Positions 1-64,000 of a stretch of 64,000 nt of DNA are shown piece after piece. Position numbers and translations under genes: made by a program. A model generated the notes under the pieces. The model worked only from the letters and a program-made list of their open reading frames with translations, made no database searches and was not told where the DNA came from. The stretch covers positions 1 to 64,000 of the forward strand of contig JAHBWF010000017.1 of the NCBI GenBank assembly GCA_019637105.1, written 5' to 3'. Each line of letters begins with the position of its first letter. The first letter of the stretch is position 1. This stretch comes from Labilithrix sp. (GTDB lineage Bacteria > Myxococcota_A > Polyangia > Polyangiales > Polyangiaceae).

Positions 1-87
1 CCCCTCGCGGCGCCCCGGCGACGACATCTCCCCCCGCCGGCGTACGGGCGCGGTTCACCGCGTCCCACGGGGGGACGCGGGCGTCGT

Positions 88-594
88 TCAGCCCGTCGGG
101 GTCGCGTGCGCGCCCCGGCGCGCGACGTTCGCGCGCCGCTCGTGCAGCGCCGCGAGCACGCGGCCGATCCCGGCGCCGAGGACGTTCAGGACGACCGAGA
201 CGTTCCAGAGCGGGAGCGCCCAGCTCGGCAGCCGGGCGAGCAGACCCGAGCCGATCACGATCGCGACGAGCCCGAAGGACAAGAGGACGTCGATCGCGAC
301 GCCGAGATCGCCGCGCGGCGGTCGACGTTCGAGCCGCCGCACGAGGACGTCGACCAGGCACACCCCGCACACGCGCCGTCGCAGGAACAACAGAGACGCC
401 AGGTTCAGCGCGTTGAAGACGACGTCGATCGCGCCCAGGCCGACGAGCGTCCAGCCGATCACGCGGAGCGAAGGTGTGCCCATCAACGCCACGCCGGTGA
501 GCAGCTTGAAGATGCAGAAGGGGAACCCCACCGTGAGGATCTCCGCCGAGGCGAGGGCCCAGCTCCGGCCGCTCGGGACGTCCGGCTTCGTCAT
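88..594 (-). CDS. Four-helix membrane protein, unknown function
   Basis: Predicted inner-membrane protein of 168 residues whose family I do not recognise. Hydrophobic stretches lie at about 18-38, 44-70, 98-118 and 124-145, and a CxxC pair (C76, C79) follows the second one. I chose the ATG at 594 because it overlaps the stop of the upstream alkyltransferase-like gene in an ATGA junction (591-594). The reading frame stays open further upstream, but that part is Arg-rich out-of-frame translation of the neighbour. The overlap implies translational coupling to the ATL gene. The two need not be functionally related. Confidence 0.75.
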   Translation of the reverse strand: MTKPDVPSGRSWALASAEILTVGFPFCIFKLLTGVALMGTPSLRVIGWTLVGLGAIDVVFNALNLASLLFLRRRVCGVCLVDVLVRRLERRPPRGDLGVAIDVLLSFGLVAIVIGSGLLARLPSWALPLWNVSVVLNVLGAGIGRVLAALHERRANVARRGAHATPTG

Positions 595-980
595 CGTCGA
601 GGTCGCCAGCGGGCCGTCTCGAGATCGACGCGACCCTCGGCGTCGAACACGACGCCCTCGCTCTCGAGCATCGCTCGCTGGAGCCCCGGGTGCTCGCCGT
701 CGGTCGAGATCGTCCCCTTCGAGTTGATGACGCGGTGCCACGGGATCGAGCCCTCGCCCGCGGCGCGGATCGCCCAGCCGATGCCCACCGGCGAGAGGCG
801 ATGCTCGATCATCTCCGCGAGCTGGCCGTAGGTCGCCACGCGTCCGCGCGGGATGCGCTTCACGATCGCCCAGACCCGCGCGAACGGACCGCGGGTCGTC
901 TCCGCGCTCGACGGGCGGGCGGGCGACGCGCTCGGTCGTCGCCGTCGCGCGCTCGTCTTCCTCTTCGTCTTCGATGCCAT
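591..980 (-). CDS. atl: Alkyltransferase-like (ATL) DNA-repair protein
   Basis: 129-residue homologue of the C-terminal domain of O6-alkylguanine-DNA alkyltransferase. The hallmark active-site motif PCHR is replaced by PWHR (P80, W81, H82, R83). Trp for the acceptor Cys defines the ATL proteins (E. coli YbaZ, S. pombe Atl1), which bind O6-alkylguanine, flip it out and hand it to nucleotide excision repair rather than repairing it themselves. RGRVATYGQLA (45-55) and the GWAIRAAGEGSIPWHRVINSKG core fit the family. The first 30 residues are a basic Ser/Arg tail. The stop overlaps the start of the downstream membrane-protein gene. The DNA-binding role is established for the family and inferred here. 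Confidence 0.92.
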   Translation of the reverse strand: MASKTKRKTSARRRRPSASPARPSSAETTRGPFARVWAIVKRIPRGRVATYGQLAEMIEHRLSPVGIGWAIRAAGEGSIPWHRVINSKGTISTDGEHPGLQRAMLESEGVVFDAEGRVDLETARWRPRR

Positions 981-1039
981 CGCGCGCGCGATCCTACCAG
1001 CTCGCGCGCGACGCCGGCGCCGGCTCGAGCGCGCGGCCG

Positions 1040-2602
1040 TCAGAACGCGTGCCCGTCGGCGACGTAGAAGCCGAAGGGGAAGCCGGGGTTGGCCGAGGCG
1101 GCGTCGGGGCTGTACGCGAGCTCCATCCGGATGACCGCGGCGGCGCCCCAGATGAAGTAGACGCCGCCGCCGGCGCCGTACTTGAGGCCGAGGCCGCGCC
1201 CGTCGCGCGCGGGATCGATGCGGAAGTCGTTCCAGACGCGCCCCGTGTCGACGAAGGCCTGGGCGCCGGCGCGGAAGCGCTGCTTGAGCAAGCCGAACGT
1301 GACGAGCTGCGCGCGCACCTCCGCGCTCGCCAGCGCCTTGATCTTCCCGATGTACCGGCCGTTCGGCACGCCGCGCAGGCCGCCGTGACCGCCGATCAGA
1401 TCGATCGGCGTGAACGTCACGCCCTGCACGAGATCGTAGAAGGGCACGCTCCCGGCCATGACGTCGCCGACCACGCGGCCGGCGAAGACGAACGGTCCCG
1501 GCAGCGGCACGTAGCGCCGGAGGACGACGCTCCCGCCGACGTAGCGCATCCCCCGGTTCGAGGTGCCGGCCCCGGCGGGGACGCCGACGCCGAGGCGCAT
1601 GCCGGCGATGTCGAACGCGCCGGAGCGGGGGGACACCTCGTTGTCGCGCGTGTCGTAGACCACGCCGGCGGCGGGGATGGTGCTCGCGATCGGATCCATG
1701 CCGAAGATGCGCGGCCGTCCGTCGGCCTCGACCACGACCGCGTCCGCCGCGAGCTTGCTGTACGGGTAGGCGTCGGCGTCGGTGTAGCGGAGCTGAAGGC
1801 CGATCATCGCGTCGACCGAGCCGCGCAGCGGGACGCGCGCGTTCAGGCGGAAGCGAGCCTCCTCCGTGATCGAGTGGTAGCGGCGCCCGATCGATCCGTC
1901 CGGGAAGGCGACGGCCTGGCTCGCGTTGCCGAGCCCGAAGTAGCCGGCGTTGACGTGCCGCTCGATGAAGAGCCCCGGCATGACGCGGACGCGCGAGCCG
2001 AGGAAGCGGGGGATGTCGAGCCGGAGATCGTGGGCTTGCTGCGCGAGGTCGACCCCGCCCGGCCCGGGCTTGAGGCTCAGCGAGAGCAGGATGTCGGCCT
2101 TCCAAGCGTACGGGCGGGCGCCCGGCGCGAGGCTCGTGATGAACGCCGCCCCACCGAACTGGACGCCGATGTCGCTGTTGCCGGCCACGATCGGCAGCGC
2201 GGCGAGCTCCGAGCGATCTTCGTCTTCGGGGTGCGGCGTCGTCATCACGTCGATCGCCGGCTCGTCCCAGCGGGGCACCTGCAACGGATCGGCCGTGTGG
2301 TCGCGGCTGGCGCCCTCTTGGGGGGCGTCGTCGTCGTCGTCGTCGTCGTCTGCGGGCGGGGCCTGTTCGGCGACCGCCGGCGTCTCGGCCGCCGGCGCGG
2401 CCGCGCCCGGCGGGTTGGGCGGCGTCACCGGCGCGTCCGGCGCGCCCTCGGGCGACGTCTGCGCGGCGGCCCCGCGCGCGACGAGGACGAGGGCGAGGCA
2501 CGCCGCCGGCGAGCCCCCGCGCGTCCACCCGGCCAGGCTCGTCGCGACGGCGAGGCGACCGGGAGAGCGCACCAGTTCCTTGATGCCGTGCCGGGCGAAC
2601 AT
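1040..2602 (-). CDS. Omp85/BamA-like outer-membrane beta-barrel protein
   Basis: 520 residues from the ATG at 2602; a GTG at 2644 would add 14 residues. After a long export signal ending near AAA-Q comes a Pro/Ala/Asp-rich linker with eight consecutive Asp, encoded by a (CGT)n microsatellite at 2326-2350. The rest looks like the C-terminal barrel of the bacterial surface antigen (Omp85/TamA) family. It has a GGHGGLRGVPNGRY segment equivalent to the VRGF/LRGY loop, alternating amphipathic strands, a GLKYGAGGGVYF strand and a terminal Phe. No POTRA domains are evident, so it is probably not BamA itself. An outer-membrane location is inferred; transported substrate unknown. Confidence 0.8.
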   Translation of the reverse strand: MFARHGIKELVRSPGRLAVATSLAGWTRGGSPAACLALVLVARGAAAQTSPEGAPDAPVTPPNPPGAAAPAAETPAVAEQAPPADDDDDDDDAPQEGASRDHTADPLQVPRWDEPAIDVMTTPHPEDEDRSELAALPIVAGNSDIGVQFGGAAFITSLAPGARPYAWKADILLSLSLKPGPGGVDLAQQAHDLRLDIPRFLGSRVRVMPGLFIERHVNAGYFGLGNASQAVAFPDGSIGRRYHSITEEARFRLNARVPLRGSVDAMIGLQLRYTDADAYPYSKLAADAVVVEADGRPRIFGMDPIASTIPAAGVVYDTRDNEVSPRSGAFDIAGMRLGVGVPAGAGTSNRGMRYVGGSVVLRRYVPLPGPFVFAGRVVGDVMAGSVPFYDLVQGVTFTPIDLIGGHGGLRGVPNGRYIGKIKALASAEVRAQLVTFGLLKQRFRAGAQAFVDTGRVWNDFRIDPARDGRGLGLKYGAGGGVYFIWGAAAVIRMELAYSPDAASANPGFPFGFYVADGHAF

Positions 2603-2731
2603 GTTGCGTGTCGTTTCGCCACGGCGGCCGGGGGAGCCGGTCACGCCGGTGGGCGCCCGAGCCTCTAACCCGGCGCCGCGCCGGCGAATAGTTGTTGACT
2701 ACACAGATCGACGCCGGCATACCTGAGCTCG

Positions 2732-3463
2732 ATGAGCGGCGCCGAGCGCGCGCGACGTGCGATCGCGTACATTCGCCTGACCGAAACGAGGCCCGAGCTC
2801 GTCGAGGGCTCGAGCGAGGCGCCCGGGACCCAACGGCGGGTCATCCAAGCCTGGGCCGAGCGTGAGGGGGTCGAGGTCCGCGCGTGGCAGCTCGACGTGG
2901 GCGTCGGCGGCGCCACGCCGATCGCCGAGCGGCCCGGGCTGGTCGCCGCCTACGCGGCCCTCCGCGATCACGGCGCCGGCGTGCTGGTCGCGGCCAACGC
3001 GGAGCGCTTCTCCCACGACGAGCTCGTCGCCTGGCTCATCGAGCGCGCCGCGCTCGCGGAGGGCGCGACGATCCGCACGGCCGACGGCTCGCGCACCGCC
3101 CCGAGCGCGCGCGTCGAGCCGCCGGAACCGGGGCCGGGCTTCACCCGCGGCGCCGTCGACCTCGCGCGCGCTTACCGCCGGGTCGTCGTGCGGTCGCGCG
3201 TCCGCGCCGCGCTCGCGGAGAAGAAGGCGCGCGGCGAGCGCGTCGGCACCGTCCCGTTCGGCTACCGCCTCGCGGCCGACGGCGTGCACGTGGAACCGGA
3301 CGACGCCGAGCAGGCGATCGTGTCGAGCGTCCGCCGCCTCGCGTCCGAGGGCCTCTCGCAGCGCGCGATCGCCGCGCACCTCGCCGCCCGCGGCGTCGCG
3401 GGGCGCACGGGCGCGCCGCTCGGGCAGACGCAGATCGCGAACATCCTCCGCTCGGCCTCGTGA
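2732..3463 (+). CDS. Serine-recombinase (resolvase/invertase) homologue, probably inactive
   Basis: 243 residues with the order of a large-serine/resolvase-type protein: N-terminal catalytic-like domain (about 8-110), a recombinase-type segment (AEKKARGERVGTVPFGYRL, about 160-180) and a C-terminal helix-turn-helix-like part ending ...GQTQIANILRS. The expected YxRVSTxxQ motif reads YIRLTETRPEL, so the nucleophilic Ser is replaced by Thr. The usual LDRLGR arginine cluster reads AAERFSHD. Both changes argue against normal DNA cleavage. No inverted repeats or att-like duplications were seen nearby, so it may be a domesticated regulator or a relic. Confidence 0.75.
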   Translation: MSGAERARRAIAYIRLTETRPELVEGSSEAPGTQRRVIQAWAEREGVEVRAWQLDVGVGGATPIAERPGLVAAYAALRDHGAGVLVAANAERFSHDELVAWLIERAALAEGATIRTADGSRTAPSARVEPPEPGPGFTRGAVDLARAYRRVVVRSRVRAALAEKKARGERVGTVPFGYRLAADGVHVEPDDAEQAIVSSVRRLASEGLSQRAIAAHLAARGVAGRTGAPLGQTQIANILRSAS

Positions 3464-3488
3464 GCCGCCGCGCGCGGCGCGGGTGCGT

Positions 3489-4472
<984 letters not shown>

Positions 4473-4618
4473 GTGGGCCCCTTTCGATGACGTCGGTGCT
4501 CGCTACGTTGCGTCCGTACGGAGCCGGTGTCGAGCGGATCCGCGTCGCGCGCCGCGCCGGACGGAGCAACGGCGTCCGGCTCGGGGCATCGTAGGGGGAA
4601 AGGAAAACGAGCACGCAT

Positions 4619-4831
4619 ATGAGCTTCACGATGGCCCCGCTCCTCGTCCACAGCGTCCACGTCCCCGCCGGCGCGCGCAGCGCGCTGCGGGCCGCGCTCG
4701 CGACCTCGCCCGAGAACCGTCGCGCGCTCTTGACGTCGGCGGCGCGGGTCCTCTACGCCGAGGCCGGGCTCGATTGCGCCGACGCGCGCGAGCTCGTCGG
4801 GCTCGCCGACGACGACTCGGCCTGCGGGTAG
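4619..4831 (+). CDS. Small hypothetical protein
   Basis: 70-residue open reading frame beginning at ATG 4619 with a purine-rich stretch (AGGGGGAAAGGA) about 10-15 bases upstream. The product is Ala-rich and helical in character, with an acidic C-terminus (GLADDDSACG) and two Cys. I recognise no family. It sits between the divergent aldo/keto reductase and the convergent TetR gene, whose stop is only 7 bases away. Codon third positions are GC-rich as in neighbouring genes, which modestly supports it being real. Confidence 0.45.
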   Translation: MSFTMAPLLVHSVHVPAGARSALRAALATSPENRRALLTSAARVLYAEAGLDCADARELVGLADDDSACG

Positions 4832-4838
4832 CGCGCGG

Positions 4839-5495
4839 TCACGGCCGGCGTCGCTCGGGCGCCCCGGCGGCGTCGTCGCGGACGAGGTAGCGGACGACGA
4901 GATCGACGAGCTGCCCGACGAGCGTCTCGAGGTCGAGCCCCGGTGGGCGCTCGAGCAGGCTCGCGAGCATCGTCGCGCGGACGGACTGGTAGGCGACGAA
5001 CGCCGCCGCCTCGACGTCGTCGGAGCGGAGGTGCTCGCGGCTCTGCAGGAGGAAGCCCCGGACGACGTCGATCACGCGGAGGTCGAACGCGTGCACCCGC
5101 TCCGCGTTGGCCACCCGGAGCCCCTCGATCGCGAGGACGCGGTGCAGCGCGGGGGAGGCCTCGTAGAGCCTCGCCAGCCCGCGCACGACGCGGTCGACCG
5201 TCTCGCGAGGCGCGGCCCCGAGGTTCTCCTCCGACAAGACGTCCTGCATCATCGTGAGCGCCCGCGCGAACTCGCGCTCCTGGAGCGCGTTCACGATCGC
5301 GTCGCGGTCCTCGAAGTGGTGGTACAGCGTCCCGACGCTCACGCCGGCGACCTCGGCGATGCGCGTGGTCGTGGCGAGCTCGAGGCTCTCTCGCTCGAGA
5401 ATTCGAATGGTGGCCTCGAGGATGGCGTCGATCGTCGCCTGCGCGCGGGCCTGCCGAGGCTTGTTTTCCGTGCGGTTCGTTCGTCGCGAGCTCAT
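4839..5495 (-). CDS. TetR-family transcriptional regulator
   Basis: 218 residues from ATG 5495. The N-terminal helix-turn-helix is classical: ATIDAILEATIRIL..., then TTTRIAEVAGVSVGTLYHHFEDRDAIVNAL (about 40-72). The C-terminal ligand-binding half is helical with no recognisable specificity. The frame is open to 5606, but that would run into the desaturase start, so the ATG giving a normal TetR N-terminus was chosen. The gene is divergent from the fatty-acid desaturase at 5605, with 109 bases between the starts. Local control of the desaturase is the simplest inference, although I found no convincing palindrome in the gap. Confidence 0.93.
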   Translation of the reverse strand: MSSRRTNRTENKPRQARAQATIDAILEATIRILERESLELATTTRIAEVAGVSVGTLYHHFEDRDAIVNALQEREFARALTMMQDVLSEENLGAAPRETVDRVVRGLARLYEASPALHRVLAIEGLRVANAERVHAFDLRVIDVVRGFLLQSREHLRSDDVEAAAFVAYQSVRATMLASLLERPPGLDLETLVGQLVDLVVRYLVRDDAAGAPERRRP

Positions 5496-5604
5496 CGAGG
5501 AAAACCTGAAACCCCCTGGAATGGGCGAGGCCGAGCGTCGGATCCACAATCTGCCGAGCCGCGGGAGCATCACTAACGCACTCCGCCGGCCAGGCAAGGT
5601 GGAC

Positions 5605-6534
5605 ATGAAACTTCGTTATCGCGCCGACGTCCGCACCCTCGCGTGGGCGTTCGTGCTCATGCCCGGGCTCGTCGCGGCGCAATACCTGCGCCCCGCGCTC
5701 GCGGGCTGGCTCACGCCGCTCTCGATGTACGCCGCCTACTGCGCGGCCGTCATCGCGCACAACCACAACCACGTGCCGACGTTCACCGGCCGGATCGCGA
5801 ACCGGCTGTTCTCCGCGTGGATCTCGGTCTTCTACGGCTTCCCGACCTACGGGTGGATCCCGACGCACAATTTGAACCACCACCGCTTCACCGGTCGTGA
5901 GGGGGACGCGACGGTCTTCGTCGAGCCGGGGAGGCCCGACAGCGCCTGGGTCGCCTTCACGCATTTCTTTCGCTCCACGACGACGCAAGGGCCGCTGCTC
6001 GCGCGCTACCGGCAGATGCTCTACCGGCGCTCGAAGGCCGCGTGGCTCGGGATCTGGGGGCAGTACGTCGTCGTGTACGGGGCCCACGCCGCGATGGCGT
6101 GGCTCGCGATCGCGCGCTTCGGCCCCGGGCGCGGGCTCTTCGTCTACCTCTCGGCGCTCGGCCTCCCGGCGTTCGGCGCGCTCTGGGGGATCATGTTCAC
6201 GAACTGGGTCCAGCACGTCGGGTGCGATCCGACCTCGCGTTGGAACCACTCGCGCAACTTCGTCTCGGCGTGGATGAACGCGCTCGTCTTCGACAACGGC
6301 TTCCACACCGTGCACCACGAGAAGGCGAACCTGCACTGGAGCCTGCTGCGGACGGAGCACGAGCGCGTCGCGCATCGCATCGATCCGCGCCTCAACGTGA
6401 GCTCGATCTTCGGCTACGCGTTCGAGACCTACGTGCTCGGCCGCGACCTCGGTCTCGTCGAGCTGGCGGCCCGCGACCCTCGCGGCGTCGCGGGCGCGGG
6501 CGACCTCACGGGCCGAGCGTCGTCGCGCGGCTGA
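5605..6534 (+). CDS. Fatty-acid desaturase (membrane di-iron)
   Basis: 309 residues from ATG 5605, preceded by AAGGTGG. The three histidine boxes of membrane fatty-acid desaturases/hydroxylases are present: HNHNH (52-56), HNLNHH (88-93) and HTVHH (234-238), separated by hydrophobic membrane spans. These bind the di-iron centre that introduces a double bond into acyl chains using O2 and an electron donor. No fused cytochrome b5 or ferredoxin domain is present. It is divergent from a TetR regulator, a common arrangement for lipid-modifying genes. Regiospecificity cannot be read from sequence. Confidence 0.92.
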   Translation: MKLRYRADVRTLAWAFVLMPGLVAAQYLRPALAGWLTPLSMYAAYCAAVIAHNHNHVPTFTGRIANRLFSAWISVFYGFPTYGWIPTHNLNHHRFTGREGDATVFVEPGRPDSAWVAFTHFFRSTTTQGPLLARYRQMLYRRSKAAWLGIWGQYVVVYGAHAAMAWLAIARFGPGRGLFVYLSALGLPAFGALWGIMFTNWVQHVGCDPTSRWNHSRNFVSAWMNALVFDNGFHTVHHEKANLHWSLLRTEHERVAHRIDPRLNVSSIFGYAFETYVLGRDLGLVELAARDPRGVAGAGDLTGRASSRG

Positions 6535-6626
6535 ACGGCGGCGCGTCCTCCGGGCCCTCCGGCGTCCGGGCGGCTCGCGCGTCCGGCGCCGCCCGGGGCT
6601 CGAACGAGGCCCGGCGACGCGGCCGT

Positions 6627-7478
6627 CTACCGGGCGGCCTGGAAGTGCGCGCGGACGCGTCCGGCGTCGAGGGCCTTCTCGTAGATGGCGATCTCGTCGA
6701 TGACGCCCAGGACCGCGCCTCCGCCGGTGTAGCCGTATCCGATCATGAGAGAGCTCTGCTTGTCCTTGGCGGCCCGGTTGTCGCTGTTCGACGCGACGAG
6801 CTGGCCGTCGATGAAGAGACTCATCACCGATCCGTCGTACACGCCGGCGAAGTGGTACCAGGAGCCGACCTCCGGGAGCGACGCGTGCGCGGCGCGCCCG
6901 CTTCCGTCGACGTAGCGCTCGAACCCGAGGCCGTTCGGCGATTGGACGTAGATGCCGTAGTTCTGGCGGAGGTCCCGCTCGTCGTTGTGGTGGAAGAGGA
7001 AGCGGTAGTTCTGGTCGTACGAGTCCGGACGAAACCACGCCTCGAGCGTGAACGGGCTCGAGCCCTCGAAGTCGAAGACGTCGCCGGTGTCGACGCCGCC
7101 GCTGCCCGCGAGGTGAAGTCCGGTGCTCCCGGCGAAGGCCCCCGGCGCGGAGTGGACGCCGCCGGCCAGATAGGTCGCGGGGTAGGCGCCCATCTCGTCC
7201 TTCACTGGCCCGTCGCTCGTCTCCTCGAGGCGGTAGTAGAGCGACGGTCCGTCGGCGAGGACGGCCTGGACGTACGGATGGACCTGCGACGCGTCGGCGT
7301 CCGCGTCCGCCTCCGCGCCCGCGTCGCTCGCCTCGGCGTCGGGCGGCTCGGCGTCGGTCGTCACGAGCGGCTCCGGCGGCGCGGTCGGGGGGCTCGTGAA
7401 GCCGCTCGAGTCGATGAGGAGCGAGCAGCCGGCCGCGCTGGCGGCGGCCAGTCCGACGAGACCGAAGCGGAGCTTCAC
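6627..7478 (-). CDS. LamG/ConA-like lectin-domain lipoprotein
   Basis: 283-residue exported lipoprotein. The signal peptide ends in a lipobox (AAGC, lipid Cys at about 18), followed by a Pro/Glu/Asp/Ala-rich linker to about residue 65. The C-terminal 200 residues form a laminin-G/concanavalin-A-like jelly roll: YYRLEETSDGPVKDEMG, FTLEAWFRPD, GSWYHFAGVYDGSVMSLFIDG, MIGYG...GVIDEIAIYEKAL. Such domains bind carbohydrate or act as adhesion modules on the cell surface. It lies 64 bases downstream of cheR on the same strand and could be read through from the chemosensory operon. Confidence 0.85.
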   Translation of the reverse strand: MKLRFGLVGLAAASAAGCSLLIDSSGFTSPPTAPPEPLVTTDAEPPDAEASDAGAEADADADASQVHPYVQAVLADGPSLYYRLEETSDGPVKDEMGAYPATYLAGGVHSAPGAFAGSTGLHLAGSGGVDTGDVFDFEGSSPFTLEAWFRPDSYDQNYRFLFHHNDERDLRQNYGIYVQSPNGLGFERYVDGSGRAAHASLPEVGSWYHFAGVYDGSVMSLFIDGQLVASNSDNRAAKDKQSSLMIGYGYTGGGAVLGVIDEIAIYEKALDAGRVRAHFQAAR

Positions 7479-7542
7479 GCCTCCAGCGTAGCGCAGCGCC
7501 CGCGCCGAGCGCGAGAGGGGGCCGACGCGCGGAGCCCGTCGC

Positions 7543-8412
7543 TCACCCCGTCTTGGTCTCGCCGGGGCGCCCGGCGGCGCCCTTCGCGCGGAAGAGCACC
7601 CCCGGGCCGGCGAGCCGCTCGCCCACGAGCGAGTCTTCGAGGTTCATCGTCGTCTCGGTGCCGCCGAGGAACAAGACGCCGTCCTCCGCCATCACCTCCC
7701 GCACGCGCCCGAGGATCTGCTTCTTCGTCGGGACGTCGAAGTAGATGAGGACGTTCCGCATGAGGACGACGTCCTGCCGACCGAACAGCGGCCAGCGCTC
7801 GAGCAGGTTGAGCTCCTGGAAGGAGACCATCCGCCGGATCTCCGGCTTGATCTGCCAGTCGAGCCCGCGCCTGTCGAAGTATTTGACGAGCATCCTCACC
7901 GGGAGGCCCCGATTGATCTCGAGCTGGCGGAAGACGCCGCTGCGCGCTCGATCGAGCACGGCGCGGTTGATGTCCGTCGCGAAGATCCGGACGTCCCAGC
8001 TCGCGAGCTGGGGGAAGTGTTCGCAGAGGAGCATCGCGACGCTGAACGGCTCCTGGCCGGTCGACGCCGCCGCGCACCAGATCCGGAGCGCGCGCCGCCG
8101 CGCCCTCGCCTGGACGAGCTCGGGGAGCACCTTCGTCTCCAGGATCGAGAACGGATGCACGTCGCGGAAGAACGACGTCTCGGTGGTGGTCATCGCCTCG
8201 ACGATCGACCGCGCGAGCTCCTCGTGCTCGCGGCCCGCCTCGATCCGACGGACGTGCGCGACGAGGTCGTCGATCGACGCGAACCCCGCGTCCTTCGCGA
8301 CCGGCCCGAGCCGCGCGTCGACGAGGTACTCCTTCCCCGACTCCAGGACGATCGCCGAGCGCCGGCGCACGAGCGCGCAGACGTGGGCGAAGCTCTCCGG
8401 GCTCACGCTCAT
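7543..8412 (-). CDS. cheR: CheR chemoreceptor methyltransferase
   Basis: 289 residues. The N-terminal helical CheR domain (about 5-75) is followed by the SAM-dependent methyltransferase domain: RIWCAAASTGQEPFSVAMLL is the SAM-binding motif, then IFATDINRAVLDRAR and DVVLMRNVLIYFD. It methylates receptor glutamates, here presumably on the soluble MCP encoded upstream. The start ATG overlaps the cheB stop (8409-8412, ATGA). It is the last gene of the six-gene che operon. Confidence 0.96.
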   Translation of the reverse strand: MSVSPESFAHVCALVRRRSAIVLESGKEYLVDARLGPVAKDAGFASIDDLVAHVRRIEAGREHEELARSIVEAMTTTETSFFRDVHPFSILETKVLPELVQARARRRALRIWCAAASTGQEPFSVAMLLCEHFPQLASWDVRIFATDINRAVLDRARSGVFRQLEINRGLPVRMLVKYFDRRGLDWQIKPEIRRMVSFQELNLLERWPLFGRQDVVLMRNVLIYFDVPTKKQILGRVREVMAEDGVLFLGGTETTMNLEDSLVGERLAGPGVLFRAKGAAGRPGETKTG

Positions 8413-9542
8413 GGCGCGCTCGGGGGGCGATGCCGGAGCGGCGCGGCGCGGCGACGGACGCGCGCGCAGAGCTCGGCGGCGATGCCGTCGATGGGGTAGA
8501 CACCGTCCACGCCGACGGCGACCGCGACGGAGGCGGGCATGGTCGCGACGACCGAGGTCGCCGAGTCCTGGACGATGATCGTCCCCCCGGACTCGGCGAT
8601 CCGCCGCGCGCCGCGCGTGCCGTCGTGGCCCATCCCCGTGAGGACCGCCGCCAGCGCGCCGGCGCCGTACACGGCGGCGACCGAGCGGAAGAGCACGTCG
8701 ACCGCCGGCCTGCACGACCTCTCCGGAGGCTCCTGGTTGAGGGCGATCCGCACGTCACCGCAGCCCGACGACCCTCGCGCGACCGTCATGTGGAAGTCGC
8801 CGGGAGCGACGTACGCGCGGCCGGGCGCGACGGGATCTCCGTCCGCGGCTTCGACGACGTCGAAGCCGCTGCTCGCCGTGAGCCGCGCGGCGAGGCTCCG
8901 CGTGAACATCGGCGGCATGTGCTGGACGATGAAGACGGGGACGGGCAGGTCGTGGGGCAGGGAAGCGAACACCCGCGCGAGCGCCGTCGGGCCTCCGGTC
9001 GAGGCGCCGATCGCGATCGCCGTCACCGGGCCGAGCGACAGCGGCGCCGTGCTCACGGGGTCCGGCGCCCTCCGCGCCGGCCCGCCCGGGGGCGGCGACT
9101 CGGGCGTGAAGGCCGCGGCCCGCACCTTCGACAAGATGTCGGCGGCGCACCGCGCGCGGTCGTCCGCCGAGGGCGAATCCGGCTTGGTGACGTAGTCGGT
9201 CGCGCCGCTCTGGATCGCCTGGCGCGCGGCGGCGCACTCGGCGCGAGAGCAGGCGATCAGGATGGGGAGCCGAGGCCACGACGCGCGGATCGCGCGCACG
9301 GTCTCGACGGTGCTCGCGTCGTTCATCGTCGCGTCGAGCAGGACGACGTCCGGAGCGACCTCGGCGATCCGCTTGAGGCCGATCGCCCCCGTGGCGGCGA
9401 CCGCGGCCACCTCGACGGCGTCGTCGGCGCGCAGGATCTCGGTCAGCGCGCGGCGATCGAGGACGGAGTCGTCGACGACGAGCGCCCGGATGCGCCTCGC
9501 GCGCGGGGAGCGCGCTTCGGGCGGGCGCGACGCGGCGGTCAC
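8409..9542 (-). CDS. cheB: CheB receptor methylesterase/deamidase
   Basis: 377 residues, REC plus methylesterase. In the receiver domain (19-140) the acidic pair is VVDDS and the phospho-acceptor is D70 in VVLLDATMN; the usual MPxMDG after it is degenerate (MNDAST). The catalytic domain (about 172-365) has the Ser-His-Asp triad: S181 in GASTGG, H208 in QHMPPMFT and D307 in GMGHDG. It removes methyl groups from the receptor in opposition to CheR. It is joined to cheY (9539-9542) and cheR (8409-8412) by 4-base overlaps. Confidence 0.96.
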   Translation of the reverse strand: MTAASRPPEARSPRARRIRALVVDDSVLDRRALTEILRADDAVEVAAVAATGAIGLKRIAEVAPDVVLLDATMNDASTVETVRAIRASWPRLPILIACSRAECAAARQAIQSGATDYVTKPDSPSADDRARCAADILSKVRAAAFTPESPPPGGPARRAPDPVSTAPLSLGPVTAIAIGASTGGPTALARVFASLPHDLPVPVFIVQHMPPMFTRSLAARLTASSGFDVVEAADGDPVAPGRAYVAPGDFHMTVARGSSGCGDVRIALNQEPPERSCRPAVDVLFRSVAAVYGAGALAAVLTGMGHDGTRGARRIAESGGTIIVQDSATSVVATMPASVAVAVGVDGVYPIDGIAAELCARVRRRAAPLRHRPPSAP

Positions 9543-9913
9543 TCCGTCTCCAGGAGGCCGAGGATGGCGAGCTTCTCGACCACCGCGGCCGCGTTGAACG
9601 GCTTCATCAGGTACTCGCTCGCTCCCGCCTCGACGGCGCGGACGACCTGACCCATCTCGGTCTCCGTCGTGACCATCATGATCCGCATCGCGTCGAGCCG
9701 ACGGTCGGCGCGGATCGCCTTGACGACCTGGAGGCCATCCATCTCGGGCATGTTCCAGTCGATCAGGGCCAGCTCGAACGTCGTCGCGCCGCGGAGGACG
9801 TCGAGCGCCGCGCGCCCATGCTCCGCCTCCGTCACGTCGACGCCGATGCCGCGGAGGATCTTGCGGAGGATCGCGCGCATGGCGCGGGAGTCGTCGATCA
9901 CGAGGGCTCTCAT
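9539..9913 (-). CDS. cheY: CheY-like single-domain response regulator
   Basis: 124-residue stand-alone receiver. D7/D8 (VIDDSR), phospho-acceptor D52 ([11 protein letters not shown]), the Thr of MMVTTE and K104 (YLMKPF) are all present, so it should be phosphorylatable by the CheA of this operon. No output domain is attached and no flagellar genes are nearby, so the target is unknown; a type IV pilus or gliding machine, or competition for phosphoryl groups, are possibilities. It overlaps mcp upstream and cheB downstream by four bases each. Confidence 0.94.
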
Positions 9914-11580
9914 GGTGCTTGTCCGTTTCTCCGGCGGTTGGACGTCCCGAAGTCGCCGACGACCTTCTGGAGCTCGGCCGCGAGGGCGGCGAGGTCGCCG
10001 GCGGCGCGGTTGGTGTCGCTCGCGCCGGACGACGTGGTCTCGGCCGCGGCGGCGACGCCGGTGATGTTCTGCGCGATCTCGGCGCTCCCGCGGGCGGCGT
10101 CGCTCACGTTGCGCGCGATCTCGTTCGTCGTCGCGGTCTGCTCCTCGACGGCGCTGGCGATCGTGTTCTGGAGGTCGTTGATCTGGGTGATGATCCGTCC
10201 GATCTGTCCGATCGCGTCCACCGCCGAGCGCGCGTCGCTCTGGATCGTCTCGATCTTCTGGCTGATGTCCTCGGTCGCCTTCGCGGTCTCCTTCGCGAGC
10301 TCCTTGACCTCGTTGGCGACGACCGCGAAGCCCTTGCCGGCCGCGCCGGCGCGCGCGGCTTCGATCGTCGCGTTCAGCGCGAGGAGGTTGGTCTGTTGAG
10401 CGATCGACGTGATCACCTTGATCACCTTGCCGATGTCGGCGCTGCTCTCTCCGAGCTTGCCGACGATCGCGTTCGTCGTCTCCGCGACCTTCACCGCGCC
10501 GGTCGCGACGCACGCGGCCTCGGTGGCGCTCTTGGCGATCTCGCGGATGCTCGCGGTCATCTCCTCGGTGCCGGTCGCGACCGTCTGGATGTTCCGATCG
10601 ACCTGCTCGGTCGCGGCGGAGACGGCGAGGGCCTGCGCGGACGTCGCGGCGCTGTTGGTCGCCATTTGCTCGCTCAGCGCCGAGAGCTCCTCGGACGCCG
10701 CTCCGAGCGAGCTCGCGCCGTTCGAGATGGCCGTCACGAGCCTCCGGAGGGGCGTGACGTCGGCGCCGAACTTGACGATCTTCACCGGGCGCCCGTTCAG
10801 GCCCAAGATCGGGTTGTAGGAGGCTTGGAGCCAGACCTCCCTGCCGTCCTTCCCGACGCGCTTGAACTCTCCGGCGCGGAACCTCCCCGCGCCGAGCTCT
10901 TCCCAGAAGCGGGCGTACTCCGAGCTCGTCGTGAAGGCCTCCTCGCAGAACATGCGATGATGGCGGCCTTTGACCTCGTGCGCGGCGTAGCCCATCATGA
11001 CGAGGAAGTTCTCGTTCGCGTCGAGGATCGTGCCGTCGAGGGCGAACTCGATGAGCGCGTGCGACTTGTCGATCGCCGCGATCTGCCCGGCGAGGTCCGC
11101 CGCGCGGAGCTTCGCCTCCGTGACGTCGGACGCGATCTTCACGATCTTGTACGGCCTGCCGCTCGCGTCGAAGAGCGGGGCGTACGACGCCTGGAACCAG
11201 ACCTCCTTCCCGCCCTTGCCGACGCACCTGGACTCGGCGGCGCGGTGTCGGCCCGCGACGAGGTCCGACCAGAACGCGCGGTACTCTTGCGCGGCGGCGA
11301 AGCTCGGGTCCACGAACATCCGGTGGTGACGGCCGCGGACCTCCTCGAGGTCGTAGCCGACGCAGGCGAGGAAGAGCTCGTTGGCGTGGAGCACGCGACC
11401 CTCGAGATCGAACTCGACCATCGCCTGCGAGAGGCCGACGGCGCGGAGCTGGCTCTCGTACTCCTCGAGCCGGCGGCGGAGCGGCGACCGTCGACCGTTC
11501 GACGCGCCGTTCTCTCCGGCGCTCGCCGAACGCCGGCCGTGAGACCTCTCGTGAACCCTCGCTTCTCGCATGTTCTTCAT
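9910..11580 (-). CDS. Soluble methyl-accepting chemotaxis protein with two PAS domains
   Basis: 556 residues from ATG 11580, which overlaps the cheW stop (ATGA). Two similar PAS domains occupy about 35-155 and 160-280; each carries GRHHRMF and a PAC-like end ([38 protein letters not shown]...). A methyl-accepting signalling domain follows (about 290-540) with the invariant hairpin tip [20 protein letters not shown]. No membrane span or signal peptide is visible, so this is a cytosolic receptor. The architecture resembles P. aeruginosa BdlA. The PAS pair probably senses an internal redox, oxygen or small-molecule cue, but no cofactor ligand is certain. Confidence 0.93.
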
Positions 11581-12077
11581 CGCTCCCGCGTCGACGTTTC
11601 GTTGACCCTCGATCCACACGTGCCGCCGAGCGCGGCGACCTCCTCCGCGTCGAGGAGCAGGAGGATTCGCCCTTCGAGATCGAACACGCCGAGGAGGGCG
11701 GCGCGGAGCGTGACGTTCATCGCCGCCGGTGCTCGCTCGAAGGTGCGCTCGTGGACCTCGATCACGTCGCCGATCTCGTCGACCAGGAGGCTGACCGTGC
11801 CGTCCCTCGTCGTCGCCACGACGTTCATCGGCGAGTCCTCGGTCCGCCGCGGTCGGAGCCCGAGGCGCGCGCGCACGTCGATCGCCGTCACGATCTGCCC
11901 GCGCAGGTTGATGAGCCCGCGGACCGCCGCGGGGGCGAGCGGCACCGGCGTCGTCGCCTGGTGCCGGAGCACCTCCTGGACGTTCACGACGTCGACGCCG
12001 AACAAAAGCCCGTCGACGAAGAAGGTGCAGAGCTGGCGCGTCGCGGGCGCGTCGCTCGCGTCTCGCGAGGCGATCAC
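11577..12077 (-). CDS. cheW: CheW coupling protein
   Basis: 166 residues from a GTG at 12077 that overlaps the cheA stop (12074-12077, GTGA). One CheW domain: [58 protein letters not shown] matches the family core, including the NLRG turn. It bridges the soluble MCP and CheA. No ATG in a sensible place gives a full-length domain, and the GTG overlap agrees with the 4-base junctions of the rest of the operon. Confidence 0.95.
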
Positions 12078-14239
12078 GCCGCCACCGCCCCTTCGACGCG
12101 TCGCGCCGCCATCCGGACGACGCCCTCGACGTCGAGCAGCTCGGCCACCTCGTCGCGCACGACGACCGTGGCGAGGACGCCGGGCCGCGTCCCGCGCAGG
12201 CGCGCCGGGCTCCGCTCCTCGACGATGTCGAGTACCTGCTCGACGACGAGGCCGACGCCCTGCCCCGAAGCCGTGATCGGGGCCGCGCAGACGACGACGT
12301 GAAGCGGCCCGGTGGAGCGTGACGTCGCCCCGAAGAAGCGGCTCAGATCGACGAGCGGGAGGATCTCTCCCCGACGCCGAACGACCTCCCCGCCCGACGT
12401 CCGCTCGACGGAGGCTCGGTCGATCTCCTCGATCCGGGCGATCAGCGAGAGCGGGATCGCCATCCGGCCCTCCTCGCCGACGCGGCAGAGCAAGAGCGGA
12501 GCCTGGGGCTCGATCTCGGCGGCGCCGCGCTCGTCCGTGACGCCGCGCGGGCGCGCCTCGGAGACCACGCCCGCGCGGCGCGCCAGCCCGAGGACGTCGA
12601 GGATGAGCGCGACGCGGCCGTCGCCCATGATCGTGGCGCCGGCGAAGACGCCGATCCCCTCGAGCTCCTTGCCGAGCGGCTTGACGACGATCTCCTCGGT
12701 GTCGCGGATCCCGTCGACGACGAGGCCGAACCGCCGATCGTCGGCCTGGACGACGACGACGGTGACGCGCTCCTTCGAGGAGGGCTCGGGGTCGGCGCCG
12801 GTCAGCTCGAGCGCGCGATCGAGGAAGACGAGCGGCAAGAGGTCGCCGCGGAGGCGGCAGAGCGTGGCGCCGCCCACCTCCTCGACGTTCGCGCGCAGCT
12901 GCTCGCCCTCGAGCCGGACCAGCTCGAGGAGGTTCACCTGCGGGACGGCGAACCGCTCGGCGCGCGCCGTCACGATCAAGGCGGGGACGATGGCGAGCGT
13001 GAGCGGGATCTTGATCTTCAAGACCGTCCCGCGGCCGAGCGCGCTCGCGACGTCGACGGCGCCGCCGATCTTCTCGATGTTGGTCCGCACGACGTCCATG
13101 CCGACGCCTCTCCCGGAGACGCTGGTCACCCGCTCCGCCGTCGAGACGCCCGGCTCGAAGACGAGCCGCATCGCCTCGCGCTCGCTCAGCTGCGCGGCGT
13201 GCTCGGCGGTGACGAGGCCGCGCTCGACGGCGCGTGCGCGGATGCGCGCGACGTCCAGGCCCGCGCCGTCGTCGGACACCTCGATGTTGACCTGGCCGCT
13301 CTCGTGGAACGCCTTCAGGAAGAGGCGCCCCCTCTCCGGCTTGCCGGCGGCGCGGCGCTGCGCCGGCGTCTCGACGCCGTGGTCGACGGCGTTGCGCACG
13401 AGGTGCGTGAGCGGATCCTTGAGCGCCTCGAGGATGGTGCGATCCAGCTCGGTGTCGGCGCCGTCGAGCTCGACGTCGACGCGCTTGCCGCGGGCGTGCG
13501 CGAGGTCGCGGACGACGCGCGGAAGCTTGTTCCACACGTTCCCGATGGGCTGCATCCGCGTCTTCATGATGCCCGCCTGGAGCTCGGTCGTGAGCAGATC
13601 GAGGCGCTGCGACGCCTTCACGAACGAGGGGTCGGTCACCTGGTGACCGAGCTGGACGATCTGGTTCCGGGCCAGGACGAGCTCGCCGACCATGTTCATG
13701 ACGTCGTCGAGCAACCCGACGTCGACGCGGACGGTCGTGTCGGCGATCGACGCCCCGCGCGGCGCCGCTCTCTCGCTCGACGCCGGGGCCGCCGCCGCCG
13801 CTCGGCTGTCCGCCGCCCCGGCGGGGCCGGAGGGCCCGCGTGGCGGGAGGCGCGTCTGCGCGCCGAGGCGCGCGAGCTCCGCGACGAGCGGGGCGATGTC
13901 CAGGCTGCCCTCCGAGCCGTCCGCCTCGATCGACGCGAGCATCCCCCGCACGGCGTCGACCGTGGCGAGCAGCGCCGACGTCATCGCGCCGTCGAGCGCG
14001 AGCTCCCCGTCGCGCAGGCGGGAGAGGAGCGTCTCTCCGGCGTGCGTCAACGACTCGAGCCGCGAGAGATCGAAGAACCCGCTCGTCCCCTTGATCGTGT
14101 GGATCGTGCGGAAGATGGCGCCGAGCCGCTCCCGGTCGTCCGGCTCTCGCTCCAGCGCGACGAAGTCCTGGTCGAGGCGGTCGAGGTTCTCGACGCTCTC
14201 GAGGAGGAACTCGCGCAGGAGATCGTCGTCGCCGGTCAT
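12074..14239 (-). CDS. cheA: CheA histidine kinase with tandem C-terminal CheW-like domains
   Basis: 721 residues. Hpt/P1 domain with phospho-acceptor H47 ([12 protein letters not shown]); a short Pro/Ala linker with no clear P2; dimerisation P3 (about 165-230); HATPase P4 with [19 protein letters not shown] and [11 protein letters not shown]5 regulatory CheW-like domain (about 400-545). A second CheW-like domain follows (about 570-710: [33 protein letters not shown]...[13 protein letters not shown]). No receiver domain is fused. First gene of the leftward operon. The 118-base gap to the divergent CheX-like gene should hold the promoters. Two CheW-type modules plus separate CheW suggest altered array geometry (inference). 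Confidence 0.95.
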
Positions 14240-14357
14240 CGCAGGAGCTGCGAAGCAGCGAACGTGCCGCGCGAAGATCCGCCCGGTTGGGGCGCGGGCG
14301 GCGTCGCCTCGGGACGTCCCCCGTCATCGTCTTGGCGCTCGTGAGGGGCGGAGCATC
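14240..14357. promoter_or_regulatory. Divergent promoter region, che operon / cheX-like gene
   Basis: 118 bases separate the start of cheA (leftward) from the ATG of the CheX-like gene (rightward). Both transcription units must start here or nearby. I could not pick convincing -35/-10 boxes in this GC-rich DNA. A GAGGGGCGGAG stretch just before 14358 probably serves as the ribosome binding site for the rightward gene. Confidence 0.45.
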
Positions 14358-14912
14358 ATGGACTTGGCGCTCGCGCCCGCGGAGCGCCGGACGCCGCCGC
14401 GCACGGTTCGTGCACCTCCCGGCTCTCCGATGATCGACGCCGTCGCCGAGTCCAGGGCCTGGCAAGAGGCCGGCGCGCTCTTCGTCCGCGTGTTGGGGGA
14501 GCTCGTTCAGGCGCCGTTCTCCGTGGTGCCGGAGCGATCCGCGACGCGCTCCCCGGTGTTCGTCGCGGACGTGTCGCTGTCCCGATCCGACCTCGAGCTC
14601 ACCCTCTCGATCGTCGTCGAGCGGACGTCGATGCTGCGGATGGCGAAGCGCCTCACCGACAGCGAGGAGGTGGAGATCGCCGAGTCGCTCGTCCTCGAGA
14701 CCGCCAACGTCCTGATGGGCAACCTCCGGGCGAGCCTCGCGGCCGAGGAGCTCCGCCTCGCGCTCGGCCTGCCGGAGGTCGGCTCGCCGGCGCGGGGCCG
14801 CCGGCGCTTCGACGGCGCGCCGCTGCGCGCGCGCCTGAGCGTCGCGTCCGCGATCGTCGAGCTCGACGTCTGGCTCTGCGCGACGTCGGCGGGCGCGAGG
14901 CGCGGCGGTTAA
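14358..14912 (+). CDS. CheX-like chemotaxis phosphatase-domain protein
   Basis: 184 residues from ATG 14358. The central part carries the CheC/CheX/FliY-type phosphatase signature: a Ser, three residues, then E-T-A-N (ESLVLETAN), with a Pro 22 positions after the Asn (GLPEVG). Acidic and Asn residues in this motif insert into the active site of CheY-P to speed dephosphorylation. It is read divergently from cheA and is followed after 32 bases by the REC-GGDEF gene, so CheY or the diguanylate cyclase receiver could be its substrate. Overall identity to known CheX looks low; the assignment rests on the motif and context. Confidence 0.72.
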   Translation: MDLALAPAERRTPPRTVRAPPGSPMIDAVAESRAWQEAGALFVRVLGELVQAPFSVVPERSATRSPVFVADVSLSRSDLELTLSIVVERTSMLRMAKRLTDSEEVEIAESLVLETANVLMGNLRASLAAEELRLALGLPEVGSPARGRRRFDGAPLRARLSVASAIVELDVWLCATSAGARRGG

Positions 14913-14944
14913 CCTTCGGCCGCGCGGGTCCGTTCACGAGGTGA

Positions 14945-15925
14945 GTGGCCACTCCGTTCGACCGGTCGTCGTCATCCGTCCTCGTCATCGACGACTCGCG
15001 CGCGATCCGGCGGATCATCCGCGCGACGCTGGAGCAGCGGCGGCTCTTCTCCGCTTACCACGAGGCCTCGAACGGCGAGGAGGGGCTCTCGGTGGCCGCG
15101 GCGGTCGCGCCCGACATGATCCTCTGCGATCTCGACATGCCCGTCCTCGACGGCTTCGGCTTCCTCCGTCGCTTCCGCGCGGTCGAGGCCAATCGCAGCG
15201 CGTTCGTGCTGATGTTGAGCGGCTCGGGTGAGAGCCGAAACAAGGTCGAAGGGTTCTCCCTCGGCGCCGACGACTACATCGTCAAGCCGTGCGATCCGGC
15301 CGAGCTCTGCGCGCGCGTCAGCAACTACCTCCGCTTGAAGCAGCTCCAGGCGCAGCTCGAACGGCAGAACGACGAGCTGGAGCGCAAGAACCGGGAGCTC
15401 GCGGCGCTCGCGACCATCGATCCGCTGACCGGGCTCCACAACCGCCGGTACTTCCTCACGGCGGTCGAGGGTGAGGTGGCCAGCGCGCGCGCCACGTCGA
15501 CGCCGGGCAGCGTGCTCATGATCGACATCGACCACTTCAAGCGCATCAACGACACGCTCGGGCACGCCCAGGGCGACGCGGCGCTCGTCGCGGTGGCCTC
15601 GACCGTGCGGAGGACGCTCCGGTCGAGCGACGTCGTAGCCCGCTTCGGAGGAGAGGAGTTCGTCGCCTGGATGCCCCAGACGAGCGCGGCGGACGGCGCG
15701 GCGATCGGCGAGCGGATCCGCGCCGCCGTGGCCTCCTGTCGGATCGCCGGCGTGCCGTGGACCGTCTCGGTCTCGATCGGCTCGAGCTCGCTCGACCTCG
15801 ACGCGCACGAGCCGATCGACGCGGTGCTGGCGCGCGCGGACGCCGCGCTCTACGCGGCGAAGCAGGGCGGCCGCGATCGCGTCGTGAGCGCGAGCGGCGT
15901 CGCGTCGGTCCGCACGGCGGCTTGA
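14945..15925 (+). CDS. Response regulator with GGDEF diguanylate cyclase domain
   Basis: 326 residues from GTG 14945 with GAGGTG immediately upstream. Receiver domain (about 10-130): D16/D17, phospho-acceptor D62 (LCDLDMPVLDG), K114 (IVKP). A heptad-like coiled coil (130-155) leads to a complete GGDEF domain with active-site GGEEF at 235-239 and an inhibitory I-site RxxD (R226-D229) five residues before it. It should make cyclic di-GMP when phosphorylated, like PleD or WspR. Its position beside a complete chemosensory operon with no flagellar genes suggests it is the operon's output (inference). Confidence 0.93.
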   Translation: MATPFDRSSSSVLVIDDSRAIRRIIRATLEQRRLFSAYHEASNGEEGLSVAAAVAPDMILCDLDMPVLDGFGFLRRFRAVEANRSAFVLMLSGSGESRNKVEGFSLGADDYIVKPCDPAELCARVSNYLRLKQLQAQLERQNDELERKNRELAALATIDPLTGLHNRRYFLTAVEGEVASARATSTPGSVLMIDIDHFKRINDTLGHAQGDAALVAVASTVRRTLRSSDVVARFGGEEFVAWMPQTSAADGAAIGERIRAAVASCRIAGVPWTVSVSIGSSSLDLDAHEPIDAVLARADAALYAAKQGGRDRVVSASGVASVRTAA

Positions 15926-15988
15926 GCGCGGACGTCGGACGAGCGCGCTCGCCGGCGACGACGGCACGTCGCGTGCTCCGTCCCGGAC

Positions 15989-16978
15989 ATGGCCTCCAGC
16001 GGAGAGTCGGCCGAGGCTCCTCCGAACATCGTCGTCCTGACGGGCTCGGCTCATCCGGCCCTCGGCGCCGAGGTCGCGCGCGAGCTCGGAATGCCGCTCG
16101 GCGTCTGCCGTACGGCTCGCTTCCCCGACGGCGAGATCCAGGTCGAGATCGACGACCTCGAGGTCGAGGGCGAGGACGTGGCGATCGTCCAGCCGACGCC
16201 GAGCGGAGCGGCCGCGAGAGGCGACGCGCTGCTCGAGCTTCTGTTCATCGCCGACGCGTGTCATCGGGGCGGAGCCGCCTCGATCTTCGCGGTCGTGCCC
16301 TACTTCGGGTACGCGCGCCAGGACGCCCGGAAGCTCAGCGGCGTGCCGCTCGGAGCGCGAGTCGTGACGCGGCTCCTCGGGACGGCCCCGTTCGAGCGCG
16401 TCGTCACGGTCGATCCTCACAGCGACGTCCTCGGGGCGTGCCTCGACGCGCCGATGGTCTCGCTCTCCGCCGTGCCGCTGCTCGTGGAGGCGCTCGACGG
16501 CGAGCTCGCGGAGCGCGAGCGGGATCTCGTCGTCGTCGCGCCCGACGTCGGCGCCGTGAGGCTCGCCCGCGAGTACGCGCGCCGCTTACGGGCGCCCGTC
16601 GCCGTGGCTTACAAAGTGAGGACCAGCGGCGCGGAGGTCTCCATCGAGCGCATCGCGGGCGATGTCCGCGGGCGCCGCCCGATCATCGTCGACGACATGA
16701 TCACGACCGGAGGCACGATGGTGGCGGCGGCCGGTGCGGTCCAGGCGGAGGGGAGCTTGAGCGACGTCACGGTCGCCGCGACCCACGCGGTCCTGACACC
16801 CGGAGCGATGGACCGCCTCCGCGAGGCCGGCCTCCGTCGCGTCGTCGTCACGGACACGCTGGCCTCCTCGGCCTCGGAGTACGGGGCGACCGTCGTCTCC
16901 GTAGCCCGTCTCCTCGCTGCGTCCATCCGCCACGTGGCGATGCGCCGGCGGAGGGCTCAGCTCGTCCTGCATCCGTGA
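15989..16978 (+). CDS. Ribose-phosphate pyrophosphokinase (PRPP synthetase) homologue, divergent
   Basis: 329 residues of the PRPP synthetase / phosphoribosyltransferase fold. Recognisable: RFPDGEIQVEI, VVPYFGYARQDARK (flexible-loop/ATP region), VTVDPHSD (Mg-binding VDLH region, here with Pro), VVAPDVGAVRLAREYA, the loop YKVRTSG and the PRPP-binding IIVDDMITTGGTM. It would make PRPP from ribose-5-phosphate and ATP for nucleotide, His and Trp synthesis. The usual STxxPxND segment reads QPTPSGAAARGDAL and the C-terminus is basic, so it looks like a diverged paralogue rather than the housekeeping enzyme. Confidence 0.85.
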   Translation: MASSGESAEAPPNIVVLTGSAHPALGAEVARELGMPLGVCRTARFPDGEIQVEIDDLEVEGEDVAIVQPTPSGAAARGDALLELLFIADACHRGGAASIFAVVPYFGYARQDARKLSGVPLGARVVTRLLGTAPFERVVTVDPHSDVLGACLDAPMVSLSAVPLLVEALDGELAERERDLVVVAPDVGAVRLAREYARRLRAPVAVAYKVRTSGAEVSIERIAGDVRGRRPIIVDDMITTGGTMVAAAGAVQAEGSLSDVTVAATHAVLTPGAMDRLREAGLRRVVVTDTLASSASEYGATVVSVARLLAASIRHVAMRRRRAQLVLHP

Positions 16979-17026
16979 AGCGCGACGCCGGTGGATCCGG
17001 CTCGCGAGTGCGCGTCGCGCCGGCGG

Positions 17027-18061
17027 CTACTCGAGGCCGTAGATGCGGACCTCGTTCTCGGTGAACAGCGGAACGAGCACGCGCTTGCGCTTTCGATCGT
17101 AGTCGATGTCCCCCGGCGACTTCACGTCGCCGACGGCGATCCTCCAGTCGCCGCCCGGCGTCCCGCGGAAGATCGCGCTCGCCGCCCTGCTCGAGACGAG
17201 CAGCTCTCGTCCGGCGCCGGCGATCCCCTCGAGCTCGCCGTCGGGGAGCATGTGGACGTCCTCGAGCGTTCCGCCCTTCCCGATCGAGTAGACCTCGCCG
17301 GTTCGGAACATGACGCCCCACGTCTTGTCGGGCGTGCCCAGGAGGGCCGTGGGACCGGCGAGCGATTTCTTCGCGACGAGCACGACGCTCGTGACGCGCT
17401 CGTCCCGGTAGACCGAGTAGACCGCGTCGGTCCCCGACTCCTCGAGCCCGTCTCCCGCGGCGTTCGCCTTCATGCCGGCGTCGGAGACGAGGACGCGGCC
17501 GTCGGGCGCGAGGGTGACGTCGTCGAGGAACGTCGCGCCCTCGATCTTGATCTCGCCCCGCGGCGCGCCCGTCCTGCGATCGAAGACGCGGACGGTGTCG
17601 ATGTCCGCGACGAACAGCTCGTTCCCTCGGAGCGCCATGCCCTTCGGCGCGTTCAGCACGACCTTCCTCTTCCCGCCCTCGATCCAACGGAGCAGGATCT
17701 TCTTCCCGTCGGGGCTCAGCTTGGAGATGAAGCCGTTCCCGTCGCGGGCGGTCGGCGATCCGTCGACGTTGCTCACGAGGTAGACGTCGCTCACGTCGTC
17801 GTGGAGGACGGAGGCCGGCCCTCGCAGGCCGTCCGCCGCGACGTACTTCAGCACGGGATCGAGCAGCGGGCGCGAGGCCTTCACCGAGGGCCGCAGCCGC
17901 GGCTTCTCGTCCTGGGCCGGAGCGCTCTCCGCGACCGGCGCCGCCGCCGAGGCGATCGTCGTCGTCGCGGGCCCCGGCGGCCGGCGCTTCTTGCAGCCGG
18001 CGCCGAGCAGCGCGAGCACGATCAGGCCGATGTGCCCGGTACGACCGAGCGCGCCCTGCAT
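17027..18061 (-). CDS. NHL/SMP-30-like beta-propeller lipoprotein
   Basis: 344 residues from ATG 18061, preceded by GGGTGAAG; an in-frame GTG at 18076 is an alternative. Lipobox LLGAGC, then a Lys/Arg-Pro linker. The mature part reads as repeated propeller blades: GPASVLHDDVSDVYLVSNVDG, LRGNELFVADIDTVRVFDRRTG, DDVTLAPDGRVLVSDAG, IAGAGRELLVSSRAASAIF, SPGDIDYDRKRKRVLVPLF. Such propellers are found in SMP-30/gluconolactonase-like and NHL proteins; no catalytic metal ligands were identified. It is convergent with the PRPP synthetase gene (48-base gap). Confidence 0.8.
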   Translation of the reverse strand: MQGALGRTGHIGLIVLALLGAGCKKRRPPGPATTTIASAAAPVAESAPAQDEKPRLRPSVKASRPLLDPVLKYVAADGLRGPASVLHDDVSDVYLVSNVDGSPTARDGNGFISKLSPDGKKILLRWIEGGKRKVVLNAPKGMALRGNELFVADIDTVRVFDRRTGAPRGEIKIEGATFLDDVTLAPDGRVLVSDAGMKANAAGDGLEESGTDAVYSVYRDERVTSVVLVAKKSLAGPTALLGTPDKTWGVMFRTGEVYSIGKGGTLEDVHMLPDGELEGIAGAGRELLVSSRAASAIFRGTPGGDWRIAVGDVKSPGDIDYDRKRKRVLVPLFTENEVRIYGLE

Positions 18062-18212
18062 GCACGGAGTCTTCACCCATGGACCGATAACCAGCGCGGG
18101 ACGCCCTCAAAAGTGGTGGGCGGCCGCTGGAGGGAGCGCCGCAGCGCCCGCGCCGGCGGCGCGACGGTCGGGGCGCGTCGTGCCGCGCCGCGGGATGAGC
18201 TAAGCTCGAGCG

Positions 18213-19328
18213 GTGCGTTCGAACGTGCGCCGCGCGGCGACGCTGTATCCCTTCGTCGTCGGGCTCCTGCTGGCGGCGGCGACCGGCGCGGAGGGATGTG
18301 GCTTGGCGCTCGTCGGGGCGCCGGAGCCCGCCGAGGCCGGCGCCGCGCTCCCCGATGCCCTCGCGCCGGCCTCCGCCGGCGAGGACGCGGCGACGCCCTG
18401 CGAGCCGTCGCCGGCCGATCCCCGCGCCTGCGGGATCTGCGGGCGGGACTGCGGCGGGGGGGAGTGCCGCGACGGCGAGTGCACGCCGTACGTGATCGCC
18501 GAGGCGCTCCCCGCGCCCTGGTACGTCGCGGTGGACGACGCGAGCGTGTACGTCACCTCGCACGTCTACCGCGACGCCGGGACCGGCGCGCTCTACGCGC
18601 TCCCCAAGGACGGCGGCGCGATCGCGACGCTCGCCGCCTTCGGAGACTCCTTCGACCTGTTGGTGGACGACACGAGGATCGTCGTCAGCTCGATGTGGGA
18701 CGAGAGCCTCTACGTGTTGCCGAAGGACGCCTCGCGCGGGCCTCGGAGCGTATGGGACGGCGGGCAGACGCTCGATCTCGCACGCCGCGACGACGTCACG
18801 TACTTCACCTCGCGCGGCCCGCTCGACCACGGCGTTCGCGCGGTGACGGCGGACGAGCGGACCACGCACCTCGCGTCGCTCGTCGTGAACGCCGAGATCG
18901 AAGGCGTCGCCGTCGACGCCACCCACGTCTACTGGGCGAGTCGGTCCGGCATGATCGGTCGCGCTCGTCGCGACGGCAGCGAACGGACCGATCAGTGGAG
19001 GACGGCTCCGCGCGTACGCCGCCTCACCCTGGACGACGACGCCGTGTACTGGACGAGCGACTCCAGCGCGTTCCGCGCCGCCAAGGATCAGGGCGACCCG
19101 ATCGCGCTCGCCGACCGCGTCGGCTTCGGCACGATCGTCGTCGACGCCCGGCACGCGTACATCACGCTCGACGCCGCCGGCAGCGTCGTCCGGGTGAACA
19201 AGCAGGACGGCACGGAGGTGAGGGTGCTCGCGTCGGACCTCGAGCGCCCGATGGGGCTGGCCGACGACGGGACGAGCATCTACTTCACCGAGCGCGATCG
19301 CGGCCGGATCTGGCGCATGACCAAGTGA
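18213..19328 (+). CDS. Secreted beta-propeller protein with Cys-rich N-terminus
   Basis: 371 residues from GTG 18213. A hydrophobic signal is followed by a non-canonical lipobox-like AEGC, an Ala/Pro linker, and a Cys-dense stretch (ACGICGRDCGGGECRDGEC, about 71-89) typical of myxobacterial surface proteins. Seven or so short repeats of the type W/YVAVDDASVYVTS...ALPKDGG follow (LLVDDTRIVVSSMWDESLYVLPKDA, VAVDATHVYWASRSGMIGRARRDG, LTLDDDAVYWTS, IVVDARHAYITLDAAGSVVRVNKQDG, GLADDGTSIYFTERDRGRIWRM). Ligand unknown. Divergent from the other propeller lipoprotein (151-base gap). Confidence 0.8.
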   Translation: MRSNVRRAATLYPFVVGLLLAAATGAEGCGLALVGAPEPAEAGAALPDALAPASAGEDAATPCEPSPADPRACGICGRDCGGGECRDGECTPYVIAEALPAPWYVAVDDASVYVTSHVYRDAGTGALYALPKDGGAIATLAAFGDSFDLLVDDTRIVVSSMWDESLYVLPKDASRGPRSVWDGGQTLDLARRDDVTYFTSRGPLDHGVRAVTADERTTHLASLVVNAEIEGVAVDATHVYWASRSGMIGRARRDGSERTDQWRTAPRVRRLTLDDDAVYWTSDSSAFRAAKDQGDPIALADRVGFGTIVVDARHAYITLDAAGSVVRVNKQDGTEVRVLASDLERPMGLADDGTSIYFTERDRGRIWRMTK

Positions 19329-19391
19329 GTCGCCGCCGGCTCGCTGGCGAGGTTCGGTGGGGACGCGGGCGCGTCGATCACCGGCGCCTCG

Positions 19392-20999
19392 TCAGAACGG
19401 TCCCACCCGAGGGGCCGACCAGCCGACGATCGAGGAGGCCCGTCGTGGCGCCGCGCTCGCGACCTCGGAGAGCAGGTCCCCCGTCAGGTGCGAGAGCGCC
19501 AGGCGCGCCTCGACGCGATCCGCGCGCGCGCGCGCCAGGCGCTTGGCCGCGGATTGGACGGAGTCCTGCGACTGGATGACCTGAAGCGCGGTCCCGCTGC
19601 CCGTCTTGAACCGCTCCTTCTCCGCGTCGAGCTGCGCCTCGGCGTACCTCACGCTCTCCGACGCGAGCTCGACGCGGCGTCGGGCGAGCTCGTGTTTGTG
19701 CCGAGCGCTCGACACGTCGCTCGCGACCGACTGTTTGGCCGCGGTGAGCTCGCTCTCCGCGCTCTCGGTGGTCGCGCGCGCGCGATCCGCTTCGCCGCGC
19801 GCGCGCGTCGCCGTCAGCGGCAGCTCGAGCGTCAAGCCCACGTGCGCGCTGAGCGCTCCGAGCCCGGCGAGCTGCGTGAACGCGCTCGGGACGTCGTCGT
19901 TCCCGAGGCCCTGGGCCTGGACGTAGGCGTCCAGGTCCAGGCGCGCCCGATAGGGATCCGCCGCCGTGCGCTCCTTGACCGCGGCGAGCTCCACGGCGGC
20001 TCGCTTGGCGCCCACGTCGGGCGAGCTCGCGAGCGCGCGCGCGACGAGCGCGTCCGTCTCGCCGGCGGGCGCGTCGACCGTGTCGGGGGGCGCGACGTCG
20101 ACGATCTCGAGGTCGTCGCCGCCGGCGTCGCGGCCGAGCAGGCGGGCGAGGTCGTTCGCGCGCGTCCGCCGATCGAGCTCGGACTGCATCACGGTCTCCT
20201 CCTTCGACGCGAGCTGCGTCTCGAACGTGAGCACGTCGGCCCTCGCGAGCGAGCCGGTCGCCGTCCGCGCCAGCGCGTCGTCGCGCTGCGCGAGGGCGAC
20301 GTCGCGCGCCGCGCGATCCACCGCCAGGGCCGCCGACGCGTACCAGAGCTCCCAGTACGCCGAGAGGGCGTCACGCGCGAGGGTGCTCGCCTGGCGATCG
20401 CGCTCGCGGTCGGCGACGCTGCGCTGGGCGAGCGCCTGATCGTACGCGGCCATGACGACGTCCCGGCCCGCGCCGCGGAGGAGAGGCTGCGTCACACCGG
20501 CCTTCGCCGAGAACAGGTAACCGGGGCCGAGCGTCAGGACGAGCGGCGTCGTCCCGCTCTGCGCGGAGCCCAGGAAGATCGGCGATCCCATGCGAGACCA
20601 GGTCGAGCCCACGGTGCCGTAGATCTCCGTGCCCAGCGACAGCGTCTTGCTCAGGGTGGCCTCGGCCTGGACGGTCTCGGACGATCCGACGAGCACGCCG
20701 TTCGTCGACAGCGACGGGTTGCGCGTGCGCGTGCCGCCGAGGGTGACCTTGAGCGTCGGATCGTAGCGAGCGGACTCGCTGTCGACCGACGCCCGTGCGG
20801 CCGCGACCCCCTGAACGGTCGCCCGGAGGGTCGGGTTCTTCTCGACCACCTGCCGGATCACGTCGCTCGGCGTGAGCGACTCGGCGCGGGCGTCCGCCGA
20901 GGGCGCGGCGAGGGCCGCCAGGAAGGCGAGGGCGACCCGTCGCGAGCGCCTCGCGCCTCGGCGCCGCGCGCGCGACGCCTCGCGTCCGCGCTCACTCAT
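19392..20999 (-). CDS. TolC-family outer-membrane efflux protein
   Basis: 535 residues with signal peptide ending near ADARAES. Two repeated TolC/OEP halves: long helices with DVIRQVVEKNPTLRATVQGVAAARASVDSESARYDPTL near the N-terminus and ...KERFKTGSGTALQVIQSQDSVQSAAKRLARARADRVEARLALSHLTGDLL at the C-terminus, the usual OEP ending. It forms the outer-membrane exit duct for the efflux system encoded upstream. Its start lies inside the end of the permease gene (8-base overlap, 20992-20999), the last gene of a four-gene operon. Confidence 0.92.
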   Translation of the reverse strand: MSERGREASRARRRGARRSRRVALAFLAALAAPSADARAESLTPSDVIRQVVEKNPTLRATVQGVAAARASVDSESARYDPTLKVTLGGTRTRNPSLSTNGVLVGSSETVQAEATLSKTLSLGTEIYGTVGSTWSRMGSPIFLGSAQSGTTPLVLTLGPGYLFSAKAGVTQPLLRGAGRDVVMAAYDQALAQRSVADRERDRQASTLARDALSAYWELWYASAALAVDRAARDVALAQRDDALARTATGSLARADVLTFETQLASKEETVMQSELDRRTRANDLARLLGRDAGGDDLEIVDVAPPDTVDAPAGETDALVARALASSPDVGAKRAAVELAAVKERTAADPYRARLDLDAYVQAQGLGNDDVPSAFTQLAGLGALSAHVGLTLELPLTATRARGEADRARATTESAESELTAAKQSVASDVSSARHKHELARRRVELASESVRYAEAQLDAEKERFKTGSGTALQVIQSQDSVQSAAKRLARARADRVEARLALSHLTGDLLSEVASAAPRRASSIVGWSAPRVGPF

Positions 21000-22197
21000 G
21001 GCGGAGCGCCTCCGTGGGGACGAGGCGCGCCGCGCGCCGCGCGGGCAAGAACCCGAAGACGAGGCCGACCGTCACGGAGAACCCGAACGCGACGAGCACG
21101 ACGACGGGCGAGAACGCGAACGGGAGCCCGGACAGGCGCGTCGCGACGTAGGAGCCGCCGAGCCCGAGGACGATGCCGACCGTACCGCCGCAGAGCGAGA
21201 GCACCGCGGCTTCGATCAAGAAGTGCGTCAAGAGCTCGACGCTGCGCGCGCCGACGGCGAGCCGAATGCCGATCTCGCGCGTCCGCTCCGTCACCGCGAC
21301 GAGCATGATGTTCATGATCCCGACGCCTCCGACGAGGAGGCTGACGGCCGCGACGCCGCCGAGGAGCGCCGTCAGCGTGGTCGTCACGCTCGACAGCGCC
21401 GTCGCGATCTCCTTCATGTCGCGGACGTCGAAGTCGTCCTCGGCGCCGGGCTGGACGTGGCGGCGCTCGCGCATCAGCGCCTGGACCTGACGGACGACCG
21501 AGGCGGTGGAGCGCCTGCCGTCGACGGACATCATCACCATGCCGACGTCCTTGTTCCCCGCGATGCGCCGCTGGAACGTGGCGAGCGGCACGAGGACGAA
21601 GTCGTCCTGATCCTGTCCGAACGTCGACTTCCCCTTGGAGACGGTCACGCCGATCACGGTGCAGGATGTCTTGCCGACGCGGATCGTCGCGTCGAGCGGG
21701 TTGCCCTTGCCGAACAGCTCCGCCGCCGTCGTGCTGCCGAGGATGCACGACGACGAGGCGCCGGCGACCTCGGTCTCGCTGAACGCGCGCCCCCGCGCCA
21801 TCTTCCAGCCTCGCACGGCCAGGAAGTCGTTCGTCGAGCCGGTCACCTGAGCGGAGTGGTTCTTGCTGCCGAAGACGACGAGCTCGGTGCGCGACGCCGT
21901 CGGCGCGACGGCGGCGAGCCCGGCGATCTCGCGCTCGAGCGCCGCGACGTCGGCCATCGTGAGCGGCGTCGCGCTCGAAGCGACCGGCCCGCGCCGCATG
22001 CTGCCGGGAGAGAGCATCAGCATGTTGTTGCCGAGCGCCGCGACGTCGCTCGTGACCTTCTTGGTCGCGGAGTCGCCGAGCGTGACCGTCGCGATGACCG
22101 CCGCGACCCCGATGACGATCCCCAGCGCGGTGAGGAGCGAGCGCCCGGCGTTTCGCCTGATCTCGACGAGGGCCATGAAGACCGCGCTAAGCAACAT
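20992..22197 (-). CDS. MacB-type ABC transporter permease (FtsX domain)
   Basis: 401 residues without an ATPase domain. TM1 lies near residues 20-42 (LLTALGIVIGVAAVIATVTLG), then a large periplasmic MacB-type core domain, then three C-terminal helices with the FtsX signature (VGGVGIMNIMLVAVTERTREIGIRLAVGAR). It corresponds to the membrane half of MacB; the ATPase is a separate gene immediately upstream, overlapping by 11 bases. Mechanotransmission of substrate from the periplasm through the MacA-like adaptor and TolC-like duct is the established mechanism for this class. Confidence 0.94.
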   Translation of the reverse strand: MLLSAVFMALVEIRRNAGRSLLTALGIVIGVAAVIATVTLGDSATKKVTSDVAALGNNMLMLSPGSMRRGPVASSATPLTMADVAALEREIAGLAAVAPTASRTELVVFGSKNHSAQVTGSTNDFLAVRGWKMARGRAFSETEVAGASSSCILGSTTAAELFGKGNPLDATIRVGKTSCTVIGVTVSKGKSTFGQDQDDFVLVPLATFQRRIAGNKDVGMVMMSVDGRRSTASVVRQVQALMRERRHVQPGAEDDFDVRDMKEIATALSSVTTTLTALLGGVAAVSLLVGGVGIMNIMLVAVTERTREIGIRLAVGARSVELLTHFLIEAAVLSLCGGTVGIVLGLGGSYVATRLSGLPFAFSPVVVLVAFGFSVTVGLVFGFLPARRAARLVPTEALRHE

Positions 22198-22924
22198 CGA
22201 CGTCCCCTCCTCGCGTGAGGTAGTCGCGTGACACGCGCCCGTCGCGGAACTCGACGACGCGGCTGGCGCGGGCGGCCATCTCCGGCTCGTGCGTCACCAT
22301 CGCGATGGTGAGCCCGCGCTCGCGGTTCAGCTCCACGAGCAGTCGGAGGATGTCGAGCTTGCGCGCCTCGTCGAGGTTGCCCGTCGGCTCGTCGGCGAGC
22401 AAAAGGAGAGGATCGGTGACGAGGGCGCGCGCGATGGCGACGCGCTGCTGCTGCCCGCCGGAGAGCTCCGCGGGCGTGTGGTCCTCGCGATCCGAGAGCC
22501 CCACGACCCGCAGCGCCTCGCGGGCGCGCTCGCGGCGCTCCTTGCGCGGCACGCGGCGGTAGATCAGCGGCAGCTCCACGTTCTGCAGCGCCGACGTGCG
22601 CTTGAGGAGGTTGAAGCCCTGGAAGACGAAGCCGAGGTAGTGTCGGCGGAGGAGCGCGAGCTGGTCGGCGTCCAGGCCGCCGACGTCGACGCCGCAGAAC
22701 CGGTACGTCCCGGCGGTCGGCACGTCGAGCGCCCCGATGAGGTTCATGCAGGTGCTCTTGCCGGAGCCGCTCGCGCCCATGATCGCGACGAACTCGCCGT
22801 CGTCGATGTCGAGGTCGACGCCGCCGAGCGCGGCGACGGCGGCGTCGCCCTCCCCGTACACGCGCGTGACGCCGCGGAGGGAGACGACGGGCGGGGCCGC
22901 GCCGCCGGCGGGGGCGTCGCTCAC
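22187..22924 (-). CDS. ABC transporter ATP-binding protein (MacB/LolD type)
   Basis: 245 residues from GTG 22924, which overlaps the adaptor stop (22921-22924). Walker [11 protein letters not shown]-loop VFQGFNLL, signature LSGGQQQR, Walker [14 protein letters not shown] and the H-loop THEPEM are all intact. It belongs to the LolD/MacB/FtsE class and pairs with the permease that begins inside its 3' end. The four overlapping genes form one efflux operon. Confidence 0.95.
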
Positions 22925-24171
22925 TGCGGCTCCTCCACGTCCACGATGACGAGCGATCCGGGGGCGAGCGTCGTCTCGCGGAGCTCGGTGTGGGTCCCGT
23001 CGGTCGCGCCCGTCGCCGCCACGACCGAGGCCGGGCTCGGCCCCGATCCGCCCGGGACGTAGAGGCGCCGTCGGCCCTTCGGCAGCGGCGGCTCCGCGAC
23101 GACCTGGGGGCCCGGCGGCGCGCCCGGCGGGCCGCCCCCGGCGCGGATCGTCGGCTGAAAGCGCAGCGCCGCGTTGGGGACGAGGAGCACGTCCTCGTGC
23201 AGCTCGCTCGTGATCGTCGCCGTGGCCGTCATGCCGGGGCGGAGGAGGCGCTCGGCGTTGTCGACCGTCAGGATCGCCTCGTACGACACGACGTTCGAGG
23301 TGGTCTTCGCCTCGTTGCGGACGCTGCGGACCTTCGACGTGAAGACGCGGTCGGGGTAGGCGTCGACCCGGAACTCGGCGGTGAGGCCCTCGCTCACGCG
23401 TCCGACGTCCGACTCGTCGACGTCGACCTTCAGCTCGAGCGACGTGAGGTCCGTGGCGAGCTTGAAGAGGACCGGCGTCTGGAAGCTCGCGGCCACGGTC
23501 TGCCCGGGCTCGACGGATCGTGAGAGCACCACGCCGTCGATCGGCGAGACGATCTTGGTCCTCGAGAGCTTCCAGCTCGACGAGCTCACGGCGGCCGCCG
23601 AGAGCGCCGCGCTCGCCTTCGCGCTCGCCACGGCGGCGATCGCGCGGGCGTGCGCGGCCTCCGCCGCCTCGAGCTGCTTCGGCGCGACGAGGCCCCTGTC
23701 GACCTCGGTCGCCGTCCGGTCGAGCGCCTGCTTCGCTTCGACGAGCGTGGCCTCGGCGGTCGCGACCGCCGCCTGGTTGACCTTGAGCTGCGCGGCCGCT
23801 TGCGTCGCCTCGGCCTGGAGCTGCATCGGATCGATCTCCGTGAGCACCTGGCCCTTCTTGACGGGCTCGTTGTAGTCGACGTAGACGGCCTGGACGCGGC
23901 CCGACACCTCCGAGCCGACCTCGACCGCGCCGAGCGCGGCGAGCGTGCCGGTCGCGGTCACCGTCACCCGCAGATCGCCCCGCACGATCTCGGCGGTCAC
24001 GTACCGCGGCGCGTCGTCGGCGCGCGCGTGCTTGAGCGCCGCTCGACCGGCCAGGGCGACGACCACCGCCGACAGCGCCAGCCCCGCCGCCCTGCGCGCC
24101 CACCGACCGCTCACCGTGCGCTTCGAGCCGATCGTCCTGGCGACGTCCTCCGTCGCGGTAGCGTTCCTCAC
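22921..24171 (-). CDS. MacA-like periplasmic adaptor (HlyD/RND membrane-fusion protein)
   Basis: 416 residues: N-terminal anchor helix (about 28-46), barrel-sandwich half-motif VTATGTLAALGAVEVGSEVSGRVQAVYVDYNEPVKKGQVL, a long Ala/Gln-rich alpha-hairpin (about 115-200), the second lipoyl half KIVSPIDGVVLSRSVEPGQTVAASFQTPVLFKLATD, a beta-barrel and a C-terminal domain with a Gly/Pro-rich insertion (AGGGPPGAPPGP). It connects the permease to the TolC-like duct. First gene of the efflux operon; the promoter should lie in the 170 bases before 24342. Confidence 0.93.
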   Translation of the reverse strand: MRNATATEDVARTIGSKRTVSGRWARRAAGLALSAVVVALAGRAALKHARADDAPRYVTAEIVRGDLRVTVTATGTLAALGAVEVGSEVSGRVQAVYVDYNEPVKKGQVLTEIDPMQLQAEATQAAAQLKVNQAAVATAEATLVEAKQALDRTATEVDRGLVAPKQLEAAEAAHARAIAAVASAKASAALSAAAVSSSSWKLSRTKIVSPIDGVVLSRSVEPGQTVAASFQTPVLFKLATDLTSLELKVDVDESDVGRVSEGLTAEFRVDAYPDRVFTSKVRSVRNEAKTTSNVVSYEAILTVDNAERLLRPGMTATATITSELHEDVLLVPNAALRFQPTIRAGGGPPGAPPGPQVVAEPPLPKGRRRLYVPGGSGPSPASVVAATGATDGTHTELRETTLAPGSLVIVDVEEPQ

Positions 24172-24341
24172 GCGCCCAGTGTGGTGGCCGTTCGTCAGCC
24201 GTTCGCGTGGGGATTGTTGCGAATTGTTAGCCGCCCGAGACGCGGCGAACGGGGCCTGCCGCCCGCCGTCTCCCTCGCGGACCGGCGCCGGGCGCTTTTT
24301 CGCGAACGTCGAGGGGCGAGGCGCCGTAGCCTGAGCGTCCC

Positions 24342-25271
24342 ATGCCTGCGCGCAGCCCGACGAAGTCGTTCACCTACACGCTCCTCGGCGCCGGACCGAA
24401 CAAGGCGCATCCCTACATCGAGCTCCCGTTCGACAGCGTCGCCTTCTTCGGGGCGAGGGCGCGCGTGCCCGTCGTCGTGACCATCCACGGCGTCGCGATG
24501 TCGATGTCGCTCGCCCCGATGGGCGGGCGCCACGTCCTCGGCTTCCGGCGCGAGCTGGCCGAGAAGGCGAGGATCCGCGTCGGAGACACGGTGCGCGTCA
24601 CGATCGCGAAGGACGACGCGCCGCGCACCGTCACGGCGCCGCCCGAGCTGGCGGAGGCGCTGCGCAGGAACGCGGCCGCGAAGAGAGCCTGGTCCGCGCT
24701 CGCGTACTCGCATCAGCGCGAGCACGCCGAGGCGATCCTCGCGGCGAAGAAGCCGGAGACGCGGGCGCGCCGCGTGGAGAAGACGCTCGCGATGCTCGTG
24801 TCGACGGGCAAGCCCGCGCGCCCCGCGCCGAGCACCAAGCCCCTGGCCGAGCGCCTCCGGCTGGCGCCGCACGCGACCGTCGCGCTCCTCGCCGCGCCGA
24901 AGGGGTTCTCGCTCGGGACGAAGACGACCGCGTCGCCGAAGCGCGCCGACGCGGTGCTCGCCTTCGCCGCGTCCCGCGCGGCGCTCACCGCGCTGCTGCC
25001 GAAGGTCGTGTCGGTCGCCGGATCGACGCCGCTCTGGATCGCGTACCCGAAGACGACCTCCGGCGTGAAGACGGATCTCACGCGCGACGTCGGCTGGGAG
25101 GCCGTCGAGCGCGCGGGGCTCCGCGCCGTCACGCAGGTCGCGGTCGACGACACGTGGTCGGCGCTCCGCTTCCGTCCGGCGCGCGGAGCCGCCGCGACGA
25201 CGAAGGCCCGCGCCGCGGCGAAGCCCGGCGCCGGCGCGCGGGCGCGACGGAGCCGATCGCGCTCATCGTGA
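24342..25271 (+). CDS. DUF1905 / YdeI-OmdA / DUF3052-like fusion protein
   Basis: 309 residues in three parts. DUF1905-like beta-barrel (about 8-88: ELPFDSVAFFGARARVPVVVTIHGVAMSMSLAPMGGRHVLGFRRELAEKARIRVGDTVRVTI). Bacteriocin-protection YdeI/OmpD-associated helical domain (about 95-145: PPELAEALRRNAAAKRAWSALAYSHQREHAEAILAAKKPETRARRVEKTL). C-terminal segment (170-285) like DUF3052, with PLWIAYPKTTSG and DLTRDVGWEAVERAGLRAVTQVAVDDTWSALRFRP. The tail is Arg/Ala-rich. Proposed roles for YdeI relatives are envelope stress or antimicrobial resistance; the precise function is unknown. The three-part fusion is unusual. Confidence 0.8.
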   Translation: MPARSPTKSFTYTLLGAGPNKAHPYIELPFDSVAFFGARARVPVVVTIHGVAMSMSLAPMGGRHVLGFRRELAEKARIRVGDTVRVTIAKDDAPRTVTAPPELAEALRRNAAAKRAWSALAYSHQREHAEAILAAKKPETRARRVEKTLAMLVSTGKPARPAPSTKPLAERLRLAPHATVALLAAPKGFSLGTKTTASPKRADAVLAFAASRAALTALLPKVVSVAGSTPLWIAYPKTTSGVKTDLTRDVGWEAVERAGLRAVTQVAVDDTWSALRFRPARGAAATTKARAAAKPGAGARARRSRSRSS

Positions 25272-25402
25272 GCGCGCGTCGAGCCCGCCTCGCCGAGCCT
25301 GCGGACGATCGCGTCGCAGCGCGGAGGAGGCCGTGTCACCCGAACGCAGGCGTCGGGTCGATCGCCTCGGGCGGAGCCGGGAGGCCGTCGTAGAATGCCG
25401 GC

Positions 25403-25990
25403 ATGAACGGCCAGCTCTCCGCGCACACCCGCCGTACGTTCTCCCCGTCGCTCTTCCTCCTCGCCGCGGCGCTCTCTCTGGGAGGCGCGGCGTGCTCCGA
25501 CGACGAGACCACCCCGTCCAGCACGAGCGGCTCGAGCTCCGGGACGTCGGGCACGCCGGACGACTCGGGCAGCTCGGGGAGCTCCGGGAGCTCGGGCTCG
25601 TCCGGCAGCTCGGGCTCGTCCGGGACGACGAGCTCGAAGAACGACGTCGACCTCACGTTCACGGGCGACATCACCGTCACGTTGAAGGGGAAGGCCGGTA
25701 CGTGCGGCGGCGTCTCCGGCGGCGCGTCGTTCCAGGTCCGCTCGGAGGAGCTCGGCGTCGATCCGCCGTTCGAGCTCTCCGTCGTGATCCTCGGCGAGGA
25801 GGACTGGGCCGAGCCCCCCACGGTGCTCAACGTCACGAGCGGCGACCGGGCGAGCTACGTATGGAACAAGACGGCGGGCACGGTCGTCGCGCAGCGCGAT
25901 GGGTCGCGCGTGGAGTTCGACGTCGAGCTCGGCCGCGTCGCCGCCGCCGGCAGCGTCACGATCAAGGGCTCGATCGTCTGCAACGACTGA
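25403..25990 (+). CDS. Small lipoprotein with Gly/Ser linker
   Basis: 195 residues. Lipobox GGAAC (lipid Cys at about 31) followed by a roughly 45-residue linker made of Ser-Gly and Ser-Ser-Gly repeats, then a 115-residue beta-rich domain (DVDLTFTGDITVTLKGKAGTCGG...VWNKTAGTVVAQRDGSRVEFDVELGRVAAAGSVTIKGSIVCND) with two Cys that could form a disulfide. I do not recognise the domain. The last codons (CND-stop) form part of the first unit of the downstream tandem repeat, so the repeat array has grown out of, or into, the 3' end of this gene. Confidence 0.78.
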   Translation: MNGQLSAHTRRTFSPSLFLLAAALSLGGAACSDDETTPSSTSGSSSGTSGTPDDSGSSGSSGSSGSSGSSGSSGTTSSKNDVDLTFTGDITVTLKGKAGTCGGVSGGASFQVRSEELGVDPPFELSVVILGEEDWAEPPTVLNVTSGDRASYVWNKTAGTVVAQRDGSRVEFDVELGRVAAAGSVTIKGSIVCND

Positions 25991-26161
25991 CGCGCGCCGA
26001 CCGCGGGGCCCGCTGCAACGATGGACGTCGCTGTCCTCCGGGCCGCTGCAACGACGGACGCGCGCCGACCGCGAGCCCGCTGCAACGATGGACGTCGCTG
26101 TCCTCCGGGTCGCTGCAACGACGGACGCGCGCCGACCCGGCGCCCGCTGCAACGATGGACG
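25977..26161. repeat. Alternating 33/34-bp tandem repeat
   Basis: Two related half-units alternate. Both begin with GCTGCAACGAYGGACG: at 26012 and 26079 with T, at 26045 and 26112 with C, then 26146 with T. The T form is followed by TCGCTGTCCTCCGGG, the C form by CGCGCCGACC. Spacing is 33, 34, 33, 34 bases, a 67-bp period overall. A degenerate C-type unit starts at 25977 and contains the stop codon of the preceding gene. The remaining gap to 26283 holds no gene. The 'spacers' are themselves repeated, so this is a minisatellite and not a CRISPR. Confidence 0.9.
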
Positions 26162-26282
26162 TCTGCTGCCCGGGCCCGCGTGCTCCTTCCGGGCGCCGCG
26201 GTCCGTCGCCTGGCCGCGCGGAAGCGGCTCGTCGGCGACGACGTTTCCAGAGCGGCTGCGACAGGTGAGGTACGTTGGGTCG

Positions 26283-26705
26283 ATGGTCCCTCCGACGCGA
26301 AGCACGCGAAGCATGACGGTGGCGCTCGCGCTGATCGCGCTGGCGATCGGATGCGAAAGCGCGCCCCGGCCGCCGAGCGCGCCCGTCGTCCCCGCCGAAT
26401 CGAGCGCCCGCGCCGGGGTCGCCCCCGCGTCGAGCGCGCCGACGTCCGATCCGGCGAGCTCCGCGGGAGGCGCGCCCGCCGCCGAGCGCTCGTGCGACGT
26501 CGGGCTGTGGGACGCCGACGCGCGGACCTGCGCGATCCCGCCTCGAGGCTCGAACGACGCCCCGGGAGGCTGGGCGGGCTGCACGCAAGCGAGCGCGCCT
26601 CAGGGCGGTCCGTGCTTCACCGGGACCCGCTGGGTCAAGGCGGACTGCGAGTGCGTCTGCGACGGCACGACGACGTGGAGCGAGGAAGCTCGCCGCTGCA
26701 TGTGA
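26283..26705 (+). CDS. Small Cys-containing lipoprotein
   Basis: 140 residues from ATG 26283. Arg-containing n-region, hydrophobic core and lipobox LAIGC (lipid Cys at about 24), then an Ala/Pro/Ser-rich linker to about residue 68. The C-terminal 70 residues have seven Cys in a compact pattern (SCDVGLWDADARTCAIPP, GGWAGCTQASAPQGGPCFTGTRWVKADCECVCDG, EEARRCM), suggesting a disulfide-stabilised surface domain. Family not recognised. The upstream 120 bases lie between the repeat array and the start. Confidence 0.72.
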   Translation: MVPPTRSTRSMTVALALIALAIGCESAPRPPSAPVVPAESSARAGVAPASSAPTSDPASSAGGAPAAERSCDVGLWDADARTCAIPPRGSNDAPGGWAGCTQASAPQGGPCFTGTRWVKADCECVCDGTTTWSEEARRCM

Positions 26706-26729
26706 GGGCGCCGGCGCCCCCGCGTCCCT

Positions 26730-27947
26730 TCACGGCGCGGATCGGTTCGCTCCTCCGCGACCCGCCGGCAGCACGCGGACGAGCATCGCGAGGGTCGCGG
26801 CCCCCGCGCCGAGGACGGCCACGCCGGAGAACCCCCACGCGGCGAAGACGCGGCTCGCGGCCGCGGAGCCGCCGGCCATCCCGAGGAACATCGAGCTCAC
26901 GAGGACGGCGTTCGAGCGGCTCCGCGCCGTCGCGTCGAGCCCGTACACGATCGTCTGGTGGGAGATGAGGGACGCGTGGACGCCGAGATCGAACGCGATC
27001 GTGCCGGCGATCAGGACCGGCAGCGACGCGGGCGCGACCGCCATCGACGCGAACGAGGCGATCACGAGCGCGACGCCGCTCCGGATGACGCGCTCCGGTC
27101 CGCGCTTGTCGGCGATCGAGCCCGCGATCGGCGCGACGAGGGCGCCGGCGGCGCCCGCCAGGCCGAACGCCCCCGCGACGGTGCTCCCCATCCGGTGAGG
27201 CGGCTCCGCGAGGGCGAGCGCGAGCGTCGACCAGAACCCGCTGAACGCGACGGCGAGGAGCGCCTGCGCGAGCGCGGCGCGGCGGAGCGGCTCTGCGCGG
27301 AGGAGGCCGAGCGTCGAGCGGAGGAGCGCGCCGTAGGACGCGGTCGCGGTCGGGCGTAGCGTCGGCAGGCGGACGTGAGCGAGCGCCGTCACCGACGCGA
27401 CCGCCGCCGCCGCGCCGAAGTAGACCGCGCGCCAGCCGAGGTGCTCTCCGACGAACCCGCTCACGACGCGCGACAGGAGGATGCCGAGGAGCAGGCCCGT
27501 CATGGCGATCCCGACGATCCTCCCGCGGGCCGTCGGAGGCGCGAGCGCCGCCGCCGCCGGGACGAAGTCCTGGGCGGTCGTCGCGAGCAGACCGACGGCG
27601 AGGCTCGCCGCGGCGAGGAGCGTGATCGACGGCGCGAGCCCGGCGAGCGTCAGGGCGAGCGCGAGCGCCGCCCCTTTGACGACGATGACGCGCCGGAGAT
27701 CGAACCGGTCTCCGAGGGGCGCGAAGAGGAAGATCCCGCTCGCGTAGCCGAGCTGCGTCGACGTAGGGAGCCACCCGACGGCGGCCGGCGTCGCCTCGAG
27801 GTCGCGCGCGATCGCGCCGAGGATGGGCTGGTTGTAGTAGAGGCTCGCCGCCGAGAACCCCGCCCCGACCGCGAGGAGGGCGACGACGGACATCGGCGCG
27901 CCGGCCGGATCGGGGCGCGCCGCCGCGAGCGTCGAAGGCGACGTCAT
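26730..27947 (-). CDS. MFS transporter (DHA1-like)
   Basis: 405 residues, twelve predicted membrane helices. The first half has YYNQPILGAIARDL and the MFS motif between TM2 and TM3 (FAPLGDRFDLRRVI); the second half has the equivalent GSIADKRGPERVI. Length and motifs fit drug/sugar:H+ antiporters of the NepI/AraJ type. Substrate unknown. I took the ATG at 27947; the frame is open further upstream without a good start. It is convergent with the small lipoprotein gene and divergent from the membrane protein at 28196. Confidence 0.9.
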   Translation of the reverse strand: MTSPSTLAAARPDPAGAPMSVVALLAVGAGFSAASLYYNQPILGAIARDLEATPAAVGWLPTSTQLGYASGIFLFAPLGDRFDLRRVIVVKGAALALALTLAGLAPSITLLAAASLAVGLLATTAQDFVPAAAALAPPTARGRIVGIAMTGLLLGILLSRVVSGFVGEHLGWRAVYFGAAAAVASVTALAHVRLPTLRPTATASYGALLRSTLGLLRAEPLRRAALAQALLAVAFSGFWSTLALALAEPPHRMGSTVAGAFGLAGAAGALVAPIAGSIADKRGPERVIRSGVALVIASFASMAVAPASLPVLIAGTIAFDLGVHASLISHQTIVYGLDATARSRSNAVLVSSMFLGMAGGSAAASRVFAAWGFSGVAVLGAGAATLAMLVRVLPAGRGGANRSAP

Positions 27948-28179
27948 GCGCGCGATGATGACAGCGACCGACGGAGCGCGGAAGGAGCATGAAGCTCCGC
28001 CTCCCGCCTGCGCGAGCCGGCCCGCCCGTCCGCGATCGCCCCGAAGACGATCGCCGGACCCACCGACCGCGACCATGCCCTGCGCGACGACCTCGCCGAG
28101 CCGCGGAGTCGCTCGTTCGGGGGCGCGAGCGACTCGAGGGCAGCGCGCGTCGTCGCGGGCTTGCGGCCCGCGCCGCAAC

Positions 28180-28218
28180 CGATACGGTTGGGAGCGTGGG
28201 GAACGTTCAACCGTATCG
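28180..28218. promoter_or_regulatory. Perfect 11-bp inverted repeat flanking the GTG start
   Basis: CGATACGGTTG (28180-28190) and its exact reverse complement CAACCGTATCG (28208-28218) flank a 17-base loop. The loop contains the most plausible start codon (GTG 28196) of the following membrane-protein gene. In DNA this could be an operator for a dimeric regulator. In mRNA it would form a strong stem hiding the start region. It is AT-richer than its surroundings, which argues for selection. Confidence 0.6.
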
Positions 28219-29554
28219 CGTGTCGGCGCGTGAGCCGCGAACGCGCGACGTCGTCCCCAGGATCGTCGCGATCGGGCTCTCGGTGGCGGCCTGGGGGTTC
28301 GCGCTCGGGGCGGTCACGTGGGTCCTCGCCCGCGCCGTCATGCTCTTCGCGGAGACGCCGCGCGCCCCGCAGTACGTCGAGCTGATCTACGCGTGGACGA
28401 TCGACGCCGCGATCCTGTCGGCCGCTGCGCTGTGTGCTTGGCGGCCGCTCCCGGGCACCCGCTCCCACGTCTTCGCGCGCCTCGCGGTCGTCGGATGGCT
28501 CGTCGGGGTCGTCGCGGAGCAGTGGCCGCGACACGTGGTGATGCGCTACGACCCCTGCGGGCGCGTCGTCGGCCACGCGATGGATCCGCCAGGGGTGCTC
28601 GTGGCGGCATCGATCGGTCGCCTGCTCCTCTTCCTCTCGCTCGCCGGCATCGCCCTCGCGTCGGGTCGGCGGTTCGCGCTGCCACGCTGGACGCCGGTCG
28701 TCGCGGCGGGGCTGGGCGCGAGCCTGACCGAGGTGAACCTCGACCAGGTCCTGGGCGGGGGCCGAGCCGGCCCGGATCCCATCCGGTTCCCCCTGTACGC
28801 GCTCTCGATCACCGAGCTCCTCATGCTCGTCGCGTTCTCCGCGGCGTTCGCGGCGGCGGCTCGTGCCGCGCGGCGGCGGCCGTTCCTGGACGAAGAGGTG
28901 GCGCTCTGGACCCCTTCGGCGAGCACGTCCGAGCCCCGCGCGTACGCATACTGGCGCGCGTCGATCGGCGCGGTGCTCGCGTGCTTGTTCGCCCTGACGA
29001 GCTTCGCAGGAGAGGGGCTCGCCTGCATCCCGTCGTTGGGGGGATGGGTCTCGATCCGGCCGATCGCGTTGGGGCTGGCGCTCGTGGCGTTCCCCGTGTT
29101 CGTCGAGCGCGCGCGCCGCCGACACGCAGAAGCGAGCTCGTTCTCGCTGACGCTCGGCGCCGGGGCCGCCGCGCTCTGCGGAGCGGCCGCGGCGTTTCGC
29201 ATCTCCGTGGACGGGCTGGTCGTCTTTCGCGTGCTCGGCGTGGTGACCACGGCGTTCACGCTCGCCGGGATCGCGCTCCTGTTGCCGAACCTCCCCGCGC
29301 GCGCGGACGTCGTCGCGAAGGTGAAAGGCGCGCTCTACGCAGGCGCCGCGCTCCTCGTCTTCGCGGTCGGAGCCGAGCTGGGGATCGCGGCCTCGTCGAC
29401 GAGTGCGCTCACGACGACCAGGTCGTGGATCCGGGCCGACACGCTCGTCCTCCTCGCGGCCGTCGTCTTCGTGACGATCGCGGTCCACCTCGCACGCCCG
29501 ATCGAGCGCGAAGCCCTGCTCGCGGAGGCGCGCGCGCGGCGGGCGTCGGAGTAG
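28196..29554 (+). CDS. Polytopic membrane protein, unknown function
   Basis: 452 residues if translation starts at GTG 28196; the frame is open upstream to 27989, but that stretch is Arg/Pro-rich and not protein-like. About eleven hydrophobic helices, beginning at VPRIVAIGLSVAAWGFALGAVTWVLARA, with a Cys-containing segment near residue 115 (YDPCGRVVGHAMDPPG) and Ala/Arg-rich cytoplasmic loops. No family recognised; it does not show transporter or sensor signatures. The start codon sits in the loop of a perfect inverted repeat (28180-28218), pointing to regulation at initiation. Confidence 0.7.
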   Translation: MGNVQPYRVSAREPRTRDVVPRIVAIGLSVAAWGFALGAVTWVLARAVMLFAETPRAPQYVELIYAWTIDAAILSAAALCAWRPLPGTRSHVFARLAVVGWLVGVVAEQWPRHVVMRYDPCGRVVGHAMDPPGVLVAASIGRLLLFLSLAGIALASGRRFALPRWTPVVAAGLGASLTEVNLDQVLGGGRAGPDPIRFPLYALSITELLMLVAFSAAFAAAARAARRRPFLDEEVALWTPSASTSEPRAYAYWRASIGAVLACLFALTSFAGEGLACIPSLGGWVSIRPIALGLALVAFPVFVERARRRHAEASSFSLTLGAGAAALCGAAAAFRISVDGLVVFRVLGVVTTAFTLAGIALLLPNLPARADVVAKVKGALYAGAALLVFAVGAELGIAASSTSALTTTRSWIRADTLVLLAAVVFVTIAVHLARPIEREALLAEARARRASE

Positions 29555-29598
29555 GCCGGACGCAGGGCCTGCGAGGGGCCGGCGCGCTCGACGGGGCG

Positions 29599-31707
29599 CT
29601 ACGAGCCGCTCGCCGTGCGCGACCAGAAGCGGTGGCGGGCGACCGCCTCGACGAAGGCGGTCGGGAACGTCGCCGTCTGCGAATCGCGCGCGAGGACGAC
29701 GCCGGGCAGGCTCGCCTCCGGTCCGGCGGCGCCGGGACGGACGTCCTCGGCGATCGCCGCGAGGACGAGCTCCGCTCCCTCGCCGGTTCCGCCGATGGGC
29801 TTGGCGTGCCCGAACGCCTCCCGGATGAACGTCCGCGCGTCGGCGCGGGCGCGAAGCGCCTCGACGCTCTTCGCGCCGCCGGGGACGTAGACGGCGTCCC
29901 AGAGCACCGAGGACGTGTTGAACAACGTCTTGGTCGCCTCCCTCGAGCCCACCGGTCCGAGCGCCGTCGACACGATCTCGGGCCGCGCGCCGCCGTTCGA
30001 GAGCGCCGCGAAGACGGCGTCGACCTGTCCGTCGTCGACGCCCGGCGCCGCGAGCACGGCGACGCGTCGGCCGCGGACGCTCCCCTTCGTCGACGACTCC
30101 ATGCTCAGCGCGGGCGACGTCAGCTTCGGCGGCGTCGGGGCGCCCTTCGCCGCGAGGCGCACGCCGACGGCGCTCGCGACGCTCGCGGCCAGCTCGGCGT
30201 CGACGTTCGCGAGGATCTCGTTCACGTACCGCTCGCGGACCTCACGGCGGACGACCTTCGAGAGCTCGAAGCTGTACGCCGAGACGATGTGCTCCTTCTC
30301 CGGAGCCGACATGCTGTGGAAGAACATCGCCGCCTGGGTGAAGTGATCGGCGAAGCTCGGCGAGCGCTCGCGCGTCTTCTTCCCTTCGACCACCTCGGGG
30401 AAGTCCACGTACCCGCCCGTCTTCGCCAGGAACGGACAGCCCCCGCCGAGCGAGTTGGGGAAGTAGTTGGCCACGGTGACGGGGACCTGTTGGTTGCCGA
30501 AGCCGTCTTGCTGGTGGTTGTGCACGGGCGCGAGCGGCCGATTGATCGGGAGCTGCGCGTGGTTCGGTCCGCCGAGCCGCGTAAGCTGCGTGTCGAGGTA
30601 AGAGAAGAGGCGCGCGGTCATCATCGGATCGTCGGTGAAGCCGATCCCGGGGACGACGTTCTGGACGCAGAACGCGACCTGCTCCGTCTCGGCGAAGAAG
30701 TTGTCGGGGTTCCGATCGAGGGTCATCCGCCCGACGCGCCGAACCGGCGCGATCTCCTCGGGCACGATCTTCGTCACGTCCAGCAGATCGACGCCGATGT
30801 CCGCCGCTGTCTGCTCGTCGACGAGCTGGACGCCGAGGTCGTACTCGAAGAAGAGGCCCGCTTCGATCGACTCCCACAGGTCGCGGCGGTTGAAGTCGGC
30901 GTCCTTGCCGGCGATCTTCTGCGCCTCGTCCCACGCGAGCGAGTGCACTCCGAGCACGGGCTTCCAGTGGAACTTGACGAGGTGCGACCGGCCCTTCGCG
31001 TCGATCAAGCGGAACGTATGGACGCCGAAGCCTTCCATGTTCGCGAAGCTTCGCGGGATGGCGCGGTCGGACATCAACCACATCACCATGTGGGCCGACT
31101 CGGGGACGAGGCCGCAGAAGTCCCAGAACGAGTCGTGCGCGGAGGCGCCTCCGGGCATCTCGTGCTGCGGCTCGGGCTTCACGGCGTGGACGAAGTCGGG
31201 GAACTTGATGCCGTCCTGGACGAAGAAGACGGGCATGTTGTTGCCCACGAGATCGAAGTTCCCCTGCCGCGTGTAGAACTTCGTCGCGAAGCCGCGGACG
31301 TCGCGGACCGTGTCGGCCGAGCCGCGCGCTCCTTGCACGGTGGAGAAGCGGACGAAGACGGGCGTCTCGAGCGAGGTGTCGCAGAAGAGCTCCGCCGTCG
31401 TCAGGTCCGAGAGCGACTCGTGGAGCCTGAAGACGCCGTGCGCCCCCGACCCACGCGCGTGGACGACGCGCTCCGGGATGCGCTCGTGATCGAACCGGGT
31501 GACCTTCTCGCGCAGGTGGAAGTCCTCGAGCAGCGTCGGGCCTCGCGCGCCGACCTTGAGCGAGTCGTCGGTGTGCGGGATCGGCACGCCTTGATCGGTC
31601 GTCAGCGTGGCGCGGTCGCATCGCTTGCGGCTCTTCTCGAGGTCTTCGTCCTTGCTCAGGCGCGCCGTCTCGGGCCGGCGCGCGTTGTGGCCGCGCTTCG
31701 TCGTCAT
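29599..31707 (-). CDS. katE: Large-subunit monofunctional catalase (HPII/KatE type)
   Basis: 702 residues from ATG 31707 with an excellent AGGAGG site seven bases upstream. Heme catalase core: distal H83 (VVHARGSGAHG), N156 (FDLVGNNMPVFF), and the proximal-Tyr segment RLFSYLDTQLTRLG. After about residue 540 comes the flavodoxin/DJ-1-like C-terminal domain of large-subunit catalases (RGRRVAVLAAPGVDDGQVDAVFAAL...VYVPGGAKSVEAL...GHAKPIGGTGEGAELV). It converts H2O2 to water and O2 in the cytosol. It is convergent with the preceding membrane-protein gene. Confidence 0.97.
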   Translation of the reverse strand: MTTKRGHNARRPETARLSKDEDLEKSRKRCDRATLTTDQGVPIPHTDDSLKVGARGPTLLEDFHLREKVTRFDHERIPERVVHARGSGAHGVFRLHESLSDLTTAELFCDTSLETPVFVRFSTVQGARGSADTVRDVRGFATKFYTRQGNFDLVGNNMPVFFVQDGIKFPDFVHAVKPEPQHEMPGGASAHDSFWDFCGLVPESAHMVMWLMSDRAIPRSFANMEGFGVHTFRLIDAKGRSHLVKFHWKPVLGVHSLAWDEAQKIAGKDADFNRRDLWESIEAGLFFEYDLGVQLVDEQTAADIGVDLLDVTKIVPEEIAPVRRVGRMTLDRNPDNFFAETEQVAFCVQNVVPGIGFTDDPMMTARLFSYLDTQLTRLGGPNHAQLPINRPLAPVHNHQQDGFGNQQVPVTVANYFPNSLGGGCPFLAKTGGYVDFPEVVEGKKTRERSPSFADHFTQAAMFFHSMSAPEKEHIVSAYSFELSKVVRREVRERYVNEILANVDAELAASVASAVGVRLAAKGAPTPPKLTSPALSMESSTKGSVRGRRVAVLAAPGVDDGQVDAVFAALSNGGARPEIVSTALGPVGSREATKTLFNTSSVLWDAVYVPGGAKSVEALRARADARTFIREAFGHAKPIGGTGEGAELVLAAIAEDVRPGAAGPEASLPGVVLARDSQTATFPTAFVEAVARHRFWSRTASGS

Positions 31708-32103
31708 CGTCCGCCTCCTGTCCGCCTCTCCGACCGCGCGGCAAGACCGGCGCCACGCCGAGCGAGCGCCGGCGGGCCTCGATCCCGCGATCGGACGTGA
31801 GGCACTCCGGTACGGCGCGCGGTGGACCGGCGCGCGCGGGCCTCGGTGGACGCGGGCGAGCTGGGGCATGGGCGAGCTTGCCCTCCTCACGAGCGGTCGC
31901 GTTCGCGCGCCGGCCGAGCGCCGCGCGGCGTCCCGGCTCGCGCGGCTCGCGACCGGCCGCGCTCGAGCGTCACGGCGGAGCGGCCTCGTCCACGGGCAGG
32001 GCCGGCGCCTCGCTCGACGGAGGGCGAGGCTCGGCGCGCGGTGGACCGGCGCGCGCGGGCGAGACGCTCTTCGATTTCGAGCCGGACGCGCGGCGCCGTA
32101 CGC
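31708..32103. repeat. Gene-free stretch with a 29-bp direct repeat
   Basis: 396 bases between the sensor-kinase stop and the catalase start, both genes being leftward, so this holds the catalase promoter. A 29-bp sequence (CGGCGCGCGGTGG then ACCGGCGCGCGCGGGC) occurs identically at 31813-31841 and 32032-32060, 219 bases apart. Open frames across it are compositional only. No clear promoter boxes seen. Confidence 0.6.
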
Positions 32104-33483
32104 TCACTCGGCGGGCGCGGCGGCGGGCGGCGCGGCGGCGGGCGGCGCGCTGGGGAGGTCGACGAGGAAACGGCTCCCGCCGCCGGCGCGAGGCTGCACG
32201 CTGACGTGCCCGTCGTAGGCCTCCACGAGGCGCTTCACGGTGGCCAGGCCGAGCCCGAGCCCCGGTCGACGGGCGCTCGCGCCCGCGCGGACGAAGGGCT
32301 CGAAGATCGCCGACTCCATCCCCTGCGGGACTCCGGGGCCGGTGTCCTCCACCTCGATCCGGACTCGCCCGTGGCGCTCCGTCGCGCGCACGCAGACGCG
32401 ACGCTCCGGCGTCGAAGCGTCGACGACGAACTTGATGGCGTTGCGCAGCAGGTTCCCGAGGATGCTCGACAGCGGGCCGGCCGGACACGCGACCGCGATG
32501 GGGGGAGCGGGCTCCACGACGAGCTCGGTGTCCGCCTCGGCGGCGTCGGCGGTGAAGTCCACGACGACGTCGGCGAGCACCTCGGACACGACGGCACGAG
32601 CGTCGCGCTCGGGCCGTCCCCCCGCGCGCGCGAAGACGAGCAGCCCTTCGATGATGCGGTCCATCCTCGAGGCGGCCTCCGCCGACTTCACGAGCTCCGC
32701 GCGCACGTCGCCGTGGGCCTTGAACCGCTCGGCGCCGTACTGGAGCCGAAGCGAGAGGGCGTTGAGCGGGTTCTTGAGGTCGTGGGCGACGCGCGCGGCG
32801 AAGAGCTCGAGCTCCTCGGCGCGCTGCTCCGCGAGCCGGTTGCGATCGTCGGCGAGGCGAGCGTGCTGGCGGGCGGCCTGGACGGCGAGGCCCATGAGGA
32901 CGAGCGCGAAGCCGGCGGCGACCGCGTCGAACGTCGGCGTGAGCCGCCGGATGCGCTCGTCGGTCTGGGCGATGCGCTCGCTCTCGGCCTCGGTGCGCGC
33001 GATGTTCACGTCGATCAGCTGCTCGATGGCGCCGTCGGCCCGCCTGACGATCGTGAGCGCCGACTCCTCCTCTGCGCCGGTCGGCGCCCCGCCTTCGAGG
33101 AGCGTCACCCACCGTTCGACGGCGCTCTCGGCGTCCTCGAGAGCGTCCTCGACGTCGGCCGCGAGCCGCTCCTCTCCGGGAGACGTCGGCAGGTCGCGCA
33201 GGCTCTCGAGCTGGCGCTCGAGCGCGGCGCGGGCGTCGGCGAACGTCGCCCGATCGAAGCTCTCCCCCGGCTCGGCCGGCCCCACGACCATCGCCATCCG
33301 GTGAAGGTTTCCCCGCATCGCGGAGAGGAGACGGTTGCGCCGGCCGATGTTCTCGATCTGCTCGGCGTGTCCGTGGAGATCGCGCACGACCGACACGCTG
33401 AGCAAGTGCGCGGCGAGGAAGCCGACGATGATGAGCGGCACGACGATGGACAGCCAGCTCGCCGGCGAACGGGGCGCGCGCAC
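32104..33483 (-). CDS. Sensor histidine kinase
   Basis: 459 residues from GTG 33483 with AAGGAT eight bases upstream. TM1 at about 10-30, a 150-residue periplasmic helical region with heptad character (about 31-182), TM2 at about 184-204, a short linker, HisKA with H234 (ARVAHDLKNPL), and HATPase with N-box GNLLRNAIKF, G1 DTGPGVP and G2 GLGLGLATVKRLVEAY. C-terminal Ala/Pro-rich tail. No response-regulator gene is adjacent, so it is an orphan kinase. The open frame continues upstream to 34437 only because the repeat block there lacks stops; those residues are not protein-like. Confidence 0.92.
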   Translation of the reverse strand: MRAPRSPASWLSIVVPLIIVGFLAAHLLSVSVVRDLHGHAEQIENIGRRNRLLSAMRGNLHRMAMVVGPAEPGESFDRATFADARAALERQLESLRDLPTSPGEERLAADVEDALEDAESAVERWVTLLEGGAPTGAEEESALTIVRRADGAIEQLIDVNIARTEAESERIAQTDERIRRLTPTFDAVAAGFALVLMGLAVQAARQHARLADDRNRLAEQRAEELELFAARVAHDLKNPLNALSLRLQYGAERFKAHGDVRAELVKSAEAASRMDRIIEGLLVFARAGGRPERDARAVVSEVLADVVVDFTADAAEADTELVVEPAPPIAVACPAGPLSSILGNLLRNAIKFVVDASTPERRVCVRATERHGRVRIEVEDTGPGVPQGMESAIFEPFVRAGASARRPGLGLGLATVKRLVEAYDGHVSVQPRAGGGSRFLVDLPSAPPAAAPPAAAPAE

Positions 33484-33707
33484 CGCGGGATCCTTGCGCA
33501 GCGCTCGCGAAGTGACAAGCGCGGCCGCCGGCGCGGTCGTGTTCGCGATCCGAGCCGAAGCGCCGCACGCTCGACGTGTCGGCACCTCGCTTCCCGTTCG
33601 CGGCCCGAGCGTGCGCCCGTTCACCTTGCTCGGGGCGGCGGACACCTTCTCGCTGCGCTTGGCGCGCCGCCTGCGCTCGAACGCGAGCGCGTCCGTTCGC
33701 GCGCTCG

Positions 33708-33833
33708 CGCGTTTGCGCTTGGCGTGTGGCAATCGCTTCGGGTCGCGCCTCGACGCGAGCTCGTCCGTCGCGCGTTTGCGCTTGGCGTGTGGCCATCGCT
33801 TCGGGTCGCGCCTCGACGCGAGCTCGTCCGTCG
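33708..33833. repeat. 63-bp tandem duplication
   Basis: Two adjacent copies of a 63-bp unit (33708-33770 and 33771-33833) starting CGCGTTTGCGCTTGGCGTG and ending GAGCTCGTCCGT, with one substitution (CAATCG versus CCATCG). A partial third occurrence (CTCGCACCTCGCGTGTGGCCATCG) lies near 34107. It is part of a 775-base gene-free block (33484-34258) between the sensor kinase and the next lipoprotein gene. Confidence 0.85.
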
Positions 33834-33890
33834 CGCCGTCCCGCGCACTCACGGGCCGTCGAGATCGCGCCGTCGCGCGAATCGAGGTCG

Positions 33891-34086
33891 CGCGAGGCGC
33901 GAGCGCGTCCGTCGATGTCGCGCGAGGCGCGAGCGCGTCCGTCGATGTCGCGCGAGGCGCGAGCGCGTCCGTCGATGTCGCGCGAGGCGCGAGCGCGTCC
34001 GTCGGGCGTCGCGCGAGCGCGTCCGTCGGGCGTCGCGCGAGCGCGTCCGTCGGGCGTCGCGCGAGCGCGTCCGTCGGGCGTCGCGT
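33891..34086. repeat. Minisatellite: 30-bp units passing into 24-bp units
   Basis: Four 30-bp units (starting 33891, 33921, 33951, 33981; CGCGAGGCGCGAGCGCGTCC then GTCGATGTCG) grade into four 24-bp units (GAGCGCGTCCGTCGGGCGTC plus GCGC, starting 33991, 34015, 34039, 34063). The core GAGCGCGTCCGTCG is common to both and recurs singly near 34148. Both unit lengths are multiples of three, so all frames stay open, which creates spurious Ala/Arg/Ser-rich reading frames on both strands. No gene is supported here. Confidence 0.88.
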
Positions 34087-34258
34087 CGTCGACCGTCGCG
34101 CGCTCGCACCTCGCGTGTGGCCATCGCCTAGGGTCGGGCGTTGCTTCCGAGCGCGTCCGTCGGGCGTCGCGCGCCCTCGACCGCGAGCACGTTCGCACCT
34201 CGTCGAGCGCGTCGCGTCGTCGAGCGCCGCGTCGCGCGACCGACGAGGAGAGACGCGC

Positions 34259-34651
34259 CTAATTCCCCGAGGCGGGGGGGCGCGGACCGTCGGGACGGCC
34301 GGGAGGTGGCCCGCCGTGGGGACCTCCGGGCGGAGGCCCGCCCGAGCCGTCCGGCGGCGCGGCCGGGCGACACGAGAGTCGGCTGTCCTCGGATCCCGGC
34401 GGCGGTGACGCGCACGAGCCGTTCGACTCGCGGTCACCGTGCTTTACGGTGCACGCGTCTCCGGCGCTCTTGCCGTTGCAGGCGTCGAACGCCTCGGGGG
34501 GCGGCGCGCCACGGTGAGGTCCCTCCGCCGTCAGCGGCTGGGCGGACGACGCTTGCGGATCGGGCTGCGAAGGCTGCTTGTCGCAGCCGAGCGACGCGGC
34601 CGACGCGCACGCGAGGACGAGCAGGGACAGGGTCGAGAGCGATCGAATCAT
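34259..34651 (-). CDS. Small Pro-rich lipoprotein
   Basis: 130 residues from ATG 34651, seven bases after a perfect AGGAGG; an in-frame GTG nine bases upstream would destroy that spacing. Lipobox ASLGC (lipid Cys at about 23). The mature part has four Cys in about 55-95 (FDACNGKSAGDACTVKHGDRESNGSC...LSC) followed by a Pro/Gly-rich tail (GGPPPGGPHGGPPPGRPDG). The Cys pattern is a familiar short motif in myxobacterial lipoproteins, but its function is unknown. Confidence 0.78.
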   Translation of the reverse strand: MIRSLSTLSLLVLACASAASLGCDKQPSQPDPQASSAQPLTAEGPHRGAPPPEAFDACNGKSAGDACTVKHGDRESNGSCASPPPGSEDSRLSCRPAAPPDGSGGPPPGGPHGGPPPGRPDGPRPPASGN

Positions 34652-35362
34652 GAAGAACACCTCCTGAGAAAACGGGCTCGAAGACGGGATCGACGGGAGC
34701 TGCGCAGGCAGACGGAGACCACGTCACCCGCCGTGTGATGCCTCGCGTGACGTGGACGACGGCGCATGGGGACCGACGCTCCCCGTCGTCGATCGGCGAT
34801 GCCACGTCCCTCACGACGGCTCGTCGCTCGCACCATCCTCGACCTCCTCGGTCTCGACCGGCGACCGCCGGCCTCCACGGTCGATGACGATGCGCGACGA
34901 ACGTTAGCGGCCGGCAGCGTGCTTGTTTCGAATTGTGTTGGCGAGGACGACCTGAGCGGAGCGGGACGAGCGGAGCTCGCGCGGAGGTGCCCACGCCGCG
35001 CCTCGGCGCGGGCGAGTCGCGCGTGGAGAGAGTGTCGGCGCGGGCGAGGCGACACTCTCTCCACGTCCGAGCCTCCCCCTCGTCCGAGCGGATCGTAAGG
35101 GGGCTTCGCGTCAGGGGGCATCGTGACGAACGAGCGACGTGAACGTCGACGCGACGTCCTCGGCCCTGCGGCGAGATTCGGGGCCGCGCGTTCGAAGCCG
35201 GGCGCGAGCCTGGGAGGGCGCGGCGGCTCTCGCCGTGGGAACGCGCTAACCCGTGCGCGTCGTGGCACAGCTAGGCACAATGGACAGGTCCAACCCTCGA
35301 AGATCAGCGTCACGAAGCCCGGGCATGGGAGATGCCCACTCCACGCCACCAGGAGATCCGCC
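34652..35362. other. Gene-free divergent region with a hairpin
   Basis: 711 bases between two divergent lipoprotein genes. I find no supported gene. It contains a slightly AT-richer patch near 34915-34935 (GTGCTTGTTTCGAATTGTG), a possible promoter, and the perfect 16-bp inverted repeat at 35022-35065 listed separately. The rightward gene has a clear AGGAGA ribosome site at 35351. Confidence 0.6.
35022..35065. repeat. Perfect 16-bp inverted repeat (hairpin)
   Basis: CGTGGAGAGAGTGTCG (35022-35037) is exactly complementary to CGACACTCTCTCCACG (35050-35065) with a 12-base loop. No T-run follows, so it is not a standard intrinsic terminator. It lies about 300 bases before the ferritin-like gene and 370 bases from the divergent lipoprotein gene. 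It could be a terminator for an unseen small RNA, a protein-binding site, or the remnant of a small mobile repeat. Confidence 0.7.
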
Positions 35363-36625
35363 ATGCACACCAAGCCTGCCTTCGTCCTCACGCTCCGCGG
35401 CCGCATCCTCGGGACGCTCGCCACCTCGACGATCGTCGCAGCGGCGTGCGGCGGCTCGACCAGCGGCCCGGCGTCCTCGAGCTCGGGAGGCTCGAGCTCG
35501 GGAGGCTCGAGCTCGGGATCCTCCGGCGCGTCGGGGAGCTCGAGCTCCTCGGGCTCCTCGGGAGAGCCGACGTGCGCTCACGGCCAGAAGGAGCGCACCT
35601 GTTACGGACCGGGATGGGTACCCACGCGGGGCGAGATGGCCCCCGACCCCGACGCGGCGCCGCCTCCTCCTCCGACGCGAGACGCGAACGGGTGCGTCGT
35701 CGTCGAGGAGGCCTTCAACGGCTGCTGCAACCCCGCCGTCTCCGGCCCCGTCTTCGAGGACGGCGAGTGTTGCTACGAGTTCTGCGCCGGGGCCTGCTGC
35801 GGGCGCCCCGTCCTCGTCGACGGCGCCGCGCGCGTCGCGCCCCTCCGGATCCGCGACGACTGGAGCTCCGGCGCCGCGCAAGACGAGGCCTCGACGCACA
35901 TCGACGCGCGCACGCGCGACGCGCTCCGCGACGCCTGGACGCGCGACGCGCTCCTCGAGCACGCGTCGATCGCGTCGTTCGCTACGTTCACCTTGGAGCT
36001 GCTCGCCCTCGGCGCGCCGTCGGACCTCGTGCGCGCCGCGCAGGCCGCGGCCGCCGATGAGATCGAGCACGCGAGGCTGACGTTCGCCGTCGCCAGCCGC
36101 TACGCCGAGGGATCGATGGGGCCCGGCGCGCTGGACGTCTCGGGCATCGTGCCCTCGTCGCGCCTCGCCGACGTCGCCGCGGCGTGCGTGCGGGACGGCT
36201 GCTTGAACGAGACGATCGCCTCCGCCATCGCCGGCGCCCAAGCTTCCGTCGCGGCCGATCCCGACCTCCGCGCCGCGCTCGAGCGCATCTCCGAGGACGA
36301 GGCGCGCCACGCCGAGCTCGCGTGGCGCTTCGTCCAGTGGGCGCTCGGCGCGGGCGGCGCCGACGTCCGCGAGGCGGTCGTCGCGGCGTTCGAGGCGCCG
36401 GTCGCGCGAAGCGTCTCCGTCCCCGACGGGATCGACGCGGCCGTCTGGCGCGCGCACGGCCGCCTGCTCGCGTCCGAGCACGCGAGCACCGTCGACGCGG
36501 TCGTCGCTCAGGTCATCGCGCCGTGCCGCGATCGACTCCTCGCGCGCCCCGGCGACGAGGATCGTTCGGCGCCGCCAGCCCGCTCGCCGAGCCCTTCCGT
36601 CACGAGCGATCGAGCGGCGAGCTGA
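35363..36625 (+). CDS. Ferritin-like-domain lipoprotein
   Basis: 420 residues from ATG 35363, six bases after AGGAGA. Lipobox VAAAC (lipid Cys at about 29), a Gly/Ser linker, and a Cys-rich middle (FNGCCNPAVSGP, GECCYEFCAGACC). The C-terminal half is a four-helix ferritin-like bundle: ALLEHASIASFATFTLELLALGAP, AAADEIEHARLTFAVA, CLNETIASAIAGA and ISEDEARHAELAWRFVQWA carry the paired Glu and ExxH di-metal ligands. The family in Polyangiales is otherwise uncharacterised. A surface-anchored di-iron oxidase or iron-binding role is inferred from the ligands. Confidence 0.82.
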   Translation: MHTKPAFVLTLRGRILGTLATSTIVAAACGGSTSGPASSSSGGSSSGGSSSGSSGASGSSSSSGSSGEPTCAHGQKERTCYGPGWVPTRGEMAPDPDAAPPPPPTRDANGCVVVEEAFNGCCNPAVSGPVFEDGECCYEFCAGACCGRPVLVDGAARVAPLRIRDDWSSGAAQDEASTHIDARTRDALRDAWTRDALLEHASIASFATFTLELLALGAPSDLVRAAQAAAADEIEHARLTFAVASRYAEGSMGPGALDVSGIVPSSRLADVAAACVRDGCLNETIASAIAGAQASVAADPDLRAALERISEDEARHAELAWRFVQWALGAGGADVREAVVAAFEAPVARSVSVPDGIDAAVWRAHGRLLASEHASTVDAVVAQVIAPCRDRLLARPGDEDRSAPPARSPSPSVTSDRAAS

Positions 36626-36723
36626 CCCAGGAGCCCGGGAAAGGGACGACAGGCGCGTCGAAGCTTGCAGAGCGCAGAGAGGCTCGAGGCGGAAGCGTAC
36701 CGATCCTGGGAGGGACGCTCGCG

Positions 36724-36903
36724 GAGTGGCAAGCCGAACCTCGGAGAGGCCCGTGGAGGGACAAGGCTCCCCGGAGAGGCGAGCCGAACCTCGGAGAGGC
36801 CCGCGGAGGGACAAGGCTCCCCGGAGAGGCAAGCCGAACCTCGGAGAGAGGCCCGCGGAGGGACAAGGTTCCCCGGAGAGGCGAGCCGAACCTCGGAGAG
36901 AGA
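36724..36903. repeat. 50-bp tandem repeat, about 3.5 copies
   Basis: Units start (A/G)AGCCGAACCTCGGAGAGG at 36731, 36781, 36831 and 36883 (spacing 50, 50, 52), each continuing CCCGYGGAGGGACAAGG then YTCCCCGGAGAGGC. The third unit carries a 2-base insertion (GAGAGAG). It fills much of the 542-base gap (36626-37167) between the ferritin-like gene and the first Fur gene; the rest of the gap, from about 37100, is the Fur promoter region. Confidence 0.88.
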
Positions 36904-37130
36904 CGCGGGAGCGGAAAGAGGAGAAGAGAAGAGAGAGGGCCGACCCCGATCGCACATCGTGATGATGACGTTGCTCTCGAGGGATGGCTCTCGGGCGAGA
37001 CGAGCTGAACCGCCGGCTCGGCGCGGCGCTCCGAACCCCGCGGGAGGCTCGCGGCGCGGCGGACGCCGTCGAGCTCGTGCGCTCCGCGCGACGTCCACGC
37101 TGCCGCGGCGGGGCGTCTCCGCAAATGCGA

Positions 37131-37145
37131 TGCAACTTGAATGTA
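37131..37145. promoter_or_regulatory. Weak copy of the island operator before fur-like gene 1
   Basis: TGCAACTTGAATGTA matches one half of the 15-bp element (C/T)GCAA-N5-TTGCG found at four other places in this island. It also overlaps an AATGTA...TACATT inverted repeat (37139-37158) in an unusually AT-rich stretch 22-37 bases before the Fur start. A second GCAAATGCGATGC lies just upstream at 37121. Position and composition fit an autoregulatory operator. Confidence 0.45.
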
Positions 37146-37167
37146 AAAGCAGTACATTTGACGAGCG

Positions 37168-37665
37168 ATGCAGCTGACGAGCCGCGGTCGATCGGGGAGC
37201 AAAGCGACGAAGAGCAAGCGCGGGGCGTCCGGGAACCCCGGCGTGAAGGACTTCCAGGCGCTGCTGCGCACCGCCGGCCTTCGAAGCACGACGCCGCGCA
37301 TCGCGGTCCTCGAGCATTTCCACGCGCACGGCGGGCAGAACAGCCACGCCGAGATCTTCGAGGCGCTCGGCGATCGCGGCTTCGACCGGGCGACCATCTA
37401 CAGGATCTTGATGGACCTCGCCGAGGTGGGCATCCTGTCGCGCACCGATCTCGGCGACCACGTGTGGCGCTTCGAGCTGAAGAAGGGCGTCGGCGGCGTG
37501 GAGCACACGGAGGAGCACCCGCACTTCGTGTGCGTCGACTGCGGGGAGGTGTCGTGCTTGCCGGGCCTCTCCATTCGACTCGAAGGGGCGGCGAAGGCGC
37601 CGAAGTCGGTCGCCAAGAAGAAGGTCTCCGTCCAGCTCAAGGGGCGTTGCGACAACTGCGCCTGA
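37168..37665 (+). CDS. Fur-family metalloregulator 1 (Zur-like)
   Basis: 165 residues. Basic 25-residue N-terminal tail, winged helix with DRATIYRILMDLAEVGILSR, and a C-terminal dimerisation/metal domain. H117/H119 and C122xxC125 (HPHFVCVDCGEVSCLP) with C161xxC164 (GRCDNCA) form the structural zinc site. Where PerR has Asp in RFD, this has RFE, so it is Fur/Zur-like rather than PerR-like. It is close to the second Fur-family protein at 44273, sharing HPHFxCxxCxxVxCLP at identical positions. First gene of the metal island. Zur specificity is inferred from neighbours, not proven. Confidence 0.88.
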   Translation: MQLTSRGRSGSKATKSKRGASGNPGVKDFQALLRTAGLRSTTPRIAVLEHFHAHGGQNSHAEIFEALGDRGFDRATIYRILMDLAEVGILSRTDLGDHVWRFELKKGVGGVEHTEEHPHFVCVDCGEVSCLPGLSIRLEGAAKAPKSVAKKKVSVQLKGRCDNCA

Positions 37666-38271
37666 GCGACGCCGACGGCCGCGAGCCCGCGCGCCGTTCT
37701 CCGACCTCGCCCTCGACGAGCCTGACGAGCACGCAAAGGCCATGAGCAACGTTGGACGAGCGCCGAACGCTCGTCCGACGACGCACGCGCGGCGTCGTCG
37801 CGTGTCACCCCGCCGTCGTCCCGCGCGCGCCCGAGCGTTCGTCGCGCGCCGCTTCGAGGCGTGGCCGCGCTGGCGAGCGCGTCGCACGCCCGACCGGCGA
37901 GCGTGGCGCGATGCGAGCGCCGTCGCACGGATTTCGAAGCGCGCACTCACGGTTCGAGCTCGACGCGTGAAGTGCGCCTCGTGGCGGTGATCGCTCGCCG
38001 TGAGCCTCCAGGTCGGCGTCCGTTCGGGGCGCGTCCGGGACTCGGGGCGGCGTCCGTTCGGGGCGCGTCCGGGACTCCCGCTCCTCGCGTCGATCTCGAA
38101 CCCGTGCCCTTCGTTTCAGGGATCGGTGCCGCCGAGTTGCACCCTGGCGTCCGCCCGCGTGGAGCGCTGCGTCCGGACGCAGGACGTCGTCGGCGGACAC
38201 GAGGTGAGGGCCTCCCGCGCGGTCGACGAGTCGTCCTCGAGCCCGAACGCCCGCCCGCGCACGGATCGTGT
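37666..38271. other. Gene-free stretch with a 30-bp direct repeat
   Basis: About 600 bases between fur-like gene 1 and the operator before the first HxCxH gene. A 30-bp sequence (CGGCGTCCGTTCGGGGCGCG then TCCGGGACTC) occurs at 38014-38043 and 38048-38077, a 34-bp period. Open frames in both directions look compositional (Arg/Ala/Pro runs, no RBS). I see no supported gene or RNA. Confidence 0.55.
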
Positions 38272-38286
38272 TGCAAATAGATTGCG
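38272..38286. promoter_or_regulatory. Island operator, copy upstream of HxCxH gene A
   Basis: TGCAAATAGATTGCG, 70 bases before the ATG of the first HxCxH lipoprotein, inside an AT-rich stretch (38268-38310) that also contains GTTAGATCTAG and TTGCGTTTG. Same element as at 44882, 45698 and 46693. Confidence 0.65.
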
Positions 38287-38355
38287 TTAGATCTAGTGTT
38301 GCGTTTGCTCGCGTTGGTGAGCGTGGTCGCGGAAACCGAATCAAAGAGGGGAACT

Positions 38356-38940
38356 ATGAAAAATAGGTATGGAATCGCGATGGTCGGCTGCGTGGTGGTG
38401 GGGCTCGCCGGTGCGGCCTGCGGCACGGCGCAGGTCGGAGACGAAGTCCGCGCGGACGGGATCGGGGCGGAGCCGCTCGGGCCGCTCGTCCTCGACCCGG
38501 CCGACATCGCTCACGCGTGCGCGCACGTCGGCGTGTCGTCGTACTCGCCGGTCACGGCGACGGCCTCTCCGACTCACCCGACCGTGACCGATCACGTGGC
38601 CTACAGCGTCACGCTCCCGGGCGGAGGCCCGTATTCGGGGAGCGTGGTCTGGGAGGTCGAAGAGAACCACGTCGCCGTCTACGTCGACCCGGACGCGACG
38701 GTCTCCGTGTCCGCCCCCGGCGTGACGGTCACGGACGTGAACGGAGGCCCGGTGACGATCACCCCCGCCGAGTGCCCGCAGCCCGACGGCGGACAGCCCG
38801 ACTACGGGACCTCCGACCGCGGCTTGTATCGCTACTACGAGTTCACGCTGTCCGGCGCGACGCCCCCCTTCGACCTGACGGTCCAGCTGTCGCATGACGA
38901 CGAGAACCCCGTCCTCGCGCTGTTCGAGAACATCGACTGA
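38356..38940 (+). CDS. HxCxH-domain lipoprotein A
   Basis: 194 residues from ATG 38356 with GAGGGGA upstream. Lipobox GAAC with lipid Cys C22. The mature protein is essentially one copy of a domain shared with three neighbouring genes: H53-A-C55-A-H57, then H80 in HVAYSVTLP, then GSVVWEVEENHVAVYV, and a second Cys C140 (TPAEC), 85 residues after C55. I do not recognise the family. The invariant three His and two Cys look like metal ligands. Probable first gene of an operon with the next three genes (gaps 21, 88 and 105 bases), under the operator at 38272. Confidence 0.8.
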   Translation: MKNRYGIAMVGCVVVGLAGAACGTAQVGDEVRADGIGAEPLGPLVLDPADIAHACAHVGVSSYSPVTATASPTHPTVTDHVAYSVTLPGGGPYSGSVVWEVEENHVAVYVDPDATVSVSAPGVTVTDVNGGPVTITPAECPQPDGGQPDYGTSDRGLYRYYEFTLSGATPPFDLTVQLSHDDENPVLALFENID

Positions 38941-38961
38941 GGAGAGCGAGCTCGAGCTCCG

Positions 38962-39996
38962 ATGAGGCTCCGCGTTGCTTCCACGGCGTCCATCGTCGTT
39001 CTTACGGCGATCGGCCTGGCGTGCTCGGACGAGGTCGGTCCGACGCCGCCCGGCGGGCCTGTCCCCGATCCGGCGACGGACGGCTCGGACGGCCGCGCCC
39101 CTCCGATCGAGGACGACCGTGGAAGCGACGGGGGCGTCGGGCTGGGCGACGCCTCGCCGATCGACGACGCCGGCGGCCCCGACGCGAGCGACGCCTCGCC
39201 GTCGGGCGGCGTCAGGGTGATCGCGTCCGAGCCTGCCGAGGGCTCGTCCACCTACGCGTTCGAGATGGTCGAGAGCGGCGCGAGCTGGGCGCGCAAGAAG
39301 CGCGTCCGCCTCGAGTTCGACAGCGCGATGAACACGTCGATCGCCGCGCTCGCGTTGAACGTCGTCCCCGGGGGAGGGAACTACGCGTTCAGCGGCGTCT
39401 GGTCCGCGGACGCGCTCGTCCTCGAGGCCGAGCTGCCGCTCCTCTACGCGGGGGGCCGACCGCTCGAGTACCAGAAGCACTACGCGGTCGACCTGTCGGC
39501 GCTGCGCGACGCCCAGGGTCGCGGCGTGGACGCGGCGCACGGGTACCTCGGCGACGGGGCGCTCGACTTCACGACGATGGCGCGCGACGGGCTGCTCGAG
39601 CACACGTGCCTGCATACGTTCGACGCTCCCCAGCCGCCGTTGGGGCTGTCGGTCACGCCCGAGGCGGGCTTGGCCGTCGGCACGCCGCACCTGCGCTACG
39701 TGATGGTCCTGCCGGACGGCGCCGGCCCGCGGGTCGGGCACGCGACGTGGCAGGTCTTCGGCGCCGGCACGCAGCAGCGGCGCATCGTCTTCTTGCGCGA
39801 CGACGTCCCGCTCACCTTGCGCGGCCCGAACGGAGCTCCGCCGGCGACGGCGCCCGCGCCGTACCCCGTTCCGCGCGTGTGCGCGCTCGTCAAGGCGTGG
39901 GACATGGTGCTGGAGAACGACGTCCCTTACACGCTGTCGTTCGGACCGACGGAGGTGACTCCGATCGAGGTCTTCTTCGAGGCCGCCGCCCTCTGA
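38962..39996 (+). CDS. HxCxH-domain lipoprotein B with Ig-like domain
   Basis: 344 residues. Lipobox IGLAC (lipid Cys at about 21), an Asp/Pro/Ala-rich linker to about 85, then a bacterial Ig-like (SbsA/Big_5 type) domain of about 110 residues: RVRLEFDSAMNTSIAALALNVVP...LEYQKHYAVDLSALRDAQGRGVD. The C-terminal domain is the second member of the HxCxH family: H214-T-C216-L-H218, H243 in HLRYVMVLP, WQVFGAG, and C307 in VPRVCALVK, 91 residues after C216. It follows gene A by 21 bases and is almost certainly cotranscribed. Surface-exposed metal binding is inferred. Confidence 0.8.
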   Translation: MRLRVASTASIVVLTAIGLACSDEVGPTPPGGPVPDPATDGSDGRAPPIEDDRGSDGGVGLGDASPIDDAGGPDASDASPSGGVRVIASEPAEGSSTYAFEMVESGASWARKKRVRLEFDSAMNTSIAALALNVVPGGGNYAFSGVWSADALVLEAELPLLYAGGRPLEYQKHYAVDLSALRDAQGRGVDAAHGYLGDGALDFTTMARDGLLEHTCLHTFDAPQPPLGLSVTPEAGLAVGTPHLRYVMVLPDGAGPRVGHATWQVFGAGTQQRRIVFLRDDVPLTLRGPNGAPPATAPAPYPVPRVCALVKAWDMVLENDVPYTLSFGPTEVTPIEVFFEAAAL

Positions 39997-40084
39997 CGCG
40001 GGCGCGGAGTCGCGACGCGCGCGCGAGGGCCGCGCGTCGCGCCGAGCTCATCGCTGTCTTTCAAGTTCACGGAGTCAACGTCCC

Positions 40085-41581
40085 ATGAAGCGTCCCCTGG
40101 TCACTCTGATCGCTCCGGCGATCGCGCTCGCCGTCGCGTGCAGCGACGCCCTCGAGACGCCGATCGATACGGACGACGCCGGCGCCTCGCCGCCGATCTC
40201 CGACGGCGGCGCGACGGAGCCGTCGCCGGAGGCCTCCGACGACGGAGGCGAGCCTCCCCTCGCGGACGGAGGTGACGCCGACGCGAGCCACGCCGACGCG
40301 GGCGACGCCGACGCAGACGTGTTCGCGCCGTTGATCCCCAGCCTCGCGACGGGCCGGCGCCTCGCGGTCGGCCGCGATCACACGTGCCTTCTCAACGAGG
40401 AGGGGCGCGTGCGCTGCTGGGGCCGGAACATCAACGGCGAGCTCGGCTACGGAGACTTGAACAACCGCGGGGACGACCCCGGGGAGATCGCGCTCCTCGA
40501 GGACGTCCCGCTGGGAGGCCCCGTCGCCGCGATCGCGGCGGGGGGGAGCGTCTCGTGCGCCGTCCGGAGCAACGGCGAGGTGCTCTGCTGGGGCGCCGGG
40601 GGACGCGTCGGGAACGGCGCGACCGGCCACGTCGGATCGCTGCCCGGCCAGATGCCGCCCGCGCCGCTCGCGCTGGGCGGCCCAGCCCGGCAGGTCGTCA
40701 TCGGACACTTCCACGCGTGCGCGCTGAAGACGAACGGCGACGTCGTCTGCTGGGGCCTCGACACGGACGGATCGCTCGGGCGAGGCAGCGCGGGAGACAC
40801 GATCGGCGACGAGGCGGGCGAGATGCCGCCGCCGCCCGTCGACCTCGGCGAGCCGGCGGTCGCGCTCGTATCGGGCGCCTACTCCACCTGCGCCGCGCTC
40901 GCGTCCGGCGCGCTCCGTTGCTGGGGCAGCGCGCGGTACAACCCGGCGATGCTCGGCCACGGGAGCGCGACGGAGCACGTCGGAGACGAGCCCGGCGATC
41001 TGCCGCCCGCGAACGTACCGCTCGGCGGCCTCGCGTTCTCGAGCCTGTACGCGGGCGTCGGCCACGCCTGCGTGCGCTCGATCCTGGGCGGAGCCCTCTG
41101 CTGGGGCGACAACACGTACAACCAGCTCGGTCCCTCGGATCCTGCGGTCGGCGTCGGGGTCGGCGACGCGCCGGGCGAGATGCCGCCGCCGCGCCTCGGC
41201 GCGCAGGCGGACGGCGGCGCCGGCCCGCTCGACATCGCGTCGATGGCGCTCGGCAACGGTCACACGTGCAGCCTGTCGTCCGGCGGTTGGGTCCGCTGCT
41301 GGGGCCGGAACAACTATGGGCAGTGCGGCGTGCCCGGTCAGGCGGTCCTCGGCGACGAGCCCGGCGAGTTCCCTCCCGTGCCGGCGGTCAGCGTCGACGC
41401 GACGGATCCGGTCGTGGAGATCGCCGCGGGGCTCGGCAACCCTTTCACGTGCGCGCGTCTGGCGTCCGGCAACGTGCGGTGCTGGGGACGCAACAACTAC
41501 GGACAGTTGGGCCTCGGCCACACGTCGAACGTCGGCGACGACGAGGTCCCGTCGAGCGTCGCGGCGATCTCGATCTTCTGA
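40085..41581 (+). CDS. RCC1-repeat (beta-propeller) lipoprotein
   Basis: 498 residues. Lipobox LAVAC, then a 60-residue Asp/Ala/Gly-rich linker. At least seven RCC1-type blades follow, each with a C-x-W-G core: VRCWGRNINGELGYGD, VLCWGAGGRVGNGA, VVCWGLDTDGSLGRGS, LRCWGSARYNPAMLGHG, ALCWGDNTYNQLG, VRCWGRNNYGQCGVPG, VRCWGRNNYGQLGLGH. Cys recur as pairs per blade (TCLL...RCWG), a disulfide pattern seen in secreted bacterial RCC1 proteins. It lies between HxCxH genes B and C on the same strand with short gaps, so it is part of the putative metal-responsive unit. Partner unknown. Confidence 0.82.
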   Translation: MKRPLVTLIAPAIALAVACSDALETPIDTDDAGASPPISDGGATEPSPEASDDGGEPPLADGGDADASHADAGDADADVFAPLIPSLATGRRLAVGRDHTCLLNEEGRVRCWGRNINGELGYGDLNNRGDDPGEIALLEDVPLGGPVAAIAAGGSVSCAVRSNGEVLCWGAGGRVGNGATGHVGSLPGQMPPAPLALGGPARQVVIGHFHACALKTNGDVVCWGLDTDGSLGRGSAGDTIGDEAGEMPPPPVDLGEPAVALVSGAYSTCAALASGALRCWGSARYNPAMLGHGSATEHVGDEPGDLPPANVPLGGLAFSSLYAGVGHACVRSILGGALCWGDNTYNQLGPSDPAVGVGVGDAPGEMPPPRLGAQADGGAGPLDIASMALGNGHTCSLSSGGWVRCWGRNNYGQCGVPGQAVLGDEPGEFPPVPAVSVDATDPVVEIAAGLGNPFTCARLASGNVRCWGRNNYGQLGLGHTSNVGDDEVPSSVAAISIF

Positions 41582-41686
41582 CGCGGCGCGCTTCGAGCGC
41601 GCCCGCGGTCCGGCGGCGACGCGCCGCGAGCGAGCTCGTCGAAGGGCGCGCGGCGAGCGCGGCGCGAACGAGGTGACGACGGCGTG

Positions 41687-43356
41687 ATGGCTCATGCGAC
41701 GAGCGAGATGGGGATGGATGCACCTTTGAGACTGCGAGGTCGAACGAGTCCGAGGAGCCGCGGCGCACGAGCCGTCGGCCTCGCGGCGCTGCTCGCGTCG
41801 GCGCTTTTGTTGGCGTCGATGCTCTCCTCGAGCACGGCGCGGGCCGATCTCCCCGCCGGCTGCGCCGAGCTCGGCTTCGCGCTGACGGAGCACTCTTGCT
41901 TCCACGCGACGTTCGGCCCTTACGCGACGGTGACGGCGGCTCCGGGCGTGCCTGCGGCCGCGGCCGCGCCGCGCGTGGACGACGTGCACACGTACCACGA
42001 CGTCGTCTTGCCCAACCCGACCGGTCAAAACACGGTCAGCTACAAGGTCTCCTCCGCGTCGCGCTCCGGCGCGTGGGCGATCTTCCACGACGCGCGCGTC
42101 CCCATCCGTGTCGTGTCGGAGTCGGGGCAAGAGCAACCCGTCGTCCTCTCGCACGACGTCGCGTCGTGCACGTTCTTGCCTCGCGTCGACGTCTTCGAGC
42201 TCGGCTTCGAGCGCTACCGCGTCGTGCTCGGCCCGACGAACGTCACGCGCTCCGTGCTGGTGATCGAGAACATCTCGGACTTCATGCGGCACAACGGACG
42301 CGATCTCGACGGGGACGGCTACGGCGACGTCGCGGACGCCGTGATCACCGCTTGCGTGCCGGCCGCCGGCTACGTGCAGAACGCGTCCGACTGCGACGAC
42401 ACGAACCCCGCGATCCATCCGGGGCCGCCGAGGTCTGCGACGGGATCGACCAGAACTGCAACGGCGTCGTCGACGACGTCGGCCTGCCGTGCACGTCCGG
42501 CCAAGGGCAGTGCCGGGCGAGCGGGACGACGCAGTGCCTCGCGAGCCAGGCGCCGGCCGTGTGCAGCGCGGTCGCCTCGGCCCCCGGCGTCGAGACGTGC
42601 GACGGCGTCGACGAGGACTGCGACGGCGTCCCCGACGTCCTCGAGCCGGGGTTGTGCGCGCACCCGGACGCGCCGTCGTGCGTCCTCGTGCTCGGCGCGA
42701 CGCGCTGCGGGTGCGACGCGGACTCCGACTGCGGCGGACCGACCAGCGAGCGCGTCTGCGATCTGGACGCGAGACGTTGCGTGACCGGGTGCGTCGCGCT
42801 CCCGGGTCGAAACGCGTGCCCCGCCGGGCTCGTGTGCACCTCCGCGGACCCCGCGAACCCCGGCACGTGCGTCCCGCCGACGAGCGGATGCACCGACGAC
42901 GCGGGGTGCGCGGCGACCCCGCTCACGCCGCGTTGCCTCGTCCCTCCCGGGCAGCTCGGGCGCTGCGTGGAGTGCGTCGACGACCTGTCGTGCGGATCGC
43001 GCGGCGACCGCCGGACGGCGTGCATCGGGCCCGACCATCGCTGCGCCGAGTGCACCGCCGAGGACACCTCGCGCTGCGACGCCACGGAGCGCGGCTCGGC
43101 GTGCTTGCCGAGCGGGCTCTGCGGGTGCACCGACGACGGGGAGTGCGAGAGCGGGGCGTGTGACCTCGCTCGCGGAGCGTGCTCGCCGGCGGACGCCGAG
43201 CCGGCGGGAGAGGACGGCGAGCCTGCGCCCGCCGACGCGTGCGGGTGTCGTGCCCTCGGCGCCCGCGCCGACGGGGCGCGAGGCGCCTGGCTCGTCGTCG
43301 CGCTCGCCGCCGTCTTCCGCCGGCGCCGGCTCGGACGCGCGGCGGCGCCCGCGATC
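41687..43356 (+). CDS. HxCxH protein C: MopE-type Cys-rich surface protein, frameshifted
   Basis: Starts at ATG 41687. Signal peptide to about ARA, then HxCxH domain: H69-S-C71-F-H73, H101 in HTYHDVVLP, C161 in VASCTF. A MopE-type Ca/metal-binding repeat follows (DCDDTNPAIHPG), but the frame then breaks near 42420, where CCGGGGCC would need one more G. In the shifted frame it continues sensibly: AEVCDGIDQNCNGVVDD, TCDGVDEDCDGVPD, many CxxD/Cys-rich repeats, then CGCRALGARADGARGAW-LVVALAAV-FRRRR, a MYXO-CTERM-like sorting tail. Either a sequencing error in a G run or a real lesion. The shifted frame has no stop before gene D, so the true 3' end is uncertain. Confidence 0.7.
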
Positions 43357-43974
43357 GTGAGCGCCGCGCTGATCGCGTTCGCCGGCTGCGGCGGCCGGAT
43401 GGAGGAGGTCACGGAGCCGAGCACGACGACGCCGCCGTCCAACGTGCCGGACAGGGGCGTCGAGGGCGGGCCCGCCCCCGACGCGGCCGTCGCCGACGCC
43501 GATCCGCCCGACGCGTGCGTGCCCGAGCTCGGGTCGAAGGTCGTCGGCCACGCGTGCAGCCACGGGACGCACGGCCCCTTCGAGTCGGTCGTCGCGGCGG
43601 ACGGCGCCGCCTCCGCCGCGCCCGCGGTGAACGTGGTTCATCGCACGTACGAGGTGGTGATGCCGAGCGCGTCCCCGCCTTGGTCGGGCGCGGTCGGCTA
43701 CGCGCCGTCGCGCGACGGCCGGCACGCGATCTTCACGGCGCCGCTCGTCGGCCTCCGGATCTTCTCGGGAGACGCGGAGGTGTCGGCGGTTCATCGACAG
43801 GACGTCTCCGACGCCGCGTGCGCCGCGCTCGACCAAGCCGTCGTCGCTCCGCTGGCGAAGGGGCAGCCCGTGCGCATCGAGCTCTCCGATTCTCCCGAGC
43901 GAGAGGTGAAGCTCTTCATCGAGCACTTGGGGACGTTCGACGGAGACGCGTGGGCGTCTTCGTGCGCGCCGTAG
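43357..43974 (+). CDS. HxCxH-domain lipoprotein D
   Basis: About 205 residues if started at GTG 43357, whose GTGA overlaps a TGA stop in another frame. The hydrophobic segment and lipobox AFAGC are good, but the positive residues expected before them (RRRRLGRAAA) are encoded upstream, where the frame is continuous with protein C. An Asp/Pro/Ala linker precedes the fourth copy of the domain: H65-A-C67-S-H69, H95 in HRTYEVVMP, SGAVGYAPSRDGRHAIFTAP, C155 (SDAAC), 88 residues after C67. Best alignment partner is domain C (GPF/GPY, VHxxYxVVxP, AIF). Same putative operon as A-C. Confidence 0.7.
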   Translation: MSAALIAFAGCGGRMEEVTEPSTTTPPSNVPDRGVEGGPAPDAAVADADPPDACVPELGSKVVGHACSHGTHGPFESVVAADGAASAAPAVNVVHRTYEVVMPSASPPWSGAVGYAPSRDGRHAIFTAPLVGLRIFSGDAEVSAVHRQDVSDAACAALDQAVVAPLAKGQPVRIELSDSPEREVKLFIEHLGTFDGDAWASSCAP

Positions 43975-43990
43975 TCGGGGGCGCGTCTTC

Positions 43991-44195
43991 GCGGCCGGAT
44001 CGCGGATGCGCACGATCGAGGGGGCCTCTCCGCGGCCGGATCGTGGACGTGCGTGGTCGAGGGCGCCTCTTCTCGGCAGGACGTGGACGCGCGCGGTCGA
44101 GGGGGCCTCTCCGCGGCCGGATCGCGGACGCGCGCGGTCGAGGGGGCCTCTCCGCGGCCGGATCGCGGACGCGCGCGATCGGCCCGACGCCGATC
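43991..44195. repeat. 41-bp tandem repeat, five copies
   Basis: Units begin GCGGCCGGATCG at 43991, 44032, 44113 and 44154, with a diverged copy near 44073 (CTCGGCAGGACG). Each continues with GGACGCGCGCGGTCGAGG then GGGCCTCTCC. The array starts 16 bases after the stop of HxCxH gene D and ends about 80 bases before the stop of the convergent Fur gene. It is not a standard terminator but occupies the terminator position of both genes. Confidence 0.88.
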
Positions 44196-44272
44196 GAGAC
44201 GCGTCCGAGATCGCGTCCGCGCCGGTCGGCCCTCGAGGCCTTCGCGCGGTCCGCTCGCGAGCGCGGACCTCC

Positions 44273-44752
44273 TCAGCCGCACTTCTCGCAGCGTCCCGTG
44301 ATCTGGACGTCGACGACGCCCCGAACGATGCGCGGCGGGATCCGCACGGAGTCGTGGGGGAGGCACGTGACGGTCTTGCACACGAGGCACGTGAAGTGCG
44401 GATGCGGATCGTGGCCCAGCGAGCCGCTGCGCAGCTCGAACCGCCAGGTCCCGTCGCCGCCGTTCGAGCGGTCGACGAGGCCGACCTCGGTCAGCGCCAC
44501 GAGGATCCGCCAGACCGTGACCTTGTCGAGGCTCTCCCCCTCGAGTCGTTCGGCGACCTCCGCGTGACTCATCGGCCCCTTGGCGCGACCGAGCTCGCGG
44601 AGCACCGACAGGCGGCCCGAGGTCACCTTGAGCTTGGCCGCGCGGAGCTGCTCGCGCAGATCCATGTCGGCGGGCGCCGGCGCGACGCCTCGGCGAGCGC
44701 CGCCTCCGGACGAGCGGCGCGGCACGCTCGGTTCTCGTGCGGCAGTCTTCAT
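44273..44752 (-). CDS. Fur-family metalloregulator 2 (Zur-like)
   Basis: 159 residues from ATG 44752. Basic N-terminal tail, winged helix (LDKVTVWRILVALTEVGLVDR), RFE in the position of the PerR sensing Asp, and HDPHPHF with C122xxC125 and C155xxC158. These Cys pairs fall almost exactly where they do in Fur-like 1 (37168), and the HPHFxCxxCxxVxCLP block is shared, so the two are paralogues. It is divergent from an ArsR-type gene, with a near-perfect operator (44882-44896) between them, suggesting autoregulation. Metal specificity inferred as zinc from the neighbours. Confidence 0.9.
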   Translation of the reverse strand: MKTAAREPSVPRRSSGGGARRGVAPAPADMDLREQLRAAKLKVTSGRLSVLRELGRAKGPMSHAEVAERLEGESLDKVTVWRILVALTEVGLVDRSNGGDGTWRFELRSGSLGHDPHPHFTCLVCKTVTCLPHDSVRIPPRIVRGVVDVQITGRCEKCG

Positions 44753-44881
44753 TCGCTTCTTCAGATGATGAAGTATCTGCCGTTCGAAGGACGCGCGCAA
44801 GCGTCGTCGCCCGGGCCGCGACGCGCGCGAGGAGCGGGGCGGCCCGGAGACGGTCGCGCAGGTGTTCAACCGTGGTGTGCA

Positions 44882-44896
44882 TGCAATTGGATTGCG
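44882..44896. promoter_or_regulatory. Island operator between fur-like gene 2 and arsR-like gene
   Basis: TGCAATTGGATTGCG, containing the perfect inverted repeat GCAAT-TGG-ATTGC. It lies about 130 bases before the Fur-like start and 145 bases before the ArsR start (less if ArsR begins at a GTG near 44960). It is the most symmetrical of the copies together with the one at 45698. Confidence 0.68.
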
Positions 44897-45040
44897 TTGT
44901 TTCGCGGCCTGGCGCACTCTGCGCGCTGCGGATCGAGCCGCCGCACCACCCGCACGAGAGTGTCCGTGATCCCGCGCGAGCGACTCCCACGCCCCCAATG
45001 CTCCATCCACGAGCACGCGCGCCGCGTCGCGCGCGAGGGC

Positions 45041-45346
45041 ATGGTCCGATCGCGGGCGCGGAGCGTTCGGAGCGTCGCGCGCATCTTCGTCGCCGCCGGG
45101 GACGCTCACCGCCTACGGCTCCTGGTGTTGCTCCTGCAGAGCCCCATGTCCATCGGGGAGCTCGCCAGAGCGACAGGACGCACCGTGTCGCTCGTGGCGC
45201 AACAGATGCGCGTCCTCCGCGACGCCAGGCTCGTGAAGGGGACCCGCGAAGGCAGGCAGATCGTCTACGCGATCCTCGACCGACGGACGCATCGCCTCCT
45301 GGACACGTGTCTCTGGCACGCTATCCAGAGCGGGAGCGCGCGGTGA
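45041..45346 (+). CDS. ArsR-family winged-helix regulator
   Basis: 101 residues from ATG 45041 (GAGGGC upstream); in-frame GTGs at 44960 and 44966 would add about 25 residues. The fold is typical of ArsR/SmtB: VARIFVAAGDAHRLRLLVLLLQSPMSIGELARATGRTVSLVAQQMRVLRDARLVKGTREGRQIVYAILD. The ELCVCDL alpha-3 metal site is absent, but the last helix has D, H, C and H (ILDRRTHRLLDTCLWHA), roughly where SmtB-type alpha-5 zinc sites sit. It could therefore be a second zinc sensor or a non-metal member. Convergent with the His-rich lipoprotein gene (3-base gap). Confidence 0.85.
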   Translation: MVRSRARSVRSVARIFVAAGDAHRLRLLVLLLQSPMSIGELARATGRTVSLVAQQMRVLRDARLVKGTREGRQIVYAILDRRTHRLLDTCLWHAIQSGSAR

Positions 45347-45349
45347 CGG

Positions 45350-45634
45350 TCACTGCGTGCAAGCCGCGACGCACTCGTCCTTCTTCGCCGCGCACTCCTC
45401 TTCGGTGCGGCCCTCGCCGTGGGCGAAGTCGTCACACTCCTTCGCCTTGGCGTTCGACTGCATGACCCTCACGCAGTCTTCATGGAACGCCTCGCACGAG
45501 GGCGGGATGCTCTCCTCGTGCCCGTGCTCGTCCTCACCCTCGTGTTCGTGATCGTGATCGTCCGAGCAGGCGTAGAGCGGTCCGCCGAGGAGACCGAGAA
45601 CGAGCAAACCGACCGAGAGAGAACGAGCTTTCAC
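45350..45634 (-). CDS. His-rich metal-binding lipoprotein
   Basis: 94 residues from GTG 45634, placed six bases after AAGGAGG; an earlier in-frame ATG lacks any site. Lipobox PLYAC (lipid Cys C23). Immediately after comes an Asp/His/Glu run with H27, H29, H31, H37 and H39, a typical low-affinity zinc/nickel/copper buffer. A compact helical domain with six Cys (47, 54, 67, 81, 88, 92) follows, spaced as in small disulfide-bonded domains. The operator at 45698-45712 lies 64 bases upstream, so it is a strong candidate for metal-starvation induction. Confidence 0.82.
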   Translation of the reverse strand: MKARSLSVGLLVLGLLGGPLYACSDDHDHEHEGEDEHGHEESIPPSCEAFHEDCVRVMQSNAKAKECDDFAHGEGRTEEECAAKKDECVAACTQ

Positions 45635-45697
45635 GAGACCTCCTTCGAGCCCGCGCTGCGAGCTCACGACGGCGTGTACCACGGGGCTCCAGTTAAA

Positions 45698-45712
45698 CGC
45701 AACTTAATTGCG
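45698..45712. promoter_or_regulatory. Island operator upstream of His-rich lipoprotein gene
   Basis: CGCAACTTAATTGCG, the core of a perfect 8-bp inverted repeat AAACGCAA-CTTAA-TTGCGTTT (45695-45715). It is the best palindrome of the set and lies in the short gap between the MbnP-like gene stop and the His-rich lipoprotein start, both read leftward. Confidence 0.72.
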
Positions 45713-45736
45713 TTTGTGATCGATGCGCGTCGCGCC

Positions 45737-46660
45737 TCAGAGGCGCGAGATGGTGCAGAGCCCGAGGCCGTTCAAGTGGGCCTGGCCGGCGGACGTGGCG
45801 AGCATGAACGCCTGGAGGTTCTGCTCGGGGAGCGGGACGCTCCCCGGGTTGTAGAGGATCCGCTGGCCGTCCTCGTCCACCAGAGGGCCGCCGTCCGCCG
45901 CGCGCAGATCCGCGAGGGGCTGCGTGGCGAGCGCGTCGAAGGTGACCCGAGAATCGCCGTCCGCGACCGCGGCGATGGCCTCGAACCTCAGGTTGGCGAC
46001 CTCCGTTCCGAGCGTGTCCCAGAACAGGTGATCGAGGTGGAACGTGATCTCGACGTCGGCGGTCGCGTTGCTGCGGACGACGACGCCTTCCGTGTTGTCG
46101 AGGCCGTTCGTGCAGTTCGTGGCGCGGGTCGGGTTCCCGAGGCCCCACGCGAACGAGACGGAGCGCCCGTCCTTCTCCGCGGTCCCCTCGAGCCAGTAGT
46201 TGAAGCCGCCCTGCTGCATCCGGACGAGGTCCTCCGCGGCGACCTGGCCGACGGTCTTCGCCGTGGGCGACGGCGGCACGACGCGGAAGCCGAACCGCTC
46301 CCAGCGACGGGCCTCCAGGCCGTCCTGCAGGAGGATGGTCGGATCGTCGAGGTGCAGATCCGTGACGAAGACGTCCGTCGAAGCGAACGCGTCGACGTCG
46401 TCGGCGCTCGCGAGGCGCAGCTCCCCGACGCTGACGAGGTACTTCGAGAACCGCACCGTCCAGCCGTCGGCGAAGCGGATCTCGGCGCCGTTCTTGACGT
46501 ACGGATAGCCGGTCTTGGCCGCGCCCTCGCCGCTGACGCGTATCGCGACGGCCCCGCGTCCGGCGTCGCTCGCCGCGCACCCGCCCTGCGCGGCGAAGGC
46601 GACGCACGTCGCCGTCAAGACGGCCAGCGCGCGCGGGCGGAGCGTGTTCTCGGGGTGCAT
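45737..46660 (-). CDS. MbnP-like metal-binding lipoprotein 2
   Basis: 307 residues from ATG 46660. Signal with lipobox AQGGC (lipid Cys C28). The mature protein resembles the MbnP-like periplasmic family found beside TonB receptors and methanobactin genes: an opening strand pair (VAIRVSGEGAAKTGYPYVKNGAEIRFADGWTVRFSKYLVSVGELRLASADD), a central FNYWLEGTAEKDGRSVSFAWGL, and ADVEITFHLDHLFWDTLG. Conserved Trp are numerous (in MbnP one is oxidised to make the Cu site). The family assignment is by overall pattern and context, and so only moderate. Own operator copy at 46693, 33 bases upstream. Confidence 0.65.
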   Translation of the reverse strand: MHPENTLRPRALAVLTATCVAFAAQGGCAASDAGRGAVAIRVSGEGAAKTGYPYVKNGAEIRFADGWTVRFSKYLVSVGELRLASADDVDAFASTDVFVTDLHLDDPTILLQDGLEARRWERFGFRVVPPSPTAKTVGQVAAEDLVRMQQGGFNYWLEGTAEKDGRSVSFAWGLGNPTRATNCTNGLDNTEGVVVRSNATADVEITFHLDHLFWDTLGTEVANLRFEAIAAVADGDSRVTFDALATQPLADLRAADGGPLVDEDGQRILYNPGSVPLPEQNLQAFMLATSAGQAHLNGLGLCTISRL

Positions 46661-46692
46661 CGAGCCTACCTTTGCCGCCGTATTGTGTCTGA

Positions 46693-46707
46693 TGCAAGTG
46701 AATTGCG
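46693..46707. promoter_or_regulatory. Island operator upstream of MbnP-like gene 2
   Basis: TGCAAGTGAATTGCG, between the stop of MbnP-like gene 1 (46723) and the start of MbnP-like gene 2 (46660), in an AT-rich patch (GTATTGTGTCTGATGCAAGTG). The placement implies that gene 2 has its own metal-responsive promoter in addition to any readthrough from the receptor gene. Confidence 0.66.
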
Positions 46708-46722
46708 AATGTAGGGTGCCGA

Positions 46723-47502
46723 TCAGGGGGCGTTCTCGACCTTGAAGGCGCCGGCGCTCTGGACGCCGAGCTCCCAGGAGAGGCTCGCCTGGCTCCCGGG
46801 CGCGATGAGCGCGGCGCCCTTCGTCGGGTCCACGATGAGCTCGTCGAACTTCGTCTGGTCGAACCACGGCCGCGGGTCCACGGTGACGAGGAGCCGGCGC
46901 TGGTCGTCGATCACGACGTCGGCCGAGATCTGAATGCGGCGTTTGGTCCCCACCGCCTCGATGTCGAGCCCGCCCTCGAAGCGTACGGCCTCGGCCCCCC
47001 GCGCGGCGACGCCGACGACGTACGCCTGATGACCGCGGAGGCACGTCGTCGCTCCGAGCGCCGAGGCGCGCGGCGGATGGAGGCCGATGGTGACGGACCT
47101 GGCCTCTCCCGCGATCCCCTCGCGCGCGCCGAGGTCGACGCGCTCTCCGGACGTCAGGTCGAGGGCGAGCTGCTCGAGCCACTCGCCGCGGACTTCGCCG
47201 CCGTTGAAGTGGTCGACGCCCGGGTGGGCGTGGGCGGAGGGGAGGAGCCAGTCGTAGGCGCGGCGCACCGAGGCCGAGAGCCCGGCCTCGGCGTAGAGGT
47301 AGATGGGGCCGACGGAGACGCACGCCTCCTCCAGCGTCACGTCCCAGCCGAGGGCGGTGCGGAAGGCGCGCGGCGCGGGCGCCGGCTCGACGGAGAGATC
47401 GAACATGGCGCGTCGTCCGCCCGTCCCTGGCTCGCACGCCCACGCTGCGAGGAGGGCCACGGAGGCGGTGAGCGCGCCGAGCGCGCGACGGCGTCGAGTC
47501 AT
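46723..47502 (-). CDS. MbnP-like metal-binding lipoprotein 1
   Basis: 259 residues from ATG 47502, overlapping the stop of the TonB-receptor gene (47499-47502, ATGA). Signal MTRRRRALGALTASVALLA with lipobox AWAC (lipid Cys C23). It shares the general plan of the 45737 gene product: RTALGWDVTLEEACVSVGPIYLYAE, then a His cluster H91-A-H93...H98 (SAHAHPGVDHF), a GHQAYVVGVAARG strand and a C-terminal TVDPRPWFDQTKFDEL. Translational coupling to the receptor suggests a surface or periplasmic partner that binds the same metal ligand. Confidence 0.72.
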   Translation of the reverse strand: MTRRRRALGALTASVALLAAWACEPGTGGRRAMFDLSVEPAPAPRAFRTALGWDVTLEEACVSVGPIYLYAEAGLSASVRRAYDWLLPSAHAHPGVDHFNGGEVRGEWLEQLALDLTSGERVDLGAREGIAGEARSVTIGLHPPRASALGATTCLRGHQAYVVGVAARGAEAVRFEGGLDIEAVGTKRRIQISADVVIDDQRRLLVTVDPRPWFDQTKFDELIVDPTKGAALIAPGSQASLSWELGVQSAGAFKVENAP

Positions 47503-49784
47503 AAGCGGTCCTCCTCCTCTTCCTTCGCGTCGAAATAGAACGTGCACGTCGCCATGAGCGTCTGCGGCGGTCCGGCCGCGAAGTGCTGCTGGCTCACGAG
47601 GGAGGGAAACGCCGAGGGGCCGCGGAAGTTCGACGCGTAGTTGTAGACCGCGAGCTTGTTGCGTCGATCGAAGAGGTTGGCGGCCTCGAGGCCGAGCTCG
47701 ACCATCCGGTAACGAAGTCGGACGGCGGCGTCGAACGTGCCGTACGCGGGGCCGAGCTGCCCGAACGGCAGCGGTCTCGGCGCCACGTACGTGAAGCCGC
47801 TCGCGACGTTGTAGCGGAAGGTCTCGCCGAACGCGCGAAACGAGCGCCGGAGCGACGCGTCGACGCGCGCGACCCACCGCGGGACGTAGGGGAGTCGAGG
47901 CCCGGCGGTGAGGTCGAGCTCGGAGGCGCCCGGAGGGGGCAGGTACGCCTCCGCGTAGGTGATGCTCGTCTGCGTGTCGAGCCCGAAGGGCGTCGTGACG
48001 CGCGCGGCCCCGAGGGCGCCGAAGCGGTTCGACGCGCCGATCGGAGTGTTGCGGCCGGCCGTTTCGTCGAAGACGAGGTCGCGTTCGACGCGCGTGTGGA
48101 AGGCGACGGTCCTCGCGTCGAGGGCGAAGTACCCGCTCTCCACGACGTTGCTCACGAGGCCGCTCTCCACGGCGCGCACGCGCGCGAAGGGAGCGAACTC
48201 TCCTTGCGACAGGGCCTGCGCGTCGCTCGAACGGGTCCCGACGCCGAGGCTCGTGATCCAGCGGAGCCGCCGGTGGACGGTCACGTCGGCGGAGAGCTTG
48301 GGCGCAGCGGCGACGCCGAACGCTTCGACGGCCTCCGACGTGAGGCGGTCGCCCGATCGGTCGACGGCCGGACGGTTCCGATCGACGACGGAGAAGGCGA
48401 ACGTATCGAGCCGCAGGCCCCCCCGGAGGGTGAGCCTCGGGAGCGCCACGAAGCGGCCCGCCGCGTAGAAGGCGACGTTGGTGATCCGGAGGTGGTTGTC
48501 GAGGTCGACGCGGTAAGGGACGCCGTCGGCGAACCGCAGCCTCCTCGCCGCCGAGTCGGCGTCGTCGAAGCGCGCGTAGTAGCCGACCTCGACCTCGTGA
48601 CGACGTCCGAGCGCGTCGACGCGTCGGGCGTAGGCGCCGCGTCCGCCCACCGTCGTCGCGCCGTAGGACTGCTCGAGCCCGTCCCCGCGCTGCGGCTCTC
48701 CCAGGGGGCTCACGTCGCCGACGAACCCCGTCAGGTTCTGCCGCACGCGGAGCTGCCGGACCGTCGCGAAGACCTGCTGCTCGATCCGATCGGAGGGGCC
48801 GCGCTTCTCGAGCCGGAGAGAGAGGCCGTGGCGCGCGACGCCGCCGCCCTGGTTCCGATCGTAGAGGCAGAAGAACTGGTCCTCCTCCGCGGCCGGGCAG
48901 AGGGAGAGGCGCCGCGCCGCGTAGTCGTCCTGCCGGATCACCCCCGCCGTGTCGAAGCGCCCCGCGTACGACGTCGCGAGGAGCGTCGCGGTGACCCCCT
49001 GCCCGAGGGAGCGCTCGTACTGGGCCATCGCGCGGGTCGACGCGTGGGCTCGGTTCGTGCCGAAGCCTTCTCCCTGGACGAAGTCGACGCCGGCGAACGT
49101 GCGCCGGGACGTCCCGGCGGGCCCCCAGAGCGCGACGAGGCGGCGGGTGTCGAACGAACCGTAGGCGCCCCGCGCCGTCACGCCGCGGTGCTCGAGCCCG
49201 AGCCGGTAGTCGACGCTGCCCGCGACGGCGAAGTCGCCCTGACGAGGATCGAAGGGGCCCTCGACGACGCGGAGCCGATCGACGAGCTCGGGGATGATGA
49301 AGTGGGTGTCCGCGTAGCCGTGCGCGTGGGCGTTCGAGGGCTCGTTGATCGGGGCGCCCTCGAGCCGCATCTCGATGTCCTGGCCCTCTCCGGCGTCGAA
49401 GCCGCGGAGGAAGATGGTCGACGCGTGGCCTTCCCCGGACGGGTTGGAGAGGAAGAGGCCGGGGGCGAGCGTGAGGAGCTGCTCGGCGTTGCGCCGCGGC
49501 ACGTCGCCGAGCTGACCGATCCGGATGTCCATGTCGCTCGCCGCCGTCGGCTCGACCCGCTTGCTCCCGACGACCTTCACCTCGCCGGGCGACGCCTCGG
49601 CGGCGGGAGCCGACGCCGACCCTGCCGGCGCCGAGCTCACCGGCCCGGCGCCAGCCTGTCCAGATGCAGGTCGATTGCTCTGAGCGCGCGCGGGCGCGGC
49701 CCGGAGGACGACGCAGGCGACCGCGGCGAAGAGCGCGATCGCCCGCACGAACGTCGGCGGGCGCGGCGGGCTCGGCGGGGCCAT
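47499..49784 (-). CDS. TonB-dependent outer-membrane receptor (candidate zinc receptor)
   Basis: 761 residues. Signal peptide ending APARAQ, Pro/Ala/Ser linker, a TonB-box-like VKVVGSK (about 69-75), plug domain (about 80-200) and a 22-strand barrel. The plug carries H153-A-H155-G-Y-A-D-T-H161 (NEPSNAHAHGYADTHF), a His-rich motif suggesting transition-metal recognition. An extracellular loop has two Cys (LSLCPAAEEDQFFCLYD). The barrel ends TCTFYFD followed by an acidic AKEEEEDRL extension, unlike the usual terminal aromatic. No siderophore genes are near. It heads an operon with MbnP-like gene 1. ZnuD-like zinc uptake is inferred. Confidence 0.88.
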   Translation of the reverse strand: MAPPSPPRPPTFVRAIALFAAVACVVLRAAPARAQSNRPASGQAGAGPVSSAPAGSASAPAAEASPGEVKVVGSKRVEPTAASDMDIRIGQLGDVPRRNAEQLLTLAPGLFLSNPSGEGHASTIFLRGFDAGEGQDIEMRLEGAPINEPSNAHAHGYADTHFIIPELVDRLRVVEGPFDPRQGDFAVAGSVDYRLGLEHRGVTARGAYGSFDTRRLVALWGPAGTSRRTFAGVDFVQGEGFGTNRAHASTRAMAQYERSLGQGVTATLLATSYAGRFDTAGVIRQDDYAARRLSLCPAAEEDQFFCLYDRNQGGGVARHGLSLRLEKRGPSDRIEQQVFATVRQLRVRQNLTGFVGDVSPLGEPQRGDGLEQSYGATTVGGRGAYARRVDALGRRHEVEVGYYARFDDADSAARRLRFADGVPYRVDLDNHLRITNVAFYAAGRFVALPRLTLRGGLRLDTFAFSVVDRNRPAVDRSGDRLTSEAVEAFGVAAAPKLSADVTVHRRLRWITSLGVGTRSSDAQALSQGEFAPFARVRAVESGLVSNVVESGYFALDARTVAFHTRVERDLVFDETAGRNTPIGASNRFGALGAARVTTPFGLDTQTSITYAEAYLPPPGASELDLTAGPRLPYVPRWVARVDASLRRSFRAFGETFRYNVASGFTYVAPRPLPFGQLGPAYGTFDAAVRLRYRMVELGLEAANLFDRRNKLAVYNYASNFRGPSAFPSLVSQQHFAAGPPQTLMATCTFYFDAKEEEEDRL

Positions 49785-49806
49785 GGGTCGAGAGTGTACT
49801 CGTTAC

Positions 49807-49821
49807 CGTATTGCATTTGCG
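49807..49821. promoter_or_regulatory. Weak island operator between receptor and AztD-like genes
   Basis: CGTATTGCATTTGCG, read on the minus strand as CGCAAATGCAATACG: one half of the (C/T)GCAA-N5-TTGCG element is perfect and the other is degenerate. It lies in the 61-base gap between the divergent starts of the TonB receptor (49784) and the AztD-like gene (49846), in the only AT-rich stretch nearby, so it could control both. Confidence 0.45.
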
Positions 49822-49845
49822 ACCATCTTGTCGTAAAGCCTCACC

Positions 49846-51093
49846 GTGAACCGACGCCTCGCCAGGCTGGCCCTCCTGGGTGCCCTCGCCCTCGACGGAT
49901 GCAGTGACGACGCTTCGAGCGCTCCGGCGGAGAAGCCCCACGTCTCCCGCTTACGCGTTCGTGTCGCCGTCGCCGATCTGCGCGCGCCGACGATCGCCTT
50001 CTACGACGTCGCCGATCGCGAGGTCGTAGGGCGTTTGACGATCGACGCCCCGGCGGCTTCCCTCGTCGGATCGCAATCGGGCGACACGGCGCTCGCCGTC
50101 CCGAAGGACGGCGGCGGGGTGCGCGTCCTCGGCGGCGGCGTCGCGGTGATCCCTCACAAGGACCACATCCACATCTTCAAGTCGCCGCCCGAGGTGCTCG
50201 GGGATCCCGTGCCCGGGGCGGGGGCGGCCGCCTCCACGTTCGCGGACGGCCAGTGGGGGATCTTCTTCGAGGGAGATCCGGCGGGGGCAGGCGGAGCGGC
50301 GGCGGCGCTCGCCCTCACGGAGGAGCCGTGGGTCCAGGGGACGCGCGTCCCCGTGGACGTCGCCGCGCCCACGCCGCACCGAGGGTTCACGATCCCCTTC
50401 GGGGGCGGGTACCTCGTGAGCCGACCCCAGGCGAGCGGCGGCCCCGTGGCGGGCGGGGCGGACCTCGTCGTGGCGGGGAGCGCGCCGCAGCCCTTGGTCG
50501 AGTGCCCGGAGATGACGAGCGCGGCGAGCTCCGGAGCCGTCGTCGCGTTCGCGTGCCGCGACGGCGTCGTGCTGCTCGGTCCGGACCGAGTCGCCGGCGC
50601 GCCCGTAGCGTTGCCCGACGGCATGAAGCCGTACGAGCTCGCCGCCCTCGCGGAGCAGCCGTTCCTCCTCGGTCGCGATCCCGCGGGGCGCGTCTTCGCG
50701 CTCGAGCTCGCGACGCGCGTCGCGCGCGCGCTCCCGCTCGAGGGAGAGGCGTGCGACGCGGTCCTCGAGATCGGCACGACGCCGCGCGGCGTCGTCCTGA
50801 CCAGCGCGGGGAACGTCGAGCGCTTCGCGCTGGCGAGCGACGAGCGTCGCACGACCGTCGCGGCGGTGCCCGCCTTCGCGTGCTCGGATCCCGAGCGCCC
50901 GCGCCTGGCCGCGACGCCCGGTCGAGCGTGGATCACGTCGCCCGCGAGCGGCGAGCTCCTCGAGGTCGACACGAGCGCGGGCGCGACGGTACGGCGGATC
51001 TCCGTGGGCGGCGCGCCCGGGCCGATCGCCGTCCTCGGGCTCGCCGCGCGCGACGCGGACCTCTCGACGGGCAACGACAAGCTCACGGACTGA
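49846..51093 (+). CDS. AztD-like beta-propeller zinc metallochaperone (lipoprotein)
   Basis: 415 residues from GTG 49846. Lipobox LDGC with lipid Cys C19. Repeating blades of about 45-50 residues, e.g. AVADLRAPTIAFYDVADREVVGRLTIDAP, SSGAVVAFACRDGVVLLGPD, GVVLTSAGNVERFALAS. The order IPH104-KDH107-IH109-IF, then FADGQWGIFFEGD, then APTPH178RGFTIPFGGGYLVS resembles AztD, a periplasmic zinc chaperone whose His residues hand Zn to a solute-binding protein. Divergent from the TonB receptor with a shared putative operator. No ZnuABC/AztABC genes occur in the window. Identification is by motif order, not alignment score. Confidence 0.7.
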   Translation: MNRRLARLALLGALALDGCSDDASSAPAEKPHVSRLRVRVAVADLRAPTIAFYDVADREVVGRLTIDAPAASLVGSQSGDTALAVPKDGGGVRVLGGGVAVIPHKDHIHIFKSPPEVLGDPVPGAGAAASTFADGQWGIFFEGDPAGAGGAAAALALTEEPWVQGTRVPVDVAAPTPHRGFTIPFGGGYLVSRPQASGGPVAGGADLVVAGSAPQPLVECPEMTSAASSGAVVAFACRDGVVLLGPDRVAGAPVALPDGMKPYELAALAEQPFLLGRDPAGRVFALELATRVARALPLEGEACDAVLEIGTTPRGVVLTSAGNVERFALASDERRTTVAAVPAFACSDPERPRLAATPGRAWITSPASGELLEVDTSAGATVRRISVGGAPGPIAVLGLAARDADLSTGNDKLTD

Positions 51094-51273
51094 GGTCCTC
51101 GCGGCGAGCGCGCTTCGGCGCGCAGCCGCGAGCGCGGCGGCTCGTGGAGGCGGCGGGCTCGCCGCGACCGAGCCCAGCCAGAGCGCGCGGTGGCTCGTCG
51201 CTGCGGAAAGGAACCACGTCGGGCGCCTTACTTTTCGGAGGCGGCGCGGTGCGATCGGATCCAGCCTGCGTAC

Positions 51274-52512
51274 ATGCGCCCGCCGCGACTCCTGCCTGAA
51301 GCGCTCGTCACCCTCGCCGTCGTCTCGGCGGGATGCAACAAGCCGGCGTCCGGCAAGGGGCAGCAGGTGCCCGGGCAGCCGGTCGAGACGCGCGCGGCGA
51401 ACGCGCCGGATCAACGGCCGGCGTTCGAGGGGCAGACCCGCGCGCCGTACCGGACCGAGGGCGTGGCGTTCGACGTGCGGGTCGTCGCGCGCGAGCTCGA
51501 GCATCCGTGGTCGCTCGCCTTCTTGCCGGGCGGGCGCCTGCTCGTGACGGAGCGGCCCGGCCGCCTCCGCGTCATCGCGCCGGACGGCGCGCGCTCCGAG
51601 CCGCTCGCCGGGGTGCCGCGCGTCGCGAACGCGGATCAGGGCGGTCTCCTCGACGTCGCGCTCGCGCCGACCTTCGCGCAGGACGGCACCGTGTACCTTA
51701 CGTACTCGGAGCCGCGCGAGGGGGGCAACGGCACGGCGCTGGCGCGCGGGCGACTCTCGCTCGACGGTACGCCCCGCCTCGAGGGCGTGGAGACGATCTG
51801 GCGGATGACGCCGACGCTCGACTCTTCCAAGCACTTCGGCTCGCGGATCGTGTTCGCCCCCGACGGCGACCTCTTCGTGACGCTCGGCGAGCGCTCCGAT
51901 CTCGAGGGCCGGCGGCAGGCGCAGCGCCTCGACAGCGCGTTCGGGAAGATCGTGCGCCTACGGCCGGACGGCGCGCCGGCGGCGGACAACCCGTTCGTCG
52001 GGCGCGAGGGGGCGCTCCCCGAGATCTGGTCGATCGGGCATCGCAACGTCCAGGCGGCGGCGCTGCACCCGACGACCAAGGAGCTCTGGATCGTCGATCA
52101 CGGCCCGCGCGGCGGCGACGAGATCAACGTCGCGCGACGCGGGCGCGACTACGGGTGGCCGACGATTTCGTACGGCATCGAGTATCGCGGCGACAAGATC
52201 GGCGACGGGCTGACCCAGAAGGAGGGGATGGAGCAGCCGCTCTACTACTGGGATCCGGTGATCGCGCCGTCGGGGGCCGCCTTCTACGACGCCGACCTCT
52301 TCCCCGCGTGGAAGGGGAGCCTGTTCGTCGGCTCGCTCGCCGGCAAGCACCTCGTCCGGCTGACGCTCGACGGCGAGCGCGTGGTCGGCGAGGAGCGCCT
52401 GCTCGTGGATCGCGGACGCGTCCGCGACGTCCGCGTCGGGCCGACCGGCTCGGTCTACGTCCTGACCGACGAGAGCAACGGCGAGCTCCTCGAGCTCGTG
52501 CCCAAGCGGTGA
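51274..52512 (+). CDS. PQQ-dependent aldose sugar dehydrogenase (Asd/YliI-like) lipoprotein
   Basis: 412 residues from ATG 51274. Lipobox VSAGC. Six-bladed propeller of the soluble glucose/aldose dehydrogenase family: [43 protein letters not shown] with the catalytic-type His region after it, [59 protein letters not shown]-like [43 protein letters not shown]. It oxidises aldoses in the periplasm using PQQ and Ca. The frame opens earlier (51190), but the signal peptide begins here. Confidence 0.93.
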
Positions 52513-52633
52513 CGGCCGCGCGACGCACCGGTCGCGCGGAGGTCGTCCGGCAGCGCCGCGGAGGGGAGGGCGCCCCGGCGGGCGACGCCTCGCGCGCGCG
52601 GGAGGAACGTCCTCCGCGAGCTCGGCCTGGAGG

Positions 52634-53413
52634 CTACTCCGAGACGATCCGGAGGGTGATCTCGCTGCCGGCCGGCGGGAGGAGGCCGCTCGCCATCGTG
52701 CAGAGGGTCACCGTCAGCGGCTCGGACGCGGGCGCGTCTCCGGTCTTCACGACCTTGAACAGCACGCTCCGCCCCTTGTTCGCGACCGCTTGCTTTTGGT
52801 CGATCTCCGGGATCCGGAGGAGCGTCCCGTAGGGCAGCTCGTCGGAGTTGATGCCGAGCGCGGCGTGGGTGACGTTGCCGTTCCCGTTGATCACGAACTC
52901 GTCGATCGTCGGGCGCATGTACTGGTTCTGATCGTCCTTCAACGGGACGCAGTTCTTCGAGACGAAGCGCGCCTTGAGCTCGCGCGCCGGCTCCGGCGTC
53001 GCGTCTCCGCCCTGATCCTGGTCCTCTTCCTCGACCTCGTTCTCCGCGGGGAGATCGGGCTCCTCGCCCTCGCCGGTGAGGTACTCGCCGAAGACCCAGC
53101 CGCTGCGCTGCTTGATCTTGCGCGCGAGGGCGTCGTCGAGGATCTCGACCTTGTAGAAGCCGTTGGTCGGCAACGACTCCATGACGCGGACCTCCGTTCC
53201 GACCGGGAGGAGGCCGAGGATGTTCGACGAGCTCTCGGTCGAGGGGGTGCGGCGGATCCGGAGCGAGGTCGTCGTCTCGACCACGGTCCCTTCGGCGACG
53301 CGGCCCGAGAGCGCCGCCTCCGTCCCGGTCTCGCCGTCGTCGAGGGGCGCGGCGCAGGCGGAGAGCGTAACGAGGGCGAATCCGAGAGCGTGGAGGAGCG
53401 AGTGGCGAGCCAT
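52634..53413 (-). CDS. SH3b-domain lipoprotein
   Basis: 259 residues from ATG 53413. Lipobox TLSAC (lipid Cys at about 20). An N-terminal bacterial SH3 domain (about 37-115: EGTVVETTTSLRIRRTPSTESSSNILGLLPVGTEVRVMESLPTNGFYKVEI...SGWVFGEYL) is of the type that binds peptidoglycan peptides or surface ligands. An acidic Glu/Asp/Gln linker follows, then a C-terminal beta-rich domain (about 150-259) with two Cys (KNCVPLKDD, LCTMAS). No enzyme motif. A cell-wall-associated surface role is inferred. Divergent from the M23 peptidase gene (292-base gap without a gene). Confidence 0.8.
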   Translation of the reverse strand: MARHSLLHALGFALVTLSACAAPLDDGETGTEAALSGRVAEGTVVETTTSLRIRRTPSTESSSNILGLLPVGTEVRVMESLPTNGFYKVEILDDALARKIKQRSGWVFGEYLTGEGEEPDLPAENEVEEEDQDQGGDATPEPARELKARFVSKNCVPLKDDQNQYMRPTIDEFVINGNGNVTHAALGINSDELPYGTLLRIPEIDQKQAVANKGRSVLFKVVKTGDAPASEPLTVTLCTMASGLLPPAGSEITLRIVSE

Positions 53414-53705
53414 GTGCGCTCTTTCCGCAAGGTGTGTGCCGCCCGTCCGCCGCCGTCCCGCAGGGATGATCCGCCTCCGTTCTCCGCGGTTTTCTCCGGG
53501 GGCGCCGTCGCACCAGTGGCCCCGCGTGCCCCGCCCCGACGCCCGCCGCGATCCAGGATGATCTCCGCGCGCCGGCTCGAAGCTCGCGCGGGCGTCCACC
53601 CGCGCGGCGAGGCCACCGCGGGCCGCCGCGCGCGGCGGAGCGCGAGCGGTCGAGAAAGCGGCGCGCCCCCTGTGACGAGAGCCCGCGCAGCGCGACTACC
53701 TGGGC

Positions 53706-54653
53706 ATGAACGGAACATCCGCGCCTCGCCGCCCGGTCCTCGCCTGGCTCCCCCTCGCGGTCGTCACCCTCGGCGGGGCGAGCACCTGGGCGATCTTCCT
53801 CGGCGGAGGGCTTCGCAGCGTCTTCGGGTGGCTCGCGCTCCAGACGCTCGTCCCGCTCGCGGCCCTCGCGCTCGTGGTCGGGACGGTCGCGCACGCGATC
53901 TGGACGCGGCGCGGCGCGGCGCGGCTCGCGGTCACGCTCGCCCTCGGCCTCGTCGGCCTCTGGCCCGCCGGCTGGCTCGTCGGGAAGGGGACGCTCGCGT
54001 ATCCCTACCGGCTCGCGTCGACGAGCCCCTCGGCGACGGTGCGGCTCCCCACCGACGCGTCGATGCGCGTGCTCTGGGGCGGCGACGACCTCGAGCACAA
54101 CCACCACGCGACGATGCCGGACCAGCGCTGGGCGTACGATCTCGTCGTCGAGCCGGCGCTCACGGGCTCCGAGCGGCTCGAGGACTACGGCTGCTGGGGA
54201 ACGACGGTCGTCGCGCCGGTCTCGGGGACGGTGCACCTCGCCCACGACGGCGAGGTCGATCACGTGCCCGGCAAGCCCTCGAACGAGCTCCGCGCTCCGC
54301 TCGGCAACCACGTCGCGATCGCGCTCCCCGCGGGCGGGTTCCTGCTCATCGCGCACCTGCAGAAGGGGAGCGTCGTCGCGCGCGAAGGCGAGGCGATCGA
54401 GGAGGGCGCGCCGATCGGCGCGTGTGGTAACTCCGGCAACACGAGCGAGCCGCACGTGCACATCCATGCTCAGCGCCAGGACCCTCGAGGTCGGCCCGTC
54501 AACTTCTCCGAAGGGCTGCCCCTCTTCTTCCGCGATCACGACGGCGCGGCGATGCCGCTCGGCGGAGCCGACGTCGTCGACGGCGAACCCGTCGCGACCG
54601 GCGCGATCGTCCGTCATCTCGGCGCGGCGAGGGCGGCCGCCGCCCGCGATTGA
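53706..54653 (+). CDS. M23-family (LytM-type) membrane-anchored metallopeptidase
   Basis: 315 residues. Three N-terminal hydrophobic segments (about 12-32, 40-62, 74-96), then a LytM-like domain: QRWAYDLVV with HNHH just before it, TTVVAPVSGTVHLAHDGEVDHVPG, GNHVAIALPAGGFLLIAHLQKGSV and GNSGNTSEPHVHIHAQ, giving the HxH and distal His/Asp zinc ligands. M23 enzymes cut peptidoglycan cross-bridges, though some lack the full site. It is followed 22 bases later by an ECF sigma gene and then a membrane-protein gene, so it may belong to an envelope-stress unit. Confidence 0.88.
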   Translation: MNGTSAPRRPVLAWLPLAVVTLGGASTWAIFLGGGLRSVFGWLALQTLVPLAALALVVGTVAHAIWTRRGAARLAVTLALGLVGLWPAGWLVGKGTLAYPYRLASTSPSATVRLPTDASMRVLWGGDDLEHNHHATMPDQRWAYDLVVEPALTGSERLEDYGCWGTTVVAPVSGTVHLAHDGEVDHVPGKPSNELRAPLGNHVAIALPAGGFLLIAHLQKGSVVAREGEAIEEGAPIGACGNSGNTSEPHVHIHAQRQDPRGRPVNFSEGLPLFFRDHDGAAMPLGGADVVDGEPVATGAIVRHLGAARAAAARD

Positions 54654-54675
54654 GCTCACACGGAGGATCTCGACC

Positions 54676-55173
54676 GTGGGCCTCACGCCATCCGACGACG
54701 AGACGTTTCGAGCGCTCGCGTCGCGCAACGCCGCGGCGCTCGCGCGTCTCGCGAAGCACTACGAGGCGTCGCCGGAGGCGCGCCGCGATCTCGAGCAAGA
54801 GATCCTCGTCGCGCTCTGGCGAGCCCACGGGAGCTTCCGCGGCGAGAGCTCGGAGCGCACGTGGGTCTACCGCATCGCGCACAACGTCGCGGCCACGTAC
54901 GTCGCGCGGGCGATCCGCACGCGCCGCGACGCGGACGCGCCCGAGCCGGAGCCGCAGCGCGGCCCCGACGAGGTCGCGGGCGAGCGCGAGGCCGTCCGCC
55001 GGCTCGAGCGTCGCGTCCGCGCGCTCGATCTCCCGAGCCGTCAGCTCGCGCTGCTCGCCCTCGAAGGGTGCACCACCGCGGAGATCGCGGCGATCACCGG
55101 ACTCACCCCCACCAACGTCACGACGCGGCTCTCGCGGCTGCGGAAGGCCCTCGCGAGCGAGGAATCGACATGA
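54676..55173 (+). CDS. ECF RNA polymerase sigma factor
   Basis: 165 residues from GTG 54676, eight bases after CGGAGGA. Region 2: ARRDLEQEILVALWRAHGSFRGESSERTWVYRIAHNVAATYVARA. Region 4: LDLPSRQLALLALEGCTTAEIAAITGLTPTNVTTRLSRLRKAL, the helix-turn-helix for the -35 element. A charged linker (RRDADAPEPEPQRGPDE) joins them. The stop overlaps the start of the next gene (55170-55173, ATGA); in such pairs the partner is often an anti-sigma factor. Confidence 0.92.
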   Translation: MGLTPSDDETFRALASRNAAALARLAKHYEASPEARRDLEQEILVALWRAHGSFRGESSERTWVYRIAHNVAATYVARAIRTRRDADAPEPEPQRGPDEVAGEREAVRRLERRVRALDLPSRQLALLALEGCTTAEIAAITGLTPTNVTTRLSRLRKALASEEST

Positions 55174-55784
55174 GTGACCGACCCGAAGGCCCCGAAGGTT
55201 GGGACGCGCTCGGCGCGGAGTGGCGGCAGGACGAGCCGACCTCGTCGTTCGACGACGTCGATCCGGTCGCCGTCCGCGCGCGCGCGGCTCGCTTCGCGCG
55301 CACCGTCCGCTGGCGGAACGCCCGCGAGCTCGCCGCCGGCGCCGCCGTCGCGCTCGGCGGCGTCGGGATCGCCTGGCGCGCGTCGTCGTCGTTCGGCTGG
55401 TTCGGCGGCGTCGCGCTGACCGCCGGCGCGCTCGTCGTGACGGCGACCATCGCGCTGCGTGGACGGAACGCGTCGCCGCCTCCGCCCGACGCGCCCGCGC
55501 ACGAGGTGATCGCGTTCGAGCGCGCCGAGCTCGAGCGTCAGGCGCGCCTGCTCGAGCGCGTCTGGCTCTGGTACCTCGCGCCGTTCGCGCCGAGCGTCGT
55601 CGCGATCTACGCGGGCTCGCTCCGCGCCGCGTTCGCGAGGCCCGATCCGACGGGCGGGATCGTGCTCGCGGTCGTCCTCTTCGGCGTGACCGCGGGGGTC
55701 TTCGTCCTCGTCGCTCGATGGAACGCCCGCGCCGCGCGGGCGCTCCGGCGGCGGATGAAGACGCTCGAGGACGGCTCGACCTGA
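55170..55784 (+). CDS. Membrane protein coupled to ECF sigma, possible anti-sigma
   Basis: 204 residues. A soluble N-terminus of about 45 residues (GWDALGAEWRQDEPTSSFDDVDPVAVRARAARF) precedes four hydrophobic helices (about 52-70, 72-92, 128-150, 155-178), ending RRRMKTLEDGST. No zinc-binding HxxxCxxC anti-sigma motif is present. The ATGA overlap with the sigma gene and the cytosolic N-terminus before the membrane region make an anti-sigma role the natural guess, but I cannot confirm it by family. Confidence 0.72.
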   Translation: MSDRPEGPEGWDALGAEWRQDEPTSSFDDVDPVAVRARAARFARTVRWRNARELAAGAAVALGGVGIAWRASSSFGWFGGVALTAGALVVTATIALRGRNASPPPPDAPAHEVIAFERAELERQARLLERVWLWYLAPFAPSVVAIYAGSLRAAFARPDPTGGIVLAVVLFGVTAGVFVLVARWNARAARALRRRMKTLEDGST

Positions 55785-55859
55785 AGCGCCCGCGGCCCGA
55801 GCGCTCTCGCCGGGAGGCCTCGCCGAGAGCGGCGAGGCCTCGCGGGCGGGAGCTTCGAG

Positions 55860-58827
<2,968 letters not shown>

Positions 58828-58832
58828 GATTC

Positions 58833-58857
58833 CTAGTTGCGGATAATTCGCAACTAG
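58833..58857. promoter_or_regulatory. Perfect 9-bp inverted repeat, candidate PerR operator
   Basis: CTAGTTGCG (58833-58841), a 7-base AT-rich spacer GATAATT, then CGCAACTAG (58849-58857). The repeat begins five bases upstream of the perR start codon and overlaps its ribosome binding site, so binding would block perR expression. It differs from the classical PerR box but has the size and AT-rich centre of a Fur-family site. No equally good copy was seen before katG, which could be read through from perR. Confidence 0.68.
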
Positions 58858-59209
58858 ACTTCTAGACGCTCGCGTCCGCCGAGGCAAGGGCCGCGTGCCC
58901 TCCCGACGCGCGCGGACACGCGGCGGCGCGGGCGTCGTGGTGCGAGCAGTGTTTTCATAAGTGACTGAAATGGCGCATTATTTTGGTCATTTCGCGGGGC
59001 TGGGCATGGGCCGGTCTTCGCCGTGCTCGAGGAGGGACCTTCGGGGGCGGGCGTCTCCGCCGCCGCGCTCGGCCCTCGCCGCCGCCTCGGGAGGCGCACC
59101 TCGATTCGTGGCCGCGCCGCGCCTCGAACGAGGTGTCGGGCCGTTCGCTCGCGCGTCGTGCGTCGAGGCGGGGCCGGGTTCGTCCGAGGCGGGCATGCGC
59201 GCCCGAAAT
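58858..59209. other. Gene-free stretch with an AT-rich island
   Basis: Between perR and the end of the ECF sigma gene (both leftward). No gene is supported. An AT-rich patch at about 58950-58993 (AGTGTTTTCATAAGTGAC...GGCGCATTATTTTGGTC) stands out against the GC-rich background and contains GAAATG/CATTTC arms. It is about 130 bases from the perR start and may be its promoter or another regulator's site. Confidence 0.5.
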
Positions 59210-59830
59210 TCAGCCCTGAACGGAGATGGACGTCGACGCGTCGTCGTCGCAGGAGCAGTCGCGGCAGGCGCGGACGGAGTCCGTGCCACAGCGCGCGAGG
59301 AGCTCCTCCCGAAGCGCCTTGCGCGCGCGATGGAGTCGGACCTTCGCGTTTCCGACGGAGATGCCGAGGTGCGTGGCCGCCTCGGCGGTGGACTCTCCGT
59401 CGACGTCGATCCGCCGAAGGATCGCGGCGTACTCCGGACGGAGATCGTCGAGCATCCCCATGCTGCACGCGCAGACGGCCGCCTCTTCCGGCGGAGCCTC
59501 GCTGGCCTCGCGCGCGAGCAGCTCGAGCTTGGCCTCGCGGATCGCCCACGCCGCGTGGTGATCGGCGATCGTGTTTCGGAGCACGCGGTAGAACCACGCC
59601 TCGACGCGGTCGTTCGCGCGAAGGCCGTCGAGCTTCTCCGCGGCGCGGACGAGCGCCTGCTGAAGCAGGTCTTCGGCGTCCGCTCCCGACCGAACGCGCT
59701 TCTTCACGAAAGCGAGGAGCTCGGCGCGCCGCTCCCCGAGCATCACGAGGAGCTCGCGCGCGAGCGCCCTGCCCGAGACCGGCGCGGCCTCGGACGCGGG
59801 CGGCGTGGAGCTCCTCGCGGGCGAGGACAT
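59210..59830 (-). CDS. ECF sigma factor with Cys-rich C-terminal tail
   Basis: 206 residues. Region 2: LLAFVKKRVRSGADAEDLLQQALVRAAEKLDGLRANDRVEAWFYRVLRNTIADHH. Region 4: LRPEYAAILRRIDVDGESTAEAATHLGISVGNAKVRLHRARKALREEL. The C-terminus adds CGTDSVRACRDCSCDDD, four Cys in 13 residues, plus CACS in the linker, suggesting metal or redox sensing built into the sigma factor rather than a separate anti-sigma. It starts three bases after the stop of the metallothionein gene, so the two form an operon. Confidence 0.9.
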   Translation of the reverse strand: MSSPARSSTPPASEAAPVSGRALARELLVMLGERRAELLAFVKKRVRSGADAEDLLQQALVRAAEKLDGLRANDRVEAWFYRVLRNTIADHHAAWAIREAKLELLAREASEAPPEEAAVCACSMGMLDDLRPEYAAILRRIDVDGESTAEAATHLGISVGNAKVRLHRARKALREELLARCGTDSVRACRDCSCDDDASTSISVQG

Positions 59831-59833
59831 GCG

Positions 59834-59998
59834 TCACTTCTTCTTCGCCGTAGCACAGCCGCACGAGGCGGGGCAGCGGCAATCGGGGCCACACGTGCAA
59901 ACGGGGCCGCAGCAGCACTCGCCGTTCTTCGGCGCCTGGCTACCGCACTTGCAGGACGGTCCGCAGCTCTTGCAGACGCAGGATTTCGCTTCGCTCAT
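59834..59998 (-). CDS. Metallothionein-like Cys-rich protein
   Basis: 54 residues with 14 Cys, arranged mostly as CxC, CxxC and a CCC run (CVCKSCGPSCKCG, GECCCGPVCTCGPDCRC, PASCGC), no aromatic residues and only scattered Lys, all typical of metallothioneins. It would bind Cu(I), Zn or Cd in thiolate clusters in the cytosol. Strong AGGAGG site about seven bases before ATG 59998. First gene of an operon with the Cys-tailed ECF sigma factor. Bacterial families of this shape are poorly described. Confidence 0.88.
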   Translation of the reverse strand: MSEAKSCVCKSCGPSCKCGSQAPKNGECCCGPVCTCGPDCRCPASCGCATAKKK

Positions 59999-60642
59999 GG
60001 TGTCTCCTCCTGGACGATAAGTCCGTCGTGGGTTCATGGGTGCTGACGGTCGACGGAGGCCGAGGGTTACACCTCGAGGCGCGACACGGCGCCGGCACGC
60101 CGTCGTTCGATGACGAGGTCCACGCGGTCGACGCAAGGACGAGAAGAGCGGAACCCAACGCCTTTGCGCGCCGCGCCGCCCTTCGTGGTCGAGCTCGAGC
60201 GCGCGTCGCGGCCGAGCTCGAGCGCGCGCGTCCGACATCGCGCGCACGAGGGCACTCGCGTCGCGCTCGCCTGCCGCGAGGCGGCGGCGCGACGGACGAC
60301 GCGCGCCCTCGGTGAGCGACTCGCCGGCGAACCGCCGGCACCTTCGACCCGTCGCCGCGAAGGTGCGGCGCGGCCTCCCGCTTCGGCGTCCGATCGCCCG
60401 GTCTCGAGAGAGACGAGGCTCGCGTCCGGGGAGCCCCGCGTGCCCGACCGCCTGTTTTCGCTCGAGGGCGTCCCGTGAGACCGAGATCGTCCCGCAGGAC
60501 GAGAGTCTTTCGCGCGAACGACGTCGAGCGTTCGTCCCGAGCTCGGCGCCGCTCGCGCTCGAAGGGGGCGACGACGGCGCGTCGACGCGGACGGACGGAT
60601 GGACGATCGTGGCGCCCGGTGAGGATCACGCGTCGACGTCGT
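59999..60642. other. Gene-free stretch upstream of the metallothionein gene
   Basis: 644 bases between the metallothionein start and the methyltransferase stop (both leftward). Open frames here are short, Arg/Ala-rich and without ribosome sites. The metallothionein-sigma promoter should lie in its left part. I see no inverted repeat, tRNA or repeat array. Confidence 0.55.
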
Positions 60643-61338
60643 TCACGACCGGACGACTCGGCTCACGGTGCCCTCCCGGCGAAACGGCTCCTCGCAGAGG
60701 GTGCTTCGGTAGACCGCGAGATCCGGCGCGATCGGAGGCTCGGGGACGAGCCAGGGACACGCCGGCATCGGCAGATCGACGCAGCAGACGCGGATGGTCC
60801 GGGTGCGCGCGATCGACTCGAGGTCGGCCACGACCTTCGCCAGACGGTCCCCGCTGAAGGGGCAATAGAGGAAGAAGATCGATCCGATGGTGATGAAGCC
60901 GGCGAGCTTGGCCGCGTCACCCTCGACGTACGACGCACGCGAAAGGAGCAGGCGCGCTGCGAGGTCGCGCGCCGCGAGGACCAGCCGCGGCTGGATCTCC
61001 AGACCGATCACCGACGCCCCGGTGAGAAGGTGCACCAACGCCGCGGCCCGTCCCAGGCCCGAGCCGACGTCGACGAAGACGTCGGAAGCACGAACGCGCG
61101 CCTGCTCGATCACCCGCAGGAGGGCGTCGACCGAGCAAGGCAGGTACGGAACACATCCCGCGGGGAGCTCGGGGTCGTCGTCGGGCAGCTCGCCGAGCCC
61201 GAGCACCCGATCCACCCAGTCGTCGCGCTCGCCCGGAGGGACGCTCAGGAGCGCGGCGCGAAACGACGCCGGATCGTGCCGCCCACGCTCGATGTCCGCG
61301 CGGATCCTCGCCGCGCGCTCCCGGTGACCTCCGACCAC
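60643..61338 (-). CDS. SAM-dependent methyltransferase (class I)
   Basis: 231 residues from GTG 61338. The Rossmann motif I is clear (DVFVDVGSGLGRAAALVHLLTG), followed by motif II-like SVIGLEIQPRLVLAARDLAARL and motif III/IV IGSIFFLYCPFSG. PYLPCSVDALLRVIEQARV before motif I resembles DOT1-like or tRNA/protein methyltransferases. The target molecule is unknown. Stands alone; neighbours on both sides are separated by about 300-640 bases. Confidence 0.82.
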   Translation of the reverse strand: MVGGHRERAARIRADIERGRHDPASFRAALLSVPPGERDDWVDRVLGLGELPDDDPELPAGCVPYLPCSVDALLRVIEQARVRASDVFVDVGSGLGRAAALVHLLTGASVIGLEIQPRLVLAARDLAARLLLSRASYVEGDAAKLAGFITIGSIFFLYCPFSGDRLAKVVADLESIARTRTIRVCCVDLPMPACPWLVPEPPIAPDLAVYRSTLCEEPFRREGTVSRVVRS

Positions 61339-61637
61339 GCTCGACAGTCTATCGCGGCTCTCGTCCCGACGACCTCACGATAGGGAGGCCGCGTCTCGGT
61401 CGACCGCCTCTTCCGTCCGACGCAGGGCCATTCCGATGGACGCTTGATGGAGTCGGGCCGTCGGGCGCTCGAGAACGTGACGCGGCCGGCGACGACGGCC
61501 TCCGGGGGACTCGGCCCGGAGCGCCGACCTCCGCTCGCGAGGCCAAGGGCGATCGCGATCCCGAGAGGCGTTCGGGCGCGAGACGTCGTCGCCTCGCGCC
61601 CGAATACGAGGACCCATCGAAGAGGAGTCGCCTCAGC

Positions 61638-62921
61638 TTAGTTGCAAGAGATCTTCTCGACGTAGGACGCCGTGCTCACGCCGTGTCCACGATAGTAGAT
61701 CGCGCCGTCCTTGAAGCCGAGGTAGTCGGGCGAGCCGACCGCCGCGGAGCTCGCGCCGGCTCGAGGCTTCAACGTCACCTCGAGCGCCGGATGCGGCGCC
61801 TTCGGATCGTATCCTGGCTTGACGACGTCGATGCGCTCACCGCTGCCCGCGATGTGTTTGATCGTCCCCGTCGTGCTGACGAGCCAGACGAACCCTTGTC
61901 CCGCGACGATCAGGTTCGTCCCGTCGGTCGCGATGCCGCCGAGCTGAGGCGTCGTCTCGAGGCCCTCCCACGCGCTCGGATCGCCGCCGGCGACCTTGGT
62001 GATCGCGGTCCCCTCGATCTTGTAGATGTTCGTCGTGCTGCCGCCATAGCCGAGGGCGTAGACCGTACTGCCGATGTGAACCATGCCATAGCTGATGTCG
62101 AGTCCGTCCGGCATCGCACCGATCGTCGACACGGTGTGGTTCGCGTCGTTCGCGATCTTCTTGAACTTGCGCGCTTGGCCGTCATAGAAGAACACGATCC
62201 CGGCGCCGTCGGTCGTGATCGCGGTCGGATATCCGATCCGTGACGTGCCGATGGGGCCGTCGACGTCGCCGAGGTTCGGATAGCTCGTCCCCGAGAACGT
62301 CGTGTCGGCGTTCGTGCCCGCCCAAGATTCGACGGTGCACGTGGCGGCGTCCGTCGGGTTCGCGATGTGGACGATGGAGTTCGCGAACGCGTCGGCCGCG
62401 ACGAGCGATCCATCGGGGAGATCGGCGATCCCTTGGATGGCGCCGAGGCGCGCCTCCGAGCACTTGCCGAACTTGATGGTGACCTCGTTGCCGCCGTTCA
62501 TGCCGATCAAGCGGCGCTCGACGGGAGACGCCACGGACGTGTCGACCGACCAGATCTCGCCCGTGTCGCGCGTGTAGAGCATGTCGCCGACGAACGTGAG
62601 GTTGCCCCACTGAAACGGAGGGTCTTCGAGGATGCCGGTGCCGTCGGCGGGACGCGTGCTCGGATCGGGCGCGTCGTACGTCGGGTTGCCGGCCCAGAGC
62701 GTCGCCACCGTGCAGCTCGTGATCGGCTTGCCGGTCCCGCCGTCGGGGACCGGGTCCCCTCCGTCGTCGGGGTTCGGACCTCCGTCGATGCCCGGATCGC
62801 CTCCGTCGGGGCCGCCACCGTCGGACGGCGTCTTGTCGGCGTCGGTGGACGCGCTCGAACACGCCGCGAAAACGGCCAGACACACGATGACGCTCGACCC
62901 TAAGCCCACTCTACGAAGCAT
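61638..62921 (-). CDS. NHL-like beta-propeller lipoprotein
   Basis: 427 residues from ATG 62921, seven bases after a perfect AGGAGGT; an upstream ATG at 62948 lacks a site. Lipobox VFAAC, then a 50-residue Gly/Asp/Pro linker (DGGGPDGGDPGIDGGPNPDD). The rest is a six- or seven-bladed propeller: GAIQGIADLPDGSLVAADAFANSIVHI, RIGYPTAITTDGAGIVFFYDGQARKF, LGGIATDGTNLIVAGQGFVWLVS, PDYLGFKDGAIYYRGHG. Codon use is slightly less GC-biased than its neighbours. Ligand unknown. Confidence 0.82.
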   Translation of the reverse strand: MLRRVGLGSSVIVCLAVFAACSSASTDADKTPSDGGGPDGGDPGIDGGPNPDDGGDPVPDGGTGKPITSCTVATLWAGNPTYDAPDPSTRPADGTGILEDPPFQWGNLTFVGDMLYTRDTGEIWSVDTSVASPVERRLIGMNGGNEVTIKFGKCSEARLGAIQGIADLPDGSLVAADAFANSIVHIANPTDAATCTVESWAGTNADTTFSGTSYPNLGDVDGPIGTSRIGYPTAITTDGAGIVFFYDGQARKFKKIANDANHTVSTIGAMPDGLDISYGMVHIGSTVYALGYGGSTTNIYKIEGTAITKVAGGDPSAWEGLETTPQLGGIATDGTNLIVAGQGFVWLVSTTGTIKHIAGSGERIDVVKPGYDPKAPHPALEVTLKPRAGASSAAVGSPDYLGFKDGAIYYRGHGVSTASYVEKISCN

Positions 62922-63482
62922 GTCGCTACCTCCTGAAGTTGCACGCAAAGCCGCGCGACAGTCGCCTCAGCGAAGGTATCGATCGAGCGCGATCGCTCTA
63001 TGGTCATTTGGAGGACGGCGAGGCGCGCGCGGATCTCCGCGCTCCTCGTCGCATTCCTTGCGAGCAGGAGGCGACGAGCGACGAGATCTGCCGGCGGCGC
63101 TGGCGGCACGCGAGGCCGCCGCGGAACCCCGGCTTGCATGAGCAGACGGCGGCGCCGGATGCGCCGTCACAGGTCACGTTCGCGTGGCATCCACGTAGAC
63201 GGTGCGCCCTCCCGGCACGAGCACGCGACGCACCCTCGCGCCCAGGCGTCCGCCCGCGGGCCGCCCCGGCAGCGAGAGCTCCTCAGGGGGGAGCGTGTCG
63301 CCGCCGGCTCGCAGGAACGCGGCCTGGTAGCCCTCGTGGGCGTCGTCGCTTGCGCGTCGCGAGGTTCCAGCTCTCCCTCGTGCGGCCTTCCAGCGCTCGC
63401 CATCCTACGCGTTCGTCGGGACGCCGCCGCGGTGGCGAAGTGGAGAGCTCGAGGGGCGGGCACGCCACGCAAGCCGACCGTG
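62922..63482. other. Gene-free stretch
   Basis: 561 bases between the AhpD-like gene stop and the propeller lipoprotein start (both leftward). No supported gene; possible frames are Arg/Ala/Pro-rich without ribosome sites. An AT-richer patch near 62970-63010 (GGTATCGATCGAGCG, CTATGGTCATTTGG) may contain the lipoprotein promoter. Confidence 0.5.
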
Positions 63483-64000
63483 TCAGTGCGGATCGGCCGC
63501 CGCGAGCGTGCCACCGGTGAGGCGGTTCGCGTACGTGCTCATCGTGTACGCACCGCAACCGATCACGATCTCCAGCGCCTGCGCTCGCGTGTAGCCGGCG
63601 CCGAGGAACGCCTCCCAGATCGTCGCTCCGACGTCGCCGCGCGTCCCGAGGAGCTCCCGGGTGAACGCAGCGAGCGCGTCGAGGCGTGCGTCGTCGAGCG
63701 AGACTCCGGCGACGAGCTTCTCGGCAAGCTCGGGCCGTCCGAGCCGACGGAGGAGGCGAGAGTGCATCGTGATGCACACCTCGCAGCCCACGTCGCGTGC
63801 GATGACGACGATGACGACCTCCCGCTCGACCGGCGAGAGCGACGTCCGATCGAAGGCCTGCACCGCAGCACGGAACGCTTCGAACAGCGCTGGCGCGGCG
63901 ATCATGCGTGCGACGACCGAGGGGACGACCCCGAGCTCGGCGCGGGTGGCCGCGAGAATGGGGCGCGCTGCTTCCGGAGCGGAGCTCTCGTCGAGATCTC
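63483..64000 (-). CDS. Carboxymuconolactone decarboxylase / AhpD-family protein, 5' truncated by window
   Basis: The frame continues past an internal ATG at 63905 to the window edge and stays protein-like (ARPILAATRAELGVVPSVVARMIAAPALFEAF), which matches the usual N-terminal part of this family, so the true start is beyond 64000. The AhpD-type core is SPVEREVVIVVIARDVGCEVCITMHSRLLRRLG with redox CxxC and a following His, then ALAAFTRELLGTRGDVG and QALEIVIGCGAYTMSTYANRLTGG. Such proteins reduce peroxides through the CxxC or act in aromatic catabolism; the peroxidase-type reading is favoured by the intact CxxC-His. Confidence 0.88.
   Translation of the reverse strand, partial: DLDESSAPEAARPILAATRAELGVVPSVVARMIAAPALFEAFRAAVQAFDRTSLSPVEREVVIVVIARDVGCEVCITMHSRLLRRLGRPELAEKLVAGVSLDDARLDALAAFTRELLGTRGDVGATIWEAFLGAGYTRAQALEIVIGCGAYTMSTYANRLTGGTLAAADPH

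Follow-up and report, generated by a model that had tools for sequence, protein, structure and literature searches.

A family of exported HxCxH domain proteins in Myxococcota with a probable role in the response to zinc starvation

The four H-x-C-x-H domains (A to D) encoded in a 64,000-nucleotide stretch of Labilithrix sp. DNA, hereafter the window, probably define a previously undescribed family of zinc-binding proteins that are exported and in most cases anchored by lipid, and the production of which would be induced by zinc starvation via a Zur-type (Fur-family) repressor. The initial annotation described an H-x-C-x-H motif, a third His, and a second Cys in each of four exported proteins, and all of these elements are present in A to D as described. 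Residue-by-residue counting on the translations places them at H53/C55/H57, H80, and C140 in A and at H214/C216/H218, H243, and C307 in B, and for C and D the check covered the motifs, which were likewise found. The assignment of these proteins as exported is also supported.

The domain family and its gene cluster

H-x-C-x-H occurs four times in the window, always in these domains (six frames, 511 stop-free stretches of at least 60 amino acids), compared with a mean of 0.57 and a maximum of 3 in 200 residue shuffles of the same stretches, and the longer motif that includes the third His occurs four times compared with none in 200 shuffles. A test profile built from 39 relatives, and containing no window sequence, recovered all four domains (E-values below), with the next-best match in the window at E 6.3, which supports the shared domain as one family. 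When B was used as a single query against its own genome, only B itself was convincing, the second match (E 0.0036) being devoid of the motif, and the motif was also absent from matches in G000 C48, C235, and C35. The cluster is arranged as follows.

38356..38940, + strand: A, lipoprotein (lipobox LAGAAC, by eye); HxCxH domain 38476-38937, profile E 7.8e-12
38962..39996, + strand: B, lipoprotein (lipobox AIGLAC, by eye); HxCxH domain 39562-39993, E 2.4e-12
40085..41581, + strand: RCC1-repeat lipoprotein between B and C (PF13540 6.8e-48, PF25390 4.7e-71)
41687..42400, + strand: C, signal peptide (by eye) and HxCxH domain 41843-42286, E 9.2e-26
42400..43330, + strand: MopE/Cys-rich part of C, read in the following frame (PF11617 Cu-binding_MopE, 36.6 bits against a cut-off of 27)
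43330..43974, + strand: D, lipobox-like IAFAGC (Cys at ~43387) and HxCxH domain 43507-43971, E 4.8e-28; modelled with AlphaFold

The N-terminal region of B is Ig-like by eye and has no Pfam match, and the C-terminal tail of the MopE/Cys-rich part of C is MYXO-CTERM-like. An RCC1-like lipoprotein, recognized by eye, is also found in the cluster of another genome, G293 (L173 8489-9904). The four domains had been ascribed to four neighboring genes, and while the domains stand, four adjacent genes do not, as the RCC1 gene separates B from C, and C and D share a frame. The domain of C is read in frame 41582-42781, and the MopE/Cys-rich part together with all of D in frame 41677-43971. The reading frame breaks at around 42,400, where GC3 changes frame; otherwise, C and D lie in one stop-free frame. 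Between 43105 and the lipobox Cys of D, the frame of D offers a single ATG, GTG, or TTG, the GTG at 43357. A start there would put just ten residues ahead of that Cys, and on this basis D was rejected as an ordinary separate lipoprotein gene. C-like and D-like domains likewise occupy one stop-free frame in four other genomes (G293, G295, G296, and G285). Because C and D share a frame, as do the corresponding domains in these relatives, and no normal start is seen for D, the sequence most likely encodes three genes with four HxCxH domains.

The view that no described family carries this signature held up in the libraries scanned, as the domain falls short of every curated cut-off in Pfam and NCBIfam and has no PADLOC match. 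Membership in a known family from these libraries was rejected, and the weak matches obtained were treated as chance: one to FG-GAP (E 0.3, outside the domain), three to Pfam families by single members, and one to the NCBIfam model for SoxY. A sequence relative in the PDB was also rejected, with two SlpX rows at a best E of 0.26. The family occurs across Myxococcota, and in 16 of the 25 named loci, four copies stand next to one another. For the view beyond this phylum, contigs were searched with GC-rich codons and H[AST]C, and of 53 candidate loci, 25 were kept as true family and 28 dropped as unrelated; in 12 of the latter (Ramlibacter, Tepidimonas, and others), the match was the stretch HACSHR..GPF..VNC, which we take to belong to a sigma-54-type activator. 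Twenty-three of the 25 true loci are labeled as Myxococcota, the exceptions being L078 (labeled Comamonas) and L090 (labeled "bacterium"), the domain of which is identical to that of a Myxococcota genome, G513. Genome tallies of the family include the window's own genome and are minimum values, because scoring was confined to the top candidates of each genome; a match counted in one such tally (G027) lacks the motif.

A shared predicted operator and zinc gene neighborhoods

The genes flanking the cluster encode regulators, lipoproteins, and a receptor, and four copies of a predicted palindromic operator (the box) are distributed among them.

37168..37665, + strand: Fur-family regulator, candidate Zur (PF01475 5.5e-13; under every NCBIfam equivalog cut-off)
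38272..38286, + strand: predicted box TGCAAATAGATTGCG, 69 bases ahead of the start of A
44276..44821, - strand: second Fur-family regulator, start provisional (PF01475 1.4e-9)
44882..44896, both strands match: predicted box TGCAATTGGATTGCG, in the gap separating the divergently oriented Fur and ArsR genes
44990..45346, + strand: ArsR-family regulator, start provisional (PF01022 2.1e-9)
45350..45682, - strand: small lipoprotein rich in His (DDHDHEHEGEDEHGHEE), start provisional, no Pfam match
45698..45712: predicted box CGCAACTTAATTGCG, ahead of the His-rich lipoprotein
45737..46660, - strand: conserved lipoprotein, no Pfam or NCBIfam match
46693..46707: predicted box TGCAAGTGAATTGCG, 32 bases ahead of the gene at 45737..46660
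47499..49784, - strand: TonB-dependent receptor (PF00593 2.1e-11, PF07715 9.5e-10)
49846..51093, + strand: AztD-like lipoprotein (NF038015 5.1e-16, 58.3 bits, far below the 400-bit cut-off)

Neither of the two Fur-family genes reaches a curated equivalog cut-off, and no scanned gene within the window passes a curated zinc-specific one. The strict form of the box, YGCAANNNNATTGCR, has six distinct sites in the 8.45-Mb genome (8 strand matches, compared with 2 for the reversed-pattern control), four of which lie in this cluster and are the sites from which the motif was drawn. A strict site that played no part in drawing the motif stands just ahead of a ZigA gene, which passes its curated cut-off (629.1 bits against 600) and is followed by S18 and DUF1826 genes; a further one, at C43:12191, adjoins no obvious zinc gene. 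The predicted operator is thus common to the family genes and ZigA, a known zinc-starvation gene. Perfect palindromes were found at 39 sites in 13 of 22 other family-bearing genomes and at none in the other nine. Of these 39, 17 (in eight genomes) are no more than 10 kb from a family place, where 0.14 would be expected and the reversed-pattern control gave 0, and 22 lie away from family places. In G031, two palindromes fall within copies of one repeated ORF. Among the loci considered above, a box is present in 16 of the 25 true family loci and in none of the 28 unrelated ones (Fisher 1.4e-7), whereas the reversed control gave 0 in both groups, with nine true loci having none within the 4.3-8 kb of sequence scanned.

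The neighborhoods of relatives elsewhere also point to zinc. Outside the window's class, 29 of 56 family places, representing 29 of 50 genomes, have a ZnuA (PF01297) domain encoded 175-2183 bases away, and the remaining 27 places, some at contig ends, have no ZnuA within 3.5 kb. One locus (L195) is flanked by ZnuA and, at its opposite side, by a cobW/COG0523 GTPase, and at another (L180), an ABC-3 permease is encoded downstream. In 8 of 32 genomes, COG0523 is encoded no more than 15 kb from a family place, and in the other 24 none lies that close, with distances taken from one to four family places per genome. Both DUF1826 and COG0523 are described from Zur-regulated clusters (PMC2770081).

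Predicted fold and conserved residues

The AlphaFold model of D is a confident beta-sandwich (pLDDT 91.9, pTM 0.87), and the first eight PDB rows returned by Foldseek for this predicted model are collagen-binding domains of ColG and ColH (best E 1.4e-4, TM 0.52/0.67, 10 percent identity). Viral relatives by fold were rejected, with one match below 0.001, to an unnamed protein, at TM 0.40/0.22. As the best structural matches are collagen-binding domains, the domain might instead be a structural or adhesive PPC-like module, in which a structural metal tightens the N-terminal helix and the protein contacts matrix or prey; Ca2+ is described as turning the ColG linker from helix to strand (PMC4356367). 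We regard this reading as unlikely, since Znu neighbors and the box point to zinc supply, and since many members outside the window's class have His-rich ends such as HDHE.

We find it doubtful, and rather more so, that the proteins handle copper or nickel, binding either metal at the surface and being controlled by a Fur protein that is Nur-like or responds to copper. MopE repeats above their cut-off do follow the domain of C, the box resembles that of the Streptomyces nickel regulator Nur, and the lipoprotein at 45737..46660, proteins like which recur next to family clusters by eye, resembles MbnP, a copper family. However, no model confirms the MbnP identity, the strict box form also stands ahead of the gene for the curated zinc chaperone ZigA in this genome, and ZnuA adjoins the family at the 29 of 56 places noted above.

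Conservation was assessed over 125 dereplicated domains, with residues numbered as in D. Both Cys residues are present throughout (C17 125/125, C105 125/125), followed by H19 (118/125), H45 (114/125), and E139 (112/125), a residue absent from the initial annotation's list that belongs to the conserved set, while position 15 is His in 91 of 125 and Glu in 26 more. The whole set (H/E)15-H19-H45-E139 is kept in 108 of 125 domains, and outside the conserved residues the sequence varies widely (mean column identity of 28 percent in alignment A3). These four positions tend to occur together, with single losses also observed; phylogeny-aware comparisons of joint loss yielded two to three supported independent pairs each, too few for significance. 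Both Cys are retained even in members that have lost the His residues, and therefore C17 and C105 most likely form a disulfide rather than serve as metal ligands, whereas His/Glu15, His19, His45, and Glu139 are likely metal ligands, judging from their pattern of conservation. Thus, of the suggestion that the invariant His and Cys form a metal site, a conserved residue set resembling a metal site is supported and the Cys as ligands are not.

It is accordingly improbable, even with both Cys and most His highly conserved, that a single metal site is made up of the H-x-C-x-H residues together with the third His and the second Cys, and conservation across the 125 domains led us to reject a site comprising all of the Cys and His. 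The Cys pair persists where the His set is partly or wholly gone, the proteins are exported to where Cys pairs normally oxidize, and H15, C17, and H19 lie in one predicted helix (residues 10-22), and by standard helix geometry residues four positions apart lie on the same side while the one midway between them does not, so that C17 would point away from the two His. Three-His sites are common in catalysis. Zur regulons are described as including stand-in enzymes (PMC6103462), but that these proteins are zinc-stress enzymes, such as a stand-in hydrolase with a catalytic three-His site, instead of zinc carriers is highly improbable, as no enzyme family was matched at its cut-off and conservation beyond the conserved set is poor.

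Known zinc proteins and a proposed route for zinc

On the preferred reading of zinc-starvation-induced zinc binders, a Zur-type repressor would release the family genes when zinc is scarce. Each domain would be a PPC-like beta-sandwich with its N-terminal helix probably stapled on by the disulfide between the invariant Cys, and His/Glu15 and His19 of the helix, together with His45 and Glu139, would probably make up one three-His/one-Glu zinc site. Scarce zinc would be captured on the cell surface or within the periplasm, then passed to a nearby uptake route. For roughly half of the relatives outside the class, this route may be ZnuABC, and in the window it may be the TonB receptor along with accessory proteins. 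More tentatively, the domains may constitute a new zinc-binding class in which the helix of the beta-sandwich serves as a disulfide-stapled three-His/one-Glu site, and the myxobacterial set of four surface proteins, produced by copying of the domain and differing in anchors and extensions, may jointly act as an extracellular zinc relay feeding the TonB receptor, in place of or in addition to the mainly single-copy form often found beside znuA in other classes of the phylum.

Several known proteins resemble the proposed family in part. ColG s3b (PPC/collagen-binding domain) provides the best structural matches and has a linker that responds to metal, but identity is 10 percent, TM is 0.52 on the query, and the metal is another one; Pfam PPC (PF04151) had no match among 43 scanned HxCxH domains at E 0.1, and the ColG domain is not known to carry the His/Glu and Cys set. 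AztD (NF038015), a periplasmic or surface zinc metallochaperone, is an exported zinc-binding accessory of zinc uptake, the role proposed here for the family, and a gene like it is present in the window and, by eye, in G004. It is described as having two zinc sites, one with three His, yet it is a bladed (propeller) protein (PMC6689063). The zinc site of AdcA is described as three His and one Glu (PMC7858048), the same chemistry as that of the proposed set, in ZnuA/AdcA proteins of a different fold. None of the 43 domains matched NF038015 or the ZnuA/AdcA family PF01297. Exported zinc binders acting in zinc deficiency, the role proposed for the family, are also represented by PA4063, which is made under zinc deficiency and has a ferredoxin-like fold (PMC8561739), and by the Zur-regulated periplasmic ZinT (PMC6689063); for neither was a profile or PDB sequence link to the family domains found. 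The MopE repeat (PF11617) is a module in the second half of C, separate from the HxCxH domain.

In the open-licence PMC literature, we found no paper on zinc uptake by myxobacteria, and the family offers a ready list of candidates for this process, including a four-gene cluster in the genetically tractable Myxococcus xanthus (L110). If zinc binding is correct, the family would add a new fold to the few accessory zinc carriers and give a role to genes left unnamed by the scanned family libraries, and four copies that differ in their anchors would be an uncommon arrangement for capturing metal.

The HxCxH family and its genes in the window

The initial annotation described four neighbouring genes sharing a domain of no described family. 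Copies A, B, C, and D account for all four occurrences of the H-x-C-x-H motif among 511 stretches from the six frames of the window, where shuffled stretches give 0.57, and a profile of 39 relatives that leaves out the window sequences finds the four domains at E values of 4.8e-28 (D), 9.2e-26 (C), 2.4e-12 (B), and 7.8e-12 (A); by both measures, the presence of a common domain in the four copies exceeds chance. Its lack of a described family was borne out within the libraries scanned, as Pfam and NCBIfam searches with the window proteins and 43 aligned domains left the HxCxH domain under every cut-off and PADLOC gave no match for it. The family is present in at least 8 of 59 relatives (profile from the four domains, E 0.01; one of the eight is without the motif), at least 32 of the 318 genomes covered in the class (profile from 22 domains, E 0.001), and at least 60 of 377 genomes sampled from the phylum (profile from 43 domains, E 0.0001), tallies that count the window's own genome and are lower bounds because scoring was limited to the best candidates. 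When genomes of named species were scanned with a DNA pattern, 53 loci matched; the profile identified 25 of these as true family loci, which come from Myxococcus, Corallococcus, Pyxidicoccus, Archangium, Hyalangium, and unnamed Myxococcota bins, together with loci L078 and L090. The record holding L078 is titled Comamonas sp. KCTC 72670 and has a Myxococcus-like family cluster, and a wrong label or mixed record is possible. Four adjacent copies lie within the extracted stretch in 16 of the 25 true loci, two of which (L091 and L117) count one copy cut by the stretch edge.

Genes of the window cluster
38356-38940, + strand: lipoprotein A, lipobox by eye, one HxCxH domain
38962-39996, + strand: lipoprotein B, lipobox by eye, one HxCxH domain
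40085-41581, + strand: RCC1-repeat lipoprotein, between B and C
about 41687-43974, + strand: C-D stretch, one HxCxH domain each in C and D

C changes frame near 42,400, where the GC3 signal switches, and the downstream frame contains MopE repeats (PF11617, 36.6 bits against a cut-off of 27), a tail that we take to be MYXO-CTERM-like, and D. The break, at 42380-42425, adjoins a C/G run, places the HxCxH and MopE parts in separate frames, and could reflect either a fault in the assembly or a true lesion. The sole usual start in D's frame between 43105 and the lipobox Cys (about 43387) is a GTG at 43357, which is too near that Cys for a normal signal peptide of D. In four other genomes (G293, G295, G296, and G285, at loci L178, L051, L176, and L169), C-like and D-like domains are found in one stop-free frame, with the tail, an Arg cluster, and the lipobox in the same order as in the window, and in these loci the MYXO-CTERM-like tail leads directly into a lipoprotein-type signal. 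At the junction there is an ATG in G293, a TTG in G285, and no ATG in G295 and G296; given its ATG, D could be made alone as well in G293. Because of the scarcity of start codons and the shared frame in these four genomes, D is best seen as the terminal part of a C-D protein, perhaps made alone too in some species, and the four domains of the window likely belong to three genes. The four domains of the original description hold, but its four neighbouring genes do not, as C and D are probably one gene and the RCC1-repeat lipoprotein intervenes between B and C.

By eye, one of the four copies at locus L110 of M. xanthus is a bare lipoprotein, another has a Cys/His-rich N-terminus, in a third the domain precedes a MopE-like stretch, and the fourth has an Ig-like front, a set closely resembling that of the window; G293 has the same set plus an RCC1-like lipoprotein (by eye). 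A tree built from few columns places the window's C in a supported 7-row set with C-like genes of G293, G296, G285, G152, and G045, and its B in a supported 16-row set that includes genes of G293, G304, G031, G006, and Myxococcus. Since C and B group with counterparts from other genomes, the four copies look to be of old origin.

Predicted fold and candidate metal ligands

The AlphaFold model of the D domain, made with 43 sequences (mean pLDDT 91.9, pTM 0.87), has a helix at residues 10-22 containing H15, C17, and H19 (D numbering), followed by a beta-sandwich. The first eight solved Foldseek matches of this model are ColG and ColH collagen-binding domains (best match E 1.4e-4, TM 0.52/0.67, 10 percent identity), and weaker matches include other secreted beta-sandwich domains; the PPC sequence profile had no match among the 43 aligned domains. 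Calcium is described as turning the linker before the collagen-binding domain of ColG from helix to strand (PMC4356367), which gives a precedent for a metal site at this place in the fold, although the metal proposed for the HxCxH domain is zinc rather than calcium.

Residues were counted first in 101 domains and later in 125, after dereplication at 90 percent. All 125 keep both Cys; H19 is present in 118, H45 in 114, and E139 in 112, while position 15 is His in 91 and Glu in 26, and the full set (H/E)15-H19-H45-E139 is present in 108. Five of the remaining 17 domains have none of H/E15, H19, and H45, with Asp at position 139 in three and another residue in two; in four further domains two or three residues of the set are missing, and in eight a single one is (E139 in four, one of them cut by the locus edge, H45 in two, and position 15 in two). 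This pattern of conservation may be read as a metal site whose members tend to disappear together and two Cys that serve a structural purpose of their own. A tree-aware joint-loss test did not confirm this reading, as each comparison had 2-3 supported independent pairs, too few for significance, in which the second residue followed the first in 1.1-1.9 and went against it in 0.0-0.1. Of the metal site first suggested, the His-containing set is thus retained as putative ligands, but the Cys are not, as they persist even where the His set is absent.

The 26 domains with Glu15, mostly from outside the window's class, have on average 2.2 His in the 45 residues before the domain and 1.8 in the 40 after it, and the 91 with His15 have 1.0 and 0.3. 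Multi-domain proteins with the Cys pair and without the His/Glu set were seen at loci L061 and L064 (genomes G280 and G107) and are possibly a metal-free branch of the superfamily.

Zinc-related context and the predicted operator

The zinc reading of the family rests on context. Of the 56 family places outside the window's class (50 genomes), 29, each in a different genome, lie 175-2183 bases from a domain of the zinc solute-binding protein ZnuA, whose model, PF01297, takes in manganese-type proteins too. At locus L195, the family gene stands between an unknown lipoprotein, itself preceded by ZnuA, and a cobW/COG0523 GTPase; at L180, ZnuA precedes the family gene and an ABC-3 permease follows it, and L184 has a Fur gene. 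In 8 of 32 genomes, COG0523 lies no more than 15 kb from a family place. The second, unnamed lipoprotein between ZnuA and the family gene (L195 622-1386, L192 614-1354) carries CHGGHCHC or CHNGHCHA, and that of L195 had no Pfam match.

Neighbours in the window include two Fur-family genes, an ArsR gene, a His-rich lipoprotein, a TonB receptor, an AztD-like protein far under its profile cut-off, and a lipoprotein, presumably MbnP-like, that matched no Pfam or NCBIfam model; no single one of them proves zinc by itself. By eye, a third Fur-family-like gene is present at 58309-58887, adjoining a gene at 55860-58181 read as a catalase-peroxidase.

A box, a predicted palindromic operator whose proposed regulator is a Zur-type (Fur-family) repressor, was drawn from window promoters. 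Its strict form, YGCAANNNNATTGCR, has six distinct sites in the 8.45 Mb genome (control, two), four of them in the window cluster, one in contig C43 with nothing informative around it, and one in contig C124. The window boxes are each about 100 bases or less from the likely start (in several cases not settled) of A, the Fur/ArsR pair, the His-rich lipoprotein, or the MbnP-like gene. The C124 box precedes a gene above the curated cut-off for the zinc chaperone ZigA (629.1 bits against 600), then S18 and DUF1826 genes; DUF1826 is described in clusters of Zur-regulated COG0523 genes (Haas et al., PMC2770081), and an S18 gene is listed as a Zur target (PMC6103462). Among 22 other family-bearing genomes, perfect palindromes, YGCAATNNNATTGCR, occur at 39 sites in 13 genomes, with no sites for the reversed-pattern control; 17 of the 39, in 8 genomes, fall within 10 kb of a family place against 0.14 expected, the sites being clustered and so not independent, and 22 lie elsewhere. 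A looser box, YGCAANNNNNTTGCR, is present in 16 of 25 true family loci versus 0 of 28 unrelated loci (p 1.4e-7), groups that differ in taxon and have a GC of 0.70 and 0.66.

A small His-rich lipoprotein (DHDHEH-like, then CEAFH) is found at window 45350-45682, L165 3843-4199, and L166 1985-2308, recurring with a box nearby and an adjoining ArsR- or Fur-like gene (relatives by eye). A HAF-repeat protein at L128 10225-11688, near the ZigA cluster, has in common with the second M. xanthus paralogue of L110 (1823-2470, - strand) a short run rich in Cys and His (GHIHREPTGDWCHC, GEAHGDHCHC) that may be a further metal-binding module.

Proposed role of the family

Under zinc shortage, the Zur-type repressor would leave the boxes, and the family proteins would then be exported and anchored. 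Each domain would bind zinc via H/E15, H19, H45, and E139, with C17-C105 holding the N-terminal helix in place, and the zinc would be passed to a periplasmic or outer-membrane uptake route. The putative ligand set is comparable to the three His and one Glu given as zinc ligands of AdcA (PMC7858048). The proposed hand-over has a parallel in AztD, an accessory exported protein able to deliver zinc to a solute-binding protein (PMC6689063). We regard zinc capture linked to zinc starvation as a probable function of the family and hold the exact ligand set, which is drawn from residue conservation, with less confidence. The family is without a name in the libraries scanned (Pfam, NCBIfam, and PADLOC), and no literature on it was found among open-licence PMC papers. 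Accessory exported zinc binders are already known as a kind, to which the HxCxH proteins would add a new family and fold.
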